A DNA stretch of 64,000 nt from Pyrinomonadaceae bacterium (GTDB lineage: Bacteria; Acidobacteriota; Blastocatellia; Pyrinomonadales; Pyrinomonadaceae), in NCBI GenBank assembly GCA_030841085.1, contig JAVEDP010000001.1, positions 1 to 64,000 on the forward strand. The letters run 5' to 3'. The notes under the pieces are model-generated. The model made no database searches and had not been told where the DNA came from. It saw only the letters and a list, made by a program, of their open reading frames with translations. Below, piece by piece: positions 1-64,000 of the stretch (the stretch's first letter is position 1; the number at the start of each line of letters is the position of its first letter). Position numbers and translations under genes: made by a program.

Positions 1-126
1 GCCTATGACCGTATCCTGAAAGTCAGTCGCACCATTGCAGATTTAGAGGGTTCCGACGAAATTCGCTCCGCGCATGTAGCCGAAGCGGTGGGTTATCGGT
101 CACTCGATCGCACTTATTGGACTTGA
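1..126 (+). CDS. C-terminal end of YifB/ComM-type Mg-chelatase-like AAA ATPase (partial)
   Basis: Forty-one codons in frame 1 run from the window edge to a TGA at 124-126. The peptide contains [12 protein letters not shown] and [11 protein letters not shown], which match the C-terminal helical domain of YifB/ComM proteins (Mg_chelatase_C), where the usual text is close to 'R.LKVARTIADL...HLAEAIQYRSLDR'. ComM-type proteins are helicase-like AAA+ ATPases involved in natural transformation and branch migration; the ATPase domain itself lies outside the window. The end of the protein is normal for the family. The following 233 bases (127-359) hold no convincing gene. Confidence 0.75.
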
Positions 127-359
127 GGGCGAGCTTAAACAAAAGCGTGGATGCGGCACGGAATTCATTAACTTTTGGGTTGGGCAAGGCAACGACGCGC
201 TCAAAGCGCTGCATCACACCCGCGTTGAGGACAACCAATTATCTCAACGTCCCCGAGGACGCTGAGAAAGAGGTCGTCGCTCCTTTGAAATAAGCGCAAA
301 CGTGATGTGTCGAAGACAAGCGTTACGAAAGATTTCGTCGCTAGCCCGAAAACGAACAC

Positions 360-938
360 GTGACCGCAGCCGAAACCGAGACGCAACCGGAAACTGATTA
401 CGCGCTGGCGCAAAGATCAGCTCAGGGCGACATGGCCGCTTTCGAGCAGCTCTACCAGCGGCATAATCGCCGGGTTTACTCCCTCTGCCTGAGAATGACC
501 AGCAACGTTTCGGAAGCCGAAGACCTGGCACAAGAGGTCTTCATCCAGCTCTTTAGAAAAATTGGAAGCTTTCGTGGTGAGTCGGCCTTTACCACCTGGC
601 TGCATCGTCTGACCGTCAATCAAGTCTTGATGCATTTCCGCAAACGCGGCGTCAAGATGGAACAAACAACGGACGACGGTGAAACGCCAATACAGATCGT
701 CAAAGGCACCGAAAACCCAAATTCGATGCCGGTCGTGGACCGCATAGCGCTCGATAAAGCTATTGCCCAATTGCCTCCCGGCTACCGCACGGTTTTTACC
801 CTTCACGATATTGAAGGACACGAACACGAAGAGATTGCCAGAATGCTGGGTTGCTCGGTTGGGACCTCAAAGTCGCAACTTCATAAGGCAAGAATGAAAT
901 TGCGCGGACTTTTGAGGCAACAGAAGGTCAAGGACTAG
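360..938 (+). CDS. ECF-type RNA polymerase sigma factor
   Basis: A 192-residue sigma-70 family protein of the extracytoplasmic function type. Region 2 spans about residues 15-85 ([20 protein letters not shown], then the -10 recognition stretch [19 protein letters not shown]). Region 4 with its helix-turn-helix is at about 125-185 ([20 protein letters not shown], then [20 protein letters not shown]). The start is GTG; an internal ATG at 432 would remove the conserved beginning of region 2, so GTG is preferred. The next gene, 153 bases downstream, is a zinc-finger anti-sigma factor, and two secreted DUF4097 proteins follow, so this is probably an autoregulated envelope-stress unit. ECF subgroup and inducing signal cannot be told from sequence. 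Confidence 0.93.
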
Positions 939-1091
939 CTTCCAAGATAGCTTGACTGGTTCATCCCGGGACCGGGAAGTTTGAAAGACAAGATTTTTAC
1001 GCAGTCTCCCCTTGATTGCTTGAAAACCGAACGCCGGTGAAGGCGACTCGCAACCCGCGAGCGCGCGGCAGGTTTTAGAGGTTGAAAGACA

Positions 1092-1796
1092 ATGAACTGC
1101 GAGAAGTGTCAGGACCTAATCAGCGATCTGGTTGATGGGTCGATAAGTCATCAAGATAAAACAACGCTCAGTTCGCATTTAGAAGAGTGTTTGCACTGCG
1201 CTGAGGTGCGCGACGACCTGCAATCGATCGTCGGATTTTGCCGCACTCAGCAAGGTCAGTACGCGGCGCCGCCAAACGAAAAAGCGTTGTGGTTGCGGAT
1301 CCGCAATATGATTGAGGCGGGTGCCAGCGCCGCTGCTCCGGCACCCGCCGCGTCACCTCGAAGTTTTTTGAACAACTGGACGGCGCGTAGCTGGGAACTT
1401 TCTTTTCCGCAACTGGCGGCGATGGCCGCCGCAATAGTCTTGATCGTTTCGCTGTCGACGGCGGTTGGTTTGCGACGCTGGCAGAGTGGTGCGGTCGATC
1501 CAAAGTTTCAGAGCAGCCAAAATAGTTTGAGTGTCGGCGCTGTTGATGTACGGAATCGAATATCGCAGCAGCAGCAATTGATCTCTTATTGGAACCAGCG
1601 CGTTGAGTACAACAAGGCGCGTTGGAATCCGCAGATGCGGGAGACTTTTGATCGTAACCTGGCGGTGATCGATCAAGCCGTGAACGATTCGTTTGATAGT
1701 TTGAGTAAGAATCCGCACGACGAAGTTTCGGAAGAGATGTTGAATACTGCTCTCAACGAAAAGCTTTCGCTGTTGAAGGAGTTTGCGGAACTATAA
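1092..1796 (+). CDS. Zinc-finger (zf-HC2) membrane anti-sigma factor
   Basis: A 234-residue protein that opens with the anti-sigma zinc-finger pattern: MNCEKCQDLISDLVDGSIS, then HLEECLHC around residues 29-36, giving Cys/His ligands in the H-x3-C-x2-C arrangement typical of ZAS anti-sigma factors. One transmembrane helix is visible at about 118-138 (LAAMAAAIVLIVSLSTAVG), so the N-terminus should be cytosolic and bind the sigma factor encoded just upstream. The C-terminal part is a helical domain rich in Gln/Asn of unknown role, presumably outside the membrane. AGAGG lies shortly upstream of the ATG. Likely co-transcribed with the sigma factor and the two DUF4097 genes. Confidence 0.88.
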   Translation: MNCEKCQDLISDLVDGSISHQDKTTLSSHLEECLHCAEVRDDLQSIVGFCRTQQGQYAAPPNEKALWLRIRNMIEAGASAAAPAPAASPRSFLNNWTARSWELSFPQLAAMAAAIVLIVSLSTAVGLRRWQSGAVDPKFQSSQNSLSVGAVDVRNRISQQQQLISYWNQRVEYNKARWNPQMRETFDRNLAVIDQAVNDSFDSLSKNPHDEVSEEMLNTALNEKLSLLKEFAEL

Positions 1797-1875
1797 AGAG
1801 ATCCGGCCCGCGCCGGCATTTAATTCCCCTGTTACTGCTCGGCAGGAATTTGTTACCTTATCGCCCCGAATTGAA

Positions 1876-2655
1876 ATGACTGGAATATTGCCCACTCTAA
1901 CCGAAACTTCCCGCATTACTCTGTTTCGAAAACCCGCGTTGTTCGCATTTGTTTTGGTTTTCACAGCGCTGAGCGTTTCCAGCGTTTTGGCCCAGCAGCA
2001 TCTGTCCAGGCGCTATCCAGTCAGAAGCAATGTTCGCGTTGAACTGAAAAACATTTCGGGCACCATTACAGTTGAATCGTGGAACCGCGACGAAGTCAAA
2101 CTTTCCGCCACCATGGAATCGCCGGCAGCGAACGTGTCTCCGCGCCAGACCGGCGACGGTTTGATCGTCGACGTCATGGCGGACAATCGCGGGCGCAGTG
2201 ACATTGGAGACGTGAACTTCAAACTTCAGGTGCCTGTCAATTCTTCCGTCGATCTGGAAACAAAGCGCGGCCAGATCACCGTCAGCAACATTCGCGGCGG
2301 CTTGGTCCGGGCTCATGTTTCTTCCGAAGGCGACATCGAGTTAAATGGCATCAGCGCGTCGCAGGTTTTTGCGCAGAACCTGATTGGAAACATTTTCTTT
2401 GACGGTGCATTTTCGCGCGGCGGTACTTACCAGTTTCAATCGGGCAAGGGCGAGATAACAATTCGCATTCCTTCCGACTCAGCTTTCAGTCTTGTCGCGG
2501 CCACGCCGACAAAAAGGATTGCATTGGGACCGTTTTGGAATGATGGATTAAAGAGTCTCGGCGATGGACGCAAGTACGTCGGCGACGTTGGTGACGGCCG
2601 TTCGTCGGTACTGGTTACCACGTTCCAGGGCAGTATTACTTTCCTCCGAAAATAG
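1876..2655 (+). CDS. Secreted DUF4097-type (putative adhesin, beta-helix) protein
   Basis: About 259 residues. The open frame extends upstream to a TTG at 1783 overlapping the anti-sigma gene, but the ATG at 1876 is followed by a clear signal peptide (hydrophobic LFAFVLVFTALSVSSVLAQ) and is the better start. The mature part shows the DUF4097 style: short beta-strands with repeated turns such as VELKNISGTITVESW, VDLETKRGQITVSNIRG and VSSEGDIELNGI, expected to form a beta-solenoid. Enzymatic residues are not apparent. It is followed by a second protein of the same type and preceded by an ECF sigma/anti-sigma pair, so it is probably an envelope component under that regulon. Molecular function unknown. 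Confidence 0.75.
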   Translation: MTGILPTLTETSRITLFRKPALFAFVLVFTALSVSSVLAQQHLSRRYPVRSNVRVELKNISGTITVESWNRDEVKLSATMESPAANVSPRQTGDGLIVDVMADNRGRSDIGDVNFKLQVPVNSSVDLETKRGQITVSNIRGGLVRAHVSSEGDIELNGISASQVFAQNLIGNIFFDGAFSRGGTYQFQSGKGEITIRIPSDSAFSLVAATPTKRIALGPFWNDGLKSLGDGRKYVGDVGDGRSSVLVTTFQGSITFLRK

Positions 2656-2751
2656 AAAGCAAACATCTCAGGAGCTGGTGCGGACGCTGCGATCGTTTGA
2701 TCGGGGCGTCGTATTAGTTTTATGCCGGGCCAGTAGTGTTACTATCGCGTC

Positions 2752-3663
2752 ATGATTTTCATTCGTGGTTTCGCTGCAACGATCAAACCAACAATCAAGT
2801 TCATGCTGCTTGTTTTCGCCTGCGCCTTTCTTTTTTCGCCCGACCGCGCGGTGGCCCAAAAGCAAAAAGTCTCAACGCCGGTTGTGCCGCCGGCGCTGGT
2901 GCGAACCACCACGCGGAATGAAACGCGACGGCTGGGCTATGGCGGAACGCTTACCGTAATCGCGGCCCCCGAAGGTTCAATCACCATTGAAGGCTGGTCT
3001 CGAAGCGAGGTCGAAGTACGCGCAGAGATTCAAATGCGCGGCGACACTGAGACCGATCTGGATCGGTTAGCGGCTGTTAACGGGTTCCTGCTCGATGAAG
3101 ATCTGAATCATCTACGCGTGCTGACGACGGGCACTCACGACCGTGCCTTCATGAAGGCGCACGCGAAAAACTTTCCTAAGAAATTGTTCGGATTGCCCTG
3201 GAAAATTGACTATCGCATTCGCGTGCCCATGTCTGTCGACCTGGACATCAATGCCGGACGCGGACCGATAAGTTTGAAAAGCGTTGAAGGAAACGTTCGC
3301 GTGTCTTCACCGCAGAGCGAGACCAACCTGGAGTTTGCGGGCGGCACAGTGTCGACTACGATTGCTGCCGGCAGAGTGACTCTGAAAGTGCTTGGCCGAA
3401 GCTGGCATGGTGTCGGCGCTGATATAAAAGTTGCCGCAGGCGACATCGTGCTCGAACTGCCGCCCGGTTTCAGTGGAGACCTCGACGCTGACATTCTGCG
3501 TGCCGGCGAAATCGAAATCAGCTACGAAGGTTTGGAAGCGCGAGAAGAGCCGGGCATCACGAAACAGCACCTCAAGGCCCGCATGGGTTCAGGCGGTGGC
3601 TTTTTAAGACTTACGGTTGGCGACGGGCGAATCTATATTAAGAAGCAGGAAAGCAAACAGTAA
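2752..3663 (+). CDS. Second secreted DUF4097-type protein
   Basis: 303 residues, with a long N-terminus and signal peptide (FMLLVFACAFLFSP, likely cleaved after AVAQ). Like its neighbour it has beta-solenoid character: GGTLTVIAAPEGSITIEGWS, then VDLDINAGRGPISLKSVEG and RVSSPQSETNLEFAGG. The two proteins are similar in plan and both contain an 'I(T/E)VE(S/G)W.R.EV' segment early in the mature domain, suggesting an old tandem duplication. ATG at 2752 is used; an internal ATG before the hydrophobic core would also leave a signal peptide. The last codons run into a 7-bp tandem repeat locus. No catalytic motif is visible. Confidence 0.75.
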   Translation: MIFIRGFAATIKPTIKFMLLVFACAFLFSPDRAVAQKQKVSTPVVPPALVRTTTRNETRRLGYGGTLTVIAAPEGSITIEGWSRSEVEVRAEIQMRGDTETDLDRLAAVNGFLLDEDLNHLRVLTTGTHDRAFMKAHAKNFPKKLFGLPWKIDYRIRVPMSVDLDINAGRGPISLKSVEGNVRVSSPQSETNLEFAGGTVSTTIAAGRVTLKVLGRSWHGVGADIKVAAGDIVLELPPGFSGDLDADILRAGEIEISYEGLEAREEPGITKQHLKARMGSGGGFLRLTVGDGRIYIKKQESKQ

Positions 3664-3762
3664 ACGGTAAACAGCAAACAGCAAGACCGTATTCAGGACA
3701 CAATCCTGCGCAGCAAGATTCGATTATTCGGCTGTTTACTGTTTGCTGTTTCCTGTTTGCTC
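3658..3762. repeat. Heptamer repeat locus, GTAAACA-type, inverted arms
   Basis: Degenerate 7-bp units (GTAAACG, GTAAACA, GCAAACA) at 3658-3684 face their reverse complement (TGTTTAC, TGTTTGC, TGTTTCC units) at 3730-3762. RNA from either strand could fold into a long hairpin. The left arm includes the stop codon of the DUF4097 gene. A second locus of the same family lies at 27494-27558. Confidence 0.8.
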
Positions 3763-3786
3763 GCGCTATTCTCTCGACTCATTATC

Positions 3787-4353
3787 ATGAGCATAAAATC
3801 AGATAAATGGATCCGGAAAATGGCGGCGGAGTTCGGAATGATCGATCCGTTTGAACCCGGCCAGGTTAAGGAAGTGGACGGCCGCCAAATTGTTTCTTAC
3901 GGCACTTCGAGCTATGGGTACGACATTCGTTGCGCCGATGAATTCAAACTCTTCACCAACATCAACAGCACGATTGTCGATCCGAAGAAATTCGATGAAA
4001 AGAATTTCGTAGATGTTAAAGCCGAGTCTGTGTTGATTCCGCCAAACAGTTTTGCGCTCGCACGCACGGTTGAATACTTTCGCATTCCGAGAAACGTTCT
4101 GACCGTTTGCCTTGGCAAAAGCACCTACGCCAGGTGCGGCATCCTGGTTAACGTCACGCCGTTTGAACCAGAGTGGGAAGGTTACGTGACGCTGGAGTTT
4201 TCCAACACCACGCCGTTGCCTGCCAAGATTTATGCGAACGAGGGAGTAGCGCAGGTCATTTTCTTCGAATCGGACGAAGTCTGCGAAACGTCTTACAAAG
4301 ACCGCGGCGGAAAATACCAGGGCCAGCGCGGGGTGACGCTTCCGAAAATGTAA
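3787..4353 (+). CDS. dcd: dCTP deaminase
   Basis: 188 residues starting [13 protein letters not shown], the standard beginning of bacterial dCTP deaminases; an in-frame ATG at 3757 lies inside the upstream repeat and is rejected. The enzyme deaminates dCTP to dUTP in the cytosol. The family hallmarks are present: [30 protein letters not shown] (substrate and catalytic region), [13 protein letters not shown] with the catalytic Glu, and the C-terminal lid [16 protein letters not shown]. Length equals the Pseudomonas-type enzyme. dut follows 73 bases downstream on the same strand, so the two make dUMP for thymidylate synthesis while keeping dUTP low. Monofunctional deaminase is preferred over the bifunctional Methanocaldococcus type because dut is adjacent. 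Confidence 0.96.
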
Positions 4354-4426
4354 GAAGAAGTAGGGCCAGGAATTCAAAAGATTTTCCATTCATCATTTAC
4401 CATTTCTCATTTTCCATTGAACTGAA

Positions 4427-4873
4427 ATGCAAACTGCTCCAGCCAAAGACGCCGCTACATTAAGTTTCAAAAAATTGGACGAGCGTGCCGTGCTGCCGTC
4501 GCGGGGGAGTTTGTATTCTGCCGGGCTGGACCTTTATTCACTTGAGGACCTGACTATCGCGCCCAAACACCGAATCCTGGCGCGCACAGGTTTGGCGGTT
4601 GCGATTCCGGAGGGTTACTACGGACGCATTGCGCCGCGTTCAGGGTTAGCGTTGCGAACCGGCCTCGACGTTTTGTCCGGAGTGATTGACGCAGATTATC
4701 GCGGCGAGATTGGTTGTCTTCTTTACAACACGGGTGATGAGACGATCAACCTCCCCGCGCAAAGTAAGATCTGCCAGTTGATTATCGAAAAGATAATTAC
4801 ACCTGAGGCAGTGTGGGCCGATGAGATTGATGAAACGGATCGAGGCAGCGGCGGGTTTGGATCGACTGGATAA
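4427..4873 (+). CDS. dut: dUTP diphosphatase (dUTPase)
   Basis: 148 residues, trimeric dUTPase family. All five motifs can be read: motif 1 AGLDLYS, motif 2 GRIAPRSGLALR, motif 3 GVIDADYRGEIG with the catalytic Asp, motif 4 SKICQLII, and the glycine-rich C-terminal motif 5 RGSGGFGSTG. It hydrolyses dUTP to dUMP and pyrophosphate, completing the step begun by dcd upstream. The N-terminal extension (MQTAPAKDAATL) is short and unremarkable. It converges on the RND efflux operon across a 190-base repeat locus. Confidence 0.96.
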   Translation: MQTAPAKDAATLSFKKLDERAVLPSRGSLYSAGLDLYSLEDLTIAPKHRILARTGLAVAIPEGYYGRIAPRSGLALRTGLDVLSGVIDADYRGEIGCLLYNTGDETINLPAQSKICQLIIEKIITPEAVWADEIDETDRGSGGFGSTG

Positions 4874-4889
4874 CCTTCAAATAAGAAAT

Positions 4890-5077
4890 GTTGCCGCGGA
4901 TGAACGCGAATAATCGCGGATATGAAAAGAGACGAAAGATAGCAAAGAGAAAAGAGGAAAGTGAGAAGAGGAAACAGGAAACAGAAAACAGGAAACAGAA
5001 AACAGCCAAGAGCGAAGACCAAATGCAAAATGTTTTCTTATTCAGATCCTCTTCTATCCGCGTTAATCCGCGGCAAC
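4890..5077. repeat. Purine-rich heptamer repeats within an inverted repeat
   Basis: Between convergent dut and the RND pump gene. Outer arms are GTTGCCGCGGATGAACGCG at 4890-4908 and its near complement at 5049-5077 (ATCCGCGTTAATCCGCGGCA). Between them lie degenerate 7-bp units of the GGAAACA/GAAAACA kind (4965-5005), all purine-rich on the plus strand. The right arm overlaps the last codons and stop of the pump gene. It may fold as a hairpin and act as a shared 3' end; that role is inferred. Confidence 0.75.
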
Positions 5078-8000
5078 TCTTTCTTCACGCTTAGGTTCGC
5101 GGCTTAGCATCGCATAGACCGTCGGCGTCACGACCAGCGACAACAGCAACGCAACTGCCAACCCGCCAATCACCGCAATAGCCAACGGCTGCAGAAGTTC
5201 AGCGCCTGACCCAAGCGCCAAAGCCAGCGGCAGCATTCCCAAAATAGCAGCCAGCGAAGTCATCAACACCGGACGAAAGCGTCGCCGGCCGGATCGTAGC
5301 AGCGCCTCACGCAAAGTGTCGCCGGCCGCCAAATGATCCTCCACCGCGTCCAGCATCAGGATGCCATTCTTCGCCACGATGCCTACGACCATGATCATGC
5401 CCATCAATGACACGACGTTGAGCGTTGTTCGCGTAACGAACAAGCCGAGCAACACACCGCCCAACGCCAGCACGGCGCCCGCAACAATCGAGACGGGATG
5501 CGAAAAAGAACGAAACTCAATCAGCAGCGTGATAAAGACGAGCACCACCGCCAGAAAAAGCGCCAGCGCCAGTTCTTTGAAACTTGCCTGCTGTTCCTGA
5601 TAAAGACCACCGTATTCAATAGTCATGCCCGCCGGCAGTTTCACATCTTTTGCCAGCAGGGTTTTAATCTCCGCAATGCCGGTGCCGAGGTCCTGTCCTT
5701 CCAAACGGCCGGTGACAGCTACAGTCTGGCGTAGACCATCGCGGTCAATTTCAGTCTGACCTTTCTCGTATGCAATATCCGACACCTGGTCCAGACGCAG
5801 CATGGTTCCCGAAGCTGAACGCACCTGGAGCGCGCGCAGCTTGTCGAGTGAATTGCGTGATTCAAGCGGAAAGATCACGCGCACTGTAATAAGCCGGTCC
5901 TGTTCGAGAATTGTGGTGCTCGCGTCGCCGGACATCGCGGTGGTGACCGTGTCGGCTACGTCCGTTGCGCTCACGCCAAAGCGCGCGGCGCGCTGGGGAT
6001 CGATGTTGAAGGTAACCGCCGGGCCGCTGACAATCACGCCACTCTTCGTATCCACGACGTATTTTAGTTTTTGAATCGTGGCCTCAACTTCTTCTGCTTT
6101 TTGATGCAACGCAGTAGCGTCTTCACTGAAAAGCTTGATCTCGATCGGCTCAGGCGAACTGGTGAGGTCACCCACCACGTCGGAAAGAATGCCGACAAAT
6201 TCAATTTGCAGTGACGGTTCGGATTCTTCAATTTTACTGCGCAGCTCATTCATAACGTCCGCCGTGGCACGCGCGTGTCCTGGCTTTAGTTTTACAGCAA
6301 AGTCACCACGATTAGGTTCGGTGATGAAAAGGCCCAGCTCCATTCCGGTCCGCCGCGAATAGCTTTCCACCTCCGGAGTCTTCAGCAGCAGTTGCTCGAC
6401 ATTTCCGATCAGCCGATCAGTTTCAGCGAGCGAGGCGCCCGGCGGCGCCCAATAATCGAGCACGAAAGCACTTTCGTCGAACTCCGGAAGAAACTCGGAA
6501 CCCAGAAACCGGTAAATAACGAAGGAGCCAAGTAACACCAACAGCATAACGACAACGACCGCCCAACGATTGTCGAGAGCGTGTTCCAACACCCATTCAT
6601 AACGCCTTCTTACGGCAGTCAGAACGCGCCCGCCTTCGTTCTCATCTTCAACCTCGTAAGCAGTCAATTCCACTTCGCCATGTTCTTGAGGTTCCCCATC
6701 GGGCCCGATCTCTCTAACTCTCGCCTTCACGAAACGCTCCGCTAAAACGGGAGTAAAGAAAAGCGCCAGCACTAACGACGTCAAGAGTGCCACCGCCATC
6801 GTCAGGGCTAGCGAGCGAAAGAAAACGCCAGTCACACCGGTCAGCAAAGTCAGCGGCAGGAAAACCACGACGGGAGTAATTGTCGAGCCAATAATCGGCA
6901 CGGTGATTTCGCTGATCGCGCTTTGCACTGCTGCGCGTCGCGATTGTCCGCGCGCCATGTGGGTGTAGATGTTTTCAACCACCACGATCGCATCGTCGAT
7001 AACTAAGCCAATCGCGGCGGCCACGCCACCCAACGTCATCAAATCAAAGCTGAGACCGGCCAACCACATTGCCAGAAAAGTGATCAGCACGGTCACTGGA
7101 ATTACGAGAATGGCGACAATCGTTGTGCCCCAGTTGCGCAGAAACGCAAAGAGAATAGCGACCGAAAGCAGCAGTCCGATTAAGATCGAGTCGCGCACAG
7201 AACTAATCGACTCGCGCACCAGCAGCGACTGATCGTAGTACGCAGCGAGACGCACGTCTTTTGGCAGTTCGCCGCGCATCGCCGCCAGTTCCGCTTTTAT
7301 TTCATCGACCACGGCCACCGTATTTGCATCCGGTTGGCGGTTGATGTTTACCAGGACCGCCGGTTTGCCGTCGGCCGAAACAATTGTGTACTGCGGTTCA
7401 ACTCCTGAGCCGACCGTTGCGACATCCGCAAGCAGCACCGGCGCATCGTTGACGGTGGCGACGACAATCGAATTCAACTCTTCAGGTTTCTTAGCTTGCC
7501 CGTTAATGAGCGCCAACTCGAGCTGATGGTTCTCTTCAATCAGTCCGGGCGAAGCCAGGATGTTGGAATTCTTTAGCGCCTCGACGACCTGTTGCACCGA
7601 CACGTTATGCGCGGCGAGCCGATCGGGATCCAGCGTTACGTGATACTCGCGCACCTTGCCGCCGGCTACGCCGACGTTGGCGATGCCCGGCAAACGTGCC
7701 AGCCGCGGCTTAACTGTGTAGGTGGCGATGTCGCGCAAACTCGCAAGGTCGCGCTTGTCAGAGGTTAGGCTGTAGCCCGTCACCGGAAACACCGCGAACG
7801 TCAGGCGCTCAACGTTGGTGATTCGGGCGGTGGCCGGGAGCGCAGTCGCGAGTTGCGAAAGCCTCGCCTGGACCAGTTGCAGCGATTGCCTAATGTCAAC
7901 GTGCCAATCGAAGAACAAACTTATTTCCGAGGCGCCGCGTGAAGTTGTCGACTTAATGCGCACGATGCCGGGAATGCCGTTCATCGCTTCTTCAATTGGC

Positions 8001-8194
8001 CGCGTAACCGAAACCAGAGTTTGCGGCGCTGGCACGACGTCGTTCTCAACGATAATGACGATGCGTGGGAAATTGGTTTGAGGAAAAATTGCGACCGGCA
8101 ATTGCCAGGCAGCATAAAGACCGCCAACACACAACAGCGCGATGATTACTAAGACGGCGCGCGATTGACTGGAGACAAGCCGGGCGAGCTTCAT
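5063..8194 (-). CDS. RND efflux pump, inner-membrane permease subunit
   Basis: 1043 residues, the usual size for an AcrB/HAE-type RND protein. The N-terminal helix is followed by a periplasmic porter domain (about 35-335), a block of helices from about 335 (SILIGLLLSVAILFAFL) with GGVAAAIGLVIDDAIVVVEN, the conserved TM4 stretch carrying the proton-relay Asp pair, then a second porter domain and the second helix block ending at KNGILMLDAVE and VLMTSLAAILGMLPLAL. It exports small molecules using the proton gradient together with the adaptor and outer-membrane protein encoded upstream. ATG overlaps the adaptor stop codon (ATGA), implying translational coupling. The last residues (RVAAD) are coded by a repeat arm. 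Substrate (drug versus metal) cannot be decided. Confidence 0.95.
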   Translation of the reverse strand: MKLARLVSSQSRAVLVIIALLCVGGLYAAWQLPVAIFPQTNFPRIVIIVENDVVPAPQTLVSVTRPIEEAMNGIPGIVRIKSTTSRGASEISLFFDWHVDIRQSLQLVQARLSQLATALPATARITNVERLTFAVFPVTGYSLTSDKRDLASLRDIATYTVKPRLARLPGIANVGVAGGKVREYHVTLDPDRLAAHNVSVQQVVEALKNSNILASPGLIEENHQLELALINGQAKKPEELNSIVVATVNDAPVLLADVATVGSGVEPQYTIVSADGKPAVLVNINRQPDANTVAVVDEIKAELAAMRGELPKDVRLAAYYDQSLLVRESISSVRDSILIGLLLSVAILFAFLRNWGTTIVAILVIPVTVLITFLAMWLAGLSFDLMTLGGVAAAIGLVIDDAIVVVENIYTHMARGQSRRAAVQSAISEITVPIIGSTITPVVVFLPLTLLTGVTGVFFRSLALTMAVALLTSLVLALFFTPVLAERFVKARVREIGPDGEPQEHGEVELTAYEVEDENEGGRVLTAVRRRYEWVLEHALDNRWAVVVVMLLVLLGSFVIYRFLGSEFLPEFDESAFVLDYWAPPGASLAETDRLIGNVEQLLLKTPEVESYSRRTGMELGLFITEPNRGDFAVKLKPGHARATADVMNELRSKIEESEPSLQIEFVGILSDVVGDLTSSPEPIEIKLFSEDATALHQKAEEVEATIQKLKYVVDTKSGVIVSGPAVTFNIDPQRAARFGVSATDVADTVTTAMSGDASTTILEQDRLITVRVIFPLESRNSLDKLRALQVRSASGTMLRLDQVSDIAYEKGQTEIDRDGLRQTVAVTGRLEGQDLGTGIAEIKTLLAKDVKLPAGMTIEYGGLYQEQQASFKELALALFLAVVLVFITLLIEFRSFSHPVSIVAGAVLALGGVLLGLFVTRTTLNVVSLMGMIMVVGIVAKNGILMLDAVEDHLAAGDTLREALLRSGRRRFRPVLMTSLAAILGMLPLALALGSGAELLQPLAIAVIGGLAVALLLSLVVTPTVYAMLSREPKREERVAAD

Positions 8195-9636
8195 GGCTCT
8201 TTCTTCTTCTCCTCGGAAGCAGCGCCGCTATCTTCTTCTTTCTTGTCTTCGCTGATTTCCACCTTTGTGCCGTCGGGCAGGGCATAGTTTCCTTCGATCA
8301 CTACAGTTTCGCCCGGCTGCAAGCCGGCAGCTATCTCCACAAACTCCTGCGTGCGTATTCCGACCGTCACTTTTGTTTCATGGGCCACGTTGCTCGTGTC
8401 GACCACCATGACTGTCCCTTCATCAGCATTCGTAGATTCGAGGGTCACAGCAGCGGCGGGCACAACGATCGCGTCGGTTTTAGTTTGCGCTGCAATCGTG
8501 ATTTGCGCCGCACCGTTCGCGCGTAAGGCGCCCTTCCCGTTTCCCAAAGTTACCCAAACTTCCACCGTGCGATTGGTGGGATCGCTGGCGCGGCTGACTA
8601 ACGAAACCTGTCCCGTCATTTGTTCAGCGGCTTGATCGGTAGGCAAGACGGTCGCTGAGTCGCCTACATTCAGGTTCGCAGTCACTGTATCGGAGAAGGG
8701 AGCCTTGACGATGACTTGACTGATATCTGAAATCGTAACCAGCTTTGCGCCGGCGGCGGCAAACTCGCCCTGATACTGAAACTGGTCGGTTACTACGCCG
8801 GAGATGGGCGCGCGAATAGTTGCGTAGCTCAATTGGGCATCGACAGTCGCCAAGTGCTGTTGCGCCTGGGCCGTGCGCGCCTGGGCCAGCGCGCGGTCAT
8901 TGGGATTCAAAGACTTAGTCCGTAAGGTTACGGTCTGCTCTTGCAGGCGCAGCTCGTTTTCGGCTGTGGTCACTTCCAGTTGCGACGCTTCGAGGTCCTT
9001 TTTAGAAATGCCGCCGCGTTCAAATAAAGTCTGGCGGCGCGCATAGGTGGCTCGAGTATTAGCAACTTTCGCACGCGCATCGCGCAGCGCTTTTTCGTCC
9101 TGCGCGTTGGCCTGCGGAATGCTGCCGGTAACAACGCTTCGCTCGTTCGCCTGGGCTTCGCGCAAGGCCGCGACAGCTTCGTTGCGTTGGGCCACCAGGT
9201 CGCGCGACTCGAGCACGGCAATCACTTCGCCGGCACGCACCGGCTTATTTTTCAAAATGGCCATCTGCTTGATCTGGGCGCTGACCTTGGCAGCCACTTC
9301 GGCTTTGTCGCGTGGGAAAATCGTACCCACGGCAGAGACGGCCGCGGAAATTGTTTTGCGTTCGGCCTTAGCAACTTTGACGCTGACGACTACGGCAGTT
9401 TCTGGCTCGGTTGCGGCGGAGTTGCGCCAGCGCCAGACGATGACGAGCAAAGTAAGTAAAGCAACTATCGCTACCGCCGCGACAATGATCAGATTGCGGC
9501 GGCGATTGCGCGCCAAGCGCTCGCTTCGAACGTCCAGCCAGTAATCGGTTTCTACTTCAGTGCGAACCCGTTCGCCGGCCGGAAGATCATTCAGCGGATC
9601 GCGATCAGTTGCGTCGTTTATTCTTGAATCGTCCAT
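8191..9636 (-). CDS. RND periplasmic adaptor (membrane fusion protein, HlyD/AcrA type)
   Basis: 481 residues. A cytosolic N-terminus is followed by one transmembrane anchor at about 49-68 (LIIVAAVAIVALLTLLVIVW), then a barrel-sandwich domain (EVAAKVSAQIKQMAILKNKP, VRAGEVIAVLESRDLVAQ), a long alpha-hairpin (about 135-245, Gln/Ala/Arg rich coiled coil), the returning lipoyl half (LSYATIRAPISGVVTDQFQY) and C-terminal beta-barrel and membrane-proximal domains. It links the permease to the outer-membrane channel. The C-terminal tail is charged (EDKKEEDSGAASEEKKKEP) and seems lineage-specific. It lies 12 bases after the TolC-like gene and overlaps the permease gene by four bases, so all three form one operon. 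Confidence 0.94.
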   Translation of the reverse strand: MDDSRINDATDRDPLNDLPAGERVRTEVETDYWLDVRSERLARNRRRNLIIVAAVAIVALLTLLVIVWRWRNSAATEPETAVVVSVKVAKAERKTISAAVSAVGTIFPRDKAEVAAKVSAQIKQMAILKNKPVRAGEVIAVLESRDLVAQRNEAVAALREAQANERSVVTGSIPQANAQDEKALRDARAKVANTRATYARRQTLFERGGISKKDLEASQLEVTTAENELRLQEQTVTLRTKSLNPNDRALAQARTAQAQQHLATVDAQLSYATIRAPISGVVTDQFQYQGEFAAAGAKLVTISDISQVIVKAPFSDTVTANLNVGDSATVLPTDQAAEQMTGQVSLVSRASDPTNRTVEVWVTLGNGKGALRANGAAQITIAAQTKTDAIVVPAAAVTLESTNADEGTVMVVDTSNVAHETKVTVGIRTQEFVEIAAGLQPGETVVIEGNYALPDGTKVEISEDKKEEDSGAASEEKKKEP

Positions 9637-9648
9637 CGTATTTCCAAT

Positions 9649-11244
9649 TTAGCGACCAGCCGCTTGTCGCAAACGCGCGAGCGCGACTTGATAATCAAAC
9701 AGCGCCTGATAGAACGCCTGTCTCTGAGCGACCAAAGTTGCTTCGGCATCTGTAACTTCGATTATTTGCGCCTCGCCGGAACGGTATCGCGCAATCGACG
9801 CATTCAAATTGTTCTCGGCCAAAGTAATACCTGCCGCCGCCAGGCGAATACGCGCCGCCGCGGAAACGGCCTGAGCGCGCGCCGAGTAAAACTGTTCCGC
9901 AAAACCGCGCAAAGCCATCAGCCGTTGCGACTCAGCAATCTGTTCGCGCAGGCGCGCCTGCCGTTCGCGACTACGACTCGCGCCCCAGTCGAAAATGGGA
10001 ATCGATAAGTTAAAAGCGGCCGAAACGCCCGAATGCTGCTTGAGAATAGGAGGACGCATCGAGTCGGTATCAAAGCCGCCGTTGATTGAATATGAAAGCT
10101 GGGGCAAGCGTTCCGCCCTGGCGATTCTAACTTCCTGTGCCGCTGCCTGACGCGCTGCTTCAAACTGCGCAAACTCCGGACGCGCGGAAATCATATCGGC
10201 AGTCAGACGACTGACCTCGTCATCGACGGGCACGGCGATCGTCAATTCGGTCGTAGCAATTGGCGTGAGAAAATCGTAACCGACAAGCACGCGCAAACTT
10301 CCCGCTGCCACGGCTTCGCTCGCTCGCGCTTTCTCTAATTCATCGCGGCGCGCAGTGGTTTGTAGTTGTGCGCGTGTTAGATCGACGGGCGCTACCTCGC
10401 CGCCGCTCAACAGTAACGAAGTAACACGCTCGAACTCTTCCGCCGCGGCGAGATTTTGTTCTGCCGCACGCAGCTCGGCGCTGGCCAGTGCCAGCCCGTA
10501 ATAACTTTCAACTACGGCCTGGGCCAGCGCTCGTCGCGAGACTTCGGTGCCGGCGTGTGCCGCCGCCAGCAGCGCGCGATTCCGAGCCAGCGTCGCGCGC
10601 AGTTTTCCAGAAAGATCGACGTCGCCCGCCACATTCAACAGCGCCTGATATTCATTGATGGCGTTATTGGCGATGAAGCTCGGCTCGCGCGGCGTTCCCG
10701 GCGTACCGCCGATCAGCGGAGAAGTGTAAATGTAATCTGTGGCGATGCCGACGCGCGGCAGGAAAGCGGCTTGCGCTTGCTTCACATCTTCGGCGGCGAT
10801 CTTTTCGTTTAGTCCGGCTTGCTGGAAAGCGGAGGCTTGCGCGTTTGCCAGGCGCAGCACGTCGTCGAGCGTAAGAGGATTCGCAGTTTGAGAAGCGCTG
10901 CCGCCTGCTGAAATCAACGGCGGCGCAGTTGGCGTATTCCCGAGATTATTCCCGGGATTGACCGGCGCAACCGGCAGAGTTGGCCCAGCGAAGGGAGTGC
11001 TTACGGGCGCGGCAGTTGGTTGTGGAGAGGGAATCGGTGAAGCAGATGTTCGTGGCGACGTTGCGACTGGTGGTTTGGCCGGACTCGGAGTCTGAGCCGT
11101 AGCGAAAGCTGCCCCGCCACTTAGAAAAACAGGCACAAGGATTCCTGAAAGTTGGCGCAGACCGAGACGGTTCAAGCGATCACCTAAGCCAATCATCCGC
11201 ACATAAAACTTTGTGAAAAAGGGGAGTCGCAGTCTAACACTCAT
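9649..11244 (-). CDS. TolC-family outer-membrane efflux protein
   Basis: 531 residues; first gene of the efflux operon. A signal-like hydrophobic stretch (LSGILVPVFLSGGAAFATAQ) is followed by a Pro/Ala/Thr-rich linker to about residue 115, and then two OEP repeats (about 120-320 and 330-525) of long amphipathic helices and short beta-strands, ending with SIARYRSGEAQIIEVTDAEA and a typical helix. It should form a trimeric channel across the outer membrane and the periplasm. The start could be the ATG 16 codons later, directly before the hydrophobic segment. The long proline-rich spacer between signal peptide and barrel is unusual compared with E. coli TolC. Confidence 0.92.
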   Translation of the reverse strand: MSVRLRLPFFTKFYVRMIGLGDRLNRLGLRQLSGILVPVFLSGGAAFATAQTPSPAKPPVATSPRTSASPIPSPQPTAAPVSTPFAGPTLPVAPVNPGNNLGNTPTAPPLISAGGSASQTANPLTLDDVLRLANAQASAFQQAGLNEKIAAEDVKQAQAAFLPRVGIATDYIYTSPLIGGTPGTPREPSFIANNAINEYQALLNVAGDVDLSGKLRATLARNRALLAAAHAGTEVSRRALAQAVVESYYGLALASAELRAAEQNLAAAEEFERVTSLLLSGGEVAPVDLTRAQLQTTARRDELEKARASEAVAAGSLRVLVGYDFLTPIATTELTIAVPVDDEVSRLTADMISARPEFAQFEAARQAAAQEVRIARAERLPQLSYSINGGFDTDSMRPPILKQHSGVSAAFNLSIPIFDWGASRSRERQARLREQIAESQRLMALRGFAEQFYSARAQAVSAAARIRLAAAGITLAENNLNASIARYRSGEAQIIEVTDAEATLVAQRQAFYQALFDYQVALARLRQAAGR

Positions 11245-11289
11245 GGCCCAGATTCTCTATGAGAACGGGGTCGCCGAATGCATTCAAAA

Positions 11290-11355
11290 GTTCAGGAGTC
11301 CAGCCTTCTAGACTGCTGCCGGCAGCGACGCAAGCTAAAGCCTGGACTCTGAACT
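11290..11355. repeat. Short inverted repeat (GTTCAGGAGTCCAGCC family)
   Basis: Arms at 11290-11307 (GTTCAGGAGTCCAGCCTT) and 11338-11355 (AAAGCCTGGACTCTGAAC), with a 30-base loop. Another member lies at 42021-42085, where the arms carry 'GAGTCCAAGC' and 'GGTTGGACTC'. It sits upstream of the efflux operon in the 230-base gap between the TolC-like gene and the PepSY gene; no other feature was seen in that gap. Confidence 0.7.
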
Positions 11356-11474
11356 GCCGCCTTCTACCTCAAGAAGTTGAGAAAGAACGGGGGCACCTTT
11401 GTTGCTGACCGAGCGCACCCCGTCTCTCCCCCGTTGGTTCGCTCGCACGAAAAGAACCGTGCGGCAAACTACTT

Positions 11475-11837
11475 CTAGTTCTTCTTCTTTTGATCGGCTT
11501 TCTTCTCAGCCGCTTCCTGTTGCTTGTTCTCGTGCTCGACTCGCACAATTTTTCCGGTTATCGCGCTGACCTGCACCTCGTCGATCGTGCCCCTGGCGTT
11601 TCGAATATCAAATGAATAAACGAGCTTGCCATGTTCCCGCTCGAGTTCGGCGCTCTCAACGGTGCCGGGCGCGCGCTTGAGCGCAGTTTGCTGGGCTTGC
11701 TCCTTTGTGATCTTCGCCTGGCGCGCAAGTTTTGCTTCGTTGGCGTTTTCTTGCGGCGCTGTGGGTTTAGCCATGACGAGCGAGCTGCCGGTTAAGAATG
11801 CCGAGATCAAGATCGCCAGTACAAAATTCTTCTTCAT
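11475..11837 (-). CDS. Small secreted PepSY-domain protein
   Basis: 120 residues from the ATG at 11837, which has an AAGGAG Shine-Dalgarno eight bases upstream; a longer in-frame start at 11909 lacks one. A signal peptide (FVLAILISAFLTGSSLVMA) precedes a PepSY-like domain: ITKEQAQQTALKRAPGTVE, then KLVYSFDIRNARGTIDEVQV and SAITGKIVRVEHEN. The C-terminus is a Lys/Gln/Glu tail (about 20 residues). PepSY proteins are often encoded beside two-component systems or secreted proteases; here the sensor kinase gene lies just upstream on the same strand, so it may be a target or modulator of that system. Confidence 0.85.
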   Translation of the reverse strand: MKKNFVLAILISAFLTGSSLVMAKPTAPQENANEAKLARQAKITKEQAQQTALKRAPGTVESAELEREHGKLVYSFDIRNARGTIDEVQVSAITGKIVRVEHENKQQEAAEKKADQKKKN

Positions 11838-11952
11838 AATCTTTCTCCTTGACTGCTGCACATTAGTTATTTGATGAAGCAGGCGACTCGTAGCGCCAAA
11901 ACCTGCCACTCCTTATGAAGACCACTGTACAGTTCTGAAGATTACGGGAGAA

Positions 11953-13434
11953 TTAACTTGCGGGAAGCCGTAGGTTACTTCGGTTCGGCAGCGAAATGAT
12001 AAAGGTTGCGCCTTCAGGATTCGTATTGTCCAGAACAATGGTCCCGCCATGCAGCTCGGCGACCCACTTCGCAATTGAAAGCCCGAGGCCGGCGCCGCTG
12101 CCATTAAGGGATTCGTCGCGCGAGCGCGCTTTATCGGCGCGGTAGAAGCGTTCAAAAACGTGGGCCCGCGCGTCTGCAGGAATGCCTGGCCCAGTGTCGC
12201 TGATGACGATTTCAGCTTCGTCATGATTCTGTTTGATGGCCACCTGCACGCGGCCGTGCGCCGGCGTGTACTTGATGGCGTTGTGTATCAGATTGAGAAC
12301 CATTCTCTGGACCAGTGCCTCGTCTCCGCGAAATGGAATTTCCCTGGCTGGAGGTTGATAGAAAACTTCGAGCCCTTTTTGGGCAGCCAGCGAGCGCACC
12401 GAGCGCACAGATTCGTTCACGCTTTCATCCAGATAAAAGTCCGCCAACACCAACGGATATTCCCCGGCGTCGGCACGCGCCAATGTAAAGAGATCTTCAA
12501 CCATTCTCGTCAGGCGCCGACCTTCGTCGTTGACGATTGCGAGAGACTCACGAAGCTCAGACGGGTCTCTAGCCTCTCGTGAAAGACTCACCTCCGACTC
12601 GCCACAAATTACCGCGACCGGCGTGCGCAGCTCGTGTGAGGCGTCCGCCATAAAACGTTTCTGCTGCGCAAACGATTGATCGAGGCGCGCCAGTAGCTTG
12701 TTGAAGATTCCGGCCAGCCGGCCCAGCTCCTGATTGTTTTCGGGTACCGGGATTCTTTCATCTAAATTCGAAGCACCGATTCGCGCGGCTCGCTCCCCCA
12801 TGGTCACCACCGGCGCCAGACTTTTGCGCGCCAAAAAATATCCGCCAAGACTGGCAATGACCAGTGCGATCGGAATAGCAATGTAGAACGCCTCGCGTGC
12901 CTGTTCGAGTGCTTGTTCCTGATCTCGTAATGAGTTTGCAAAAACGAAGATGTAACCCCGGTCGCCCGTGGGCAACGCAACAGTGAGCACGCGGATAGCG
13001 GTCTTGCCTCTTATGAAAATGTCTCGGTATGCGCGACCTTCGCTGAGGGCCGGGTCAAACACGGCAGCTATCTGAGGTTGTATTTCCGGTGTAGCAAACC
13101 AGTCATTTCCCAAATTCAAATTTTCAGGATTGTCTGAAGCGACCACTACCTTATCGTTCGAGTAAATAATTACCTGCCGGTCACGCGAACGAAAACTTCG
13201 CGCGGTCTCCCGGGCAGCTCCGTCCCGGCCCTGATTCTCGTCAGTTAATTCACTATTGAAGTTTGAAATGAACGAGTTGGCTGTCTCTGCCAGCGAGTCG
13301 TCCTCGCGTTGGCGTGTTGAGCGCGAGAGATAGGAGTAGGTGGTGATGGAAAAAATCAGCAGCACTAACGCGAGGAAACCCGTGTACCAGAGCGTGAGCT
13401 GGACACGCATGGAGCCTAATGGTTTTTTGTTCAT
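11953..13434 (-). CDS. Two-component sensor histidine kinase
   Basis: 493 residues from the ATG at 13434 (MNKKPLGSMRVQLTLWYTGF); in-frame upstream codons run into a repeat and are rejected. Transmembrane helices at about 13-35 and 165-185 flank a periplasmic sensor of about 130 residues. A HAMP-like linker (LAPVVTMGERAARIGASNLD) leads to HisKA with the phosphorylated His in DASHELRTPVAVICGESEVS, then HATPase_c with N box LNLIHNAIKYTPAHG, G1 ISDTGPGIP and G2 GAGLGLSIAKWVAELHGG. Its likely partner is the OmpR-type regulator at 13896-14570, separated by a 293-base repeat copy. The efflux operon further downstream on the same strand is a plausible target. Confidence 0.93.
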   Translation of the reverse strand: MNKKPLGSMRVQLTLWYTGFLALVLLIFSITTYSYLSRSTRQREDDSLAETANSFISNFNSELTDENQGRDGAARETARSFRSRDRQVIIYSNDKVVVASDNPENLNLGNDWFATPEIQPQIAAVFDPALSEGRAYRDIFIRGKTAIRVLTVALPTGDRGYIFVFANSLRDQEQALEQAREAFYIAIPIALVIASLGGYFLARKSLAPVVTMGERAARIGASNLDERIPVPENNQELGRLAGIFNKLLARLDQSFAQQKRFMADASHELRTPVAVICGESEVSLSREARDPSELRESLAIVNDEGRRLTRMVEDLFTLARADAGEYPLVLADFYLDESVNESVRSVRSLAAQKGLEVFYQPPAREIPFRGDEALVQRMVLNLIHNAIKYTPAHGRVQVAIKQNHDEAEIVISDTGPGIPADARAHVFERFYRADKARSRDESLNGSGAGLGLSIAKWVAELHGGTIVLDNTNPEGATFIISLPNRSNLRLPAS

Positions 13435-13475
13435 TGTTCGAAGGCCGCTACGAAGCGGCAGCGATGTCCGATAAG

Positions 13476-13768
13476 CTTTAGGAAGCTCTGAATAAGTACA
13501 TGAAAAAGTTTGCCCTGAGCCCGCGGAGCGCGGCGATAGCATAAAGCCTGGGGTGAAGCGAAGCGCAACCCCAGGATCGCTCAGGGGAAAAAGTAAGAGC
13601 CCACGAAGTGGCCGACAGCCCTTTATGGAAGGTAAATCGCCAGGGTTTGCTCTGTCGCACGCTTCGCGCGCTTGGGATTTTTAACGATCGTCGTCCTGGG
13701 GTTCCGCTCCGCTTCACCCCGGGCTTTATGCCTCCACCCGCTACGCGGGTTTTGGGAAGAGCCTAGCC
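13476..13768. repeat. Large inverted repeat, copy A (about 293 bp)
   Basis: This segment is nearly identical to the reverse complement of 14820-15109. Matching landmarks include AAGCTCTGAATAAGTAC at the outer end, AAGCCTGGGGTGAAGCGAAG, GAGCCCACGAAGTGGCCGAC, GGATTTTTAACGATCGTCGT and CCACCCGCTACGCGGGTTTT at the inner end. Inside are smaller palindromes of the kind CCTGGGGT...ACCCCAGG. The repeat separates the sensor kinase gene from its regulator gene. The remaining gap to 13895 shows nothing else. Confidence 0.9.
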
Positions 13769-13895
13769 AAACTTCGCACTCTCCCTAACCCGTCCCAAAA
13801 GGGAGGGAAAGAAACCGCGCATGTTTCAACAGTCAGACGTTCCTCTAGCGGACATTTGGCACGAAACCATCACCATTTAGATGCACATTGAAACG

Positions 13896-14570
13896 CTAAC
13901 CAGTCGCGGCCAGCATGTAGCCCGCGCCCCGTCGCGTATGGATCAGCCTGGTAGAGAAGCCGCTGTCAACTTTTCTTCTGAGACGATTGATGTGCACATC
14001 AATCAGGTTGGTAAGCGGGTCAAAGTTTTCGTCCCAAACGTGTTCTGCAATCTCGGCGCGGCTGACCACGCGGCCCTGTTCGCGGGCGAGGTACTCAAGC
14101 AACGCGTACTCTTTCCCGGTAAGCCCCAACTCGCGATTGTCGCGAGTAGCGCGCTGAGCGCGCGTATCCAGCACGAGGTCGCCGAGCTGAATTGTCGCAG
14201 GACGGACCACGTGACCACGACGCATCAAAGCACGCAGGCGTGCCAGCAGTTCAGTCACTGCAAAGGGTTTGGTCAGATAGTCGTCCGCGCCAATATCCAG
14301 ACCGGTAATTCGATCCTGCACCGTATCGCGCGCGGTTAGCATGATTACCGGCACCACTGAACCGGTCGCCCGCAACTCGCGGCAGACACTAAACCCGTCG
14401 CGACCGGGGATCATCACGTCGAGAATTATTGCGTCGTAGTCGTTGATGGCCGCTTTGTAAAGCGCTTCGTCGCCATCGCCGCTAACGTCGACCGCTAACG
14501 ACTGCTCGCGCAAACCCTTCGCGACAAAACGCGCGATGCCCGGATCATCTTCCACCAGCAGAATTCTCAT
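13896..14570 (-). CDS. OmpR/PhoB-family response regulator
   Basis: 224 residues. Receiver domain at 1-115: acidic pocket LLVEDD, phospho-acceptor Asp in AIILDVMIPGRDG (about residue 51), Thr in VIMLTARD and Lys in DYLTKPF. A winged-helix DNA-binding domain follows (about 128-220) with ELGLTGKEYALLEYLAREQG, then SRAEIAEHVWDE and NLIDVHINRLRRKVD, RRGAGYML. The likely partner is the histidine kinase at 11953-13434. The gene is bracketed by inverted copies of a ~290-base repeat (13476-13768 and 14820-15109), so it could in principle be inverted relative to the kinase gene by recombination. Confidence 0.95.
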   Translation of the reverse strand: MRILLVEDDPGIARFVAKGLREQSLAVDVSGDGDEALYKAAINDYDAIILDVMIPGRDGFSVCRELRATGSVVPVIMLTARDTVQDRITGLDIGADDYLTKPFAVTELLARLRALMRRGHVVRPATIQLGDLVLDTRAQRATRDNRELGLTGKEYALLEYLAREQGRVVSRAEIAEHVWDENFDPLTNLIDVHINRLRRKVDSGFSTRLIHTRRGAGYMLAATG

Positions 14571-14589
14571 TGCGCAATAAAAGTCGGTA

Positions 14590-14819
14590 GCAGAGACTTT
14601 AGGAAGATCTCAATAAGTCTCTTCGACGCGTAGCGTCGGTATGAGTTTAGCCCGGCCTTTGAAGGCCGGGAAGGCAGTACCAAATAGTCAGCGTCGCATA
14701 GCGACGCCAGAAATTGAGGCCAGATTCAAACGTCGTTACGCGACGAGAACTGCCATGACCGGCTCCGGCATTAAAACGCCGGGTAAATTCACACCAACGC
14801 TAAGCGTCGAAGTCAATGC
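14590..14819. repeat. Cluster of short REP-like palindromes
   Basis: The region upstream of the regulator contains several small palindromes: GACGCGTAGCGTC (14626-14638), CCCGGCCTTTGAAGGCCGGG (about 14651-14670), CGTCGCATAGCGACG, CGTCGTTACGCGACG and a GGCGTTTTAATGCC-like pair. A segment GACTTTAGGAAGATCTCAAT at about 14599 resembles the outer end of the large inverted repeat (CTTTAGGAAGCTCTGAAT), suggesting a further partial copy. No gene is supported here; the open frame that crosses it is repeat-derived. Confidence 0.65.
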
Positions 14820-15109
14820 GGCTAGGCGTTTCCAAAACCCGCGTAGCGGGTGGAAGCATAAAGCCTGGGGTGGAGCGGAGCGGAACCCCAGGACGACGAT
14901 CGTTAAAAATCCCAAGCGCGCGGAGCGTGCGATAGAGCAAACCCTGGCAATTTACCTTTCGTAAAGGGCTGTCGGCCACTTCGTGGGCTCTTACTCTTCC
15001 CTGAGCGATCCTGGGGTTGCGCTTCGCTTCACCCCAGGCTTTATGCTCTCACCGCGCTCCGCGGGCTCAGGGCAAACTTTTTCACGTACTTGTTCAGAGC
15101 TTCTTAAAG
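14820..15109. repeat. Large inverted repeat, copy B (about 290 bp)
   Basis: The reverse-orientation partner of 13476-13768. Read on the minus strand from 15109 it gives the same series of landmarks (AGAAGCTCTGAACAAGTAC, CCTGGGGTGAAGCGAAGC, GGGATTTTTAACGATCGTCG) with only scattered mismatches. Together the copies bracket about 1.05 kb holding the response regulator gene. Confidence 0.9.
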
Positions 15110-15133
15110 TCTATGCCACTCTGTAGAGCAGTC

Positions 15134-16048
15134 TCAGAAATTCCACGCTAACGAGGCGCCATACGAATGCGACTGCCGGCTGAAAGTGGGCGCCACGGAG
15201 GGGAAAAACTTAGACTTGAGAAGGTGGCTGGTTTGTTTTCCAGTTTCCCCCTCAAGTGAAGTGTCGTGATGCTGATGATAAACGTAGCGTCCAATGCCGT
15301 AACCCATGGCGCTACCCACGAGCACGTCCGAAAGAAAATGCTTACGGCCAGTGTAACGAGAAATTCCCACCGCAGTGGCGAGCGCGTATGCACCGTAGCG
15401 AACAGCCGGATGCCGAGGTCCATATTCTTCCGCAATGACGGTCGCGACGGACCAAGCGCCAATAGCATGCCCGGATGGGAATGCCGAGCCGCCGTCAAAA
15501 AATTCTCCACTCGAATGATCGACGGTAGGACGCTGCCGCTGCGAAGCAACCTTTAGCGCCTGGACCACAATGCCACTGTCGAGAAGAGCCTCAGCCGCCA
15601 ACAGTCCCGTCTCCTTGGCTCGCTCGTCGTGCTTGAGCCGTCCGGCAATATAAAAGAGCGCTGCAGTTCCCCCAGTCGCGGCAGTCGAGCCAAAATAACT
15701 TATATCTATACTGATTCGCTGGCGAGTAAGGTTGTCGCCATGCGCGACCAGCGCCTCCGACGTGCGCCGGTCAGTGAAAATCAGCGCGCCGGTAGACAAA
15801 ACGAGCGGCGCGAGCCACTTTGCATCGCTCTCGTGAATATGAAACGGCGCGGTCCAGATGCCTTTTTGGTCTTTCAGAATGTTGGCGAAAAAATTCTTTT
15901 CCAAGCTCGGTCTGGGCGTCGGTTTTGGCTGCGCAGTAGGCGCCGTCGGTGTAGTTTGAGAAAGGCCTTGCGCAGATAGAATGATGATGAAGACAAAACA
16001 AAGTGGCCAGCGAAACATGGCCCTTGCAGTCTTATGACTCAAGTTCAT
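15134..16048 (-). CDS. PAP2-superfamily phosphatase, exported
   Basis: 304 residues. A hydrophobic N-terminus (WPLCFVFIIILSAQGLSQ) acts as signal peptide or anchor. The three phosphatase motifs of the type 2 phosphatidic acid phosphatase superfamily are intact: KVASQRQRP (K-x6-RP), then AFPSGHA, and SRYTGRKHFLSD (SR-x5-H-x3-D). Family members remove phosphate from lipid or small-molecule substrates on the outer face of the membrane; the substrate here is unknown. Central hydrophobic segments are modest, so it may be periplasmic rather than a polytopic protein. It stands alone, with repeat B downstream. Confidence 0.9.
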   Translation of the reverse strand: MNLSHKTARAMFRWPLCFVFIIILSAQGLSQTTPTAPTAQPKPTPRPSLEKNFFANILKDQKGIWTAPFHIHESDAKWLAPLVLSTGALIFTDRRTSEALVAHGDNLTRQRISIDISYFGSTAATGGTAALFYIAGRLKHDERAKETGLLAAEALLDSGIVVQALKVASQRQRPTVDHSSGEFFDGGSAFPSGHAIGAWSVATVIAEEYGPRHPAVRYGAYALATAVGISRYTGRKHFLSDVLVGSAMGYGIGRYVYHQHHDTSLEGETGKQTSHLLKSKFFPSVAPTFSRQSHSYGASLAWNF

Positions 16049-16239
16049 GACTCAACTCCTGATTGTAAAAGAAGGAAGCCGGCTGATTATGAAAAGGGGA
16101 AACGGGTCGATTATCTGCCTCAGTGCAATCTTTTGACAACCGCACAGCGAATCTCATGACGGCGGCGACCCGAGTTGTTGTGAACGCCGCTCAGGTGTAG
16201 GCTGAGGAATCATTCGAACTAACCTAAGGAGATCATTTC

Positions 16240-17328
16240 ATGAAGGCATTTAGCAAAAGCGGTGGAATCGCGCGCCCTGAAAACATGCGCCGAGAGTTGT
16301 TCGTATTGTTGTTGGTTCTTCTTCTGGGGCTCTCGGTCGCCGGCCCGGGCCTGGTCCAGAGCGCGCCTGCGCCGGGCGAATACAAAGTCCTTAAGACAAT
16401 CAAACTCGGCGGCGATGGCGGCTGGGATTGTTTGGCGGTCGATTCGCAGGCGCGGCGGCTGTACATCTCGCGCGGCACTCACGTAATGGTGGTTAATGCC
16501 GACACCGGCGAAGTTGTCGGCGACATTCCGGGGACCAACGGCGTGCACGGCATCGCGGTCGTGCCCGCACTTGGCAAAGGCTTCACCAGCAACGGCCGCG
16601 ACAACACGGTTAGCGTCTTCGATCTCAAGACATTGCATGTTTCAAAACAGATACCGGTCGGCAAGAATCCGGACATCATCATTTATGATCCCGAATCGCA
16701 GCTCGTCTTCAGTGGCAACGGCCGCAGCCAGGACATCACTGCAATCGATCCGAAGAGCGAGACAGTGAAGGGCACAATTCCGCTGGACGGCAAGCCCGAA
16801 TTTGCTGTCGCCGACAAGGGCCATGTCTACGTTAACCTGGAAGACAAGAGCACCATCGTTAGAATTGATTCTCGTAAACTGGCTGTTGACGCGCGCTGGC
16901 CGCTGGCGCCGGGCGAAGAGCCAACCGGTCTGGCAATTGATGAAAAGCATCATCGTTTATTTGCGGCGTGCGCCAACAAGATGATGGTCGTTGTGAACAC
17001 TGCCGATGGACATGTAATAGGAAATGTACCTACCGGCGACGGCGCGGATGGTGCGGAGTTCGACTCTTCCAGTCAAATAGCGTTTAGCCCGAATGGAGGC
17101 GATGGCACGCTAACGGTGATTCACGAAGATGCGCCGGACAAATTTAGTGTGGTGCAAACCCTGACCACGCGCAGAGGCGCGCGCACAATGACGCTGGATC
17201 CTAAGACGCACAACGTGTTTCTGATTACGGCCGAGTTTGGACCACCGCCGGCGCCCACGGCTGAGCGACCACATCCGCGGCCATCCATCGTGCCGGGATC
17301 GTTTACGCTGTTGATTGTTGGGAAGTAA
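16240..17328 (+). CDS. Secreted YncE-like beta-propeller protein
   Basis: 362 residues with AAGGAG shortly before the ATG. An N-terminal signal segment (LFVLLLVLLLGLSVAGPG) precedes repeated beta-propeller blades: LAVDSQARRLYISRGTHVMV, then GIAVVPALGKGFTSNGRDN, VFDLKTLHVSKQIPVGKNPD and AIDPKSETVKGTIPLDGKPE. This is the YVTN/YncE pattern of surface-layer-like propellers. Such proteins occur in periplasmic and surface roles, often without a known ligand. Both neighbours are on the minus strand, so it is probably transcribed alone. A palindromic repeat begins three bases after the stop codon. Confidence 0.85.
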   Translation: MKAFSKSGGIARPENMRRELFVLLLVLLLGLSVAGPGLVQSAPAPGEYKVLKTIKLGGDGGWDCLAVDSQARRLYISRGTHVMVVNADTGEVVGDIPGTNGVHGIAVVPALGKGFTSNGRDNTVSVFDLKTLHVSKQIPVGKNPDIIIYDPESQLVFSGNGRSQDITAIDPKSETVKGTIPLDGKPEFAVADKGHVYVNLEDKSTIVRIDSRKLAVDARWPLAPGEEPTGLAIDEKHHRLFAACANKMMVVVNTADGHVIGNVPTGDGADGAEFDSSSQIAFSPNGGDGTLTVIHEDAPDKFSVVQTLTTRRGARTMTLDPKTHNVFLITAEFGPPPAPTAERPHPRPSIVPGSFTLLIVGK

Positions 17329-17330
17329 AT

Positions 17331-17450
17331 GTAAAGCAAACTGTTAGTTTGCGGTGGTGCGGAACAGATAGTTTGTGTGGGCAAAAGCGAGTTACCGTAG
17401 ATGAACAGTTTTAGGTTGCGCACGATCCGCAAACTAACGGTTTGCTTTAC
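17331..17450. repeat. Palindromic repeat, GTAAAGCAAACTGTTAG family (120 bp)
   Basis: Terminal arms at 17331-17354 (GTAAAGCAAACTGTTAGTTT...) and 17427-17450 (...CTAACGGTTTGCTTTAC) are inverted copies about 24 bases long. The same arms occur at 52784-52852 inside the CoA ligase gene, and single arms occur at 53828-53850 and 63610-63633. A small MITE-like element is the best description. Confidence 0.85.
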
Positions 17451-17481
17451 GAACGAAATGAAAGTCTTCGCAGGGCAGGCG

Positions 17482-18066
17482 CTAGTTCAGTTTGATCTCG
17501 ACCGGTTGCGGCAGACGATCGACTCGCAAAGTTAGTCCCGCTGAACTCGCAACCGGTTCTTTCTTCGGTGTTTCGAAAAATAGAAAGCCCTGGCGACGTC
17601 CATTCGCACTCGATAAGGGATCGGCGAGATCGATTGCGTAGGCGGCAAACTCTTTTTCAAACTGTTTGCGCGAGTTGGGATTGTAGGCGTAGACGTCGTT
17701 TGCTTTCAGAATGCGCGCCACTGCGGCTTTTGCAGAGATCAACTTCCATTCCTTGCCTGTGGCATCGCTCAGATGAAAACGCGCTTGTTTCGCTGCCACA
17801 GGCGCGCCGCTCTCAAAAGCCAGCTCCACTCTAACCGGCAACACTCCGCCTAACGGTAAGTTCGCTTCAAACAAGTCCTGGCTCTCTTCATCAGTCATTA
17901 GCGGCGCGACGCGGACGGTAACGCCGCCTGCACTCGCGCTGCGCGCATTCTCGGCCAACGGCGGCAATTCAATCGCTGGTTTTACTTTGAAGAGCGAGCC
18001 GACGCATGACGTGCCAAGCAAAAGAAATCCCACGGGAATGATCGACAAAAGTCGCCGGTTGAGCAT
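17482..18066 (-). CDS. Putative lipoprotein of unknown function
   Basis: 194 residues starting MLNRRLLSIIPVGFLLLGTSC, a lipoprotein signal with the modified Cys at residue 21. The rest (about 30-190) appears to be a beta-rich soluble domain: VTVRVAPLMTDEESQDLFEA, GVLPVRVELAFESGAPVAAK, then FHLSDATGKEW and a C-terminal GFLFFETPKKEP. The family is not recognised; the pattern (a partially hydrophobic domain with an 'F..NLPL.GVLPV.V' core) recurs in acidobacterial lipoproteins by recollection only. It converges on the propeller gene. Confidence 0.65.
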   Translation of the reverse strand: MLNRRLLSIIPVGFLLLGTSCVGSLFKVKPAIELPPLAENARSASAGGVTVRVAPLMTDEESQDLFEANLPLGGVLPVRVELAFESGAPVAAKQARFHLSDATGKEWKLISAKAAVARILKANDVYAYNPNSRKQFEKEFAAYAIDLADPLSSANGRRQGFLFFETPKKEPVASSAGLTLRVDRLPQPVEIKLN

Positions 18067-18093
18067 GGTTGCAATTTAGCACAGGCATGGTTG

Positions 18094-18433
18094 GTAGCAC
18101 AGACTTTAGTCGGTGCTTCGTACTGCTCCAATTTGGAGTTCCCAGGTCCGAAGGACCGCTAGTTAATAGCCGGTCCGGCGCTGCGCGGAGGGCGGGGTTA
18201 GAAGCATGATTAGTTGCCGGAGCGCCAAAGGTGCGACATATTGGTGCCGGCCCTTCGGGCCTCCGCGATCTCAGAAGATAGCGTCCCCCGCCCTCCCGCG
18301 AAGCGCCGGACCGGCTACTAACTCTCGGTCCTTCGGACCTAAAGCATCGCTGGATTGAAACTGAACCGGTACCCTTTGCCTACGTGCAATCATCGAGGCA
18401 ATCCCAGAAAGCACCGACTAAAGTCTGTGCTAC
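18094..18433. repeat. MITE-like element with perfect 25-bp terminal inverted repeats
   Basis: Terminal arms 18094-18118 (GTAGCACAGACTTTAGTCGG...) and 18409-18433 are exact reverse complements over 25 bases. The 340-base interior holds further palindromes (GGTCCGAAGGACC, GGTCCTTCGGACC, GCCCTTCGGGC) and no open frame. The element ends 14 bases before the ATG of the next gene. A short relative with the same arm core is at 54210-54265, and a GGTCCTTCGGACC unit recurs at about 46851. This accounts for the gap between genes. Confidence 0.85.
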
Positions 18434-18447
18434 TATTTCGAAAAATT

Positions 18448-18957
18448 ATGATTCGACCATTTGGCGGAGTTCATCCGCAAATCCCAGACAGCGCCTATGT
18501 TGACCAGAGCGCACAAGTAATTGGCGACGTGCAGTTGGGCGAACAGGCCTCGGTTTGGTGCAACGCTGTGTTGCGCGGTGATATGTATTACATTCGCGTG
18601 GGCAATCGTAGCAACATCCAGGACAACTGTGTGGTCCATACACGCACTGGCGAGAACCCGACGATCCTCGAAGATGAAGTCACGGTCGGCCACAGTGTCA
18701 CGCTGCACGGCTGTTACATCGAGCACGGCGCGCTGATTGGTATTGGCTCAATCGTGCTCGATGATGCGCGTATTGGCGCGCAATCGTTAATTGCCGCTGG
18801 CTCGTTGATCTCGCCCGGCACAGTAATTCCGCCGCGGTCTTTGGTGATGGGCGTTCCGGGACGAGTGAAGCGTCCGCTGACCGACGAAGAAGTCGAGGGA
18901 CTTAATGCGTTTTGGATGAATTACGTGAGCTATGTGGGGAAGTATAAAGGCGAGTGA
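18448..18957 (+). CDS. Gamma-carbonic-anhydrase-like left-handed beta-helix protein
   Basis: 169 residues from the ATG at 18448; an upstream in-frame start at 18355 lies inside the repeat element. The protein is a YrdA/PaaY/CaiE-type hexapeptide-repeat trimer: VDQSAQVIGDVQLGEQASVW, then NAVLRGDMYYIRVGNRSNIQ, DNCVVHTRTGE and VGHSVTLHGCYIEHGALIG. Three His residues suitable for an inter-subunit metal site are present (VVHTR, VGHSV, LHGCYIEH), as in gamma-carbonic anhydrases. Whether it hydrates CO2 or is a metal-binding homologue cannot be decided. It precedes hisS on the same strand, separated by a heptamer repeat tract. Confidence 0.88.
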   Translation: MIRPFGGVHPQIPDSAYVDQSAQVIGDVQLGEQASVWCNAVLRGDMYYIRVGNRSNIQDNCVVHTRTGENPTILEDEVTVGHSVTLHGCYIEHGALIGIGSIVLDDARIGAQSLIAAGSLISPGTVIPPRSLVMGVPGRVKRPLTDEEVEGLNAFWMNYVSYVGKYKGE

Positions 18958-19152
18958 GCAGTGGGCAGTGGGCAGAAGAAGTCGGCAGCAGCAGTCGGCA
19001 GACGACACGAGACAGAAGCAGAAGGCAGAAGGCGGTAGGCAGAAGGCAGTAAGCAGAAAACTAAAAGCGAGCGAGCAAACAGCGAAGAGCGAACAGCGAA
19101 GAGCAGAGAGCAAAGACCAAAGACCAGAGATCAAAGACCAGAGACCAAAGCC
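18958..19152. repeat. Direct heptamer repeat tract (AGAAGGC / CAAAGAC units)
   Basis: About 195 bases of purine-rich degenerate 7-bp units on the plus strand: GGGCAGT/GGGCAGA first, then AGAAGGC and GTAGGCA, then GAACAGC/GAAGAGC, and finally six CAAAGAC/CAGAGAC/CAAAGCC units that run into the hisS start. Unlike the other heptamer loci no facing complementary arm is present. The tract fills the gap between the gamma-CA gene and hisS. Confidence 0.75.
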
Positions 19153-20565
19153 TTGACACCTGTGCCAACCAAGACCCAACCAGCACGCGGCATGCGCGAT
19201 TTTCTTCCCGCGGATGTGCGCCGCCGCCAATACGTCATCAACGTTATCAAGAACGTCTATGAGCGTTATGGTTTTGAGCCGCTGGAAACGCCCGCCGTCG
19301 AAAATATTGAAACGCTGCTGGGCAAGTACGGCGATGAAGGCAATCAACTCATCTTCAAGATCCTCAAGCGCGGCGAGCACGAGAAGTCTGGCGAAGCTGA
19401 TCTTGCGTTGCGTTACGATCTGACTGTGCCCTTGGCTCGCGTGGTTGCTCAATATCAAAACGAGCTTCCCAAATTTTTTAAGCGCTATCAGATTCAACCG
19501 GTGTGGCGCGCGGATCGTCCGGCGCGCGGGAGGTTTCGCGAGTTCTACCAGTGCGATGTTGATGTGCTGGGTTCGCGCTCGATGCTGGTCGAAGCGGAAA
19601 TTTGTTCCGCCGCGAGTGACGTGCTTACCACGCTCGGCTTCAACGATTTCACTGTTCGGTTGAATCACCGGTCGGTGCTTACTGGTTTGCTGGAGCAAGC
19701 CGGAGTGAAACGCGATAAGCATGCCGACGCGCTGATTGCGCTCGATAAAATGGACAAAGCGGGTCCGGAAGGTGTCGCGCGCGAATTGAACGAGCGCGGA
19801 ATCGTTGACGAATCTGCCGTGAAACTAATGCGCTTTTTCGAAGGCGTGGCCGGCGCAGAACGCGCGGCAAACCTGCTTGACTTGGATGGCGGTGAAACTC
19901 GCTCCGCATTCAATGCGGATATTTTGGGTAGACTGGTGGAGTTCATCGGCACGAACGAAACCGGCGCGAAGGGAGTTGATGACCTGCGCCAGATTCTACA
20001 GTTCTGCCGGGCCAGCGGAATTGCGGCGCGCATCAAGTTGGATCCGACGCTGGCTCGCGGTCTGGCTTATTACACCGGCGCAATCATGGAGATCAGCGTT
20101 AAGGATCTGACGGGCAGCCTCGGCGGCGGCGGACGCTATGACAACCTTGTCGGAATGTTCGCGGGTCAGGACGTTCCGGCGTGCGGTTTCTCGCTCGGCC
20201 TGGAACGAATTATCGTCGTGATGGCTGAACGAGAAATGTTTCCGGCTAAACTCGTTTCCACGTCGGCCGATATTATGGTCAGCGTTTGGAACAGCGAATC
20301 GATGGTTGATTCTATTGCCCTTGCTAATGAATTGCGGCGCGCCGGTCTGCGCGTTGGTCTGTATCCCGAGGCCGACAAGGTGGGCAAACAATTCAAATAC
20401 GCATCGGAGCAGGGCATTCCGTTCGTAACAGTGGTCGGCGACGATGAGCGCGCGCGCGGCGAAGTGGCGATCAAAAATATGCGAACGGGAGAGCAGCGCA
20501 GTGTGAAGCGCGAAGCGGTCGCTGATGCGATCCGCACCGCCTTGAATTCAACGACCCAGGTGTAG
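19153..20565 (+). CDS. hisS: Histidine-tRNA ligase
   Basis: 470 residues, class II synthetase that charges tRNA-His. Visible motifs: ARGMRDFLPADVRRR near the N-terminus, motif 2 region IQPVWRADRPARGRFREFYQ with CDVD, the histidine-A motif LARGLAYYTGAIMEI, GGGGRYDNLVGMF and motif 3 CGFSLGLERI. A C-terminal anticodon-binding domain occupies about 375-465. The start is uncertain: TTG at 19153 or GTG at 19162, both right after the heptamer repeat tract and without a good Shine-Dalgarno; the ATG at 19192 would remove the conserved ARGM. The DinB-like gene follows after four bases. Confidence 0.95.
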   Translation: MTPVPTKTQPARGMRDFLPADVRRRQYVINVIKNVYERYGFEPLETPAVENIETLLGKYGDEGNQLIFKILKRGEHEKSGEADLALRYDLTVPLARVVAQYQNELPKFFKRYQIQPVWRADRPARGRFREFYQCDVDVLGSRSMLVEAEICSAASDVLTTLGFNDFTVRLNHRSVLTGLLEQAGVKRDKHADALIALDKMDKAGPEGVARELNERGIVDESAVKLMRFFEGVAGAERAANLLDLDGGETRSAFNADILGRLVEFIGTNETGAKGVDDLRQILQFCRASGIAARIKLDPTLARGLAYYTGAIMEISVKDLTGSLGGGGRYDNLVGMFAGQDVPACGFSLGLERIIVVMAEREMFPAKLVSTSADIMVSVWNSESMVDSIALANELRRAGLRVGLYPEADKVGKQFKYASEQGIPFVTVVGDDERARGEVAIKNMRTGEQRSVKREAVADAIRTALNSTTQV

Positions 20566-20569
20566 AGAT

Positions 20570-21136
20570 ATGAGCGAATCATTGGGCCAACATTACTTGG
20601 AAGACTCAATTGCCAGCTTGCGCGCCTACAAGAAGCTGGCCGAGAAGGCGTTGGACCAACTGACCGACGAAGAATATTTCCGCACGCTTGATGAAGAGGG
20701 AAACAGTGTCGCCGTAATCATGAAGCACATGGCCGGCAACATGTTTTCGCGCTGGACCGACTTTCTGACAACGGATGGCGAGAAACCAAATCGCAATCGC
20801 GACATGGAGTTTGTGATTGATCCAAATACGACTGTCAAAGACTTGCGAGATTTCTGGGAACGAGGTTGGCAGGTTGTATTCGCTACTCTCGAGTCGCTTG
20901 CCGCAGACGACTTGATGACGAGAGTGATGATTCGCGGCGAAGAGCACACCGTCGCGCAGGCGATCAACCGGCAACTGATGCACTACGCGAATCACATTGG
21001 TCAGATAGTTTTCCTGGCAAAACACTTTCATGCGAGCGACTGGAAAACGCTGAGCATTCCGCGCAATCGCTCGGCAGTGTTGAATGCCGGTCTGCGAAAC
21101 CAATCGGCGGGGAAAGATTCTGAAGAGCGCGGTTGA
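20570..21136 (+). CDS. DinB-like (DUF1572) four-helix protein
   Basis: 188 residues. It fits the DinB/DUF1572 family of four-helix bundles with a three-His metal site: YLEDSIASLRAYKKLAEKAL (helix 1), VAVIMKHMAGNMFSRWTDFL with the first His, and INRQLMHYANHIGQIVFLAK with the second and third His. Members include thiol transferases and proteins of unknown activity; substrate cannot be predicted. It starts four bases after hisS and is probably co-transcribed. The C-terminus (SAGKDSEERG) is followed by repeats. Confidence 0.85.
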   Translation: MSESLGQHYLEDSIASLRAYKKLAEKALDQLTDEEYFRTLDEEGNSVAVIMKHMAGNMFSRWTDFLTTDGEKPNRNRDMEFVIDPNTTVKDLRDFWERGWQVVFATLESLAADDLMTRVMIRGEEHTVAQAINRQLMHYANHIGQIVFLAKHFHASDWKTLSIPRNRSAVLNAGLRNQSAGKDSEERG

Positions 21137-21174
21137 ATGAACTTTAGTTTAAATAAGGTCGACCCCGGGTTGGC

Positions 21175-21545
21175 GGATAGTGTTCGTTGGGACGGACGTT
21201 CGCGGCTTTGCCGCCTTCCTTGCGGAAAGGCTCCGCCTTTCCGTTGGCCCAATAATTTGTTGAGGCTATGCCTCCGACGGAGGCGTAGCCTCATCGATAG
21301 GGACACGCTCCGGAAAGGCAGAGCCTTTCCGCACGGGATGCGGCGAAGCCGCGAGAGCCACGATGCTTATGAGAACTTCGCGTGATAAGCCCCCAGGTTG
21401 TGACACTACTCATGCCTAGTGATTTCTTTTTTTGGAGTGGCGGCGGCTTGACGCCGCTTTTGCTTGGCAGGGCAAATCGTAAAAGAGAGCACCCGACTTT
21501 TTGGGAGCGCCTGCGGCGTCAAGCCGCCGCAGTCCAAAAATGGGC
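21175..21545. repeat. Two neighbouring palindromic repeat elements
   Basis: First element, about 21190-21365: hairpins GCGGAAAGGCTCCGCCTTTC (21222-21241), GAGGCTATGCCTCCGACGGA (from 21262, facing GTAGCCTC) and CGGAAAGGCAGAGCCTTTCC (from 21312). Second element, 21427-21540: arms around GGCGGCGGCTTGACGCCG and CGGCGTCAAGCCGCCGCAG face each other across a 55-base loop. A single arm of the second type occurs at about 42665-42690. These fill the gap between the DinB-like and VOC genes. Confidence 0.75.
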
Positions 21546-21548
21546 GCC

Positions 21549-21989
21549 ATGATGGTTGACGTTGCCGAGGGGAAGAGAGTGACAAACGCTAACACCAACC
21601 ACAGCACTCCGTTTCGCCTTGTCGCGTTGAGTCATGTGAACGTCACAGTGCCTGCAAATGCGGAAGCTGCCGCCAAAGAGTTTTATGGAACCGTGCTCGG
21701 ATTGACGGTACTTCCGAAACCGCCTGGTACAAGGCAAAACGTCGGCGCCTGGTATGAACTCGGCGGCGTTCAGCTTCACTTGTCAGTTGAAGAAAACGCA
21801 ACGAACGCGGCGAGCGACCGACATGTTTGTTATGTGGTCGCTGATGTTGCTGTCGCCGAGCGACACCTGCGCGATTCCGGTGTCGAGATCATTTCCGACC
21901 CGCGTCCGATTGAGGGCGTGAATCGGTTTTATGTTCGCGACCCCGGCGGCAATTTGATTGAGATTACCGAAGCGAAAGAGCAGGTCTGA
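21549..21989 (+). CDS. VOC-family (glyoxalase/bleomycin-resistance-like) protein
   Basis: 146 residues from the ATG at 21549; an in-frame start further upstream is encoded by the adjacent palindromic repeat. The body (about 22-142) is a single vicinal-oxygen-chelate unit: LVALSHVNVTVPANAEAAAK with the first metal His, FYGTVLGLTVLPKPPG, AWYELGGVQLHLSVEEN with a second metal His, and FYVRDPGGNLIEIT with the metal-binding Glu. Such proteins are metal-dependent lyases, isomerases or dioxygenases; the reaction here is unknown. The N-terminal 20 residues are poorly conserved in character. Confidence 0.85.
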   Translation: MMVDVAEGKRVTNANTNHSTPFRLVALSHVNVTVPANAEAAAKEFYGTVLGLTVLPKPPGTRQNVGAWYELGGVQLHLSVEENATNAASDRHVCYVVADVAVAERHLRDSGVEIISDPRPIEGVNRFYVRDPGGNLIEITEAKEQV

Positions 21990-22020
21990 CTAATCGCTGG
22001 AGATGTCTCGCGAAAGTTGA

Positions 22021-22143
22021 GCGGGGGCAAGCCACCCTTCCTGACCTGAGAGGTTTTCACGTCTTTCATGTCTACGCTGAAAGCTTCTCAATATAACGTA
22101 CGGGTCTAAGCAGCTTCAGTTGGGAAGGGTGGCTTGCCCCCGC
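22021..22143. repeat. Perfect 21-bp inverted repeat upstream of aspS
   Basis: Arms at 22021-22041 (GCGGGGGCAAGCCACCCTTC...) and 22123-22143 are exact reverse complements, separated by 81 bases, with a short T tract after the second arm (TGCTTTT). It lies between the VOC gene and aspS and could act as a terminator or be a MITE remnant. Confidence 0.8.
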
Positions 22144-22167
22144 TGCTTTTAACCGTAGAATATCCTT

Positions 22168-23976
22168 ATGCTTGACCACTTAGGAAATCTCGAGCGCACC
22201 CATTCGTGCGGCACGTTGCGCGCATCCGATGTCGGCGCCAGCGTGACGCTGATGGGTTGGGTGGCGCGACGGCGCGACTTTGGCGAGCTGACCTTTATCG
22301 ATCTGCGCGATCGCGACGGCATCACTCAGGTCGTCTTCAACTCCGAAGACGCGCCCGAAGCCCACGCGAAAGCAAAAGAGTCCCGCGGCGAATTTGTCAT
22401 AGCCGTTACCGGAGAAGTAGTGCTGCGCGATGAAGCTTCGCGCAATCCAAAACTGCCGACTGGCGAAGTGGAAGTGCAGGCACGCGAGGTGTTGATTTTG
22501 AATGACGCGCGCACGTTGCCGTTTCAACTCGACTCTTCCGTCGACGCGCTCGCCAGTGAAGATTTGCGTTTGAAGTATCGTTATCTCGATCTGCGCCGGC
22601 CGCAGCTTCAGGCGAACCTGCGCCTGCGGCATCGCGTGCTGCGCGAGATTCGCAGCTACATGGACCAGCAGGGCTTCACGGAAATTGAAACGCCGATTCT
22701 GATCAAATCCACTCCTGAAGGCGCGCGCGATTATATTGTGCCGTCGCGCGTGCAGCCGGGAAAGTTTTTTGCGCTGCCGCAATCGCCGCAGTTGTTCAAA
22801 CAGCTTTGCATGATCGCCGGACTGGATAAATATTTTCAGATAGCGCGCTGTTTCCGTGACGAGGATCTGCGCGCTGATCGCCAGCCTGAATTTACCCAGC
22901 TCGATCTTGAAATGAGCTTCGCCACGCTCGATCAGATTTATTCCGTGACGGAAGGATTATTCGCGCGCATTTTCAAGTTGATTGGAGTTGACCTGCCGCT
23001 GCCGTTCCCGCGCTTTACCTATGCCGAGGCAATGCGGCGCTGGGGCTCAGATAAGCCTGATCTGCGAATCGACGGTATGGAGCTGCAGAATCTGTCGCCG
23101 GCTCTCGCGGGAACTACTTTCGCGCCTTACGCGTCCGCGCTCGCCGCTGGCGGAGAAGTGCAGGGGGTTGTGATCAAGGGGGGCGCCGGACTTTCGCGCA
23201 AGGTGCTCGACGAATTGCAGGAATTCGCGAAGCGCTACGGCGCCGCCGCGCTCGCCTGGATAAAACTTGGCGACGAAACGACTTCTTCACTCTTGAAAGT
23301 TTTGGGTGAAGAAGCAGTAAACGGTTTGGCTTCGACGGCGGCAGCGAAGAAGGGCGATGCGGTCTTGATAGTTGCCGGCAAACCAAAAACGGTGGCGGCA
23401 AGTCTGGGCGCTTTGCGAAATGAAGTTGCGCGGCGGGAAAAGTTAATTCCAGCAAACGTGTACGCGCCGTTATGGGTAACCGAGTTTCCCATGTTTGAGT
23501 ACCACGACGACGATGGCCGCTATTACGCGATGCACCATCCCTTCACTTCGCCGCTCGACGAGGACCTCGACCTGCTCGAACGCGCCGTTGAAGGAGGCGA
23601 AACCGACTTGTTGGGTAAATTGCGAACGAAGGCCTACGACCCGGTTATCAACGGCGTCGAGCTGGCCAGCGGTTCGATCCGTATCCATCGGCGCGACGTG
23701 CAGCGGCTCGTCTTCAAAGCACTCGGGCTGACAACAGAAGAAGCGCGTTCACGCTTTGGTTTCTTTCTCGACGCCCTTGAGTATGGCACGCCGCCACACG
23801 GTGGCATCGCGCCGGGGATTGATCGTTTGATGATGGTGCTTGCCGGGACGGAAAATATTCGCGACGTGATGGCGTTTCCCAAGACAGCTTCGGCGACGGA
23901 TCTGATGATCGATGCGCCCGGTGAAGTTGATCAAAAGCAATTGGAAGAATTGCATCTGCGAGTGGTCAAAGAGTGA
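22168..23976 (+). CDS. aspS: Aspartate-tRNA ligase (bacterial type)
   Basis: 602 residues. N-terminal OB-fold anticodon domain (RTHSCGTLRASDVGASVTLM, GWVARRRDFGELTFIDLRDR), class II catalytic core with motif 1 FTEIETPILIKSTPEGARD, the AspRS signature PQSPQLFKQLCMIAGLDKYF, motif 2 FRDEDLRADRQPEFTQLD, the inserted GAD domain typical of bacterial enzymes (about 290-420), and motif 3 GGIAPGIDRLMMVLAG. It charges tRNA-Asp in the cytosol; a non-discriminating role (Asp/Asn) cannot be excluded from sequence alone. It is preceded by an inverted repeat and converges on a toxin-antitoxin pair. Confidence 0.97.
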   Translation: MLDHLGNLERTHSCGTLRASDVGASVTLMGWVARRRDFGELTFIDLRDRDGITQVVFNSEDAPEAHAKAKESRGEFVIAVTGEVVLRDEASRNPKLPTGEVEVQAREVLILNDARTLPFQLDSSVDALASEDLRLKYRYLDLRRPQLQANLRLRHRVLREIRSYMDQQGFTEIETPILIKSTPEGARDYIVPSRVQPGKFFALPQSPQLFKQLCMIAGLDKYFQIARCFRDEDLRADRQPEFTQLDLEMSFATLDQIYSVTEGLFARIFKLIGVDLPLPFPRFTYAEAMRRWGSDKPDLRIDGMELQNLSPALAGTTFAPYASALAAGGEVQGVVIKGGAGLSRKVLDELQEFAKRYGAAALAWIKLGDETTSSLLKVLGEEAVNGLASTAAAKKGDAVLIVAGKPKTVAASLGALRNEVARREKLIPANVYAPLWVTEFPMFEYHDDDGRYYAMHHPFTSPLDEDLDLLERAVEGGETDLLGKLRTKAYDPVINGVELASGSIRIHRRDVQRLVFKALGLTTEEARSRFGFFLDALEYGTPPHGGIAPGIDRLMMVLAGTENIRDVMAFPKTASATDLMIDAPGEVDQKQLEELHLRVVKE

Positions 23977-23989
23977 AAGGGTCGGATGG

Positions 23990-24292
23990 TTAATCAGTCT
24001 TGTTTTTTCGTTGAATCCAATATTCAGGCTTGCGGTGGCCATGAGCTATGGCAAGTATCCACAAGGTCGAACCTCTGATTATGTAAGGAATGTAATAAGG
24101 GAAAATTCGAAGGTTTAAGCGTCGGTAGCCACGCGGTCTGAGTCGGCACGCCTCAGAGTGTTCAGAGAGCCATAGCAAGGTCTGCTCAACCTCGAGTTTG
24201 AATCGGCGACCGAACCCGGGTTGTTGCTTCTCGTAATGCGAGATGCCATCGAGGAATTCGTCACTAGCCTCGTCGACAAATCTAATTCTCAT
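23990..24292 (-). CDS. ParE/RelE-type toxin
   Basis: 100 residues: RIRFVDEASDEFLDGISHYE (first helix), FGRRFKLEVEQTLLWLSEHS, then RLRPRGYRRLNLRIFPYYIP, YIIRGSTLWILAIAHGHRKP. This matches the ParE/RelE fold. The start overlaps the stop of the upstream antitoxin gene by four bases, as usual for type II pairs. The toxin either poisons gyrase (ParE) or cleaves mRNA (RelE); ParE-like spacing is preferred. Confidence 0.88.
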   Translation of the reverse strand: MRIRFVDEASDEFLDGISHYEKQQPGFGRRFKLEVEQTLLWLSEHSEACRLRPRGYRRLNLRIFPYYIPYIIRGSTLWILAIAHGHRKPEYWIQRKNKTD

Positions 24293-24522
24293 GAAGTGAG
24301 ACGGTCTTCAGCTTCGCGCATTACCGCCTCGAACGAAATCCCCTCTACTTCGCTGTCGTCAATGGCCCGAATGCGCGCCAGAATTTCCCGCTCCCATTCA
24401 GCACTTACATCCGTGTCGGATTCTCTGTCGTTCAATTTCAGTAACAGGCTAGCCAGGTCAAGCCGTTGCGCGCGTGAAAGTTGAGAAGCCTCTTTTGCGA
24501 TTTCTTCAAATGCTTTTGACAT
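24289..24522 (-). CDS. Antitoxin, 'addiction module component' family
   Basis: 77 residues from the ATG at 24522 (MSKAFEEIAKEASQLSRAQR); longer in-frame starts run into the neighbouring gene. The sequence LSRAQRLDLASLLLKL and the acidic C-terminal part SAEWEREILARIRAID match the short helical antitoxins of the TIGR02574 type that accompany ParE/RelE toxins. It precedes the toxin with a four-base overlap, so the two should be made together and bind as a complex that also represses the pair. Confidence 0.85.
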   Translation of the reverse strand: MSKAFEEIAKEASQLSRAQRLDLASLLLKLNDRESDTDVSAEWEREILARIRAIDDSEVEGISFEAVMREAEDRLTS

Positions 24523-24563
24523 CGAAAGTAATCTTAGCAAAACTGGTCGCTCAGGCAAGTTAA

Positions 24564-24977
24564 ATGACAACTGTGACTCTTCGACAGCTTGAAGAGATTT
24601 TTGCATCTGCGATACAAGCCGCGCCCAACGAGTGTTGCGGCTTGATAGGCGGCGACAACGAGCGCGCAACCAGCCTTTATCCGCTGCGCAATGTAGCCGC
24701 GAATGCGCAGGTGGCATACGAAGCGGCGCCGGAAGATTTGTTCGCGGCACAACGGCAGATGCGCGAACGCGGGGAACAACTTCTCGCCATCTACCACTCT
24801 CATCCGCGCGCGACCGAGCCGCAACCTTCCGAGACCGATGTACGGCTGGCGTACTATCCGCAGGCGGTTTATTTCATCGTCGGGTTGTCAGGCGTACAAC
24901 CGGTGATGCGCGCTTTTAAGATTTCCGAGGCTGATGGCCGTTGGGAGGAAGTTGAGTATGCGGTCGCAGGCGAGTAA
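24564..24977 (+). CDS. JAMM/MPN-domain metallopeptidase (M67 family)
   Basis: 137 residues with the JAMM zinc motif intact: a Glu in AAPNECCGLIGG, then YHSHPRATEPQPSETD (H-x-H-P...S-x2-D). Prokaryotic M67 enzymes remove C-terminal peptides from, or act on, ubiquitin-like sulphur-carrier proteins (ThiS/MoaD type) in cysteine, thiamine or molybdopterin pathways. No ThiS/MoaD-like gene is next to it, so the partner must be elsewhere. It is divergent from the toxin-antitoxin pair. Confidence 0.9.
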   Translation: MTTVTLRQLEEIFASAIQAAPNECCGLIGGDNERATSLYPLRNVAANAQVAYEAAPEDLFAAQRQMRERGEQLLAIYHSHPRATEPQPSETDVRLAYYPQAVYFIVGLSGVQPVMRAFKISEADGRWEEVEYAVAGE

Positions 24978-25017
24978 GATTGAACCATCTTAGCTAGCAC
25001 ATCGTAAAAGACTGCCG

Positions 25018-25695
25018 ATGGGTGCAAAAACGAGTAAATACGATACCAACCCGCTCGATCCCGATTTTGTGAAGCACGCGGAAAAGGATCGGGACGACCG
25101 CGGCAATGGACCAGTTACGCAGCCGGTGCGCGGCGACACGCGCGAAGTTGGTTCACCTGCTAACGAAGAAGCGCGCGCTAACATTTATTCAGAAACGCCA
25201 ACGCGACGTTACGACAAGGCATCGTTGGAAGCTTCGTATCCTTCAGTTTTCGTGCCGCCAACTTATTCAGCACCCGCGCCCTACCAACCGGCGCAATTCG
25301 CGGCTCCGCCAATAACGCAAAGACCAGGTTCGCGATCCGTCGCCGGTATCGGCTTGCCGGAAAAGTGGGCCATGGCCCTGCCATACATGCCGTATATCGG
25401 AGTTATAGCGTCCCTTGTGGAATTGTTTCTCGTTCCTCGCAGCGAACCCAAAGTGCGCTTTCACGCGTCGCAGGGCTTGGCTTTGCACGTGGCGATCTTA
25501 ATATTGGGAACGGCTTTCGCGGTTGTCGGTGCGATCAGCGGAACAAGTGCCGGAGGCTCACTGTTCAAACTCGCCTCGTTCATATTTCTGATTGTTTCGA
25601 TGATTCGCGTAGCCAAAGGCAAACCCCATCACATCAGCGCCCTGACTGATCCGGCGCAGTGGTTCAACGATCACATCGAGTTAAAGAAGTCGTAA
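25018..25695 (+). CDS. DUF4870-like membrane protein with disordered N-terminus
   Basis: 225 residues. The first ~115 residues are polar, Pro/Ala/Tyr-rich and probably disordered (THEY include TSKYDTNPLDPDFVKHAEKD and SAPAPYQPAQFAAPPITQRP). The C-terminal 110 residues form a small polytopic domain: PEKWAMALPYMPYIGVIASL, then LFLVPRSEPKVRFHASQGLA, VAILILGTAFAVVGAISG and LASFIFLIVSMIRVAKGKPH. The KVRFHASQ segment followed by several helices is the DUF4870/Tic20-like pattern. Function unknown. Confidence 0.7.
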   Translation: MGAKTSKYDTNPLDPDFVKHAEKDRDDRGNGPVTQPVRGDTREVGSPANEEARANIYSETPTRRYDKASLEASYPSVFVPPTYSAPAPYQPAQFAAPPITQRPGSRSVAGIGLPEKWAMALPYMPYIGVIASLVELFLVPRSEPKVRFHASQGLALHVAILILGTAFAVVGAISGTSAGGSLFKLASFIFLIVSMIRVAKGKPHHISALTDPAQWFNDHIELKKS

Positions 25696-26062
25696 GCGGG
25701 CGGGTGTACTTCTGGCACTGGCATTGCTGTACTTGGGCGCGGAGGCTTTGCCAGAACAGCTTGTTGAATCTTCGAACTGAAATCGTTCTTAAAGACGCTA
25801 ACGATGTTGCGTTTTGGTTCAGCTTTGGCTCGCGCCTGGCAACATATTGCCAACAGGCGGGCGAACGCAGGTTAGCGGTGACTCATCAAACAGAAGCCAG
25901 GCCAAAGGCTCTCTTCCCTAAATGGCATGAATATAGTGAATGCACTTATTCCAGGGAGGTTGGGCCAGAAGACTTAAGAGCGGCACAATCTCAGGGTTGG
26001 CCGCTTTTTTCTTTGGCGCAATTTGAGTTTGAGTTCCGGCTTTGCCGATATGGAGAAAACAA
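25696..26062. other. Non-coding gap with a possible terminator-like hairpin
   Basis: A 367-base gap between the membrane protein and the M48 protease. An open frame crossing it is not protein-like and overlaps the upstream gene. At 25979-26010 AGCGGC and GCCGCT form a 6-bp stem with a 15-base loop, directly followed by a run of Ts, so an intrinsic terminator or attenuator on the plus strand is possible. Nothing else recognised. Confidence 0.45.
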
Positions 26063-27493
26063 ATGATTAGAAAAAACTATTACAGCCTGCAACGAGTGAT
26101 GGCCATGCTGGCGGCGTTTGCGATTTTTGCAATGCCCGTTTCAGTTTTCACCCAAACAAAAATCGTCTATCACAGCAACAAATACAAACCGACAGACGAC
26201 GTAAAGGTCGGTCGCCAGGCGGCACAGGAAGTTGAACAACAGATGCCGATTCTGAACGACGCGCAAACCACGAACTACGTTTCGCGGGTTGGGATGCGCT
26301 TGGTTTCAGCCATTCCACCAGAATTTCAGCATCCGGAGTTTCAATACTATTTCAAGGTGGTAAACGCCAGCGACATCAACGCGTTTGCCCTGCCCGGTGG
26401 TCCAATGTACGTAAACCGCGGCATGATCGAAGCCGCCCGCAACGAAGGTGAGATGGCCGGTGTGATGGCCCACGAGCTTAGTCACGTCGCTTTGCGTCAC
26501 GGAACTGCGCAGGCTTCCAAAGCGCAGAAGTATGGTTTGTTGGCCGGCATTCTCGGCATCGGTGGACAGATCATTGGCGGACCAGCAGGAGCGGCGGCGC
26601 AGGTCGCGGGCCAGGGCGTCGGCGTTTACTTTCTAAAGTTCAGTCGCGAATATGAAACGGAAGCCGACCTACTTGGAGCGCAGATTATGGCGCGTGCCGG
26701 TTACGACCCGCACGATTTGGCGAACATGTTTCAGACGATTGAACGTCAAAGCGGCGGTGGCGGTGGCGGCGGCTTTATGAGCGATCATCCGAGTCCGGCG
26801 AATCGTTACGCGCGCATAAATCAGGAAGCGCAGTACTTGCGAATCGAGAATCCGCAGCGCGACTCGCGCGAGTTTGCGCAAGTACAAGCGCGCTTGCGCG
26901 GCATGGGCCGAGCGCCCTCGATGCAGGAAATTGCGCGCAGCGGTCAACGCTATCCAAATGGAGAAAGTACCGGCAACACCGGAAACTATCCTAACAACCC
27001 GCCGAGTGGCACCGTTGGTTATCCTTCAACGCGCTATCAGAGCTATTCGGAATTTGGCGGAGCGTTGCGTGTGAGCGTGCCCAGCAATTGGCGCGAGCTG
27101 GGTGGCAATAACAGTATCTGGTTTTCTCCCGAAGGCGCTTATGGTCAATACCAGAACCAGGTAGTATTCACGCACGGCGTAAATTTTGGTGTCTTCCAGC
27201 CGCAAAGCAGCAGCCTGCAACAAGGGACTAATGAGTTTCTCAACAGCCTGGGTGGAAATCTGCGTCAACAAAGTGGTTACCAGCGCACCACCATTGCGGG
27301 AAGGAACGGCTTATCAATGACACTTAACAACGTCAATGAAGCAACCGGCCGCTCGGAAATCATAACAGTCGTAACGACGCAGTTGCGCAACGGGCAACTC
27401 TTTTACATGATTGCGGTCGCGCCCAGTAACGAGTTCAATTCGTACCAAAGCGCTTTCCGTAATATCCTGCGTTCGGTGCAGTTGAGCGACTAA
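26063..27493 (+). CDS. Exported M48-family zinc metalloprotease
   Basis: 476 residues from the ATG at 26063, with GGAG nine bases upstream. A signal peptide (MAMLAAFAIFAMPVSVFTQ) leads into an M48 domain: AFALPGGPMYVNRGMIEAAR, the zinc motif GVMAHELSHVALRHG (HExxH), a Gly/Ala-rich stretch, and the third ligand in FSREYETEADLLGAQIMARA. A poly-Gly run precedes SDHPSPANRYARI, as in BepA-like proteins. The C-terminal ~150 residues (from about 330) form a separate beta-rich domain (ALRVSVPSNWRELGGNNSIW) common in acidobacterial relatives. It probably acts in envelope protein quality control. Confidence 0.92.
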   Translation: MIRKNYYSLQRVMAMLAAFAIFAMPVSVFTQTKIVYHSNKYKPTDDVKVGRQAAQEVEQQMPILNDAQTTNYVSRVGMRLVSAIPPEFQHPEFQYYFKVVNASDINAFALPGGPMYVNRGMIEAARNEGEMAGVMAHELSHVALRHGTAQASKAQKYGLLAGILGIGGQIIGGPAGAAAQVAGQGVGVYFLKFSREYETEADLLGAQIMARAGYDPHDLANMFQTIERQSGGGGGGGFMSDHPSPANRYARINQEAQYLRIENPQRDSREFAQVQARLRGMGRAPSMQEIARSGQRYPNGESTGNTGNYPNNPPSGTVGYPSTRYQSYSEFGGALRVSVPSNWRELGGNNSIWFSPEGAYGQYQNQVVFTHGVNFGVFQPQSSSLQQGTNEFLNSLGGNLRQQSGYQRTTIAGRNGLSMTLNNVNEATGRSEIITVVTTQLRNGQLFYMIAVAPSNEFNSYQSAFRNILRSVQLSD

Positions 27494-27558
27494 GTAAACA
27501 GTAAACAGTGAACAGTGAACAGTAAACAGCGAAATGGTTTGCTGTTTACTGTTTGCTT
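27494..27558. repeat. Heptamer repeat hairpin, GTAAACA-type
   Basis: Left arm 27494-27530 holds five units (GTAAACA, GTAAACA, GTGAACA, GTGAACA, GTAAACA). The right arm 27537-27558 is the complement (TGTTTACTGTTTGC). It sits between convergent M48 and mazG, and the right arm encodes the last residues of MazG. Same family as 3658-3762. Confidence 0.85.
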
Positions 27559-28367
27559 TCTTTAGCTTCCTGCCAAAGCGCTTCCATTTCATCTAATGTT
27601 ACAGAATCAAATGCCTGCCCGCGACCGCGTAATGTTTGTTCGATGAAACCAAAACGTCGGCGAAACTTTCGATTCGTCAACTTCAGCGCCGCCTCAGGCT
27701 CGACCTGCAGGTGGCGGGCAATGTTTGTGGCCGCGAAAAGCAGGTCGCCGATTTCTTCGCGCACCCGCGTGTGATCGGCCTCGCTGTTAGAACTTGCGTG
27801 ATTTGAAATGGCCTCACGCAACTCGCCAATTTCTTCTTCCAGCTTTGCGAAAATGTCTTCGATGCGTTTCCAGTCAAAGCCTACCCGCGCCGCCTTGGTC
27901 GAGAGTTGATGCGCTTCCATCAGCGCCGGCGCTTTCGACGACACACCGTCGAGCAATGATTCGTCGCGCTCGCTCTTGCCCGCCGCGCGCCGCTCCTCGG
28001 CTTTCATCACTTCCCAATTGCGCAACACGGTTGCCGAGTCGTTTGCGTGCGTGTCGGCGAAAACGTGTGGATGCCGGCGCACCATCTTGGTATGAATGGC
28101 GTTGGTCACATCATCAATAGAAAACTCGCCACGCTCGCGCGCAACCTGCGCATAAAACACGATCTGAAATAACAGATCGCCCAACTCATCACGCAGTTCA
28201 GCCGGACGCCCTTCGCGTGCTTCCTCGACGGCTTCAAACGCCTCGTAGGCTTCTTCCAAAAGCATTGGCGCGAGGGTGGCGTAAGTTTGTTCGCGATCCC
28301 AGGGACACCCTTCCGGGGATCGCAACTTTTCCATCAGCTTGATCAGGTCATCAAAAGTTGCAGGCAT
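27546..28367 (-). CDS. mazG: Nucleoside triphosphate pyrophosphohydrolase MazG
   Basis: 273 residues with two MazG domains, as in E. coli MazG. Domain 1 (about 8-125): RSPEGCPWDREQTYATLAPM, then LLEEAYEAFEAVEEAREGRP with ELRDELGDLLFQIVFYAQ, giving the EExxE and ExxD metal site. Domain 2 (about 150-260): FDWKRIEDIFAKLEEEIGEL and REEIGDLLFAATNIARHLQV. It hydrolyses (d)NTPs to monophosphates and pyrophosphate, often removing damaged nucleotides and modulating the stringent response. The last codons (KESKQ) are encoded by the repeat arm downstream. Confidence 0.95.
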   Translation of the reverse strand: MPATFDDLIKLMEKLRSPEGCPWDREQTYATLAPMLLEEAYEAFEAVEEAREGRPAELRDELGDLLFQIVFYAQVARERGEFSIDDVTNAIHTKMVRRHPHVFADTHANDSATVLRNWEVMKAEERRAAGKSERDESLLDGVSSKAPALMEAHQLSTKAARVGFDWKRIEDIFAKLEEEIGELREAISNHASSNSEADHTRVREEIGDLLFAATNIARHLQVEPEAALKLTNRKFRRRFGFIEQTLRGRGQAFDSVTLDEMEALWQEAKESKQ

Positions 28368-28377
28368 AGGTTTTAAG

Positions 28378-28521
28378 AGTACTGAGTTCCGAGTACTGAG
28401 TACTGAGTACGGAGTCTTTCAGGTTTCGGCTTAGAAGTTTTACCATTGTTAATCTGAGTTTAGAACGCAGCTATCAATACTCCAAACAGAACTCAGCACT
28501 CAGTACTCAGCACTCAGTACT
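28378..28521. repeat. Heptamer repeat pair, GTACTGA-type, between divergent genes
   Basis: Left arm about 28378-28416 (ACTGAGT, TCCGAGT, ACTGAGT, ACTGAGT, ACGGAGT units) and right arm about 28488-28521 (CAGCACT, CAGTACT, CAGCACT, CAGTACT) are complementary and 70 bases apart. They lie between divergently transcribed mazG and the DUF1844 gene, so the promoters of both must be inside or beside the repeat. A second GTACTGA locus is at 30042-30136. Confidence 0.8.
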
Positions 28522-28633
28522 TCGGTGGCGGCTTATTTGCGGAGGCTAGATGCGGATGCTACCATCGATGGTAAATAGAAAAGTCAATCACGCGGGCACT
28601 GTGCTTCTTAAGCGCCCTTGAGGTTCAGGATAA

Positions 28634-29182
28634 ATGAGCGAGGAACAAACAAATTTCAAAGTTACGGATCGCCGGCTTTTCAATGCCGACGGCAGTCCCA
28701 GAGAATTGAGTCCGGAAGAAACGGTGGAGATAAAAGCCGAAACAAAACCGGTAACCAACGAACCACCCCAACCGAGCGCTTCAACTGCGGAAACTCAAGC
28801 AGCTTCACCGACAGAAAGCGCCGTTGTTCCGAAGCAGGCACACGCTGAAGCGCAGGACGAGATCGAAATACCCGGCGCCGATGATCCGGCGAGCTTTGCC
28901 AACTTTCTGATGTCCATCGCTTCAAATGCAGCGTCTTCACTGGGAATGATGGAGCACCCCGTCACACATAAGCGCGATGTGGATCTGGAACTTGGCAAGC
29001 ATTGGATTGACGTGCTCGGTATGCTGCAGGAAAAGACCCGGAATAATCTATCGCCCCAGGAACAACAAATTCTTGAAGGCCTGCTCGCTGACTTACGCAT
29101 GCAGTATGTTTCACTCGCTAACGCAACCACGCAAAAAGCCGCGCGCCCGTTCACCAGCAGCGACATTACCGGTGGAAGATAA
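28634..29182 (+). CDS. DUF1844-domain protein
   Basis: 182 residues. The N-terminal 75 residues are polar and probably disordered (TEQTAAS-like, rich in Glu/Ala/Pro/Thr). The C-terminal domain (about 82-168) matches DUF1844: DDPASFANFLMSIASNAASS, then LGMMEHPVTHKRDVDLELGK, HWIDVLGMLQEKTRNNLSPQ and EQQILEGLLADLRMQYVSL. The domain is common in Acidobacteriota, Planctomycetes and deltaproteobacteria and has no assigned function. The stop codon runs directly into GTCCAAA heptamer repeats. Confidence 0.88.
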   Translation: MSEEQTNFKVTDRRLFNADGSPRELSPEETVEIKAETKPVTNEPPQPSASTAETQAASPTESAVVPKQAHAEAQDEIEIPGADDPASFANFLMSIASNAASSLGMMEHPVTHKRDVDLELGKHWIDVLGMLQEKTRNNLSPQEQQILEGLLADLRMQYVSLANATTQKAARPFTSSDITGGR

Positions 29183-29278
29183 GTCCAAAGTCCAAAGTCC
29201 AAAGTCCAAAGTCCAAGGTCCAAAGTCACTCCGTTAATTCAATTTGACTTTGGACTTTGGACATTGGACATTGGACTG
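29182..29278. repeat. Heptamer repeat hairpin, GTCCAAA-type
   Basis: Left arm 29182-29227 carries about six GTCCAAA/GTCCAAG units; the right arm 29245-29278 carries TTTGGAC and ATTGGAC units. The ATG of the next gene follows five bases after the right arm. The same unit occurs four times inside the CoA ligase gene at 51757-51784. Confidence 0.85.
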
Positions 29279-29282
29279 GATC

Positions 29283-30053
29283 ATGAAGCTAACCTTTCTC
29301 GGCACCGGCACATCCACAGGCGTCCCGTCCATCGGCTGTGAATGTGACACCTGCAGCTCAAACGATCCCCGCGACAAACGATTACGAGTCTCCGTTCTCA
29401 TCGAGCATGCCGGACAGTCTGTTTTGATCGACACGTCGTCCGACTTTCGCCAACAAGCATTGCGGTTTGGTCTGAAGCGTCTTGATGCCGTGTTGGTTAC
29501 TCATTGCCATGCGGATCACATTTTTGGTCTCGACGATATTCGCCCGCTGAATTTTCGCTACGGCGCGCTAGGGCTTTACGCGAACGAGAGCGCGTGGGTC
29601 GATATTCGTCGCATCTTCAGATACATCTTTGAGCCATCGCATTTTGGGGGCGGCTTGCCACAGGTGATTCCGCACACGGTCGAGTCCGGCGCGCAGTTTT
29701 GTTTGGCAAAAGATTTGTTGATAACACCGCTCGAGGTAATCCATGGTCGCTTGCCGGTAATGGCCTATCGACTCAACGATTTTGCGTATGCGACGGACCT
29801 TAGCGAGATTCCGCCGGCCACGATGGACCAGATGCGCGATCTCGACGCGCTGGTACTCGATTGCCTGCGTTTCAAGGAACACCCAACGCATCTTTGGTTA
29901 GACAAGGCGCTGGAATACATCGAGAAGATTGCACCGCGCCGCGCGTTTTTGACGCACATCGCCCACGATGTAATGCATGCGCGCGATTCAGCGCGGCTGC
30001 CCGAAGGCGTCGAGTGGGCTTACGATGGACTCGTTTTAAGTAATGAGTGCTGA
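29283..30053 (+). CDS. MBL-fold metallohydrolase (PhnP/RNase Z-like)
   Basis: 256 residues from the ATG at 29283; an earlier in-frame start at 29244 is made of repeat sequence. The fold is clear: KLTFLGTGTSTGVPSIGCEC followed by a Cys-rich loop (CDTCSSND), then the metal motif VLVTHCHADHIFGLDDIRPL, EVIHGRLPVMAYRL, the bridging Asp region LVLDCLRFKEHPTH and the last His FLTHIAHDV. The 'GTGTSTGVP..GC.C..C' start is typical of PhnP-like phosphodiesterases. PhnP acts on cyclic phosphate intermediates; without phn genes here the substrate is unknown. Confidence 0.9.
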   Translation: MKLTFLGTGTSTGVPSIGCECDTCSSNDPRDKRLRVSVLIEHAGQSVLIDTSSDFRQQALRFGLKRLDAVLVTHCHADHIFGLDDIRPLNFRYGALGLYANESAWVDIRRIFRYIFEPSHFGGGLPQVIPHTVESGAQFCLAKDLLITPLEVIHGRLPVMAYRLNDFAYATDLSEIPPATMDQMRDLDALVLDCLRFKEHPTHLWLDKALEYIEKIAPRRAFLTHIAHDVMHARDSARLPEGVEWAYDGLVLSNEC

Positions 30054-30136
30054 GTACTGAATACTGAGGCGGTTGAGCTGATCACTCGCCATTAGCGCCG
30101 ACTCAGTACTCAGTACTCAGTACTCAGCACTTTTTT
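30042..30136. repeat. Heptamer repeat hairpin, GTACTGA-type, followed by a T run
   Basis: Left arm 30042-30068 (GAGTGCT, GAGTACT, GAATACT units) overlaps the end of the MBL gene; right arm 30098-30131 (CAGTACT x4, CAGCACT) is complementary and is directly followed by TTTTTT and then the ATG of ribF. The shape of a stem plus T run resembles an intrinsic terminator for the MBL gene. Confidence 0.8.
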
Positions 30137-31090
30137 ATGCGCCTTTTCCACGGAACTGAAAACGCCGAAATTCAACGACCGACGGTCCTGACGCTCGGCG
30201 TGTTTGACGGCCTGCATCTGGGCCACCAGTTGATCGTGCGCACCGTCGTCGAAAGAGCGCGCGCGACCCACGCCGTGCCAACCGTAATCACATTCGATCC
30301 ACATCCGCGCGCCGTATTGCATCCGGAATCATCTCCGCCTCTACTGCAGACTCTCGATCAAAAAGTTGAAGGCTTTGGCGCGCTCGGCATTGAACAAACG
30401 ATCGTCATTCGTTTTGACGAGAAGTTTTCCCAAATTCGCGCGGAGGATTTTTTGCGTGAGGTCGTAAGCGACCGGCTGCAGGCGAAAGAAGTTTACCTGG
30501 GCTGCGGTTTTGCTTTTGGCCACAATCGCGAAGGCAACATCGAATTGCTCAAGCGCGTCAGCCAGGAGCTTGGCTTTTTCGCCGATGAAGTTCCCGAGGT
30601 CCAGGTACGCAGCCAGAGAGTCAGTTCGAGCAAAGTTCGTCGTTTGCTGGCTGAGGGCAAAGTTAATCTCGCCCGCCGGCTTTTGGGCCGTCCGTATGGC
30701 GTCGAAGGGCCCGTCGAAAGAGGCGCTGAACGAGGTCGCGATCTGGGTTTTCCTACGGCCAACCTGCACCCCCACAACCGCGTCATACCCCGCAACGGCG
30801 TCTATGTGACCGGAACCCTGATTGCTGGACAATGGCGGCGCAGCATTACAAATGTGGGTGTGCGGCCGACTTTTGGAGGCGATGCGGAACCTTCGGTGGA
30901 GACATTCGTAATGGATTGGGCGGGCGATTTGTACGGTGACGTGGTGCGGGTTCGTTTTCTGCACCGCTTGCGTGACGAGCGAAAGTTTAATTCAATTGAA
31001 GAGTTGACTGCGCAGATTCAAAAGGACGTGCGGCAAGCGCAAGGTTATTTTGGGCGACAACCGGTGAAATGTTCGTTGTCGATGGTTTAG
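30137..31090 (+). CDS. ribF: Bifunctional riboflavin kinase / FAD synthetase
   Basis: 317 residues. The N-terminal nucleotidyltransferase domain (FAD synthetase) shows LTLGVFDGLHLGHQ, the 'GxHxGH' nucleotide motif, ITFDPHPRAVL and VYLGCGFAFGHNREGN, then VSSSKVRRLLAEG. The C-terminal flavokinase domain begins near 190 with GVEGPVERGAERGRDLGFPT and ANLHPHNRVIPRNGVYVTG, and contains TFVMDW in the conserved ET.(I/V).D position. It converts riboflavin to FMN and FAD, the cofactors of the flavoenzymes encoded at 56680-62368. The ATG follows a T run six bases upstream, so translation signals are weak. Confidence 0.96.
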   Translation: MRLFHGTENAEIQRPTVLTLGVFDGLHLGHQLIVRTVVERARATHAVPTVITFDPHPRAVLHPESSPPLLQTLDQKVEGFGALGIEQTIVIRFDEKFSQIRAEDFLREVVSDRLQAKEVYLGCGFAFGHNREGNIELLKRVSQELGFFADEVPEVQVRSQRVSSSKVRRLLAEGKVNLARRLLGRPYGVEGPVERGAERGRDLGFPTANLHPHNRVIPRNGVYVTGTLIAGQWRRSITNVGVRPTFGGDAEPSVETFVMDWAGDLYGDVVRVRFLHRLRDERKFNSIEELTAQIQKDVRQAQGYFGRQPVKCSLSMV

Positions 31091-31123
31091 CGAAGCACGA
31101 ACCTTAGCGTCAAGAATTTTTAT

Positions 31124-32818
31124 ATGAAGAACGAGCAGGCATTAGTTCCGGTAACAAGTTTGGTAAAGCGGTCGAATGGCAATTCGGCTGAGCGCGAACA
31201 TGCGAATTCGCCGAGTGCCGCTCCGCTGACGGATGAGTTCGTGGCCGGCGTTCTTGCGGGCCGCGGTTTGCGCGGCTGGTTGCGCGCCGCGCGAGTCGCC
31301 AGGGTGCTGGGCTTGTTTACTCTTTATCTGTTCCTCGACACCTACCACATTCGCGCCGACTTTAACCGGCGGATGGCCGAACGCCTTCGCGCCGAAGCCA
31401 AAGCAAAGAACTTCCGGGCGCAATTGAAAGCGCGTTTGCGTGAATTTCTGTTGCTAACTCTCGACAAGCTCGTTCGCGCGACACGCCTACTCATTTTTCG
31501 CGGTCATGAAGGCTCGGAAAATAAAGCCGTGCGGCTTGAGAGACAAGCTGAATGGCTGCGCCGAAGTTTGATCGGCCTCGGTCCAACCTTTATCAAGATC
31601 GGACAAACGCTCGGCACTCGAGCCGACCTTTTGCCGCTGGCTTATGTGAAGCAACTGGCGACACTCCAGGATAACGTGCCGGCGTTTCCGACCGCCGAAG
31701 CTTTTGCGCGCATTGAAGCAGAACTGGGGAAAAGTCTGGCCGAGTGTTATGCGGAAATTGATAACGAACCAATCGCGTCGGCTTCGCTGGGCCAGGTATA
31801 TCGCGCCCGCCTGTTTTCAGGTGAGGAGGTTGCCGTCAAAGTTCAACGGCCAAACCTCGATCGCATTATCAGCTTCGACGTCGCTATCCTTTACAGGCTT
31901 ATCAAGTTGGTGAACCGTTTCTTTCCGAAGGCGAATGAAAACGCTGATTGGGAAGGCATGTTAGGCGAGTTTCACGCGACTGTTTTTGAAGAGATGGACT
32001 ACGTCAAGGAAGGGCGCAACGCCGATCGGTTCCGCTACAACTTCCGCACCTGGCGAGCGGTGCGCGTTCCTAAGATTTACTGGACGCACACCCGCACAAA
32101 AGTGTTGACGCTCGAATTCATCCGCGGCACGAAGGTAGTCGACCTCGAAGCGTTGCGCGCGCGCCGCATCTCGCCGGTAAAAGTGAATCGACTGCTGGTG
32201 CGCACCTATCTGAAGCAATTGTTGGAGGATGGATTCTTTCACGCCGATCCACACCCGGGAAATTTGCTGGTGATGGATTCGGGCCACCTCGCCTTTTTTG
32301 ATTTTGGCATGGTGGGCCGCATTGACTTGAAGCTGCAGGCGCAAATGATTGACGCCTTCTTTCACGTAGTTGAGAAAAATGTGCACGGGTTGGGCCAGGA
32401 CATTATCAACCTAAACTTCCTGAAGCCGGGCGTTGATCCCGAGACGGTGCGGCCGGTAGTTGAACGACTCTTCAAGGTTTATTTGAACCTGAAGCTGGGC
32501 GAAGTAAATTTCAAGGAACTTACTTACGATTTGGCGGAGGTGGTCTATGAGTACCCTTTCCGGCTGCCCGCAAACTTCACTTACATCATGCGCGCGCTGA
32601 TGACGCTGGAAGGCATCGGCATCGTTACCGATCCTGCGTTCAGCTTTTTTGAGACGGCAAAACCTTATGCGAAGGAATTCATGCTGCGGCGCGAAGGCCG
32701 AAAGTTCGGCAAGCTGATTCTGGATACGATTAGCGGCCGCGAAAACGGCAACAGTGGCCTTGAATGGTCGCGCGTTTGGAAACTCACCAAGATGGCCGCG
32801 CAGATGTATCTCCGGTAA
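31124..32818 (+). CDS. ABC1/AarF/UbiB atypical protein kinase-like protein
   Basis: 564 residues. The kinase-like core spans about 130-420: [20 protein letters not shown] (KxGQ motif), [20 protein letters not shown] (Ala-rich loop), then [18 protein letters not shown] with the catalytic Lys, [20 protein letters not shown] and [11 protein letters not shown] with the metal-binding Asp. UbiB/ADCK proteins support ubiquinone or menaquinone biosynthesis, or other lipid pathways, with ATPase activity. An N-terminal hydrophobic stretch ([20 protein letters not shown]) is unusual for UbiB, which is normally anchored at the C-terminus. It follows ribF by 33 bases. Confidence 0.92.
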
Positions 32819-32850
32819 CTTTTCTGTTCCGGGAAGCGTCACGCTATTAC

Positions 32851-32893
32851 TGGGACCGCGGGCGTCCCGCCCGCAATGAGCGCGAAGCGCGAA
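32851..32893. repeat. REP-like palindrome, left flank of transposase
   Basis: Contains TGGGACCGCGGGCGTCCCGC and CGCAATGAGCGCGAAGCGCG. It is the inverted counterpart of 33610-33652 on the other side of the transposase gene. Internal palindromes: CGGGCGTCCCGCCCG and CGCGAAGCGCG. Confidence 0.85.
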
Positions 32894-32974
32894 CAAGAAT
32901 CCTTGCAATGAATTGAATCTCACAATGGCTGCCCCCCTTAGGTAAGACGCAGAGCCTGCCGTAGCATCGCGCGT

Positions 32975-33589
32975 ATGACGCTATTTGATGACCGCCATCA
33001 AAAGGAACTGCGACAGGCTGGCTGGCATAGTCGTGGCTACCTGACTCACTTCGACGGTCGGGCCTTGCCGCAGTTCATTACGTTTCATCTCGCCGGCTCG
33101 ATCCCCAAAAGAGTAATCGAGCGCTGGCGTGAAGAGTTAAAGTCACTTGAGTACGAAGTGGAAAGAATAGTTCTGCAGAGGCGGATCGAAAAGTATTTGG
33201 ATCAGGGATACGGCAACGCTTTTCTCCGGCTGCCTCAAGTCGCCAGGATGGTTCAGGATTCGTTACTCAAGTTTGACGGCATCAGATATCGCCTATTCGC
33301 ATGGGTAGTAATGCCAAACCATGTTCATTCCTTGCTGACGCGCTTCGAGGAATATGAGCTGAGCGATATTTTGCACTCACTTAAGTCCTTTACTTCGCAT
33401 GAGGCCAACAAAATGCTGCATCGTAGTGGACAGTTTTGGATTGAAGATTATTTCGACCGCTACATCCGCAATGAAGAGCATTTTGAAAAAACTGTCAAAT
33501 ACATCGAAAACAATCCGGTAAAGGCCGGATTGTGTGTCGAGCCTGAGGACTGGCCATACAGCAGTGCGTGGTTTAAGAAACAGAAGTGA
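32975..33589 (+). CDS. REP-associated tyrosine transposase (RAYT, Y1/HUH)
   Basis: 204 residues of the TnpA_REP/IS200-like Y1 family. HUH motif in VVMPNHVHSLLTRFEEYELS (His-Val-His), the catalytic Tyr in IEDYFDRYIRNEEHFEKTVK, and the C-terminal family signature YIENNPVKAGLCVEPEDWPY are intact. RAYTs cut and mobilise REP/BIME hairpins on single-stranded DNA. The gene is bracketed by inverted REP-like copies (32851-32893, 33610-33652) and further REP remnants lie downstream in the peptidase gene, in line with past activity. Full length, no frameshift. Confidence 0.93.
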   Translation: MTLFDDRHQKELRQAGWHSRGYLTHFDGRALPQFITFHLAGSIPKRVIERWREELKSLEYEVERIVLQRRIEKYLDQGYGNAFLRLPQVARMVQDSLLKFDGIRYRLFAWVVMPNHVHSLLTRFEEYELSDILHSLKSFTSHEANKMLHRSGQFWIEDYFDRYIRNEEHFEKTVKYIENNPVKAGLCVEPEDWPYSSAWFKKQK

Positions 33590-33609
33590 GGATCTCAAGC
33601 AAAACTTTT

Positions 33610-33652
33610 TTCGCGCTACGCGCTCATTGCGGGCGGGACGCCCGCGGTCCCA
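33610..33652. repeat. REP-like palindrome, right flank of transposase
   Basis: Reads TTCGCGCTACGCGCTCATTG then CGGGCGGGACGCCCGCGGTC, the reverse complement of 32851-32893 with one or two changes. It ends 19 bases before the stop codon of the M14 peptidase gene on the opposite strand. Confidence 0.85.
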
Positions 33653-33670
33653 ATAAAAGCGGTCCCGCTA

Positions 33671-36136
33671 TTATGGATTCTCCCTAATAGCGTTGAAGAA
33701 TAAAGGATAAGTGGCGAGCGACTGGCCGCGGTATTGTGGTCGGAAGCCGAAAAGAATAATGCGGCCTTTGCCGATTGTAACTTCAACGAGTGCGGCTTTT
33801 CCCCGAATTCGATCGCCGCCTAATAACCAACCAGAGAGCAAAGGATTTTTGTTAGCGGGATAGCGAGCGATGATGCGCACGCTGGCCGGTGAGATCGCAG
33901 GCACCGTAATGGTCGTGTCGCGCTTCGCGCTCATTGCGGGCGATACAGCACCCCAGCGGGGCTGCCCCACCGTGGGCCCCGCACCGCCCGTGCTCACAGG
34001 AATTACTTCAAACACCGGCGAGTCTTCAACCCAGGCAATCGATTCTTTCGGCATGCTTGCGGCAATGGGATCGGAAGTATCCAACTCGATCTGCAAAATC
34101 GAACCCGGCACAAAAAACTCTTTTTCGGACCAACCGTCCGTCACATCGCGCAGCGGAAGTTTGAATTGCTCGATCGCAAAATCGGAGGCGCGATTGAAAC
34201 AAACCAACGTGCCGCCCTGCTCGACAAACTCGCGCAACGCCTTCACTCCAGCTTGTCCAAGGCCGCCCGTGTATTCGCGCGGCATAGTCCCGAGTTTGTG
34301 GCCCGTAAGAATTATTTCCGCAGCTTGGACGGTTGGCGAGGGCGATACCTGATCTGGAATCACAATCGATTTATATTTGTTGTTCAGATTGCCCGCTCGA
34401 ATCTCCTGGTCCTCCAGCGACGAGTATTTGTAATGTTGCTGGTCCAGGACCCAGCGAGTCCAACCTTCGTCTGTGGCAGCGACGTAGGATTTGTATAGCC
34501 CGAGCTTCTCCTCGATTTCGCCGAACCCGGTGCAACTGTTCATCCCGCCCTCTTTCGGCAAGCGGTAATGGAACGGTTGGCGAATCTGACGAACATTCAC
34601 TCCCATCAAAAGCGCCAGCGTATGCGCCGTTACGTCATAAGGCGAGACTGGGTGGCCCGAACCATCGCGCAAATCCGGATAGTGCTGGTTCTCAAGCAGC
34701 GCTTTTGCAAACGATCCATATGGTTGGTCCATGCGAATGACGGCGGTGCCTTGCGGGTACTTAGTTTCCGCCGCCATAAATGGCAAAGGGAAGTCAACGT
34801 CGACGCCTGCGCGATCCAATGCTTGAAGAAGATCAGATTGATGCCGGGACTCGGGAACGATGAATGCAAACAGCTCACCTTTCGCGCGCGGTGCCACGGC
34901 CGCTCTGCCAATCTCATAAAACCGGTGCAGCCACTCTTCACGATTCGCCGCTGCGTGGCCCAACAGCAGAAATGCCGCCGTGGTCATATAGTTTGTGATG
35001 TCGCGCAAGTGCCATTCAACGCCGCGCCAGAGTGGACCAAAAGTCGCCGACTCTTTTTTCGGATCGTAACCTTCGCCTTTTCGCAGTTGTTCAAACTTAA
35101 CTGAGACAGGCGTGGCAATTTTGCATGATGCGGTTTCTGAAAGGATGCGCACGCCGCCGTGGTAATGCGAATACGCGCGCGACGGTGACCAGGCATCATA
35201 AGTCGAATTGGTAGTGACGCCTTTGAAACCACGCAAGCGCATCTCGCGCGCCATGTAGTTTCCGAGTTCTGTATATCCCGCCACTATCTGTTTCGGCACA
35301 TTTGGCTCGACCGGCGGCATGTAAGGCGGCAGAAACATGCGCGAGCCGTATTCACCCTGTTGATGTATGTCGTGGACAATCTGCGGATGCCAGGCGTTAT
35401 GAATTTTCTCAACTGCAATCTGCGTCTCGACCTGGGTAAAGGCATACCAATCGCGGTTGTCATCATGGCCGGTGTACTTGTGATAAAGCTCGGGCGGATC
35501 GGTGCCTTCAAAAGGCGTGCCTAATGTTTTGTCGTACCAGTTCTTAACGATATCGACGCCGTCAGGATTCAGCGAGGGCACCAGCAAAATAATCGTGTTC
35601 TTCAGAATAGCTTGAATCTCCGGGTCATTAGAAGATGCCAGGCGGTGCGCGATGAGCATGCTGGAGAGATACGAACCCACCTCGGTCGAATGGATGCCGC
35701 AGGTGATGAGAACGATCGTCTTGGCGCGCGAAATCAGTTCAGCCGCTTTGCGATCGCGCGCGCCCACCGGGCCAAGTTGGCGCGGATCGGCCAGCAATTC
35801 CTGAATGTGCTTGTATTCGTCCAGCCGGGCCAGGTTCTCAGGCGCACTAATTGTCGCCATCACAAACGGCTGGTCCATGGTTGACTTGCCCAGTTCTTCA
35901 AACTTCACGCGATCGCTGCTTTTTGAGAGCGCTGCAAAATATTCGATCACCTGATTCCAACTCGCCAGTTTGCGATCGTCGCCCGGCATGAAGCCGAGAA
36001 CTTCATAAGGCGAGGGTATGTGTTGAGTCTGCGTAGCTCGAGCTGCGAGGGTTGGTTGGGTCCCGCCAGCATGGAACGAGACAAGGGAACTAATCGTCGC
36101 CAGTAAAAGCAGAAGGGCGAAAGACTTTATGCGCAT
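33671..36136 (-). CDS. Exported M14-family zinc carboxypeptidase-like protein
   Basis: 821 residues with an N-terminal signal peptide (MRIKSFALLLLLATISSLVS). The peptidase domain (about 40-400) carries the zinc motif ITCGIHSTEVGSYLSSMLIA (H-x2-E) and a later His in VHDIHQQGEYGSRMF, with LLVPSLNPDGVDIVKNWYDK between them. From about 400 to 800 comes a long C-terminal region with a class I glutamine-amidotransferase-like stretch (QAAEIILTGHKLGTMPREYT, GGLGQAGVKALREFVEQGGT), seen in other large M14 proteins of Acidobacteriota. The substrate is probably a peptide in the periplasm. An apparent REP remnant encodes residues near STGGAGPTVGQPRWGAVSPA (see 33918-33942). Confidence 0.88.
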   Translation of the reverse strand: MRIKSFALLLLLATISSLVSFHAGGTQPTLAARATQTQHIPSPYEVLGFMPGDDRKLASWNQVIEYFAALSKSSDRVKFEELGKSTMDQPFVMATISAPENLARLDEYKHIQELLADPRQLGPVGARDRKAAELISRAKTIVLITCGIHSTEVGSYLSSMLIAHRLASSNDPEIQAILKNTIILLVPSLNPDGVDIVKNWYDKTLGTPFEGTDPPELYHKYTGHDDNRDWYAFTQVETQIAVEKIHNAWHPQIVHDIHQQGEYGSRMFLPPYMPPVEPNVPKQIVAGYTELGNYMAREMRLRGFKGVTTNSTYDAWSPSRAYSHYHGGVRILSETASCKIATPVSVKFEQLRKGEGYDPKKESATFGPLWRGVEWHLRDITNYMTTAAFLLLGHAAANREEWLHRFYEIGRAAVAPRAKGELFAFIVPESRHQSDLLQALDRAGVDVDFPLPFMAAETKYPQGTAVIRMDQPYGSFAKALLENQHYPDLRDGSGHPVSPYDVTAHTLALLMGVNVRQIRQPFHYRLPKEGGMNSCTGFGEIEEKLGLYKSYVAATDEGWTRWVLDQQHYKYSSLEDQEIRAGNLNNKYKSIVIPDQVSPSPTVQAAEIILTGHKLGTMPREYTGGLGQAGVKALREFVEQGGTLVCFNRASDFAIEQFKLPLRDVTDGWSEKEFFVPGSILQIELDTSDPIAASMPKESIAWVEDSPVFEVIPVSTGGAGPTVGQPRWGAVSPAMSAKRDTTITVPAISPASVRIIARYPANKNPLLSGWLLGGDRIRGKAALVEVTIGKGRIILFGFRPQYRGQSLATYPLFFNAIRENP
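33918..33942. repeat. REP remnant inside the M14 peptidase coding region
   Basis: TCGCGCTTCGCGCTCATTGC followed by GGGCG matches the beginning of the REP copy at 33611-33635 with one mismatch. It is translated in frame on the minus strand as part of the segment SPAMSAKRD, next to a low-complexity GGAGPT stretch. It suggests insertion of a REP into the gene without breaking the reading frame. Confidence 0.65.
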
Positions 36137-36330
36137 CGGTTTTTTTGTGGCTGTCGGAAATGATTAGCGAACGCGCCGAGTGTAATCGAAAAAGATGGCG
36201 AATCTGTAGGCATCCGCAACAGTTCTAGCAACACAAAACTTGCCCAACGGGCCTTTAGCCGTGTAAAGTAGCGACGTTTTCAACCCCTACGCACTCCCCG
36301 TTTTACAAACTGAATCGGAGGTCACCTTGG

Positions 36331-38901
36331 ATGTCTTCTGAAAGCATTCCTGCGAATGAGTTCCCGGATAGAATTGGTTTCAAACCGGATAATCCTTATC
36401 TGGAAAATTTCCGACCATACATTCCTGCGGGCGTGCGCCTGCCCGAGTTGACGGCCCTGCCGCTGATCATCGGCACACTGTTGGGCATGGTCTTTGGCGC
36501 GTCTTCTCTCTACCTCGTTCTCAAAGTCGGACTAACAGTCAGCGCCTCGATTCCGGTTGCGGTGATCTCCATTACCATATTTCGCATGCTTTCAAAATTT
36601 GGTATGCGTGACGCGACGATTCTCGAGAATAACATTGTGCAGACGGCTGGGTCGGCGGGCGAGTCGATCGCCTTCGGCGTCGGCGTAACGATGCCGGCCA
36701 TCATGATTCTCGGATTCGATTTGGAATTTACGCGCGTGATGTTGGTGGCAATGCTCGGCGGATTGCTTGGCATTCTAATGATGATTCCACTGCGGCGCGC
36801 TTTGATCGTGGCCCAGCATGGTTATTTGAAGTATCCGGAAGGCACTGCCTGCGCTGAAGTTTTGAAAGCCGGCGCTTCCGACGAATCGCGCGCGGCTGCA
36901 GCCGCGGGCGCCGATCCAAACGCGCGCGCTGAAGTGTCCACGCAAACTGGAGCCAAGACGATTTTCGGCGGCTTGGGTATCGGGTTCCTTTACCAGGTGC
37001 TGATGACGGGACTCAAGGGATGGAAAGACGTGCCGGAAAAAGTTTTCGGCGCGCCGTTCAAAGCGGGTTCAGTTTCGGCCGAAATCTCGCCGGCGCTGCT
37101 GGGCGTTGGTTACATCATTGGCCCACGCATCGCTTCCATCATGTGCGCTGGCGGTGTGTTGGCGTATCTGGTTCTGATTCCGGCGATCAAGTTTTTTGGT
37201 GAAGGCATGACGACTGTGCTGCCTCCCGGAACAGTGCCGATTAGCGAAATGAGTCCCGGTCAGATTCGCGGCGCCTACGTGCTTTACATCGGCGCGGGCG
37301 CAGTCGCGGCCGGCGGCATCATCAGCCTGTTTCGTTCGCTGCCGACAATCTGGCATGGCCTAAAAGGCGGGTTGGCAGATCTGCGTGGAGGTCAGGCTGC
37401 AACTGCGAATGCGCCGCGCACCGATCAGGATATTTCGATGAAGTTTGTTGTCGGCGGCATCATCGCTTTGATCGGAATGATTATGGCGTTCCCGCAATTG
37501 GGTCTGCAGGTGAATATTTTTGTCGCCTTCCTGGGCGCCGTTTTGATCATTGCATTCGGTTTCCTCTTCGTCACTGTCTCGTCTCGCTTAACTGGAGAAA
37601 TCGGCTCTTCATCAAATCCGATTTCGGGCATGACGGTAGCGACCTTGCTGCTCACGTGCTTGATATTTTTGATCATCGGCTGGACTGGTCCAACCTACTA
37701 CATCACGGCACTTTCGATCGGCGGCATCGTGTGCATCGCTTCTTCAAACGGCGGCACCACATCGCAGGATCTGAAGACTGGATTCCTGGTCGGCTCAACT
37801 CCGCGGCTACAGCAGATAGCAATCCTGGTTGGCGCGTTTGCTTCCGCGTTGGTTCTTGGCCCCATTCTTTTACTACTCAACGATTCCGCTACCGTCTATG
37901 TGCCGCGCGTCAGTTTTGAACCGGCGACCAGCAACGTCGTCATCGATCCGACTAAAGCGGGATCCTTGCCGGCTTATACCGACGAACTCAAACCGACTAC
38001 GCCTGGCAACTACCGGGTGTTGAAAAATGAAGCAGGGACAAGCGCCGTGGCAGGTCTGGATCCAGGCGAATACCTGGTGGATGGTTCAGGGAAAGTTGTT
38101 TACAAAGTTGAAGAGAATTTTCCGGCCACGCTAAAAATCGATCCATCGCAAGCAGGCGCACCCGAAAAGTTGAAGGGACCTCAAGCGAACTCGGATGCAA
38201 ACAGCTATCACCCTTACCACAAGACAGACACGACCGGTGGACCAGCCGGACGTTACCTGGTTAACGACCAGGGCGTTCCTGTTTATCTCTCGGATCCCGG
38301 CATCAACGGTATTCACAAAGTAAGGCCCGACGGTTCGGCAGTGACAAAGTACGACGCGCCCAAGGCGACCTTGATGTCCTACATCATTAAGGGAATTCTG
38401 AATCGGCAGTTGCCCTGGGGACTGGTGCTGTTGGGCGTGATGATTGCCATCGTGCTTGAGATGAGCGGCATTCCTTCGCTGGCGTTCGCGGTCGGCGTTT
38501 ACCTGCCGCTTTCTTCGTCGAGCCCGATTTTTATCGGTGGCATGATTCGCTGGGGCGTTGACAAATACCTGCGCAAGAAACTGCACCATAAACAGTTAAC
38601 GGAAGACGAGCTGGTCGCGGAGACGGACAAGAGTCCGGGTGTGCTGATGGCCTCGGGTTATATCGCCGGTGGCGCGTTGGCAGCGATCGTAATCGCGATC
38701 CTTCAGGGCGTGCCGAGACCGGCGCTCGCAAACTTTAACAAGTCGGTAGAAGACTGGGCCACGCTTCACAATCCGCTTTTCGGCGGCCCCAATGCCGACC
38801 TGTTGTCGATGATTCCGTTCGTGATCCTGATGCTGCTGCTTTATCTCGTGGGGCGTGAGGTCCTGTTGACAACCCGTCCGGAGGCAGTGAAGCGACGTTA
38901 G
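36331..38901 (+). CDS. OPT-family oligopeptide transporter with inserted soluble domain
   Basis: 856 residues. The N-terminus leads into many helices: ALPLIIGTLLGMVFGASSLY, then LVLKVGLTVSASIPVAVISI, with TILENNIVQTAGSAGESIAF, the typical OPT signature, and LKYPEGTACAEVLKAG. The helical core resumes at KATLMSYIIKGILNRQLPWG. Between them (about 520-680) is a predicted extracytoplasmic insert with three imperfect repeats of the form G-x-Y-x-V: GNYRVLKNEAG, GEYLVDGSGKVVY and GRYLVNDQGVPVY. Transporters of this family take up oligopeptides or metal chelates by proton symport. It lies divergent from the M14 carboxypeptidase, suggesting a peptide-use pair. Confidence 0.92.
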   Translation: MSSESIPANEFPDRIGFKPDNPYLENFRPYIPAGVRLPELTALPLIIGTLLGMVFGASSLYLVLKVGLTVSASIPVAVISITIFRMLSKFGMRDATILENNIVQTAGSAGESIAFGVGVTMPAIMILGFDLEFTRVMLVAMLGGLLGILMMIPLRRALIVAQHGYLKYPEGTACAEVLKAGASDESRAAAAAGADPNARAEVSTQTGAKTIFGGLGIGFLYQVLMTGLKGWKDVPEKVFGAPFKAGSVSAEISPALLGVGYIIGPRIASIMCAGGVLAYLVLIPAIKFFGEGMTTVLPPGTVPISEMSPGQIRGAYVLYIGAGAVAAGGIISLFRSLPTIWHGLKGGLADLRGGQAATANAPRTDQDISMKFVVGGIIALIGMIMAFPQLGLQVNIFVAFLGAVLIIAFGFLFVTVSSRLTGEIGSSSNPISGMTVATLLLTCLIFLIIGWTGPTYYITALSIGGIVCIASSNGGTTSQDLKTGFLVGSTPRLQQIAILVGAFASALVLGPILLLLNDSATVYVPRVSFEPATSNVVIDPTKAGSLPAYTDELKPTTPGNYRVLKNEAGTSAVAGLDPGEYLVDGSGKVVYKVEENFPATLKIDPSQAGAPEKLKGPQANSDANSYHPYHKTDTTGGPAGRYLVNDQGVPVYLSDPGINGIHKVRPDGSAVTKYDAPKATLMSYIIKGILNRQLPWGLVLLGVMIAIVLEMSGIPSLAFAVGVYLPLSSSSPIFIGGMIRWGVDKYLRKKLHHKQLTEDELVAETDKSPGVLMASGYIAGGALAAIVIAILQGVPRPALANFNKSVEDWATLHNPLFGGPNADLLSMIPFVILMLLLYLVGREVLLTTRPEAVKRR

Positions 38902-38936
38902 TTCTCACAGCTTTCGTTTTATAGTTTATACTTTTC

Positions 38937-38966
38937 AGGCGCGCTGCTTAGTACGGGGCGCGCCTT
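38937..38966. terminator. GC-rich hairpin after the OPT gene
   Basis: AGGCGCGC (38939 region) pairs with GCGCGCCT near 38964 across about 13 bases. There is no T run behind it, so it could be a weak terminator or simply separate the two genes. Confidence 0.4.
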
Positions 38967-38991
38967 AAGTTTGAGCAAAAGGATTTTACTG

Positions 38992-39777
38992 ATGCGCGCT
39001 CCAGTCACAAATTCTCGCTCGTTTCAAAGCGTCGTCCTCGTAGTCTTGTTAATGTTTTCGTCGGCTGGCCTGGTTGTGTCGCAGCAGCCGCAGCGATCAC
39101 CTTCGGATACCGTGCGCGAGTTTTATAAGGCAATGCGCGAGAAGAGATTTCGCGAGGCTTTTGACTTGTCGATATACAAAGCTGCGATCGACGGTTTGAA
39201 ACCTCAGGAGTTTGATGACCTGCGTCCGGACTTTGACAAGGTAGCGTTGGCGGTGAGTGAGAAAATGCCAACCGACCCAAAAATTACGGGCGAGCAAATA
39301 AGTGGAGACGATGCCACCGTTTTTATCAAAATACTGGATGCGGAAGGCAAGGAAGAACTGGAACCGACTACGCTTATTAGACTCAATGGCGGCTGGGTGG
39401 TAGGGGATCGGGACAACTTACAACTCGTGAAGAAAGCCGGCAAAGATTTCTTCTTTGATGCGCGTATTAATGCTCACCATAGTGACGTGCAAGACATGCT
39501 GACGCGCATCTCGCTGGCCCAGCTTGTCTACAGTCAACAGCACAACGGCTTGTTTGCCGATCTGACCACATTGATAGCCGCCGGCCTGTTGCCTAAAGAT
39601 CTGGAAGGCGTTGAGTCAACCGGCTACCGTTTTCACGTCAACAGCCTTGACGCCGGAAAGAGCTGGAACGCAGGCGCCGAGCCGGCGCAATACGGTCGCA
39701 GCGGGAAGCTTTCGTTTTACATGGATGCTGCCGGCGTGCGCAGCGGCGACAAAAATGGCAAGCCATTGACGCCTTAG
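38992..39777 (+). CDS. Exported protein with pilin-like C-terminal segment, function unknown
   Basis: 261 residues from the ATG at 38992, chosen because AAAGGA lies nine bases upstream; a TTG at 38971 is also in frame. Signal peptide VVLVVLLMFSSAGLVVSQ. The N-terminal domain (about 35-150) resembles DUF4878/NTF2-like lipoproteins: SPSDTVREFYKAMREKRFRE, ... PTTLIRLNGGWVVGDRDNL. The C-terminal 95 residues (MLTRISLAQLVYSQQHNGLF, GYRFHVNS, KLSFYMDAAGVRSGDKNGKP) look like the globular part of type IV pilin-like proteins of this group but lack the pilin N-terminal helix. No function assigned. Confidence 0.7.
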   Translation: MRAPVTNSRSFQSVVLVVLLMFSSAGLVVSQQPQRSPSDTVREFYKAMREKRFREAFDLSIYKAAIDGLKPQEFDDLRPDFDKVALAVSEKMPTDPKITGEQISGDDATVFIKILDAEGKEELEPTTLIRLNGGWVVGDRDNLQLVKKAGKDFFFDARINAHHSDVQDMLTRISLAQLVYSQQHNGLFADLTTLIAAGLLPKDLEGVESTGYRFHVNSLDAGKSWNAGAEPAQYGRSGKLSFYMDAAGVRSGDKNGKPLTP

Positions 39778-40060
39778 GAAGGCTATACCGTCGCGCGAAA
39801 GTTGTTGCTTACCTTAGTTTTCCCTTCAAAGCGCCTGTCTTAATGACGCTTTTGAAGTTTCTATTGCTTCCCACCTGCAGGGTGCCTAGAATGGACCTGC
39901 GATTTTTCCCGACCCTGCTCCCTGATTTGCCCTTCCTCTAACAGCGGCACTGTTATTTCCGCAACCGAGTTTCGCGCAGAGGTGTCTTGACAGACCACCC
40001 CCTTGCTATTCACGAATTGTTTGTTGCCATCGAATCAGCAGAATTGAAAGACGCAAAGAA

Positions 40061-40486
40061 ATGCCGGAACTAGCACGATCCCTGGTTTCCCACTTGCGAC
40101 GGTTTGTCGGAGACCGGCGCCGTGCGAAGCGCCAGAAGGCACGACTGCCTTTTACTCTTTCACTTGCGGGTGCGGCAATCAAACTTAATGGAGCTCGGCA
40201 GAGTGCGGCGCTGAAAGGCCATACGCTGGACGTCAGCGTCGATGGGATTGCGCTGATTGTGCCCGGCATAATCCTCGGCGAACATCATCTAGTGGGAGAA
40301 AATCGCAAACTAACCGTAAAGCTGGAACTGCCCGAAGGAGTGATCGAGATGAAAGTCGTGCCTATCCGTTATGAAAGTCTTGAGGAACACGAAACGGAAA
40401 CGGGTTACTTGATCGGCGCGAAGATCGTTGAGATGAGTGAAACTGATCGCGAGCGGTTCACGCAGTACGTGACTGGATTAACATGA
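40061..40486 (+). CDS. PilZ-domain protein
   Basis: 141 residues. RRRAKRQKARLPFTLSLAGA gives the basic Arg-rich switch region at the start (RxxxR), then GHTLDVSVDGIALIVPGIIL carries the D/NxSxxG motif as DVSVDG, followed by beta-strands LTVKLELPEGVIEMKVVPIR and YLIGAKIVEMSETDRERF. These are the c-di-GMP-binding features of PilZ. The partner protein is unknown. The start is uncertain because several Met/Leu codons precede the domain. The 280 bases before it (39778-40060) hold no recognisable feature. Confidence 0.82.
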   Translation: MPELARSLVSHLRRFVGDRRRAKRQKARLPFTLSLAGAAIKLNGARQSAALKGHTLDVSVDGIALIVPGIILGEHHLVGENRKLTVKLELPEGVIEMKVVPIRYESLEEHETETGYLIGAKIVEMSETDRERFTQYVTGLT

Positions 40487-40550
40487 CTTCATACTTCTTC
40501 GTAGTCGTGCGATCTTCCTGATCGTTTGCCTGGTCCATCCTTGTTCAGCA

Positions 40551-41189
40551 TCAGACAAACTCAAGCCGCCCGAACGCTTCCGGAACATGGAAGTTAGGTT
40601 GCGACGTTCCGGTCGGTTGCCAGGCGAGGTAGCGCTCATCGCCCAGTCCGACGCAACGAAAAAGATTTGCACGCCAGACATCGCCCACTTGCGGCCGCGG
40701 CAGTGATTCACTCCATGGCAAGCGCATGCCGATCATAATCTCCTCACCAGCCACTCGCGCTGCCGCTGTCATGCCTGAATTAAAATCCCAATCCGTATGG
40801 CGCACGCCCCCAATAAACTCAATAACCAGGTCGAGCCATTCGCCGGTTGGTGCAACTTCGAATTCCAGATAACGATTTGGCTGGGCTGAATCGGGCGCAA
40901 CAAAAAACTCACAAACATCTCTTTCCCAAAGACCGATCGTTTTCTTTTCCAGTTGACGAAAATCATTAATTAGCAACGGTTCGGTTTGTTTGCATTCGAA
41001 GCGCACTGTTAACGCCTCGGCGGACCAGATGATGCGCGCTTCAGCATGGCGTGAGGGCGGCGCATCTGCGCCGGACCAATACCGATGAATGATAGCGGGC
41101 TGAGCGATTGCCCAGGCCGGATGCTCGAAACCTGCAACAGAAACGTCGGTTTCTGTAAATGGCGCAACTATCGTCGAGCGGTCGTGCAT
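40551..41189 (-). CDS. CBM9/DOMON-like beta-sandwich protein
   Basis: 212 residues from the ATG at 41189, which overlaps the stop of the SDR gene as TAATG and so is likely translated by coupling; a longer frame beginning at 41210 is less likely. The sequence matches carbohydrate-binding family 9-like proteins: ARIIWSAEALTVRFECKQTE, LWERDVCEFFVAPDSAQPNR, YLEFEVAPTGEWLDLVIEF and VWRANLFRCVG. The ligand could be a sugar or heme. It lacks a signal peptide from this start, so location is uncertain. Confidence 0.72.
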   Translation of the reverse strand: MHDRSTIVAPFTETDVSVAGFEHPAWAIAQPAIIHRYWSGADAPPSRHAEARIIWSAEALTVRFECKQTEPLLINDFRQLEKKTIGLWERDVCEFFVAPDSAQPNRYLEFEVAPTGEWLDLVIEFIGGVRHTDWDFNSGMTAAARVAGEEIMIGMRLPWSESLPRPQVGDVWRANLFRCVGLGDERYLAWQPTGTSQPNFHVPEAFGRLEFV

Positions 41190-41980
41190 TACAAAAGGCT
41201 CCGCACCCAACCGCCATCGACCTGCAGCGTAACGCCGGTTATGTAGGACGCGCGCTCGGAAGCAAGAAACGCCACCGCCGCGCCAATCTCTTCCGGACTA
41301 GCCAGCCGGCGCATCGGCACTTGCGCCGCCCACATGCCAATCATCTCTTCTTTTGGCGTGCCCGTTGCCACGGCGCGAGCTGTTGCTAATTCCTCTTGTC
41401 GCTCGGTTAACGTGTAGCCGGGAGCGACGTTATTTACCGTGACATTGTCCGCTGCGACTTCGGTCGAAACTGTTTTGGCCCATCCCGTCAAACCAGCGCG
41501 TACCGTATTCGATAACAACAAGCCGTCGATGGGCTGCTTTACGGAAACTGAAGTTATGTTTACGATGCGGCCCCACTGCTGCACTCGCATGCCGGGCAGA
41601 ACTAGTTTCGCCAGACGAATTGCTGACAGCGCATTTAACTCAAATGCTTTGCGAAACATTTCGAGATCCGTATCGGCGAAAGTTGTGGAAGGTGGGCCAC
41701 CGGCGTTGTTTACCAAAATGTCGACTCGACCGGCGCGTTCGAGTGCGAGATTAACAAAACGTTCTACCGATTCGTTGTCGGTAACGTCGGCGCCAATGCC
41801 CGCCACGGCTGCGCCGGTTTCGTCATGAAGTTTTTGCGCGGCCTCGCTTGCGCGTGTTTCGTCACGGGAGCACAGGAAAACACGCGCGCCCTCTTTGGCG
41901 AGTTCCCGCGCGGCTGCGAAACCGATCCCTTTGCTGGCGGCGGCAACCAGTGCCACGCGATCTTTTATTCCTAAGTCCAT
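41189..41980 (-). CDS. SDR-family oxidoreductase lacking the YxxxK motif
   Basis: 263 residues with Rossmann features: VALVAAASKGIGFAAARELA (TGxxxGxG equivalent), the cofactor Asp region GADVTD, NNAGGPPSTTF and IVNITSVSVKQPIDGLLLSN. C-terminal YITGVTLQVDGGWVRSLL is family-typical. The catalytic Tyr and Lys are replaced: the segment is SNTVRAGLTGWAK where YxxxK would be SxxxR. Similar SDRs with S/N in this position form a recognisable subgroup, but the reaction is unknown. The downstream gene starts on its stop codon. Confidence 0.85.
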   Translation of the reverse strand: MDLGIKDRVALVAAASKGIGFAAARELAKEGARVFLCSRDETRASEAAQKLHDETGAAVAGIGADVTDNESVERFVNLALERAGRVDILVNNAGGPPSTTFADTDLEMFRKAFELNALSAIRLAKLVLPGMRVQQWGRIVNITSVSVKQPIDGLLLSNTVRAGLTGWAKTVSTEVAADNVTVNNVAPGYTLTERQEELATARAVATGTPKEEMIGMWAAQVPMRRLASPEEIGAAVAFLASERASYITGVTLQVDGGWVRSLL

Positions 41981-42020
41981 GATTCTCTCCCTGTTGGAGA
42001 CTGCCGGAATAGCTCAAGCA

Positions 42021-42085
42021 GTTCCGAGTCCAAGCTTTAGCTTGTCTTTGGTGCAAATGAGCAACCTAAAGGTTGGACTCTGAAC
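42021..42085. repeat. Short inverted repeat (GAGTCCAAGC family)
   Basis: Arms 42021-42043 (GTTCCGAGTCCAAGCTTTAG...) and 42063-42085 (...AAAGGTTGGACTCTGAAC). Same family as 11290-11355. It lies between the SDR and SLOG-like genes. Confidence 0.65.
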
Positions 42086-42111
42086 TATGATCGAGCTACT
42101 CGACAGTTCCG

Positions 42112-42654
42112 CTAACTAGTAAAACTTTCCAAACAAGCATCCAGCAGTTTTTCCGGATCGTCATCCTGAAAAATGCGCGCGCCGGTATCTTTTGAGAACT
42201 TTTGCACGAGATAATCGGCCGCATCCGCAACGCCGCCGGTCCCGCTGAGACAGCCGATGACTTTGCCTTCATCGTGGGCAATCGTGAATTCGTTTAGCGA
42301 ACCCATGGCGCCGGCAATGAACAATACGATGTCGCACGATCTTACCAGCACAACATTACGACCCTTCAAACCAAACCCGGTGTAGACAATAAGATCGCAA
42401 GCATCGAGCGGTAGTTTGTACTTTTCAACATGCGCTTTACTATTCTCGGCCGGCGAGACGCCTACATGAAAAACGCCGGCATCATGCGATGCTTTGCCGA
42501 CGACATAAACGATGCCGCTGGTCGCGCCGGTCAAAAGCATTAGTTGGCGCGACGCAATTGCCTGCGCCAAGGCTTGCGCTTTTTCTACCAACGCGCCTTT
42601 CGTATCCGGCGAAGCATCGCCCGCCGAGCCCATCACTCCGACTTTTATCTTCAT
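42112..42654 (-). CDS. SLOG/LOG-like Rossmann protein
   Basis: 180 residues: KIKVGVMGSAGDASPDTKGA, then LMLLTGATSGIVYVVGKASH, NVVLVRSCDIVLFIAGAMGS and LNEFTIAHDEGKVIGCLSGT. This is the SLOG superfamily pattern (LOG lysine decarboxylase-like, MoCo carrier protein, DprA/Smf), with the GAMGSLNEF segment in place of the LOG motif GGxGTxxE. The role may be nucleotide or cofactor binding; no more can be said. It follows the MFS exporter gene on the same strand. Confidence 0.75.
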   Translation of the reverse strand: MKIKVGVMGSAGDASPDTKGALVEKAQALAQAIASRQLMLLTGATSGIVYVVGKASHDAGVFHVGVSPAENSKAHVEKYKLPLDACDLIVYTGFGLKGRNVVLVRSCDIVLFIAGAMGSLNEFTIAHDEGKVIGCLSGTGGVADAADYLVQKFSKDTGARIFQDDDPEKLLDACLESFTS

Positions 42655-42702
42655 GTCTTTTCGCAGTGCGGCGGCTTGACACCGCTTTTCTTCATCTTGC
42701 CT

Positions 42703-44112
42703 TCAGGGTTTCAACTCGTCCAGGCTTTCCGTTGAAACTGGCGTGGGAACGAGTTCCGCTACCAAGCCGGGCTCTATCAGACTCACGCTGCTGATCGTCT
42801 CGACCGGTTCGCGTTTCTCCTGGTCCCACCAGCGTTGGGTAGCAAACCACGCCAAACCGGGCAACAGAAAGAATGCGCCAATACCGATCGAAACGACCCG
42901 AGGTGATAGACCGATCGGATCGAGCAACGCACCGGTAGTGTAGTTTGAAACCGCCATGGTCAGCGTTAACAAAGCCAGCTCGGCTGCAAATACTCGGCCG
43001 CGAAAATTGTCTTCGACGCCGCGTTGGAGCAACACGGTGGAGAAGACCCATAAGATACTTCCACCGGTATGGGCGATTCCCAACACAATCAACGCAACCA
43101 CAAAACTCGTAGACGCGCCAAATGCCATATAGAACACACCGCCGATCAAAAAGGCGATGCCGATAGAAAACTGCATGCGCTTCTTGCCTTCGCCGGCAAT
43201 GCGGCGCGCCACAATCGGACCAACTGCGGTGCCAATGCCGCGCGCTGCAAACAAGACACCGATGCCGGTGGCGGCACTATGGCCCACCGGGAAAATCTTT
43301 TCGCCAAAAACAGCCAGCAAAGTCAGAATGCCGCCGCCCATACCCCACGCCGGTTTTACCAACAGCAGGGCCAATACGCGCGGCCGCTTTTTAACGTAGC
43401 GGACGCCTTCGATGGTTTCTGTGATACCGAGCGCGCGGTTCATCGTTAACTTTTGCTTCTCACGCGGCGGTCGTTTGGGAATGCGAACGCTCGCAATCAA
43501 AGCGGCGGAGAGTAGAAACGACATGCCGTCGAGGATGAACGAAACGTCAGTCCCGAATAATCCCGTTACCACGCCGCCGATTGCGGCACCCAACGTCAAC
43601 ATGGCCGACCAGGTGACGGAAGAGATCGCATTGGCGGCCACTAACTCGCGATCGGAAACTATCGATGGAATTACGGCAGTCTTTGCCGGCTCGAAAAAAG
43701 TGGAGAAAGCGAGTTGCAAGACAGTCAGAAAATATATGATCCACAACTGATCGGCGCGTCGCACAAAAAGAAACCCGAGCACGACCACCGCCCGCAGCAG
43801 GTCGGACACGATCATAATGGTGCGGCGGTTAAAGCGGTCCGCAACCACCCCCGACAGCGATCCAAAAACAAAGCTGGGCACAAACCGGGCCACCATCAAC
43901 AATCCAATGTGCCGGCCGGACCCGGTCAGATTGAGGATGATTGTGTAAAGCGCGATCGTGTCAAACCAGTCTCCCATCTGGCTGACAACCTGCCCCAGCC
44001 AGAGTTGGCGAAAATTTCGATTGCCGCGCAGCAGTTCGATATAACCGGCAGACTTAGTCGTCGTTATTCTTTTGCTGACGGCTTTCGCCACGCGCGTCCC
44101 TCCCACGATCAA
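42703..44112 (-). CDS. MFS exporter, DHA3-like (macrolide efflux type)
   Basis: 469 residues with about 12 hydrophobic helices. N-terminal REG: NFRQLWLGQVVSQMGDWFDT, IALYTIILNLTGSGRHIGLL, then GSLSGVVADRFNRRTIMIVS, the A motif (G-x3-D-R-x-G/R), SFILDGMSFLLSAALIASVR and, after the loop, RVLALLLVKPAWGMGGGILT. The 'F.RLWLGQ.iS.iGDw' opening is typical of the MefA/EntS-like export families. The substrate is unknown. The C-terminal 30 residues (SLIEPGLVAELVPTPVSTES) are an acidic tail. Confidence 0.9.
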   Translation of the reverse strand: MIVGGTRVAKAVSKRITTTKSAGYIELLRGNRNFRQLWLGQVVSQMGDWFDTIALYTIILNLTGSGRHIGLLMVARFVPSFVFGSLSGVVADRFNRRTIMIVSDLLRAVVVLGFLFVRRADQLWIIYFLTVLQLAFSTFFEPAKTAVIPSIVSDRELVAANAISSVTWSAMLTLGAAIGGVVTGLFGTDVSFILDGMSFLLSAALIASVRIPKRPPREKQKLTMNRALGITETIEGVRYVKKRPRVLALLLVKPAWGMGGGILTLLAVFGEKIFPVGHSAATGIGVLFAARGIGTAVGPIVARRIAGEGKKRMQFSIGIAFLIGGVFYMAFGASTSFVVALIVLGIAHTGGSILWVFSTVLLQRGVEDNFRGRVFAAELALLTLTMAVSNYTTGALLDPIGLSPRVVSIGIGAFFLLPGLAWFATQRWWDQEKREPVETISSVSLIEPGLVAELVPTPVSTESLDELKP

Positions 44113-44671
44113 AAAAAGCGAGGCCTGAAACGGTCATCAACAACGACTTCACTTCAGGCTATTCGCTCAGATTGGTGTAACTCACGAAGGTTGCCCTGTC
44201 GTTTAGACGTTGTCAACCATCCGATGAGGCAGTCAGACCGAAGCCATCATTCTGACCCGTCACTTTGAATCGCAGCAGCGAACGTTGAATTTCCTTCTGC
44301 AATTCGTTTGGAAAAAGCCTCGATAACTCGACTATCAGTCGCAAGATCACATCTGCCTGCTTGCGGCACAACAATTGAGAAAGGGAATCGCGCGGCTGAG
44401 AAGCTCAGGGCTTCACGGGCTCTCCGCACGGAGTCCGGAGCCGCCAAATTTTGAGACAGCGCGTACGAAAAAATCGCCGCGCTACTTTGACAAACTCTCA
44501 CCCAGCAAGGCGGGCACAAGGCTTGCCGGCTTGCCCCGATCAAGGGCCAAAGCAAGTTGAGTTGCTCCCAGCTTGCTTTGGCCCATCGAACTGAGTGAGA
44601 GGTTTCACTGCCAATGAAATACGACGGTATGTTCTTGCAATTGAAAGCATAGGGAAACGACAGGAGCGCGG
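44113..44671. other. Non-coding gap with a strong hairpin
   Basis: About 560 bases without a convincing gene. A 13-bp stem, GGGCCAAAGCAAG (44544-44556) pairing with CTTGCTTTGGCCC (44572-44584), lies in the middle and could be a terminator for neither gene (no T run) or a repeat element. The remainder upstream shows only GC-rich inverted fragments (GGCTTGCCGGCTTGCC). Confidence 0.5.
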
Positions 44672-46627
44672 ATGAATCAGCTCGAACAGATTGAGCGGAA
44701 TTTCTTTGTAAAGCATTACCGGCTTCTTATTATCGCCGGCGGCGCTTTCATTGCGGCCTGGGCCATTACTCAAATGCTCTCGCTTGTATTCCTGGCCATT
44801 ACGTTGTTTGCCGGGGCACAGGTGATTTATCTCATTTGGACTCGTCTTACCGCCAAGACGCGTGAAACCGAAGAGTTGAGCCGCATGCACTTTGCCACCG
44901 CCGAAGCGCTAGCCACAGCCATCGACGCGAAAGATCAGACCACGCATTGTCACGTGCGTCGCGTACAGGTTTATGCCGCAGGTCTGGGAAAGGTGCTGGG
45001 GCTGGGTTCACCAGAGATCGCCGCGCTCAAAGCCGGCGCGTTGCTTCATGATGTGGGCAAGCTCGCCGTGCCGGCTCACATCATCAATAAACCCGGTCGG
45101 CTAACGCCGGCTGAGTTTGAGAAGATGAAGATCCACACGACAGTGGGCGCACAGATTCTGAGCCGTATCGATTTTCCTTATCCGGTAACTCCGATCGTGC
45201 GTCACCATCATGAACAATGGGACGGGCATGGTTATCCTGACGGTTTGAAAGGCGAGCAGATTCCCATCACAGCGCGCATTATCTCCGTCGTCGATTGCTT
45301 TGATTCAGTAAGAGAAGATCGTCCCTTCAGGCGTGGTATGACGCGCGACGAGGCGCTTGCTTTTCTGCTGCGCGGTTCGGGCAGTCATTTCGATCCTAAC
45401 GTCGTTGAGTTGTTCATCAAGCATTTGCCTCGCTTTGAATCGCAAATTGCAGCGCTTGGATTGCCGCAGCAATTGCCGCCGACTGAGACTCATGAACCCA
45501 TCGAGCTAAACGAAGTTGATATGACTCAAACCCGCGAACGCGGCTGTTACATGGCTTACGATCAGATAAAGAGCGCGCACCAGGAAGTCTACGCGCTGTA
45601 CGAAATTGCGCGGACGTTCGGCTCGTCGCTGGATGTAAAGAACACGGTGGAGATACTGGTCGACAAGGTGGGCCACGTGGTGCCGTTTGATACCTGCGTC
45701 GTTTATTTGTATGACGAGTTGAAAGGGTTCGCGACCACCGCGCACGTTGCGGGTCGAAATGCCAAATGTCTCGCCGCCAGATGTGTCAAACCGGGCGAAG
45801 GTGTTACTGGTTTTGCGCTGGCAAATCGTAGCCCGATTAATCAACTTCATCCGAGTCTTGATTTCGCCGGCATGGAGATCGAGCGCGAATACCGCTCGAT
45901 GGCTTCGTTGCCGCTCTTTAAAGAAGACATTCTGCTCGGCGCCGTTTCGGTCTACTCAGCAGAACTCGACGCGTACACTGACGACCATATGAGACTGCTG
46001 GAAACGGTAACGCGGCTCGCATCTGACGCACTCTCAAACGCAATGCATCACGCTGTCGCTGAATCTAACGCGTTGACCGATCCGCTCACCGGGTTACCCA
46101 ACGCCCGTTACATTGCTCTTCGTTTTGACGAAGAAGCTTCGCGCGCGCGTCGCACCGACCGGCCCTTCCAGGTGGTCATGCTTGATCTTGACGACTTTAA
46201 AATCGTCAACGACACGTTTGGACATAAGGTTGGCGACAAGATGTTGCGCGAGATGGGCCGAATCATCCAGGGCCAATTGCGCGAATATGATTTTTTGGCC
46301 CGCTATGCAGGTGATGAGTTCGTAGCGATCGTTCAGGAGTTGGTTGGCAATCAGGTTGAGGATCTGCGCAATCGCATTGAAACGGCAGTCTCCGAATTCT
46401 CGTTGAAGATTCGCGGGAATGGCGAGGCCAGGGTCGGCATCAGCATCGGGACGGCGACGTTTGGCATTGAAGGCGAGACGTTGGACCAGTTGTTGGTTGC
46501 CGCTGACCAGGCTATGTACCGCGCCAAGTCGGGCCATAAGCTCGAAAAAGTGAAGCGCGAAATTGCGGTACCCGACAGTATGGTCGAACTCGAGAGCGAC
46601 AGTCTGGCGTCGGTTTCAATAAATTAA
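44672..46627 (+). CDS. HD-GYP / GAF / GGDEF signalling protein
   Basis: 651 residues. Two transmembrane helices at about 18-58 (LLIIAGGAFIAAWAITQMLS, LVFLAITLFAGAQVIYLIW) anchor an HD-GYP domain (about 75-260): THCHVRRVQVYAAGLGKVLG, ALLHDVGKLAVPAHI and the second motif HHHEQWDGHGYPDGLKGEQI with Gly-Tyr-Pro. A GAF domain follows (about 310-450), then GGDEF (about 465-630): ALTDPLTGLPNARYIALRFD, DFKIVNDTFGHKVGDKMLRE and an active-site loop reading AGDEF rather than GGDEF, with an intact RxxD inhibitory site (REYD) just before it. It can both make and break c-di-GMP, or act as a sensor; the Ala variant makes the net activity uncertain. Confidence 0.93.
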   Translation: MNQLEQIERNFFVKHYRLLIIAGGAFIAAWAITQMLSLVFLAITLFAGAQVIYLIWTRLTAKTRETEELSRMHFATAEALATAIDAKDQTTHCHVRRVQVYAAGLGKVLGLGSPEIAALKAGALLHDVGKLAVPAHIINKPGRLTPAEFEKMKIHTTVGAQILSRIDFPYPVTPIVRHHHEQWDGHGYPDGLKGEQIPITARIISVVDCFDSVREDRPFRRGMTRDEALAFLLRGSGSHFDPNVVELFIKHLPRFESQIAALGLPQQLPPTETHEPIELNEVDMTQTRERGCYMAYDQIKSAHQEVYALYEIARTFGSSLDVKNTVEILVDKVGHVVPFDTCVVYLYDELKGFATTAHVAGRNAKCLAARCVKPGEGVTGFALANRSPINQLHPSLDFAGMEIEREYRSMASLPLFKEDILLGAVSVYSAELDAYTDDHMRLLETVTRLASDALSNAMHHAVAESNALTDPLTGLPNARYIALRFDEEASRARRTDRPFQVVMLDLDDFKIVNDTFGHKVGDKMLREMGRIIQGQLREYDFLARYAGDEFVAIVQELVGNQVEDLRNRIETAVSEFSLKIRGNGEARVGISIGTATFGIEGETLDQLLVAADQAMYRAKSGHKLEKVKREIAVPDSMVELESDSLASVSIN

Positions 46628-46656
46628 ATTTTCACGACACTGTTGAGTTGAGTTTG

Positions 46657-46682
46657 AGGGCGGGCTTGCTCCCGCCCTTTTT
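46657..46682 (+). terminator. Rho-independent terminator after the HD-GYP gene
   Basis: AGGGCGGG (46657-46664) and CCCGCCCT (46671-46678) form an 8-bp GC-rich stem with a 6-base loop, followed by a TTTTT run (46678-46682). The position is 30 bases after the stop codon. Confidence 0.8.
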
Positions 46683-47033
46683 CATTGGTGAGTTTTGTTT
46701 TTAGTTGCGCGCCACCCTTGGTGAAGGGGGAAATGCCGCCTGTTGTTTCCAAGGCCCGAAAGGCCGGCAGAGATCATGGCGCACCTTCGGCGCTCAGGTC
46801 CTAACTGTTACACTTACCCCGCCCTTACGGACGGGGCTATTAATTGTCGGTCCTTCGGACCTTAGAGTTCTAATTGATCCACCACGGTTTTCAACAATCT
46901 TGACATTACTGTCCTGCTTCGCTTTCAATCGCTTAGGAGTCGGGATTCGAATGCTTCAGACGACTGAACACTCGCGCCCGGCTCATGGCGACCAGGGTCA
47001 ACCTGACCAGCCATTCTCGTCCTGGATTGAAGC
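46683..47033. other. Non-coding gap with palindromic repeat fragments
   Basis: Fragments such as GGTCCTTCGGACC (about 46851) match the family of the 18094-18433 element, and CCCGCCCTTACGGACGGGGC is another small hairpin. No open frame looks like a protein. The last ~120 bases probably carry the promoter of the histidine-kinase gene. Confidence 0.5.
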
Positions 47034-49073
47034 ATGCCGGCTGCCATTAACCCCTTAAAAAATCCGACCGTCCTGGTAATTGATGACGATGCCGAATCGC
47101 GCGAGCGTCTGCGCAGCGCTTTCGCTGAAGCGGGCTATCGTTCGCTCAGCGCTGATACTTCAGCGTCGGCATTGCAGTTACTGCGCGACGATTTGTGCGA
47201 TCTGGTCGTGCTCAATTTTGGTCTCGAGAACGCGGGTGGGGCGACGTTATGCAAACTTTTGCGCGCGCAACCGACCACCGGCAAAATGCCTATCATCGCC
47301 TTGACCAGTGAAGACAATGCGGGTCAGCGCGCCGAGGCTATGGCCGCGGGTGCGGACGAATCACTCTCAATTTCAGCGTCAACAGCCGAGGTTGTCTCGC
47401 GAGTGAATGTGCATCTGCGAGCCACGCAACGCGAGTGGGCACTAATCGGCAGCAATCGTGAATTGAGTTTTCTCGCAGACCTTGGGCGCGGTTTGCTGAA
47501 GGCGCTCGAGCCGGAACAGTTGGTGCGGCGTGTTGCCGGTGCGACTTACGAAGGCACCGGCGCGGCATTGTGCGCAGCGTTTGTAAAACTCAATGACACG
47601 CGCGAGGCCGGCTGTGTTTTTGATCGCGAAGGCAGTGCTGAAGATGCATCCCTGTTGGAAGTCGAGCGTCTGCGGAGCTGGCTCGAGCCGACGCCGGTTT
47701 CGTCATTACTAACCGACAAGAACGAATTCTTCATTCGCGACGAAAGGCATGAAGCGGAATACGCGGCGCCGCTCAGGTTCGGAGGTCGCGCCAAGGGTGC
47801 GCTGATCGTTGCCTTTAACAAGCGCGAAGATTGTGATGAAACGGAGCGGCGTCTGATCGATGCGGCCGCGCAGCAAGCGGCGCTGGCCGCGCACATTTCC
47901 TCGCTGTACCAATCGGCGCGCGATGCTTCGACCAGCTTGGCCGCTGAAGTTGAGCGGCGTACTGCCGAAGTCGAAGCCCAGCGCCGGTTTATCGAAGCCA
48001 TTATCGACAGCCTGCCGTTGTCGCTCTACGCAATCAATCGCGACTACCGCGTCGTTGCCTGGAACCGTAATCGCGAATTAGGCGAGCTCGGAATTCCCCG
48101 CGGCTTCGCTTTAGGAAAAAATATTTTCAATGTCTTGACGCGGCAACGACGTGACTTGCTGCAAACCGAGTTCGCACGAGTTTTCGAAACCGGACAAATC
48201 GAACGAATCGAACATGAAACCACGACGGCAAACGGCGAGGTCAAGCATTGGTTAATCAGCAAGATACCGATGTGGATTGACCCGAACGAACCGGTTTCAC
48301 ATGTCATTACGGTGGGCGAAGACATCAGCGCCCGCGTTGAAGCCAACCGCGCCGTGGCGCGCGCCGAGAAGATCGCAGCAATTGGCCGCCTGGCCGCGGG
48401 CGTGGTCCATGAGATAAATAATCCGCTGGCCACAATTGCGGCCTGCGCCGAAGCGCTGGAGTCACGCGTAAACGATGGAGAATTTAACGACTCGCCTGCT
48501 GTCGATGACCTGCGCGAATACCTGGGGTTGATTCGCAGCGAAGCCTTTCGCTGCAAGACGATCACGAACGGCCTACTTGATTTCAGCCGCACGCGCCCGG
48601 CCGCTCATGCGCCGGTGAGCCTTGGCGACATCATTGCGTCAGCCATACGCTTGCTGGCCCACCAGCAGCGCGCGAACAACATCAATTTTCAGATCGAAAC
48701 GGCGAGTGATCTGCCGCTCGTTTCCGGAGACGAGGGCCAATTGCAGCAGGCAATAATTGCTTTGGGGACAAATGCGATCGACGCCATGCCGGTCGGCGGC
48801 CAGTTGAAAATTGTTAGTTCAAAGCATGGCGAGAACGTCTGTATCGAAGTGAGCGATAACGGAGCCGGCATTCCCGCTGAGAACGTTGCGAAGATCTTCG
48901 AGCCGTTTTTTACCACTAAAGAAGTAGGCAAAGGCACCGGTCTCGGACTAGCGGTTTGTTATGGTATCTTAACCGAGCACGGTGGCAGTCTCGACGTGCA
49001 ATCCACAATTGGTGTTGGCACTACTTTCACGATTTCACTCCCGGCAATAATCCCCGACGGAGATCAGGATTGA
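47034..49073 (+). CDS. Histidine kinase with N-terminal pseudo-receiver, GAF and PAS domains
   Basis: 679 residues. The receiver-like domain (about 12-130) keeps [14 protein letters not shown], but the phospho-acceptor Asp is Asn ([10 protein letters not shown]) and the conserved Lys of KP is missing ([14 protein letters not shown]), so it should not be phosphorylated. GAF-like region at about 155-290, then a coiled coil and a PAS domain ([19 protein letters not shown], about 335-440). HisKA with [20 protein letters not shown] and HATPase_c with [40 protein letters not shown] and [13 protein letters not shown] complete a functional kinase. The next gene, an NtrC-family activator, overlaps the stop codon, so the pair is a two-component system. 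Confidence 0.92.
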
Positions 49074-50482
49074 GCGAGCAAAAATCAGCACGCATTTTGA
49101 TTGCGGAAGACGAAGCGAATCTTCGTCTAGTTTTGCAAAAAGAATTGGAGCGGCTCGGTTATCGCGTACAGGTCGCGCCCGATGGCGAAGCAGCGCTGCG
49201 CAAACTGGAAGAGAGCAACGTCGATGTTCTGCTTTGCGACATCAACATGCCGCGCATCGACGGCATGGAGGTTTTGCGGCGCGTGCATGAACGGCCCAAT
49301 CCGCCGGAAGTAATCATGCTCACCGGCCAAGCCACAGTTGAAACCGCGGTTGAGGCGATGAAACTCGGCGCTTACGACTATCTCACCAAGCCCTACCACA
49401 TAACCGAACTGGACATACGCGTTAAGCAGGCGGCTGAGAAGCGTCGTTTGCGCGTCGACAATCTGCGGCTGCGCGAACAGTTGGCACGGCAGTCGGGCTT
49501 GCCTGACATCGTTTCGGTTTCAGAAGCAATGAAGGAAGCTGTCCGTTTGGTTGAGCGTGTTGCACCCTCGGACGCGTCGGTTTTGATCACTGGAGAATCG
49601 GGCACGGGCAAGGAATTGATCGCGCAGGCAATCCATCGCTTGTCTAATCGCGCGGATGGTTCGTTCATCGACATCAACTGCGCCGCGTTTCAGGAGTCGT
49701 TGTTAGAGTCGGAACTGTTTGGTTACGAAGCCGGCGCGTTTTCCGGCGCGAAAGGTCGCAAGCTCGGGCTCATCGAGCTCGCCGATGGCGGCACACTGTT
49801 CTTGGATGAAGTGACTGAACTACCGGCGCAGCTTCAGGCCAAGTTATTGCGAGCAATTGAGACGCGCACCTTCTTTCGCGTCGGCGGCGTGCGCAAGGTT
49901 GAAGTGAATGTGCGCATCGTGGCGGCCACTAATCGCAATCTCGATTCGGTGGTTGCCGATGGATCGTTTCGTTCAGACCTGCTTTATCGCATCAACGGTT
50001 TTCAAATCGATCTGGCGCCGCTGCGCGAACGGTCCGAAGATATTGAACCACTTGCGCACCATTTGCTGAATTATGTGGGCGGGACGACCAAACCGGAACT
50101 TGATCCACAGGCACTCGAAGCATTGCGGAGTTACAGTTGGCCGGGCAACGTGCGGCAGTTGAAAAATTGTTTGGAGCGCGCCGTCATACTCTCGAACAAT
50201 GGTCGCATTACGGTGAACGAATTGCCGCCGGAAGTAGCGCGGCCGACACCGTTTATTCCGATGGCCCAGGCGAACGCGCAACCGGGCGCCGCGCCGGACT
50301 ATTCTAATAATGTTGCTAACGCCTCGCCCGCCTCACTGCGCGACGTTGAACGCCAACAGATTCTTGCCGCGCTGGAACAAACCGGCTGGCATCGCGGCAA
50401 GACCGCCGAGATTCTTGGTATCTCGTCTTCAACGCTCTATCGCCGCCTGCGCGACTACAACCTCGAACGGCGCACACATTAA
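49070..50482 (+). CDS. Sigma-54-dependent response regulator (NtrC family)
   Basis: 470 residues from the TTG at 49070, whose last two bases overlap the TGA of the kinase gene; GGAG lies a few bases upstream. A longer frame at 48956 is inside the kinase. Receiver (about 5-120): ILIAEDEANLRLVLQKELER, LLCDINMPRIDGMEVL with the phosphorylated Asp, VIMLTGQATVETAVEAM and YDYLTKPY. AAA+ domain (about 145-375): Walker A GESGTGKELI, sigma-54 contact loop GAFSGAKGRK (Ser for the usual Thr), GGTLFLDEVTELPAQLQ. C-terminal Fis-type HTH: TAEILGISSSTLYRRLRDYN. It activates RpoN-dependent promoters. Confidence 0.95.
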   Translation: MSEQKSARILIAEDEANLRLVLQKELERLGYRVQVAPDGEAALRKLEESNVDVLLCDINMPRIDGMEVLRRVHERPNPPEVIMLTGQATVETAVEAMKLGAYDYLTKPYHITELDIRVKQAAEKRRLRVDNLRLREQLARQSGLPDIVSVSEAMKEAVRLVERVAPSDASVLITGESGTGKELIAQAIHRLSNRADGSFIDINCAAFQESLLESELFGYEAGAFSGAKGRKLGLIELADGGTLFLDEVTELPAQLQAKLLRAIETRTFFRVGGVRKVEVNVRIVAATNRNLDSVVADGSFRSDLLYRINGFQIDLAPLRERSEDIEPLAHHLLNYVGGTTKPELDPQALEALRSYSWPGNVRQLKNCLERAVILSNNGRITVNELPPEVARPTPFIPMAQANAQPGAAPDYSNNVANASPASLRDVERQQILAALEQTGWHRGKTAEILGISSSTLYRRLRDYNLERRTH

Positions 50483-50745
50483 GAAATGTGCGCTGAAGAA
50501 GTAGCAGAGAGTCCAAACCAATTCTCACTCGCGGCCGATGCTACTCAAATAAACCAATTCCATTGACGTTCTCGGCGGCCTGTAATATCGTGCAGCGGTC
50601 TCACGAAGCGGCCGGTCCTCAGAGCCTGCGATATCGTTTTCTCTACCGCTGCCTCCGACGTTCCCGTCCAGAATGGTTTGTATGCTTTGCTAGTCATTCG
50701 AAAAACACTTCTAATCCTCTACATGAAATTGGAGAAGAATTTCAA
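50483..50745. other. Non-coding gap before the orphan gene
   Basis: About 260 bases between the sigma-54 activator and the next gene. A long in-frame extension to 50563 is not protein-like, and no hairpin or box is convincing. GGAGAAG at 50731-50737 is the ribosome binding site of the next gene. Confidence 0.4.
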
Positions 50746-51489
50746 ATGAACTCAGATTTCTCTAAACTCAACTTGTTGAGCATGAGTCTCGCCGGAGTCG
50801 GAACCCTAGCCAGCATCATTGGTCTCGTGTGGGCGATCAAAGAAGGTAAGAAGGCTTCGGCTGAGTTCGCGAAAGCAAATGAAGAATTCGCAAAAGCAAA
50901 TAGTGAATATGTAAAAGCTCGTGAGTTGTCTGACAAGTTTGACAAGCTGGTTGCGGCGTTCAAGGGAACCATCCTTAACTGGGAGGACCTGGTCAAGGAC
51001 TTGGCGGAAGAAATCTACAATGAAAATGAATCGATAATGATGGCGTTGGACACGCTTGCTTACGGTGTCGTCAGTGTTCCAAATGCTTATGATCGCTTTT
51101 GGGCTAACTTGGTTTACAAGGCCGCGTCAAGAACGCCGATGCAAATCATAACTTTTAATGAGAAAGCTCGGATGGCAGCATCACGTGCCCAACATGGGGG
51201 AGAAACTGTCAATACGTCGGCAGGGCCAATCAAACCCATTGAACAACATTTCGCAAATCTAGCGACTCTGAAGAAAGAAGGGAAAGGAGCAATTAGAATA
51301 ATTTTGTCGGATTTCTTTCCTCTTCATCTTTTCATTTTTGCAAGCCGTAATGTGGCCATCTTCGCTATCCAAGAAATAATTTCCGATGGAAGCGTAAAAT
51401 CCTACGCCCTGAGAACTCAGGATCCCGTTTTGATGGAGATTTGCCGACGAATATTTACCGAAATGCTAAGAAACTCAGAGGTCGGTTGA
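50746..51489 (+). CDS. Membrane-anchored coiled-coil protein, orphan of unknown function
   Basis: 247 residues from the ATG at 50746, which has GGAGAAG nine bases upstream. An N-terminal transmembrane helix (SMSLAGVGTLASIIGLVWAI) is followed by three 21-base direct repeats (50863-50925) coding the heptads EFAKANE, EFAKANS and EYVKARE, an ideal coiled coil. The C-terminal 150 residues form a soluble domain (MMALDTLAYGVVSVPNAYDR, ILSDFFPLHLFIFASRNVAI) with no recognised family. Base composition is visibly more AT-rich than its neighbours and codon use differs, which points to transfer. It stands alone between the regulator and the ligase, converging on the latter. Confidence 0.65.
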   Translation: MNSDFSKLNLLSMSLAGVGTLASIIGLVWAIKEGKKASAEFAKANEEFAKANSEYVKARELSDKFDKLVAAFKGTILNWEDLVKDLAEEIYNENESIMMALDTLAYGVVSVPNAYDRFWANLVYKAASRTPMQIITFNEKARMAASRAQHGGETVNTSAGPIKPIEQHFANLATLKKEGKGAIRIILSDFFPLHLFIFASRNVAIFAIQEIISDGSVKSYALRTQDPVLMEICRRIFTEMLRNSEVG

Positions 51490-51595
51490 AACGAGCTCGG
51501 TGGCCGGCAAAGCTTTAGCTTCAGCGCGCGACCACGCGTTTCGGAAAATATCTTGAGCGGAGCACAAGAGAGACGCGGTCAGCGCCCCTCGAAAA

Positions 51596-53284
51596 CTAAA
51601 CTTCCCCCAACTTCTTCCGGTCGATTTTGCCGCGATCGTTTTTGGGCAGAGAAGCGACGAACTCAATCCAGCGTGGGTATTTGTAAACCGCAAGATGCGA
51701 TTTGACGAAGGCTTTGAGTTCCTCCTCGAGTTGATCGTTCCCGGTATCAAGTTGAGTTTGGACTTTGGACTTTGGACTTTGGACAAAGCCTTCACGCAGC
51801 ACGATGAAGGCTTTTGGTTTGATGAGACCGTCGCCGGCTTCAGCGCCGATGACAGCGCACTCGAGCACGGACTCGTGTTGCAGCAGACAATTCTCAATTT
51901 CAGCAGGCGCGACAAAGATGCCGGAAACTTTCAACATGTCGTCAGTGCGGCCGTGATACCAGTAGTATCCGTCGTTATCGATATGGAATTGATCCCCCGT
52001 GGTGCACCAGTCGGCCGCGAAAGTTTCTTTTGATTTCTCATGCGCGTTCCAGTAACAAAGCGCCGCGGAGTCGCCCTTGATCTTCAAGGTGCCCATCTCA
52101 CCGGTTGAAACTTCCTTGTCATCAGCGTCGACAATTGTCGCTTCATAACCTGCAACAATCTTCCCGAGGCTGCCCAACTTCACATCGCCCGGCCGGTTCG
52201 TAATGTAAATATGAAACATCTCTGCTGAGCCGATGCCATCATAAATCTCGACACCTAAGGTTTGTTGCCAACGCTGGTAAAGCTCGGGCGGCAAAGCCTC
52301 GCCGGCTGAATAACAGAAACGCAAACTAGAAAGATCACGTTGCGCCGCTGCCTCGGCATTGAGCATTGAATTGATCATCGTCGGCACGGTCGTCAGAATT
52401 GTCGGGCGATAGCGCGCGATGACTTCGAAAAGTTTTTCCGGCGTTGAGCGTTCGGAAAATAACGCGGTAGCGCCGCCGACCGCAAAAGGAAAAAGCAAAT
52501 TGGTACCGGTCGCGTAACCAAAAAACAGTTTGGGAACAGAGACAGTCAGATCGTTTTCGTTTACACCGATTGTGCGCTTGGCGAAAACTTCGGTATTGAA
52601 AGGCAAATCGTGTTGCAGGTGCACCGTGCCTTTTGGATGACCGGTCGAGCCTGACGTAAACAACCAAATTGCGATGTCATCTCGATGCGTATCGGCAGGC
52701 GTGCATTCGTCTGATTCGCTGAGCACTGCCCCATCGAAAGACTCCCAAAGCAACGTGTCATTAGTGAAATCGATGTCTTCGTTGTAAAGCAAACTGTTAG
52801 TTTGCAGGTTATCGGTGGCGTTACCAGGCCGCAAACTAACAGCTTGCTTTACGATGTCGTGGCCGCCAGCAACCAGCACAGCGCGCAGATGTTTCGCGTC
52901 AGCGGTAGCTTCATTAAAAGTTTTCAACAGCGATTCATGAATGACAGCGACGCGCGCGCGCGTGTAGTCGAGATAGTATTTGTAATCTTCGGCGGGCAGC
53001 AGCGGATTGACCATCGTAATCACCGCGCCGATGCGTGCTGCGCCAAACCACGTCCAAACAAACTCCGGACAATCAGGAAGAACAATCAGCACGCGATCTT
53101 CCTGCTCGACACCCAACTCGCGCAAAGCATTGCCGGCGCGGTTGGACATGCGAGCCGTGTCGCCATAACTGAAAGTCTGATCTTCGTAATAAAGGCAGAC
53201 CTTGTTTTCGCGACCTTCCTCCAGATTGTGATAGAGGAAGTAGTCGGCCATGTTGAAGCGTTCAGGGAATAGGAACTTTTCCAT
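51596..53284 (-). CDS. Benzoate/aminobenzoate-CoA ligase family acyl-CoA synthetase
   Basis: 562 residues of the ANL superfamily. P-loop FTSGSTGHPKGTVHLQHDLP, A5 region IYDGIGSAEMFHIYITNRPG, A7 WCTTGDQFHIDNDGYYWYHG, A8 RTDDMLKVSGIFVAPAEIE and A10 DRGKIDRKKL with the catalytic Lys. The YDGIGSAEMFHIY segment is typical of benzoate- and 2-aminobenzoate-CoA ligases; anthranilate from the kynureninase step would be the expected substrate. Two repeats are read in frame: a 69-base palindrome (52784-52852, residues 145-167) and four GTCCAAA units (51757-51784, residues about 500-510). Benzoate-CoA ligases are normally about 520-530 residues, so these inserts explain most of the excess. Confidence 0.9.
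   Translation of the reverse strand: MEKFLFPERFNMADYFLYHNLEEGRENKVCLYYEDQTFSYGDTARMSNRAGNALRELGVEQEDRVLIVLPDCPEFVWTWFGAARIGAVITMVNPLLPAEDYKYYLDYTRARVAVIHESLLKTFNEATADAKHLRAVLVAGGHDIVKQAVSLRPGNATDNLQTNSLLYNEDIDFTNDTLLWESFDGAVLSESDECTPADTHRDDIAIWLFTSGSTGHPKGTVHLQHDLPFNTEVFAKRTIGVNENDLTVSVPKLFFGYATGTNLLFPFAVGGATALFSERSTPEKLFEVIARYRPTILTTVPTMINSMLNAEAAAQRDLSSLRFCYSAGEALPPELYQRWQQTLGVEIYDGIGSAEMFHIYITNRPGDVKLGSLGKIVAGYEATIVDADDKEVSTGEMGTLKIKGDSAALCYWNAHEKSKETFAADWCTTGDQFHIDNDGYYWYHGRTDDMLKVSGIFVAPAEIENCLLQHESVLECAVIGAEAGDGLIKPKAFIVLREGFVQSPKSKVQTQLDTGNDQLEEELKAFVKSHLAVYKYPRWIEFVASLPKNDRGKIDRKKLGEV
51757..51784. repeat. GTCCAAA heptamer array inside the CoA ligase gene
   Basis: Four TTTGGAC units (plus-strand reading) in a row, coding QSPKSKVQ in a loop between the A8 and A10 motifs. 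Same unit as the intergenic array at 29182-29278. Confidence 0.85.
52784..52852. repeat. Palindromic element inserted in frame in the CoA ligase gene
   Basis: 69 bases (23 codons, no stop) with 22-base inverted arms GTAAAGCAAACTGTTAGTTT... and ...AACAGCTTGCTTTAC, one mismatch, 25-base loop. It encodes KQAVSLRPGNATDNLQTNSL. Same family as 17331-17450. Confidence 0.9.
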
Positions 53285-53309
53285 TGCGGGCTATTTTGCG
53301 CTGCACTTC

Positions 53310-53579
53310 TCAATCGTAGAATTCGCTGCGATGGCCAACCGTGACGATCCTGACTTGGCGAACGCTATCTTCTATCTCATAACCAATCCGCCAATTGCCA
53401 ACGCGAATGCGCCATAATCTTTCAGAGGTTTTTACTTTCAGACATCCGGGAGGGCGGGGGTTTTGGGCGAGACCATCGATCGCCTTCGCTATGCGCTTAA
53501 GAGTCTGGCGATCAAGATTGCGGGTTTCTCTTCGGGCTCTGGAACTTAACGATAGGCTGTAAGCTTCAGGCGTCGCCAT
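53310..53579 (-). CDS. RelE-family toxin
   Basis: 89 residues: YSLSLSSRARRETRNLDRQT, LKRIAKAIDGLAQNPRPPGC, LKVKTSERLWRIRVGNWRIG and YEIEDSVRQVRIVTVGHRSE. This is the RelE mRNA-interferase pattern, with the conserved LWR(I/V)RVG.WRI core. The start overlaps the antitoxin gene by 14 bases. It lies directly upstream (in gene order) of the CoA ligase start, between two catabolic genes. Confidence 0.9.
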   Translation of the reverse strand: MATPEAYSLSLSSRARRETRNLDRQTLKRIAKAIDGLAQNPRPPGCLKVKTSERLWRIRVGNWRIGYEIEDSVRQVRIVTVGHRSEFYD

Positions 53580-53766
53580 CGAGCTTACCTTCCGCAGTCA
53601 ACTGAGCTTTAACTTCTTCCCAAGGAATCCCGGGCTCGTCCTTCGTTTCTTCGGCGATACGAGTAACGTGTAAGTCTTCCAAAAGTTCTTCGTACTCGTC
53701 GAGCGGGAGGATTACGGCCGTTCTCTCACCCGTTGCGTCTGTAACGTATTGAACATTTCTGGACAT
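53566..53766 (-). CDS. RelB/Phd-type antitoxin for the RelE toxin
   Basis: 66 residues from the ATG at 53766, preceded by CAGGAG. N-terminal SRNVQYVTDATGERTAVILP and LDEYEELLEDLHVTRIAEET resemble Phd/YefM-like DNA-binding antitoxins, followed by an acidic C-terminal part that wraps the toxin. It precedes the toxin gene with a 14-base overlap. Confidence 0.82.
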   Translation of the reverse strand: MSRNVQYVTDATGERTAVILPLDEYEELLEDLHVTRIAEETKDEPGIPWEEVKAQLTAEGKLDGDA

Positions 53767-53827
53767 TGGCACAACTCCTGTTTGGTGGTGTGCTCTCATT
53801 CTAACACGCAACTTCGAGAGAATTCTC

Positions 53828-53850
53828 GTAAGCGAACTGTTAGTTTGCAG
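53828..53850. repeat. Single arm of the GTAAAGCAAACTGTTAG family
   Basis: GTAAGCGAACTGTTAGTTTG at 53828-53847 is one arm of the element seen at 17331-17450 and 52784-52852; no facing arm is present. Confidence 0.6.
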
Positions 53851-53873
53851 ATGTGATTTGAGCGGCTCGCGTT

Positions 53874-54191
53874 TTACGGCTTCTCCAGTGAAGCGACAAT
53901 AAATCGACCCAAACGCAGCTCGTCATCGTCGGTCATCGACGTAAACCGCACTGCAAAGCCAATCTCGAAAGCGGCTTCGACGACCTCAGCCCACAAAACA
54001 AAAGGCTCGCCTTCAGGAGCTTCGATTTCCAGGCGCACGAGCTCTTTTGGTTCAACTTTGCCCCCGGTCAGCACGAAACAACCAGTCTTACTTAGATCGG
54101 TAATGGTCGCCTCCTGTTGCGACATTACGCCTTCCCAGCGCGCCTGGAGATTAACTTTTACTCGTGGAGATCGTCGTCGTTCGTCTGTCAT
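53874..54191 (-). CDS. PilZ-domain protein, short
   Basis: 105 residues, essentially a bare PilZ domain: RRRSPRVKVNLQARWEGVMS at the start, then ATITDLSKTGCFVLTGGKVE with the D/NxSxxG motif (DLSKTG), and FVLWAEVVEAAFEIGFAVRF at the end. It should bind c-di-GMP and act through another protein. It lies between the toxin-antitoxin pair and kynA on the same strand. Confidence 0.85.
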   Translation of the reverse strand: MTDERRRSPRVKVNLQARWEGVMSQQEATITDLSKTGCFVLTGGKVEPKELVRLEIEAPEGEPFVLWAEVVEAAFEIGFAVRFTSMTDDDELRLGRFIVASLEKP

Positions 54192-54209
54192 GAAGGACCT
54201 TCAAGTTCG

Positions 54210-54265
54210 TGGCACAGACTTCAATCCGTGTCCCGCCGAAGACACCGACTAAAGTCTGTGCCACT
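54210..54265. repeat. Short palindrome of the GGCACAGACTT family
   Basis: Arms 54210-54233 (GTGGCACAGACTTCAATCCG...) and 54242-54265 (...CTAAAGTCTGTGCCAC) with an 8-base loop, followed by TTGTTTTT. Related to the terminal repeats of 18094-18433. It may serve as terminator for kynA on the minus strand or be a repeat. Confidence 0.7.
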
Positions 54266-54270
54266 TGTTT

Positions 54271-55128
54271 TTACTCTTTCGCAAAGGGACAGCCGCCTTC
54301 GCCGTGTTTAGTGTCGAGATAGGTACGAGCTTCCCACAGCTCCGGAAAGAATTTTTTATCCAGCGTGGTGCGCAGATAACCAACACCTTCGGAACCACCA
54401 GTGCCGCGCTTGGTGCCGACCATGCGCTCCACCATCTTGATGTGGTGCGAACGCCAAAGCGAGAAGTATTCATCGTGCTCCAGCAAAGCTTCCGCTAGTT
54501 GAAACTCTTCCGGGCGTTCTTCAAAGTGGGTGAGAACTTCCAACACAGCCTGGGTACGTTTTCCGTAGCGCCGTTTGCTCTCGGCTTCGTCCAAAGCGTT
54601 TTCATTCGTCGGCGCATCAAAACCCCGAGCGCACAACGCGCCATAAAAAGCGTCGCCTAAATCCGGCCCCGCAAATCGTTTTTGCAAACGTTCATAAGCA
54701 AACTCGTCGTTGCGAAACTCATTCAAAATATTTTCCTGCTTCAGGCCCGACGCAAATTCAATTTCGCGAAACTGCATTGACTGAAAACCGCTGGCCGGAT
54801 TCAGTTGATCGCGGAAGCCCAGGAAACTTATGGGCGTCATCGTTTCCAGGATGTGAATTTGATTAATCAGCAGCTTTTCAATTTCCACCACCCGGCGCAA
54901 CGAGCGCGCGGCAGCAGTTAAACGATTCTCATTTGTTTGGCTGATTGCCGCATCGATCTCGTGGAGGATTTGCTTGAACCAAAGCTCGTAAGCCTGATGG
55001 ACCGTAATAAAAAGCAGCTCGTCGTGATGGGCTGGATCGGACAGGCAATTCTGCAAGCCAATCAAATCTGCGACGCGCAGATATTTGTTGTAAGAGAGCG
55101 GGGCATTGGTGCCGTAATCTTTGGTCAT
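54271..55128 (-). CDS. kynA: Tryptophan 2,3-dioxygenase
   Basis: 285 residues, clear TDO. LSYNKYLRVADLIGLQNCLS, ELLFITVHQAYELWFKQILH with a conserved active-site His, the heme-ligand region HIKMVERMVGTKRGTGGSEG and the C-terminal FFPELWEARTYL are all present. It opens the indole ring of L-tryptophan with O2 to N-formylkynurenine in the cytosol, using heme. The kynureninase gene lies 83 bases upstream on the same strand across a repeat. No formamidase gene is nearby, so kynurenine formation needs an enzyme encoded elsewhere or spontaneous hydrolysis. Confidence 0.97.
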   Translation of the reverse strand: MTKDYGTNAPLSYNKYLRVADLIGLQNCLSDPAHHDELLFITVHQAYELWFKQILHEIDAAISQTNENRLTAAARSLRRVVEIEKLLINQIHILETMTPISFLGFRDQLNPASGFQSMQFREIEFASGLKQENILNEFRNDEFAYERLQKRFAGPDLGDAFYGALCARGFDAPTNENALDEAESKRRYGKRTQAVLEVLTHFEERPEEFQLAEALLEHDEYFSLWRSHHIKMVERMVGTKRGTGGSEGVGYLRTTLDKKFFPELWEARTYLDTKHGEGGCPFAKE

Positions 55129-55130
55129 TT

Positions 55131-55204
55131 GTCAGTAGTCAGTGGTCAGTGGTCAGTTGCGTTACAGTGGTCGGTGCCACTGACAACGGACAACTGACCA
55201 CTGA
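55131..55204. repeat. Heptamer repeat hairpin, GTCAGTG-type
   Basis: Left arm 55131-55158 (GTCAGTA, GTCAGTG, GTCAGTG, GTCAGTT) and right arm 55176-55204 (CACTGAC, AACGGAC, AACTGAC, CACTGAC) are complementary. It fills the space between kynU and kynA. Confidence 0.85.
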
Positions 55205-55211
55205 CGAACAG

Positions 55212-56399
55212 TTAGAACGCTGCGCCGGCAGTCTCATGGCTCACGTATGCGCGCGTGTCGCGAATGACTTTCATCTCATTAATTACTAGTTCCAGTTCTT
55301 CGTCCTTCGTGTAAAAGTGTGGCGAGAGGCGGACGCCGGCACCAGGCCTGTAGTCGACTATGAACTCGCGACGAATTAATTCGTTAGTCAACGCTGCCGC
55401 GTCTTCATGTCCGATCGTAATGGTGCCGCCGCGATCGGCAGAGTTCTGAGGACTAGTTACCGCGAATCCCGCTTCCTTTGCCAGTTCAATCAAACGCGTA
55501 GTTTGTCGCACGCTCTTTTCGCGAATTTTCTCGACGCCGATTTCGTTAATTATTTTGTAGCCGGATTGCGCAGCATAAAGAGCTGGAATCGCCGGCGAGC
55601 CATGCAAAAAGCGCCTGATGTTTGGCGCGTACTGCAACTCAGGCTCGAATGCAAACGGATGTTCATGGGCCATCCAGCCGGTAGTTTTGGGCTCGAGTTG
55701 GTTTTGCAAATCAGGACGGACGTAAAGATAACCTGCGCCCGGCCCGCCGCAGAGCCACTTCACCGAACCGCCGGTCGCAAAATCGACATTGAGTTCTTGT
55801 ACACTAAAAGGAACTGTTCCGGCCGATTGATAAGCGTCGAGCACAACCATCGCGCCGACTTCATGTGCGCGTTCCGTAATCGCTTTTGCATTTTGCAGAA
55901 AGCCGCTCTTGAACAAGACGTGTGAGAAGGGAACCAGCAAAGTCTCTTCGTCGATCGCTTCCAGAAAGCGTTCGAGCGACACCGTAATGCCGTCTTCAGA
56001 AGGAACGGTTTCAATTCGCAGCTTGCCGTCGCGCGCGTGCGCTTCGTAGACATACATCACTGAAGGGAAGTTAAGCGCCGAATAGACGATCTTGTTTCTT
56101 TTGGACGTCGGCTCGAGGCAGGAGAGAATCAACGATTGGCAGATGGAAACGTTTTGATGCATCACTACAGTGCCAGGCTCGGCGCCGATGATGGAGGCGA
56201 CATCGTTGCCGACAGTGACGGGCATGTCCCACCAGCCTTCGGCCCAAGCACGCACACCGCGCGTGGCCCACGTGTCCGCGAACTCGTGCAAACGATCGTA
56301 GGTGCCTTTCGGCATCGCGCCAAGACTGTGCGAGATCAAATAGACAGTCTTATCGAGAATTGGAAATTCACTGCGCCATTTGAGAAGATCGTCGGTCAA
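55212..56399 (-). CDS. kynU: Kynureninase-family PLP enzyme
   Basis: 395 residues starting at the TTG of 56399, with GGAG seven bases upstream; the in-frame extension to 56555 runs into a palindromic repeat. Class V aminotransferase fold: YLISHSLGAMPKGTYDRLHE, VVMHQNVSICQSLILSCLEP, VVLDAYQSAGTVPFSVQELN and the PLP Lys in SVKWLCGGPGAGYLYVRPDL. It would cleave kynurenine (or a close analogue) to anthranilate and alanine. Specificity for kynurenine rests on the adjacent tryptophan 2,3-dioxygenase gene and the GGPG signature; a cysteine desulfurase-like role is less likely. Confidence 0.82.
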   Translation of the reverse strand: MTDDLLKWRSEFPILDKTVYLISHSLGAMPKGTYDRLHEFADTWATRGVRAWAEGWWDMPVTVGNDVASIIGAEPGTVVMHQNVSICQSLILSCLEPTSKRNKIVYSALNFPSVMYVYEAHARDGKLRIETVPSEDGITVSLERFLEAIDEETLLVPFSHVLFKSGFLQNAKAITERAHEVGAMVVLDAYQSAGTVPFSVQELNVDFATGGSVKWLCGGPGAGYLYVRPDLQNQLEPKTTGWMAHEHPFAFEPELQYAPNIRRFLHGSPAIPALYAAQSGYKIINEIGVEKIREKSVRQTTRLIELAKEAGFAVTSPQNSADRGGTITIGHEDAAALTNELIRREFIVDYRPGAGVRLSPHFYTKDEELELVINEMKVIRDTRAYVSHETAGAAF

Positions 56400-56465
56400 G
56401 AAATTCTCCGCTCTTGAAGATGAGTTTAATTTAACATAACAGGCTGTAATGATCCTTACGGCTAT

Positions 56466-56618
56466 GCCGCCTGATGTGCGGAAGGTCTCGGACCTTTCGT
56501 CAGACACCAAAAGAAAACGGGCTTCGCCCTTTTTCCTCGCAGCTCTATAAGACAAGGGCGCAGCCCAGAGGGAGAGAAAAAGGCCGGAAGGGCAGAGCCC
56601 TTCCGCACATCAGACGGC
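56466..56618. repeat. Palindromic repeat between kynU and the OYE gene
   Basis: Arms GCCGCCTGATGTGCGGAAGG (56466-56485) and CCTTCCGCACATCAGACGGC (56599-56618) face each other over about 113 bases, with an inner CGGGCTTCGCCC hairpin. It lies between divergent genes and resembles the 21175-21545 elements. Confidence 0.75.
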
Positions 56619-56679
56619 GCAGCCGCAGGTACATTGACCGCTCTCTCTTCCAGACGCGTGGTAAAGTTACTCCATCGAT

Positions 56680-58152
56680 ATGTGGAAGTTTAAGAATCCA
56701 ATTCGCCATGCAATCGCTGAAACATCCTGGCCAACTGCCGACGAAGCCGAGCGCTCGCTTCTGTTTCAGCCGGTTCGGATTGGTCCGCTGGAATTGGAAA
56801 GCCGCACCTGGGTGCCGGCGATGGTTCCCTGGCGCGCGACCGATGATGGCTTTGTAACTCAGGACAATCTCGATTGGTATCGACGTTTCGCGGCCGGGCG
56901 ACCGGGCGCGCTGGTCGTCGAAGCGACCGGCGTGCGCGACATTCCCAGTGGTCCATTGCTGCGCATCGGTCACGATCGCTTTCTGCCGGGACTGAAGCAG
57001 TTGGTGCAAACTGTAAAAGAAGCGAGCGGTGGCCACAGCAAGCTCTTCATTCAAATCATTGATTTTCTCAGCGTAAAACGCCGCCCGGAGCGCGAAAAAT
57101 ATTTCGAGCGTTTCCTGGAATTGAGCGAACGCCACCGGCACGCACTGGCTGAAGTTACCAACGATAATCGCTGGCTTAGTGCTTCGGAAACCGAAGTGCG
57201 CAATTACTTGAATGCAGCAACGGACGAGATTATTGAGTATGTACTCAGCAGGCGCGAGTTGGAATCGCTGCGTTTTGGTTATCGCGAGAGCGTTACCGAC
57301 GTCGACCTGCCGCATGTGCGTGACTTGCCCAAAGTCTTGCCGGAAATATTCGCAGCGGCTGCGCTGCGCGCGCGCGCAGCCGGGTTTGACGGAGTTGAAT
57401 TGCACTACGCGCACGCCTATACGATGGCTGGGTTCTTGAGCGCGCTCAATGATCGCAGCGATGGCTACGGTGGGCCCCGCCAAAATCGCGTACGTCTGCC
57501 TTTGGAAGTTTATCGCGCAGTGCGAAAGCAGGTTGGCGACGATTATGTGGTTGGGGTGCGCTATCTAGCGGATGAAGTGATTGCCGGCGGAAATCGTATT
57601 GACGATGCGGAGTATTTCGGAATTGAATTTGCGCGGGCGGGCTTTGATTTCCTGTCGCTCTCGAAAGGCGGAAAGTTTGAAGATGCTCAGCAGCCGAAAG
57701 TTGGCCAGGCTGTTTATCCTTACACCGGCCAGAGCGGTTACGAATGCATGCCGACGGTGCTTTCGGACGAGGCGGGACCATTTGGACGCAGCGTTCCCTT
57801 GGTTGCTGCCATCAAGCAAGCTGTAAACCGGGCCGGATTCAAAACGCCGGTGGTGGCGACGGGCGGCATCAGCACTTTTGAACAAGCCGAATCCATTTTG
57901 CAAAACCGACAGGCGGATATTGTTGGCTTCGCGCGCCAGGCGCTGGCCGATCCCGATTGGTTTGTGAAGGTGAAGCTCGGACGCGGCGCTGAAGTGAGAC
58001 GCTGCACTTACACTAACTACTGCGAAGCGTTGGACCAGGCCCACCGGCCAGTGACGTGCAAGCTATGGGATCGCGCCGATTTGGATGAGCCGGGAATTGC
58101 AACGGTGGATGAAGGAAGACGGCGGTTGCTCGCGCCCGAGTGGAAAGCGTAA
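56680..58152 (+). CDS. OYE-type flavin oxidoreductase, candidate reductase half of aminobenzoyl-CoA monooxygenase/reductase
   Basis: 490 residues, an Old Yellow Enzyme-like TIM barrel with FMN. LFQPVRIGPLELESRTWVPA opens the barrel; GFDGVELHYAHAYTMAGFLS and DRSDGYGGPRQNRVRLPLEV give the FMN/substrate loop, and GFKTPVVATGGISTFEQAES and QADIVGFARQALADPDWFVK the phosphate site. A central insert (about 105-205) and a Cys-containing tail (RRCTYTNYCEALDQAHRPVT) are unusual. In aerobic anthranilate degradation, a fused FAD monooxygenase/OYE enzyme hydroxylates and reduces 2-aminobenzoyl-CoA; here the two halves would be separate genes. It converges on the FAD monooxygenase gene with 14 bases between the stops. 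Confidence 0.78.
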   Translation: MWKFKNPIRHAIAETSWPTADEAERSLLFQPVRIGPLELESRTWVPAMVPWRATDDGFVTQDNLDWYRRFAAGRPGALVVEATGVRDIPSGPLLRIGHDRFLPGLKQLVQTVKEASGGHSKLFIQIIDFLSVKRRPEREKYFERFLELSERHRHALAEVTNDNRWLSASETEVRNYLNAATDEIIEYVLSRRELESLRFGYRESVTDVDLPHVRDLPKVLPEIFAAAALRARAAGFDGVELHYAHAYTMAGFLSALNDRSDGYGGPRQNRVRLPLEVYRAVRKQVGDDYVVGVRYLADEVIAGGNRIDDAEYFGIEFARAGFDFLSLSKGGKFEDAQQPKVGQAVYPYTGQSGYECMPTVLSDEAGPFGRSVPLVAAIKQAVNRAGFKTPVVATGGISTFEQAESILQNRQADIVGFARQALADPDWFVKVKLGRGAEVRRCTYTNYCEALDQAHRPVTCKLWDRADLDEPGIATVDEGRRRLLAPEWKA

Positions 58153-58166
58153 GTCACTGCGGTTCA

Positions 58167-60242
58167 TCAGGCAGGCCCGCTGTTATGGACCACACCAGCT
58201 TTGGTAATAAACGAATGATCTTCCGCAACGGTTAGATCATAGACCAGCTCATTAGCAAAACGCTGATCTACAAGTTCAACAAGGCCGAGATCGCCGGATT
58301 CATTTAAGATCACACGATCTCCGATCACCAGACACTCGGCTCTGCGCCAAAGTGTTCCCCTCCCCGCAAGCGGGGAGGGGTAAGGGGTGGGGTGCGAAGC
58401 GTCGTCGACCTCTCCCCCCTCCCCCCTCTCCGCTTGCGGAGATGGGGTGAGATATTCTGCAATCTCGGTCAGCACACCTTCGATGTTTTCAAATATCTGT
58501 TCATTTCTAAACCTTAGAATCCGAACACCCGCGCCTTGGATCTGTCGTTGACGAATGCCATCAGCCCACTGGGATCTATCTGATTCGTGTACAGAGCCAT
58601 CTAGCTCAATGGCAAGACTAAATTCTCGACAATAGAAATCGACAATGTAATTCGGACCTAGCGGATGCTGCCGTCTAAATTTTGCGGTTCTTAATCGTCG
58701 GTTACGCAGTTGTTCCCAAAGAACAATTTCAGCCGCCGTTCCGTTACGACGCAGATCGCGGGCAAGGTGAGCCAACCCAGCATTCTTGCCACCAAGCTTT
58801 CGGTGGATCGAAGTTCCCCTCCCCGCAAGCGGGGAGGGGTAAGGGGTGGGGGAGGTGCCGCTGCCGACCTCTCCCCCCTGCCCCCTCTCCGCTTGCGGAG
58901 AAGGGGTGAGAAATTTCTGCTCGGGCGTTACCCATACGAACGAATTGTCATTTTGCAGTTTAAGACCGATCATCCTTCCGACGTGCGGCCGACACTGTGT
59001 ACCGACAATTGCTCTCACTCTTCCTGCATGAGTCCAGACAAACTCATCCTTCTCAATAACCTCGATAGCCTTCCATCCTGAATTGGTTCTTACCAAGGTG
59101 CCGCCGGCAAAGCAATGTGTGCCCTCCTGTTCGTACCGCCAGATAAACTCCGGATCGCGCCGTTTCAAATCCTCTTGGTCCACTCGGCCGCTACGAGTCA
59201 TCAATGAATAAGCCAACTCAATCGGAGTGAGATGCATGTAGTCGCGCGCGTTCTCAAACCAGCGCATGCTGTCCTGCGCGGCGGCTTGGTATGCTTCAAT
59301 CACCGGCTTGCGTGTCGTCTCGAATTCATTAAGCGCAGCGCGGACACTCTCCTGCTTTTTGAAGCAGTCGAAAAGCGCAATCGCATCTTCCAGCGCCAAC
59401 TTGGTGCCTGAGCCGATTGAGAAGTGTGCTGTATGCAGCGCGTCGCCGAGCAGTGCCACATTTTCAAACGACCAGTTCGCGTTCTTCACCAGCAGGAAGT
59501 TGAGCCATTTCGAATTGTTCGAAAGGAGTGGCTGATTCCCTAAATCCGCGGCAAACACTTCTTCAAGATACCGACGAGTTTCGTCGTCAGTCATCGCCGC
59601 GAATCCGGCCGCATTCCAGGTTTGCGGATCGCATTCGATAATGAACGTACTGGTAGTTTGATTGAACTTGTAAGAGTGCGCGGCAAAAACACCCGCGTCG
59701 TTTTCACGAAAAGTCAGCGTCAGGCCGTGAAACAGCTTGTTGGTGCCATACCATATGTAACGATTCGGACGAACATCCAGCGATGGTCGAAACGCGGCAG
59801 CGTATTGCTTACGAGCCGTGCTGTTAACGCCGTCAGCCGCCACCAGCAAATCGCAATCGGCGCGCAACGACTCAAGGTCGGCAATCTCGGTACGAAAAAG
59901 TAATTCGATGCCGAGTTGTTCACAGCGCCTTTGCAGAATTTTGAGGAGCTGAAGCCGTGCAATTCCGGAAAAGCTGTTCCCGTGGATCGAGATCTTTTCT
60001 CCGCGGTGGACTACGTCGACGTTGTCCCAGGCCGCGAAACTCTTTGTGATTTCCGCGTGGGATTCCTCATCGGCCGCGCGCAGGTTTGCGAGTGTCTTTC
60101 CGGAAAACACGACGCCCCAGCCAAACGTATCGTCAGGGCCGTTACGTTCATAAACGGTGATGTCGTGAGCAGCGTCGGCCTTCTTCATGAGGATGGCGAA
60201 GTACATTCCCGCCGGCCCGCCGCCAATGATATTGATTTTCAT
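58167..60242 (-). CDS. FAD-dependent monooxygenase (aminobenzoyl-CoA/salicylyl-CoA hydroxylase-like) interrupted by an intein
   Basis: 691 codons. Residues 1-376 are an FAD hydroxylase: GGGPAGMYFAILMKKADAAH (dinucleotide fold), DCDLLVAADGVNSTARKQYA, and NVALLGDALHTAHFSIGSGT (GD motif), ending in RRDPEFIWRYEQEGTH. Residues 377-687 are an intein, and only SGPA follows before the stop, so splicing would give a 380-residue enzyme. The FAD half resembles the hydroxylase domain of 2-aminobenzoyl-CoA monooxygenase/reductase. It is the last gene of a minus-strand group (RidA, ECH, ACAD, NTase pair, this gene). Assignment to anthranilate rests on context. Confidence 0.85.
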   Translation of the reverse strand: MKINIIGGGPAGMYFAILMKKADAAHDITVYERNGPDDTFGWGVVFSGKTLANLRAADEESHAEITKSFAAWDNVDVVHRGEKISIHGNSFSGIARLQLLKILQRRCEQLGIELLFRTEIADLESLRADCDLLVAADGVNSTARKQYAAAFRPSLDVRPNRYIWYGTNKLFHGLTLTFRENDAGVFAAHSYKFNQTTSTFIIECDPQTWNAAGFAAMTDDETRRYLEEVFAADLGNQPLLSNNSKWLNFLLVKNANWSFENVALLGDALHTAHFSIGSGTKLALEDAIALFDCFKKQESVRAALNEFETTRKPVIEAYQAAAQDSMRWFENARDYMHLTPIELAYSLMTRSGRVDQEDLKRRDPEFIWRYEQEGTHCFAGGTLVRTNSGWKAIEVIEKDEFVWTHAGRVRAIVGTQCRPHVGRMIGLKLQNDNSFVWVTPEQKFLTPSPQAERGQGGEVGSGTSPTPYPSPLAGRGTSIHRKLGGKNAGLAHLARDLRRNGTAAEIVLWEQLRNRRLRTAKFRRQHPLGPNYIVDFYCREFSLAIELDGSVHESDRSQWADGIRQRQIQGAGVRILRFRNEQIFENIEGVLTEIAEYLTPSPQAERGEGGEVDDASHPTPYPSPLAGRGTLWRRAECLVIGDRVILNESGDLGLVELVDQRFANELVYDLTVAEDHSFITKAGVVHNSGPA
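58355..58451. repeat. Palindromic repeat copy 1 (downstream flank of DUF559)
   Basis: CCCTCCCCGCAAGCGGGGAG followed by a linker and CCCTCTCCGCTTGCGGAGAT. Direct repeat of 58814-58912, about 85-90% alike by eye. Coded on the minus strand as LTPSPQAERGEGGEV...PSPLAGRG. Confidence 0.9.
58814..58912. repeat. Palindromic repeat copy 2 (upstream flank of DUF559)
   Basis: Same structure and same orientation as 58355-58451, again in frame, coding LTPSPQAERGQGGEV...PSPLAGRG. The 362 bases between the copies carry the DUF559 domain. Confidence 0.9.
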
Positions 60243-60245
60243 TTA

Positions 60246-60345
60246 GCAGTAGGACAGGCATTCCTGCCTGTCCAGGTTGGTTCAAAGTTGAAGGGACAGA
60301 CCGGAATGTCTGTCCTACTGCCCGCCGATAATGTTGATTTTCACG
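60246..60345. repeat. AGGACAG-type palindromic element plus duplicated gene start
   Basis: 60248-60318 has arms AGTAGGACAG and CTGTCCTACT with internal hairpins GGACAGGCATTCCTGCCTGT and GGACAGACCGGAATGTCTGT. Immediately beyond, 60320-60344 reads CCGATAATGTTGATTTTCAC on the plus strand, an imperfect duplicate of the start of the FAD monooxygenase gene (60223-60242). A third copy of the AGGACAG unit lies at 61194-61220. Confidence 0.8.
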
Positions 60346-60913
60346 TAGTTTCGCTAATTGCTTTTTCAAGAAGATTAGTGACGCCCAAGTTTGCGGCCCA
60401 GTAATTTAAGTAATCAACGTCAAGTTTTTTCGCAGACGCACCCAGAATTCCGACAACATCCCGCCACTGAGCATCTGAAACTCTGCCGCCAGAGTCGTAC
60501 CAACGTAGCTTTGCCAATATGGTGTCCTCCGCAGTCGCGACGTAGATCATCTGATCCAGATCCGGGGCGAGCTTCTTCAGCTCACGTCGCTCGATCTGTT
60601 TTTTCGAGAACTCATCTGACTTGGGGATAAAGATATCGACCTTGAAAACCGAATCGAAATGGATTGCGTTGAATGATTGCTTTCGATCAATCGCTTCGTG
60701 CACAGCCTTCTCGTCAACATAGAAATCCTTTTGCAGTGCGGCTAGCAGCGGAATGACCTGGTCAGACTTCACGTCTGCGACTATGTCGATATCAGCAGTA
60801 GAACGGTACATGCCATGCAGGGAGCTGGCGAGCGAACCGACCAAGACATAGGTAATCCGCTGTTCATCCAGCACAGTCGCAATGCGAGACAGTACGGCGA
60901 AAGGGTTATCCAT
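60341..60913 (-). CDS. Nucleotidyltransferase-fold protein (AbiEii/MNT-like)
   Basis: 190 residues. The NTase core is VLVGSLASSLHGMYRSTADI with DIDIVADVKSDQ, giving GS...DxD, followed by an alpha/beta domain (VDIFIPKSDEFSKKQIERRE). Fold and size recall AbiEii-type toxin nucleotidyltransferases and other minimal NTases. The partner gene 9 bases upstream has a small helical product. It may be a type IV-like toxin-antitoxin module or a housekeeping nucleotidyltransferase; no direct evidence. Inserted between acyl-CoA dehydrogenase and the FAD monooxygenase. Confidence 0.75.
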   Translation of the reverse strand: MDNPFAVLSRIATVLDEQRITYVLVGSLASSLHGMYRSTADIDIVADVKSDQVIPLLAALQKDFYVDEKAVHEAIDRKQSFNAIHFDSVFKVDIFIPKSDEFSKKQIERRELKKLAPDLDQMIYVATAEDTILAKLRWYDSGGRVSDAQWRDVVGILGASAKKLDVDYLNYWAANLGVTNLLEKAISETT

Positions 60914-60922
60914 CGGTTCTGA

Positions 60923-61183
60923 TCAATAGCCCTCTTCCCTGGGATCGAAACCGTAAGCACGAATCACGTCTTCGCGGGAGAGCACGCGAGCAATGAAGCG
61001 ACGACGGATCTCGTCTTCACCGGACTCGGTAAAGCGGGCACGGATATCGGCCAGTACGAGTTGGCGAGTGGCTTGAGTAAGCTCAAACGCCAGCGCGAGG
61101 CGCTTCCAATCGGGAAGCCGGCGCATTAATGCAAAGTGCATTTCCTGGGCTTCGGGTGATGTATCTGGAGAAAGAGGTTTCAT
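60923..61183 (-). CDS. Small helical partner of the nucleotidyltransferase (putative antitoxin)
   Basis: 86 residues: MKPLSPDTSPEAQEMHFALM, then RRLPDWKRLALAFELTQATR, QLVLADIRARFTESGEDEIR and RRFIARVLSREDVIRAYGFD. This short protein is found next to AbiEii-like nucleotidyltransferases in several genomes, by recollection, and may be its antitoxin. It precedes the NTase by nine bases. Confidence 0.72.
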   Translation of the reverse strand: MKPLSPDTSPEAQEMHFALMRRLPDWKRLALAFELTQATRQLVLADIRARFTESGEDEIRRRFIARVLSREDVIRAYGFDPREEGY

Positions 61184-61193
61184 TTGAGCAATA

Positions 61194-61220
61194 AGGGACA
61201 GACAGGAATGTCTGTCCTAC
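61194..61220. repeat. AGGACAG-type palindrome fragment
   Basis: GGGACAGACAGGAATGTCTG then TCCTAC; its 3' end contains the stop codon of the acyl-CoA dehydrogenase gene. Confidence 0.7.
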
Positions 61221-62368
61221 TCCTTCAGCAACTGGCTAGCGATGATCAGTTTTTGAATCTCGGAAGTACCTTCGTAAATTCGCAGTGCGCGAATGTCTCG
61301 ATAAAGGCGTTCCACCACGCTGCCACGCACCAGGCCGGTGCCGCCGTGAATTTGCAGCGATTGATCGATGATCCGCGAAGCTGCTTCGGTGGCGAACAGT
61401 TTTGCCTCACTTGCTTCGCGAGTCACGCGCGCAGCCGACGTGTCTTTTAGATAGGCCGCGCGGTAAACCAACAATCTGGCGGCGTCGAGCTCCGTCACCA
61501 TGTCTGCAAGTTTCTCCTGAATTAACTGATGCTCAGCGAGTAGCCGCCCGAACTGTATGCGGCTACCTGCGTAGCGGACCGCCTCGTCGAGGGCGCGACG
61601 CGCCATGCCACACGCAGCGGCGCCGACGCTGGCGCGGAACGTGTCCATGGTGCGCATGGCCAGGAGAAAGCCATCGCCTTCCGCACCCACGAGGTTTTCG
61701 GCGGCCACGCGGCAATCCTTCAGTGCAATTTCTCCGATCGGGTGAGCCGACAACATCGACGTGCGTTCGATCACACTAAAGCCCGCCAGCTTTGCGCCAA
61801 CCACGAACGCCGATAACGCGGCCCGGCCGTTCGCATCCGTCCCGGTGCGCGCAAAGACAGTGTAGAAGTCGGCGACGCCGGCATTCGAAATAAAGCGCTT
61901 GCTGCCATTGATAACATAACTGTCACCATCGCGTTGTGCGGTCGTCTTGATCGAGGCGACATCGGATCCCGCATCGGGTTCGGTCAGCGCAAATGCGGCA
62001 ATCGCTTTACCTTCAGCGGCGCGCGAAAGCCAGAAGTCGCGCACGTGTTCAGGCGCGGCCTGACTGATGGCATAAGTGCCAAGCCCCTGCATCACGAAAG
62101 CGACATCGGCGAGCGGAGAAGAGTAGGCCAGCGCTTCACGAATCAGACAAAGCGCACGCACGCCAAGCTTAGCGCCGGGATCGGCGACCGCATATCGCAG
62201 TACGCCTGCTTCGGCGAGTGTGGCGACATATTCGCGGAGGCGCGCATCGACATCGCGCTCCTCAATCGCGGTTGGCTCGATCTCAAGACGGACGAAGGTT
62301 TCCATGTCTCCGGCCAGCGTCAGGTGTTCCGGAGTCAGAAAGGGAAGTTGGGCAATGAATTTATCCAT
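61217..62368 (-). CDS. Acyl-CoA dehydrogenase
   Basis: 383 residues, full ACAD fold: [20 protein letters not shown] (FAD/substrate strand), [40 protein letters not shown], and the catalytic base Glu in [20 protein letters not shown]. It oxidises an acyl-CoA with FAD. In this cluster the substrate could be a cyclic or alicyclic CoA ester formed after reduction of aminobenzoyl-CoA, but ordinary fatty acyl-CoA cannot be excluded. The ECH gene lies 15 bases upstream. Confidence 0.93.
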
Positions 62369-62383
62369 AAATTTAAGAAACAG

Positions 62384-63178
62384 CTATTTGAATTTTGGTT
62401 CTCGTTTCCCCACGAACGCCTCATATGCCTCGCGATAATCGGGATGCTGCATGCAGATCGCCTGCGCCTGCGCTTCTGATTCCAGAGCCGCATCCAGGTT
62501 CATGTGCATTTCACGGTTCAGCATTTCTTTAGTCTTGGCGAGCGCGAATGCCGGGCCTTTCGCCAGGCGCTGCGCGAGTTCGTTTGTTGTTTGGTCCAGT
62601 GCTGCCGCGGGAACGACACGGTTATAAAGTCCAATTCGTTCCGCTTCAGCAGCAGAAATGAAATCGCCCGTGTATAGCAACTCGGTTGCTTTTGCGAAAC
62701 CGATAACTCGCGGCAACAAATACGCCGCGCCCATGTCAGCGCCTGATAACCCGACCTTTACAAACAAGAAGGCAACCTTCGCATCTTCGCTGGCGATGCG
62801 AATATCTGCCGCGAGCGCGATGCAGGCGCCGGCGCCCGCCGTCGTGCCATTAAGAGATGCGATGATCGGTTTTGGCAGCGCGCGCATGTTGGATATCAGC
62901 TCACAAGTCATGCGTGTGAACTCCAGCAAGCCTTCCATGTTGCGACTGAAAAGCTCGCCTATGATGTCATGCACGTCGCCACCCGAGCAGAAGGCCCGGC
63001 CCGCTCCTGTAATCACAACTACGCGAACATCTTTTTCATTTACGAGCGCGGCGAAGACATCGGTCAGCTCGCGATAAACTTCAAACGTGAGCGCATTGAG
63101 GCGTTCCGGACGAGTGAGCGTGATCGTTGCCACGCCGTGTTCGTTCTTTTCAAAGAGAAAACTTTTCGGATTAAGCAT
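62384..63178 (-). CDS. Enoyl-CoA hydratase/isomerase family protein
   Basis: 264 residues, crotonase fold. PERLNALTFEVYRELTDVFA, the oxyanion-hole region VVITGAGRAFCSGGDVHDII, then IIASLNGTTAGAGACIALAA and KVAFLFVKVGLSGADMGAAY. The second catalytic acid is an Asp in the SGADMG segment, as in PaaG-like isomerases, so isomerase or ring-opening hydrolase activity is possible as well as hydration. It sits between RidA and acyl-CoA dehydrogenase with 15-base gaps. Confidence 0.9.
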   Translation of the reverse strand: MLNPKSFLFEKNEHGVATITLTRPERLNALTFEVYRELTDVFAALVNEKDVRVVVITGAGRAFCSGGDVHDIIGELFSRNMEGLLEFTRMTCELISNMRALPKPIIASLNGTTAGAGACIALAADIRIASEDAKVAFLFVKVGLSGADMGAAYLLPRVIGFAKATELLYTGDFISAAEAERIGLYNRVVPAAALDQTTNELAQRLAKGPAFALAKTKEMLNREMHMNLDAALESEAQAQAICMQHPDYREAYEAFVGKREPKFK

Positions 63179-63193
63179 GCAAGTGGTGATGAA

Positions 63194-63598
63194 CTATGCG
63201 GGCAGCACCGCGATTGCTTCAATTTCAACCTTGGCGGCATCGTCAAGCAGACTTTTCACTTCGACCAGCACCATCGCCGGAAAGTGCTTACCCATGTGCG
63301 CGCGATAGCGTTCGCCAACTTCGCGCAACCGCCCGTTGTATTCATTCTTATTAACAACGTAAATGACCAGACGCGCAACATTCTCTGCTTTGCCGCCGGC
63401 CGCAGCCACTACTGTCATTACGTTCCGGAGCGCTTGATCGAATTGTTCGGCGAAGTCGTGACTCACCAAAGACTGCTGTTCGTTCCAGGCAATCTGGCCC
63501 GCCACAAACAAGAGCCTGCCGCCGGCCGCGGCCAATATTCCGTTTGAATACCCGTGCGGCGCGCCTAAAGATTCCGGATTAATAAACTGGAGAGTCAT
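63194..63598 (-). CDS. RidA-family protein (enamine/imine deaminase-like)
   Basis: 134 residues. Typical RidA pattern: YSNGILAAAGGRLLFVAGQI, ... QALRNVMTVVAAAGGKAENV, ARLVIYVVNKNEYNGRLREV and FPAMVLVEVKSLLDDAAKVE. The conserved Arg of canonical RidA (R105 in the CxxR segment) is not obvious; the C-terminal segment is VEVKSLLDDAAKVEIEAIAV, so it belongs to a Rid subgroup. Group members hydrolyse enamines or imines. In the present cluster it could deaminate the enamine from 2-aminobenzoyl-CoA reduction. First gene of the RidA-ECH-ACAD group. Confidence 0.88.
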   Translation of the reverse strand: MTLQFINPESLGAPHGYSNGILAAAGGRLLFVAGQIAWNEQQSLVSHDFAEQFDQALRNVMTVVAAAGGKAENVARLVIYVVNKNEYNGRLREVGERYRAHMGKHFPAMVLVEVKSLLDDAAKVEIEAIAVLPA

Positions 63599-63609
63599 CG
63601 GACATGAGT

Positions 63610-63633
63610 GTAACGCAAACCGTTAGTTTGCGC
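63610..63633. repeat. Single arm of the GTAAAGCAAACTGTTAG family
   Basis: GTAACGCAAACCGTTAGTTT at 63610-63629; no facing arm. Lies just upstream of the RidA start. Confidence 0.6.
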
Positions 63634-63668
63634 GTAAGGAGATCGGTGACTTACGGCCTTTGAAAACA

Positions 63669-63700
63669 AAAAGGGCCGCCCTGTTGAAAGACGGCCCAAA
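63669..63700 (-). terminator. Rho-independent terminator of the TlpA-like gene
   Basis: On the minus strand GGGCCGTC pairs with GGCGGCCC across a short loop and is followed by TTTTTG. It is the 3' end of the gene at 63725. Confidence 0.75.
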
Positions 63701-63724
63701 AGATATTCGTAAGTAAGAGCTTCT

Positions 63725-64000
63725 TTAGAGAACCTGATCCAGGCTCTTGGCAAGCTGTCCTGCCAGGTTACCGTTCGGATCGAGCCCGCCGATTGGCGCG
63801 CCAACCGGATTGCCTTGCTTGTTGATAATCACGATCGACGGCAACTGATCGATTCCGAATTTTTTGGAGGTCACGCCATCCGGGTCGCGCAATACGGTCA
63901 CCTTCAATCCATACTTTTGCGCAAACGCACGCAACTGATCGTCGCTGGCGAAGTTCTTCGATTTCTGATCCTCCGATTCCGTGCTTACCCAATAGACCAC
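63725..64000 (-). CDS. C-terminal part of TlpA/ResA-like thioredoxin-fold protein (partial)
   Basis: About 91 residues up to the window edge; the first visible codon is not the true start. LRAFAQKYGLKVTVLRDPDG, then KFGIDQLPSIVIINKQGNPV with the cis-Pro, and an end typical of TlpA-like proteins. The CxxC active site, if present, is outside the window. Probably a periplasmic thiol-disulphide oxidoreductase or peroxiredoxin-like protein. Confidence 0.78.
   Translation of the reverse strand: MVYWVSTESEDQKSKNFASDDQLRAFAQKYGLKVTVLRDPDGVTSKKFGIDQLPSIVIINKQGNPVGAPIGGLDPNGNLAGQLAKSLDQVL

Follow-up and report, generated by a model that had tools for sequence, protein, structure and literature searches.

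A gene for an aromatic-degradation hydroxylase in a soil bacterium of the Pyrinomonadaceae carries a predicted intein-type Hint element that ends four codons before the stop, and within this element, directly after block B, lies a DUF559 nuclease domain set between two palindromic repeats. The gene is part of a 64,000-nucleotide stretch of DNA, here called the window (positions 1 to 64,000 of contig JAVEDP010000001.1, assembly GCA_030841085.1); its genome is referred to as G000, and other G and L numbers denote comparison genomes and loci. With a probability of roughly 0.7, we propose that an intein-type Hint is lodged at the far C-terminal end of a CoA-ester FAD hydroxylase, and that it gained its endonuclease through a mobile repeat-DUF559-repeat cassette that entered a mini-Hint. 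A preliminary description of the window had recognized an intein in this gene; it overlooked the internal nuclease, the palindromic repeats and the position right after block B.

The hydroxylase and its Hint element

The open reading frame at 58167-60242 on the minus strand (691 codons) encodes, in order, a salicylyl-CoA-5-hydroxylase-like FAD monooxygenase (residues 1-376; 59115-60242, minus strand), which is the N-extein, a 311-residue Hint segment, and the C-extein SGPA with its stop codon (58167-58181, minus strand). Residues 1-373 match the N-terminal half of NF006101, a bifunctional salicylyl-CoA 5-hydroxylase/oxidoreductase, with an E value of 9e-144 and a score that is under the whole-protein cut-off, as expected for a half-length match. 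The CoA-ester aromatic hydroxylase named in the preliminary description is the host, and its closest named matches are in Blastocatellia metagenome-assembled genomes. The hydroxylase gene and a gene for an OYE-type reductase (56680-58152, plus strand) are separate and convergent here; the two activities form one protein in the NF006101 model. Other neighboring genes encode tryptophan 2,3-dioxygenase-like, kynureninase-like, acyl-CoA dehydrogenase, enoyl-CoA hydratase and Rid-family proteins, of which only the enoyl-CoA hydratase scores above its model's own cut-off, and this gene set suggests a tryptophan or anthranilate CoA-ester pathway. A host outside the customary range of inteins had been claimed, and it is indeed unusual, but a metabolic parallel exists in the intein of GDP-mannose dehydratase, according to a published account (PMC9403480). 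GC3 is 0.37-0.52 in the parts of the insert and 0.63 in the host gene.

The element itself (58182-59114, minus strand; residues 377-687 of the frame, Cys1 to Asn311) is supported by translation, a TIGR01443 match, a structural model and structural alignment. It reads CFAGGT...VVHN and lies between GTH, which ends at codon 376, and SGPA-stop; translation confirms to the nucleotide the placement first proposed. The N-terminal half (residues 1-68; 58911-59114, minus strand) carries blocks A and B, and the C-terminal half (58182-58355, minus strand) carries block F (VYDLTVAEDHSFI) and block G (GVVHN). The earlier claim of four intein blocks with Cys1, a terminal His-Asn and Ser+1 holds for blocks A, F and G and for Cys1, H310-N311 and Ser+1; block B here reads VTPEQKF, with Gln66 in place of the catalytic His. 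This TxxH histidine is highly conserved in inteins and not strictly defining, and the change to Gln is seen again in three GyrA inteins from the window's bacterial family (L244, L247 and L248; TPDQKF or TPGQLF). The residue at position -1 is a bulky His. Two inteins of SufB, an Fe-S assembly protein, from acidobacterial genomes (L116 and L245) have a canonical TPEH block B, and four further loci (L122, L241, L242 and L243) look alike; LAGLIDADG was confirmed in the SufB intein of L116.

By sequence alone the Hint is weak, one of four intein or Hint models passing its cut-off. TIGR01443 intein_Cterm scored 23.6 bits (cut-off 15.6); TIGR01445 intein_Nterm (13.4 bits, cut-off 24.5), Pfam Intein_splicing (19.0, cut-off 35.8) and Pfam Hint_2 (18.6, cut-off 28.4) scored below theirs. 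The predicted structure settles the identity as a Hint (intein) fold. A first AlphaFold2 run, based on a DUF559-heavy alignment, modelled the Hint poorly (pLDDT mostly below 50) and was set aside for a second, which reached a mean pLDDT of 77.9 with a pTM of 0.47, so that the relative placement of the domains is unsure. In the second model the Hint comprises residues 1-70 (mean pLDDT 92-97 per ten residues) and approximately 255-311 (79 at residues 251-260, then 88-96 to the end). The modelled Hint matches inteins and bacterial intein-like (BIL) domains at Z 19-20; the BIL domain 2lwy ranks first (Z 19.6), on a par with the intein of Mtu RecA (Z 19.3, 126 residues, 31% identity). Because Z is 19.3-19.6 over 126 residues, a chance match is very unlikely.

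A repeat-flanked nuclease within the Hint

The nuclease domain (58449-58772, minus strand) lies between blocks B and F and matches DUF559 (PF04480) with 105.8 bits (cut-off 20.6; E 1.4e-30). This Vsr-like domain matches the solved endonuclease-like structure 3hrl (E 6e-14), and its model resembles the catalytic domain of the homing endonuclease I-Bth0305I (3r3p; Foldseek E 1.6e-3, TMt 0.72). The model is mostly at pLDDT 76-91 in the DUF559 core, falling to 61-69 near residues 171-190. Residues E129, D159, E170, D172 and H176, which we take to be the catalytic residues of DUF559, are all kept and form invariant columns across 8 sequences; the domain probably cuts DNA. Sixteen Pfam matches were obtained, among which there was no transposase family, and the enzyme matches DUF559.

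On either side of the nuclease is a 103-nt repeat built of palindromes and translated in frame. Copy 1 (58813-58915, minus strand) is read as LTPSPQAERGQGGE...PSPLAGRGT, and copy 2 (58354-58456, minus strand) is 88% identical to it. The linkers that they encode are disordered in the model, with pLDDT below 50 at residues 74-101 and 225-252. G000 contains this 103-nt repeat at two places only, both in the element, and it has 3 hairpins of the form CCCCTCC..GGAGGGG, 2 of them in the window.

To place the cassette, the Hint was aligned with the mini-intein of Pho RadA (hhalign probability 93) and with LAGLIDADG inteins from the phylum. The cassette follows block B directly and precedes LWRRAECLVIGDRV, standing between KF and LW in place of the turn after block B. 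At this point a LAGLIDADG intein of the phylum whose host is a B12-dependent ribonucleotide reductase (L114) reads VTAEHPFLTTDGW without interruption; the turn is FLTTDGW in that intein and KF-cassette-LW here. According to a published report (PMC6801210), intein endonucleases occupy one highly conserved site, and the DUF559 cassette is not at this insertion site (C35) in the Hint.

Inteins with nested homing endonucleases, such as that of Mtu RecA and the LAGLIDADG inteins of ribonucleotide reductase, GyrA and SufB in the phylum, have in common with the element a Hint fold, Cys1, His-Asn, a nested nuclease and a patchy distribution. The element differs from them in that DUF559 stands between palindromic repeats and off the conserved site, in the Gln of block B (common to the three GyrA inteins), in its catabolic hydroxylase host and in its 4-residue C-extein. 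I-Bth0305I, an EDxHD (Vsr-like) enzyme, has a catalytic domain fold like that of the DUF559 domain, which differs in being flanked by repeats here and in occurring on its own as well as in frame within restriction genes. REPtrons (REP sequences with RAYT; PMC3733652) likewise have a gene for a DNA-cutting enzyme that is flanked by palindromic repeats and partly co-occurs with them; their enzyme is an IS200/IS605-type tyrosine transposase, whereas here it is DUF559 and the repeat core is CCYCTCC..GGAGRGG. Palindromic elements of Rickettsia, described in PMC10969869, also lie in frame in protein genes, whereas here a nuclease domain stands between two repeats.

DUF559 genes and palindromic repeats at other loci

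The arrangement recurs. Left and right 250-nt flanks were compared, an alignment score of at least 30 being counted as a shared repeat, and a repeat common to both flanks was found at 38 of 43 DUF559 loci of the phylum versus 1 of 28 PIN control loci from the same genomes; the 43 loci are not all independent, because 23 belong to one clade. Five of the 43 were under the threshold, including L159 (score 21) and L160 (score 18), and these two have repeat-like residues on both sides despite their DNA scores. Among named records from other phyla, a shared flank repeat was present at 50 of 73 DUF559 loci versus 5 of 253 shifted windows at the same loci; some of these shared flanks (e.g. L069, L076) are not hairpins or palindromes. 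At four loci DUF559 lies in frame in a type I restriction gene, HsdR in L159, L160 and L190 and HsdS in L191, with no Hint family among their Pfam matches at E <= 0.001. The HsdR insertions are at two different sites, and in L190 DUF559 is found between two stretches of the ATPase domain.

Most hairpin-rich genomes also have DUF559. At least 10 copies of CCCCTCCN3-12GGAGGGG were present in 19 of 37 genomes with DUF559 (E <= 1e-15) versus 3 of 359 without, the other 18 DUF559 genomes holding fewer than 10; outside the window's family the counts were 4/17 and 3/351. Fisher values for this link overstate independence, because the genomes are related. The three genomes that reached 10 copies without DUF559 were G412, G225 and G356, of which G225 also has 16 matches to a control pattern. 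No DUF559 was found in G412, which has 269 hairpins, or in G487, which has 235 of a second pattern; a different mobiliser, or a nuclease since lost, may account for the abundance of repeats in both. The second hairpin pattern showed no link to DUF559 within the family (4/32 versus 5/87, p 0.25).

Alternatively, the element could be a conventional homing intein whose endonuclease is Vsr-like and into whose linkers unrelated genomic repeats were later inserted. Dassa and co-workers reportedly described Vsr-like endonucleases in inteins in 2009. A section on inteins in PMC9403480 assigns DUF559 to the EDxHD family of homing endonucleases. DUF559 as an intein endonuclease is not new. In G017, the second genome with the element, the repeat occurs at tens of places across the genome, so that later insertion is possible there. 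In G000, however, the repeat is confined to the two flanks of the nuclease, and in G017 the first repeat is present at the corresponding position, with a remnant where the second would be. These features, the similar flanks of other DUF559 genes and the location of the nuclease away from the usual site make later insertion improbable.

What is new is the repeat-flanked cassette, where it lies within the Hint and that it recurs at further loci; together these points fit the capture of an endonuclease by a mini-intein. A search of open-licence literature yielded no description of an association of DUF559 with palindromic repeats, which is weak evidence of novelty. PMC12907096 reports the Caulobacter DUF559 protein VsrA as responsible for an SOS response in cells without a cytosine methyltransferase. 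The wider proposal, that DUF559 with short CCYCTCC..GGAGRGG palindromic repeats constitutes a widespread and hitherto undescribed kind of mobile element with in-frame insertion into protein genes, one of which made a mini-intein endonuclease-bearing at a new position, seems to us as probable as its contrary.

Distribution, splicing and significance of the element

The element is an insertion. It is present in 2 of 41 host homologues, those of G000 and G017, the homologues coming from 40 of 119 family genomes; one of the 39 counted as lacking it (G005) was unread near its end. An 89% identical relative, G011, is without the element. Intein-free homologues of the family stop 0-21 residues past position 363-376, in answer to the check suggested in the preliminary description, and their tails, which were seen in one set of 35 loci (some outside the family) and one of 10 and otherwise judged by frame length, are short, variable and often near the convergent OYE gene. 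A fixed C-terminal domain of the hydroxylase family was therefore rejected, 39 of the 41 homologues having no such tail. The long frame of G452 (650) was also rejected as a C-terminal tail, since the gene stops 7 residues beyond position 371. Of the loci outside the family, L029 ends in a long, repetitive tail, and L036 runs on into an OYE-like domain. In L003, the intein-free 89% relative, the tail is different (RNAYTGTAGVPPANGTRSH) and gives the impression of read-through into a further repeat family at this end of the gene.

The joined Hint was matched by 12 of 396 phylum genomes at E <= 0.01, and a two-row Hint profile by 19 of 119 family genomes; in both searches only G000 and G017 matched strongly (others E 5.7e-7 or worse with the joined Hint). 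Among plasmid records, 42 matched the element, none of them over 80% of its length, and the 20 of these 42 that were listed all match inside the cassette (residues 69-266).

Overall, the copies of G017 and G000 share 55% identity. Its block B is TPSQ, again with Gln for His, and it keeps Cys1 and ends in GIACE-stop; having neither a terminal His-Asn nor a C-extein, it is incapable of splicing in the usual way. In a tree of 118 rows the two embedded DUF559 domains group as sisters (support 99/97), and they form the best-conserved part of the element (63% identity, pN 0.27, pS 0.78), the Hint halves being 48% and 51% identical. Across the parts of the element pN is 0.27-0.37 and pS 0.74-0.97, near saturation, and Hint and DUF559 thus look constrained at the protein level. 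The host gene is better conserved (75%, pN 0.16), so the element was not recently transferred between the two genomes.

These comparisons bear on whether the element splices. The original intein call stands with respect to the Hint fold and the insertion, and is weakened with respect to splicing competence by the Gln in both copies and by the missing His-Asn of G017. One might instead regard the element as a C-terminal autoprocessing domain, BIL or Hedgehog-like, which acts on the end of the hydroxylase by cleavage or modification and does not splice. BIL domains are autoprocessing Hint domains that have no conserved nucleophile at +1. The structure fits a BIL domain as well as an intein, the C-terminal place would suit such a domain, and the G017 copy, which has no +1 residue, could undergo N-terminal cleavage at most. 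The window copy, however, has His-Asn followed by Ser+1, which is the intein arrangement; occurrence in 2 of 41 homologues is not that of a fixed functional tail, and a nested nuclease suits a mobile element better. We therefore consider autoprocessing without splicing unlikely. That the element is a decayed intein, now an inert tail, is likewise doubtful: the lost residues and the low intein-model scores would agree with decay, but pN is well below pS, there are no stops, the motif residues are kept, and the three GyrA inteins also have Gln at block B.

According to the capture model, a palindromic repeat-DUF559-palindromic repeat cassette would have entered a mini-Hint in frame at the turn just after block B, and it may also have moved into the Hint by itself. 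The order, mini-Hint first and cassette later, is our reconstruction, since no close cassette-free Hint was found at this host site. Cleavage of DNA by DUF559 would then promote homing of the entire element to alleles that have no intein, movement of its repeats, or both. In G000 the Hint would excise itself by means of Cys1, His-Asn and Ser+1 to leave hydroxylase-SGPA, with the Gln of block B perhaps compensated and the bulky His at position -1; splicing of the window copy is plausible, and we predict it at about even odds. The C-terminal position of the site would let the enzyme tolerate the tail even unspliced, and splicing could decay harmlessly for the host, as the G017 copy suggests, with the nuclease staying conserved.

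The way in which inteins come by their endonucleases is a standing question in their evolution. At this locus repeats still mark the junctions, in an unusual place, and the same type of cassette occurs free-standing and in other genes, so that a route of acquisition can be tested. The locus represents one way in which a splicing element could gain a means of spreading. If DUF559 does mobilise palindromic repeats, there would be a candidate mobilising enzyme for a large and poorly explained class of repeats found in many phyla.
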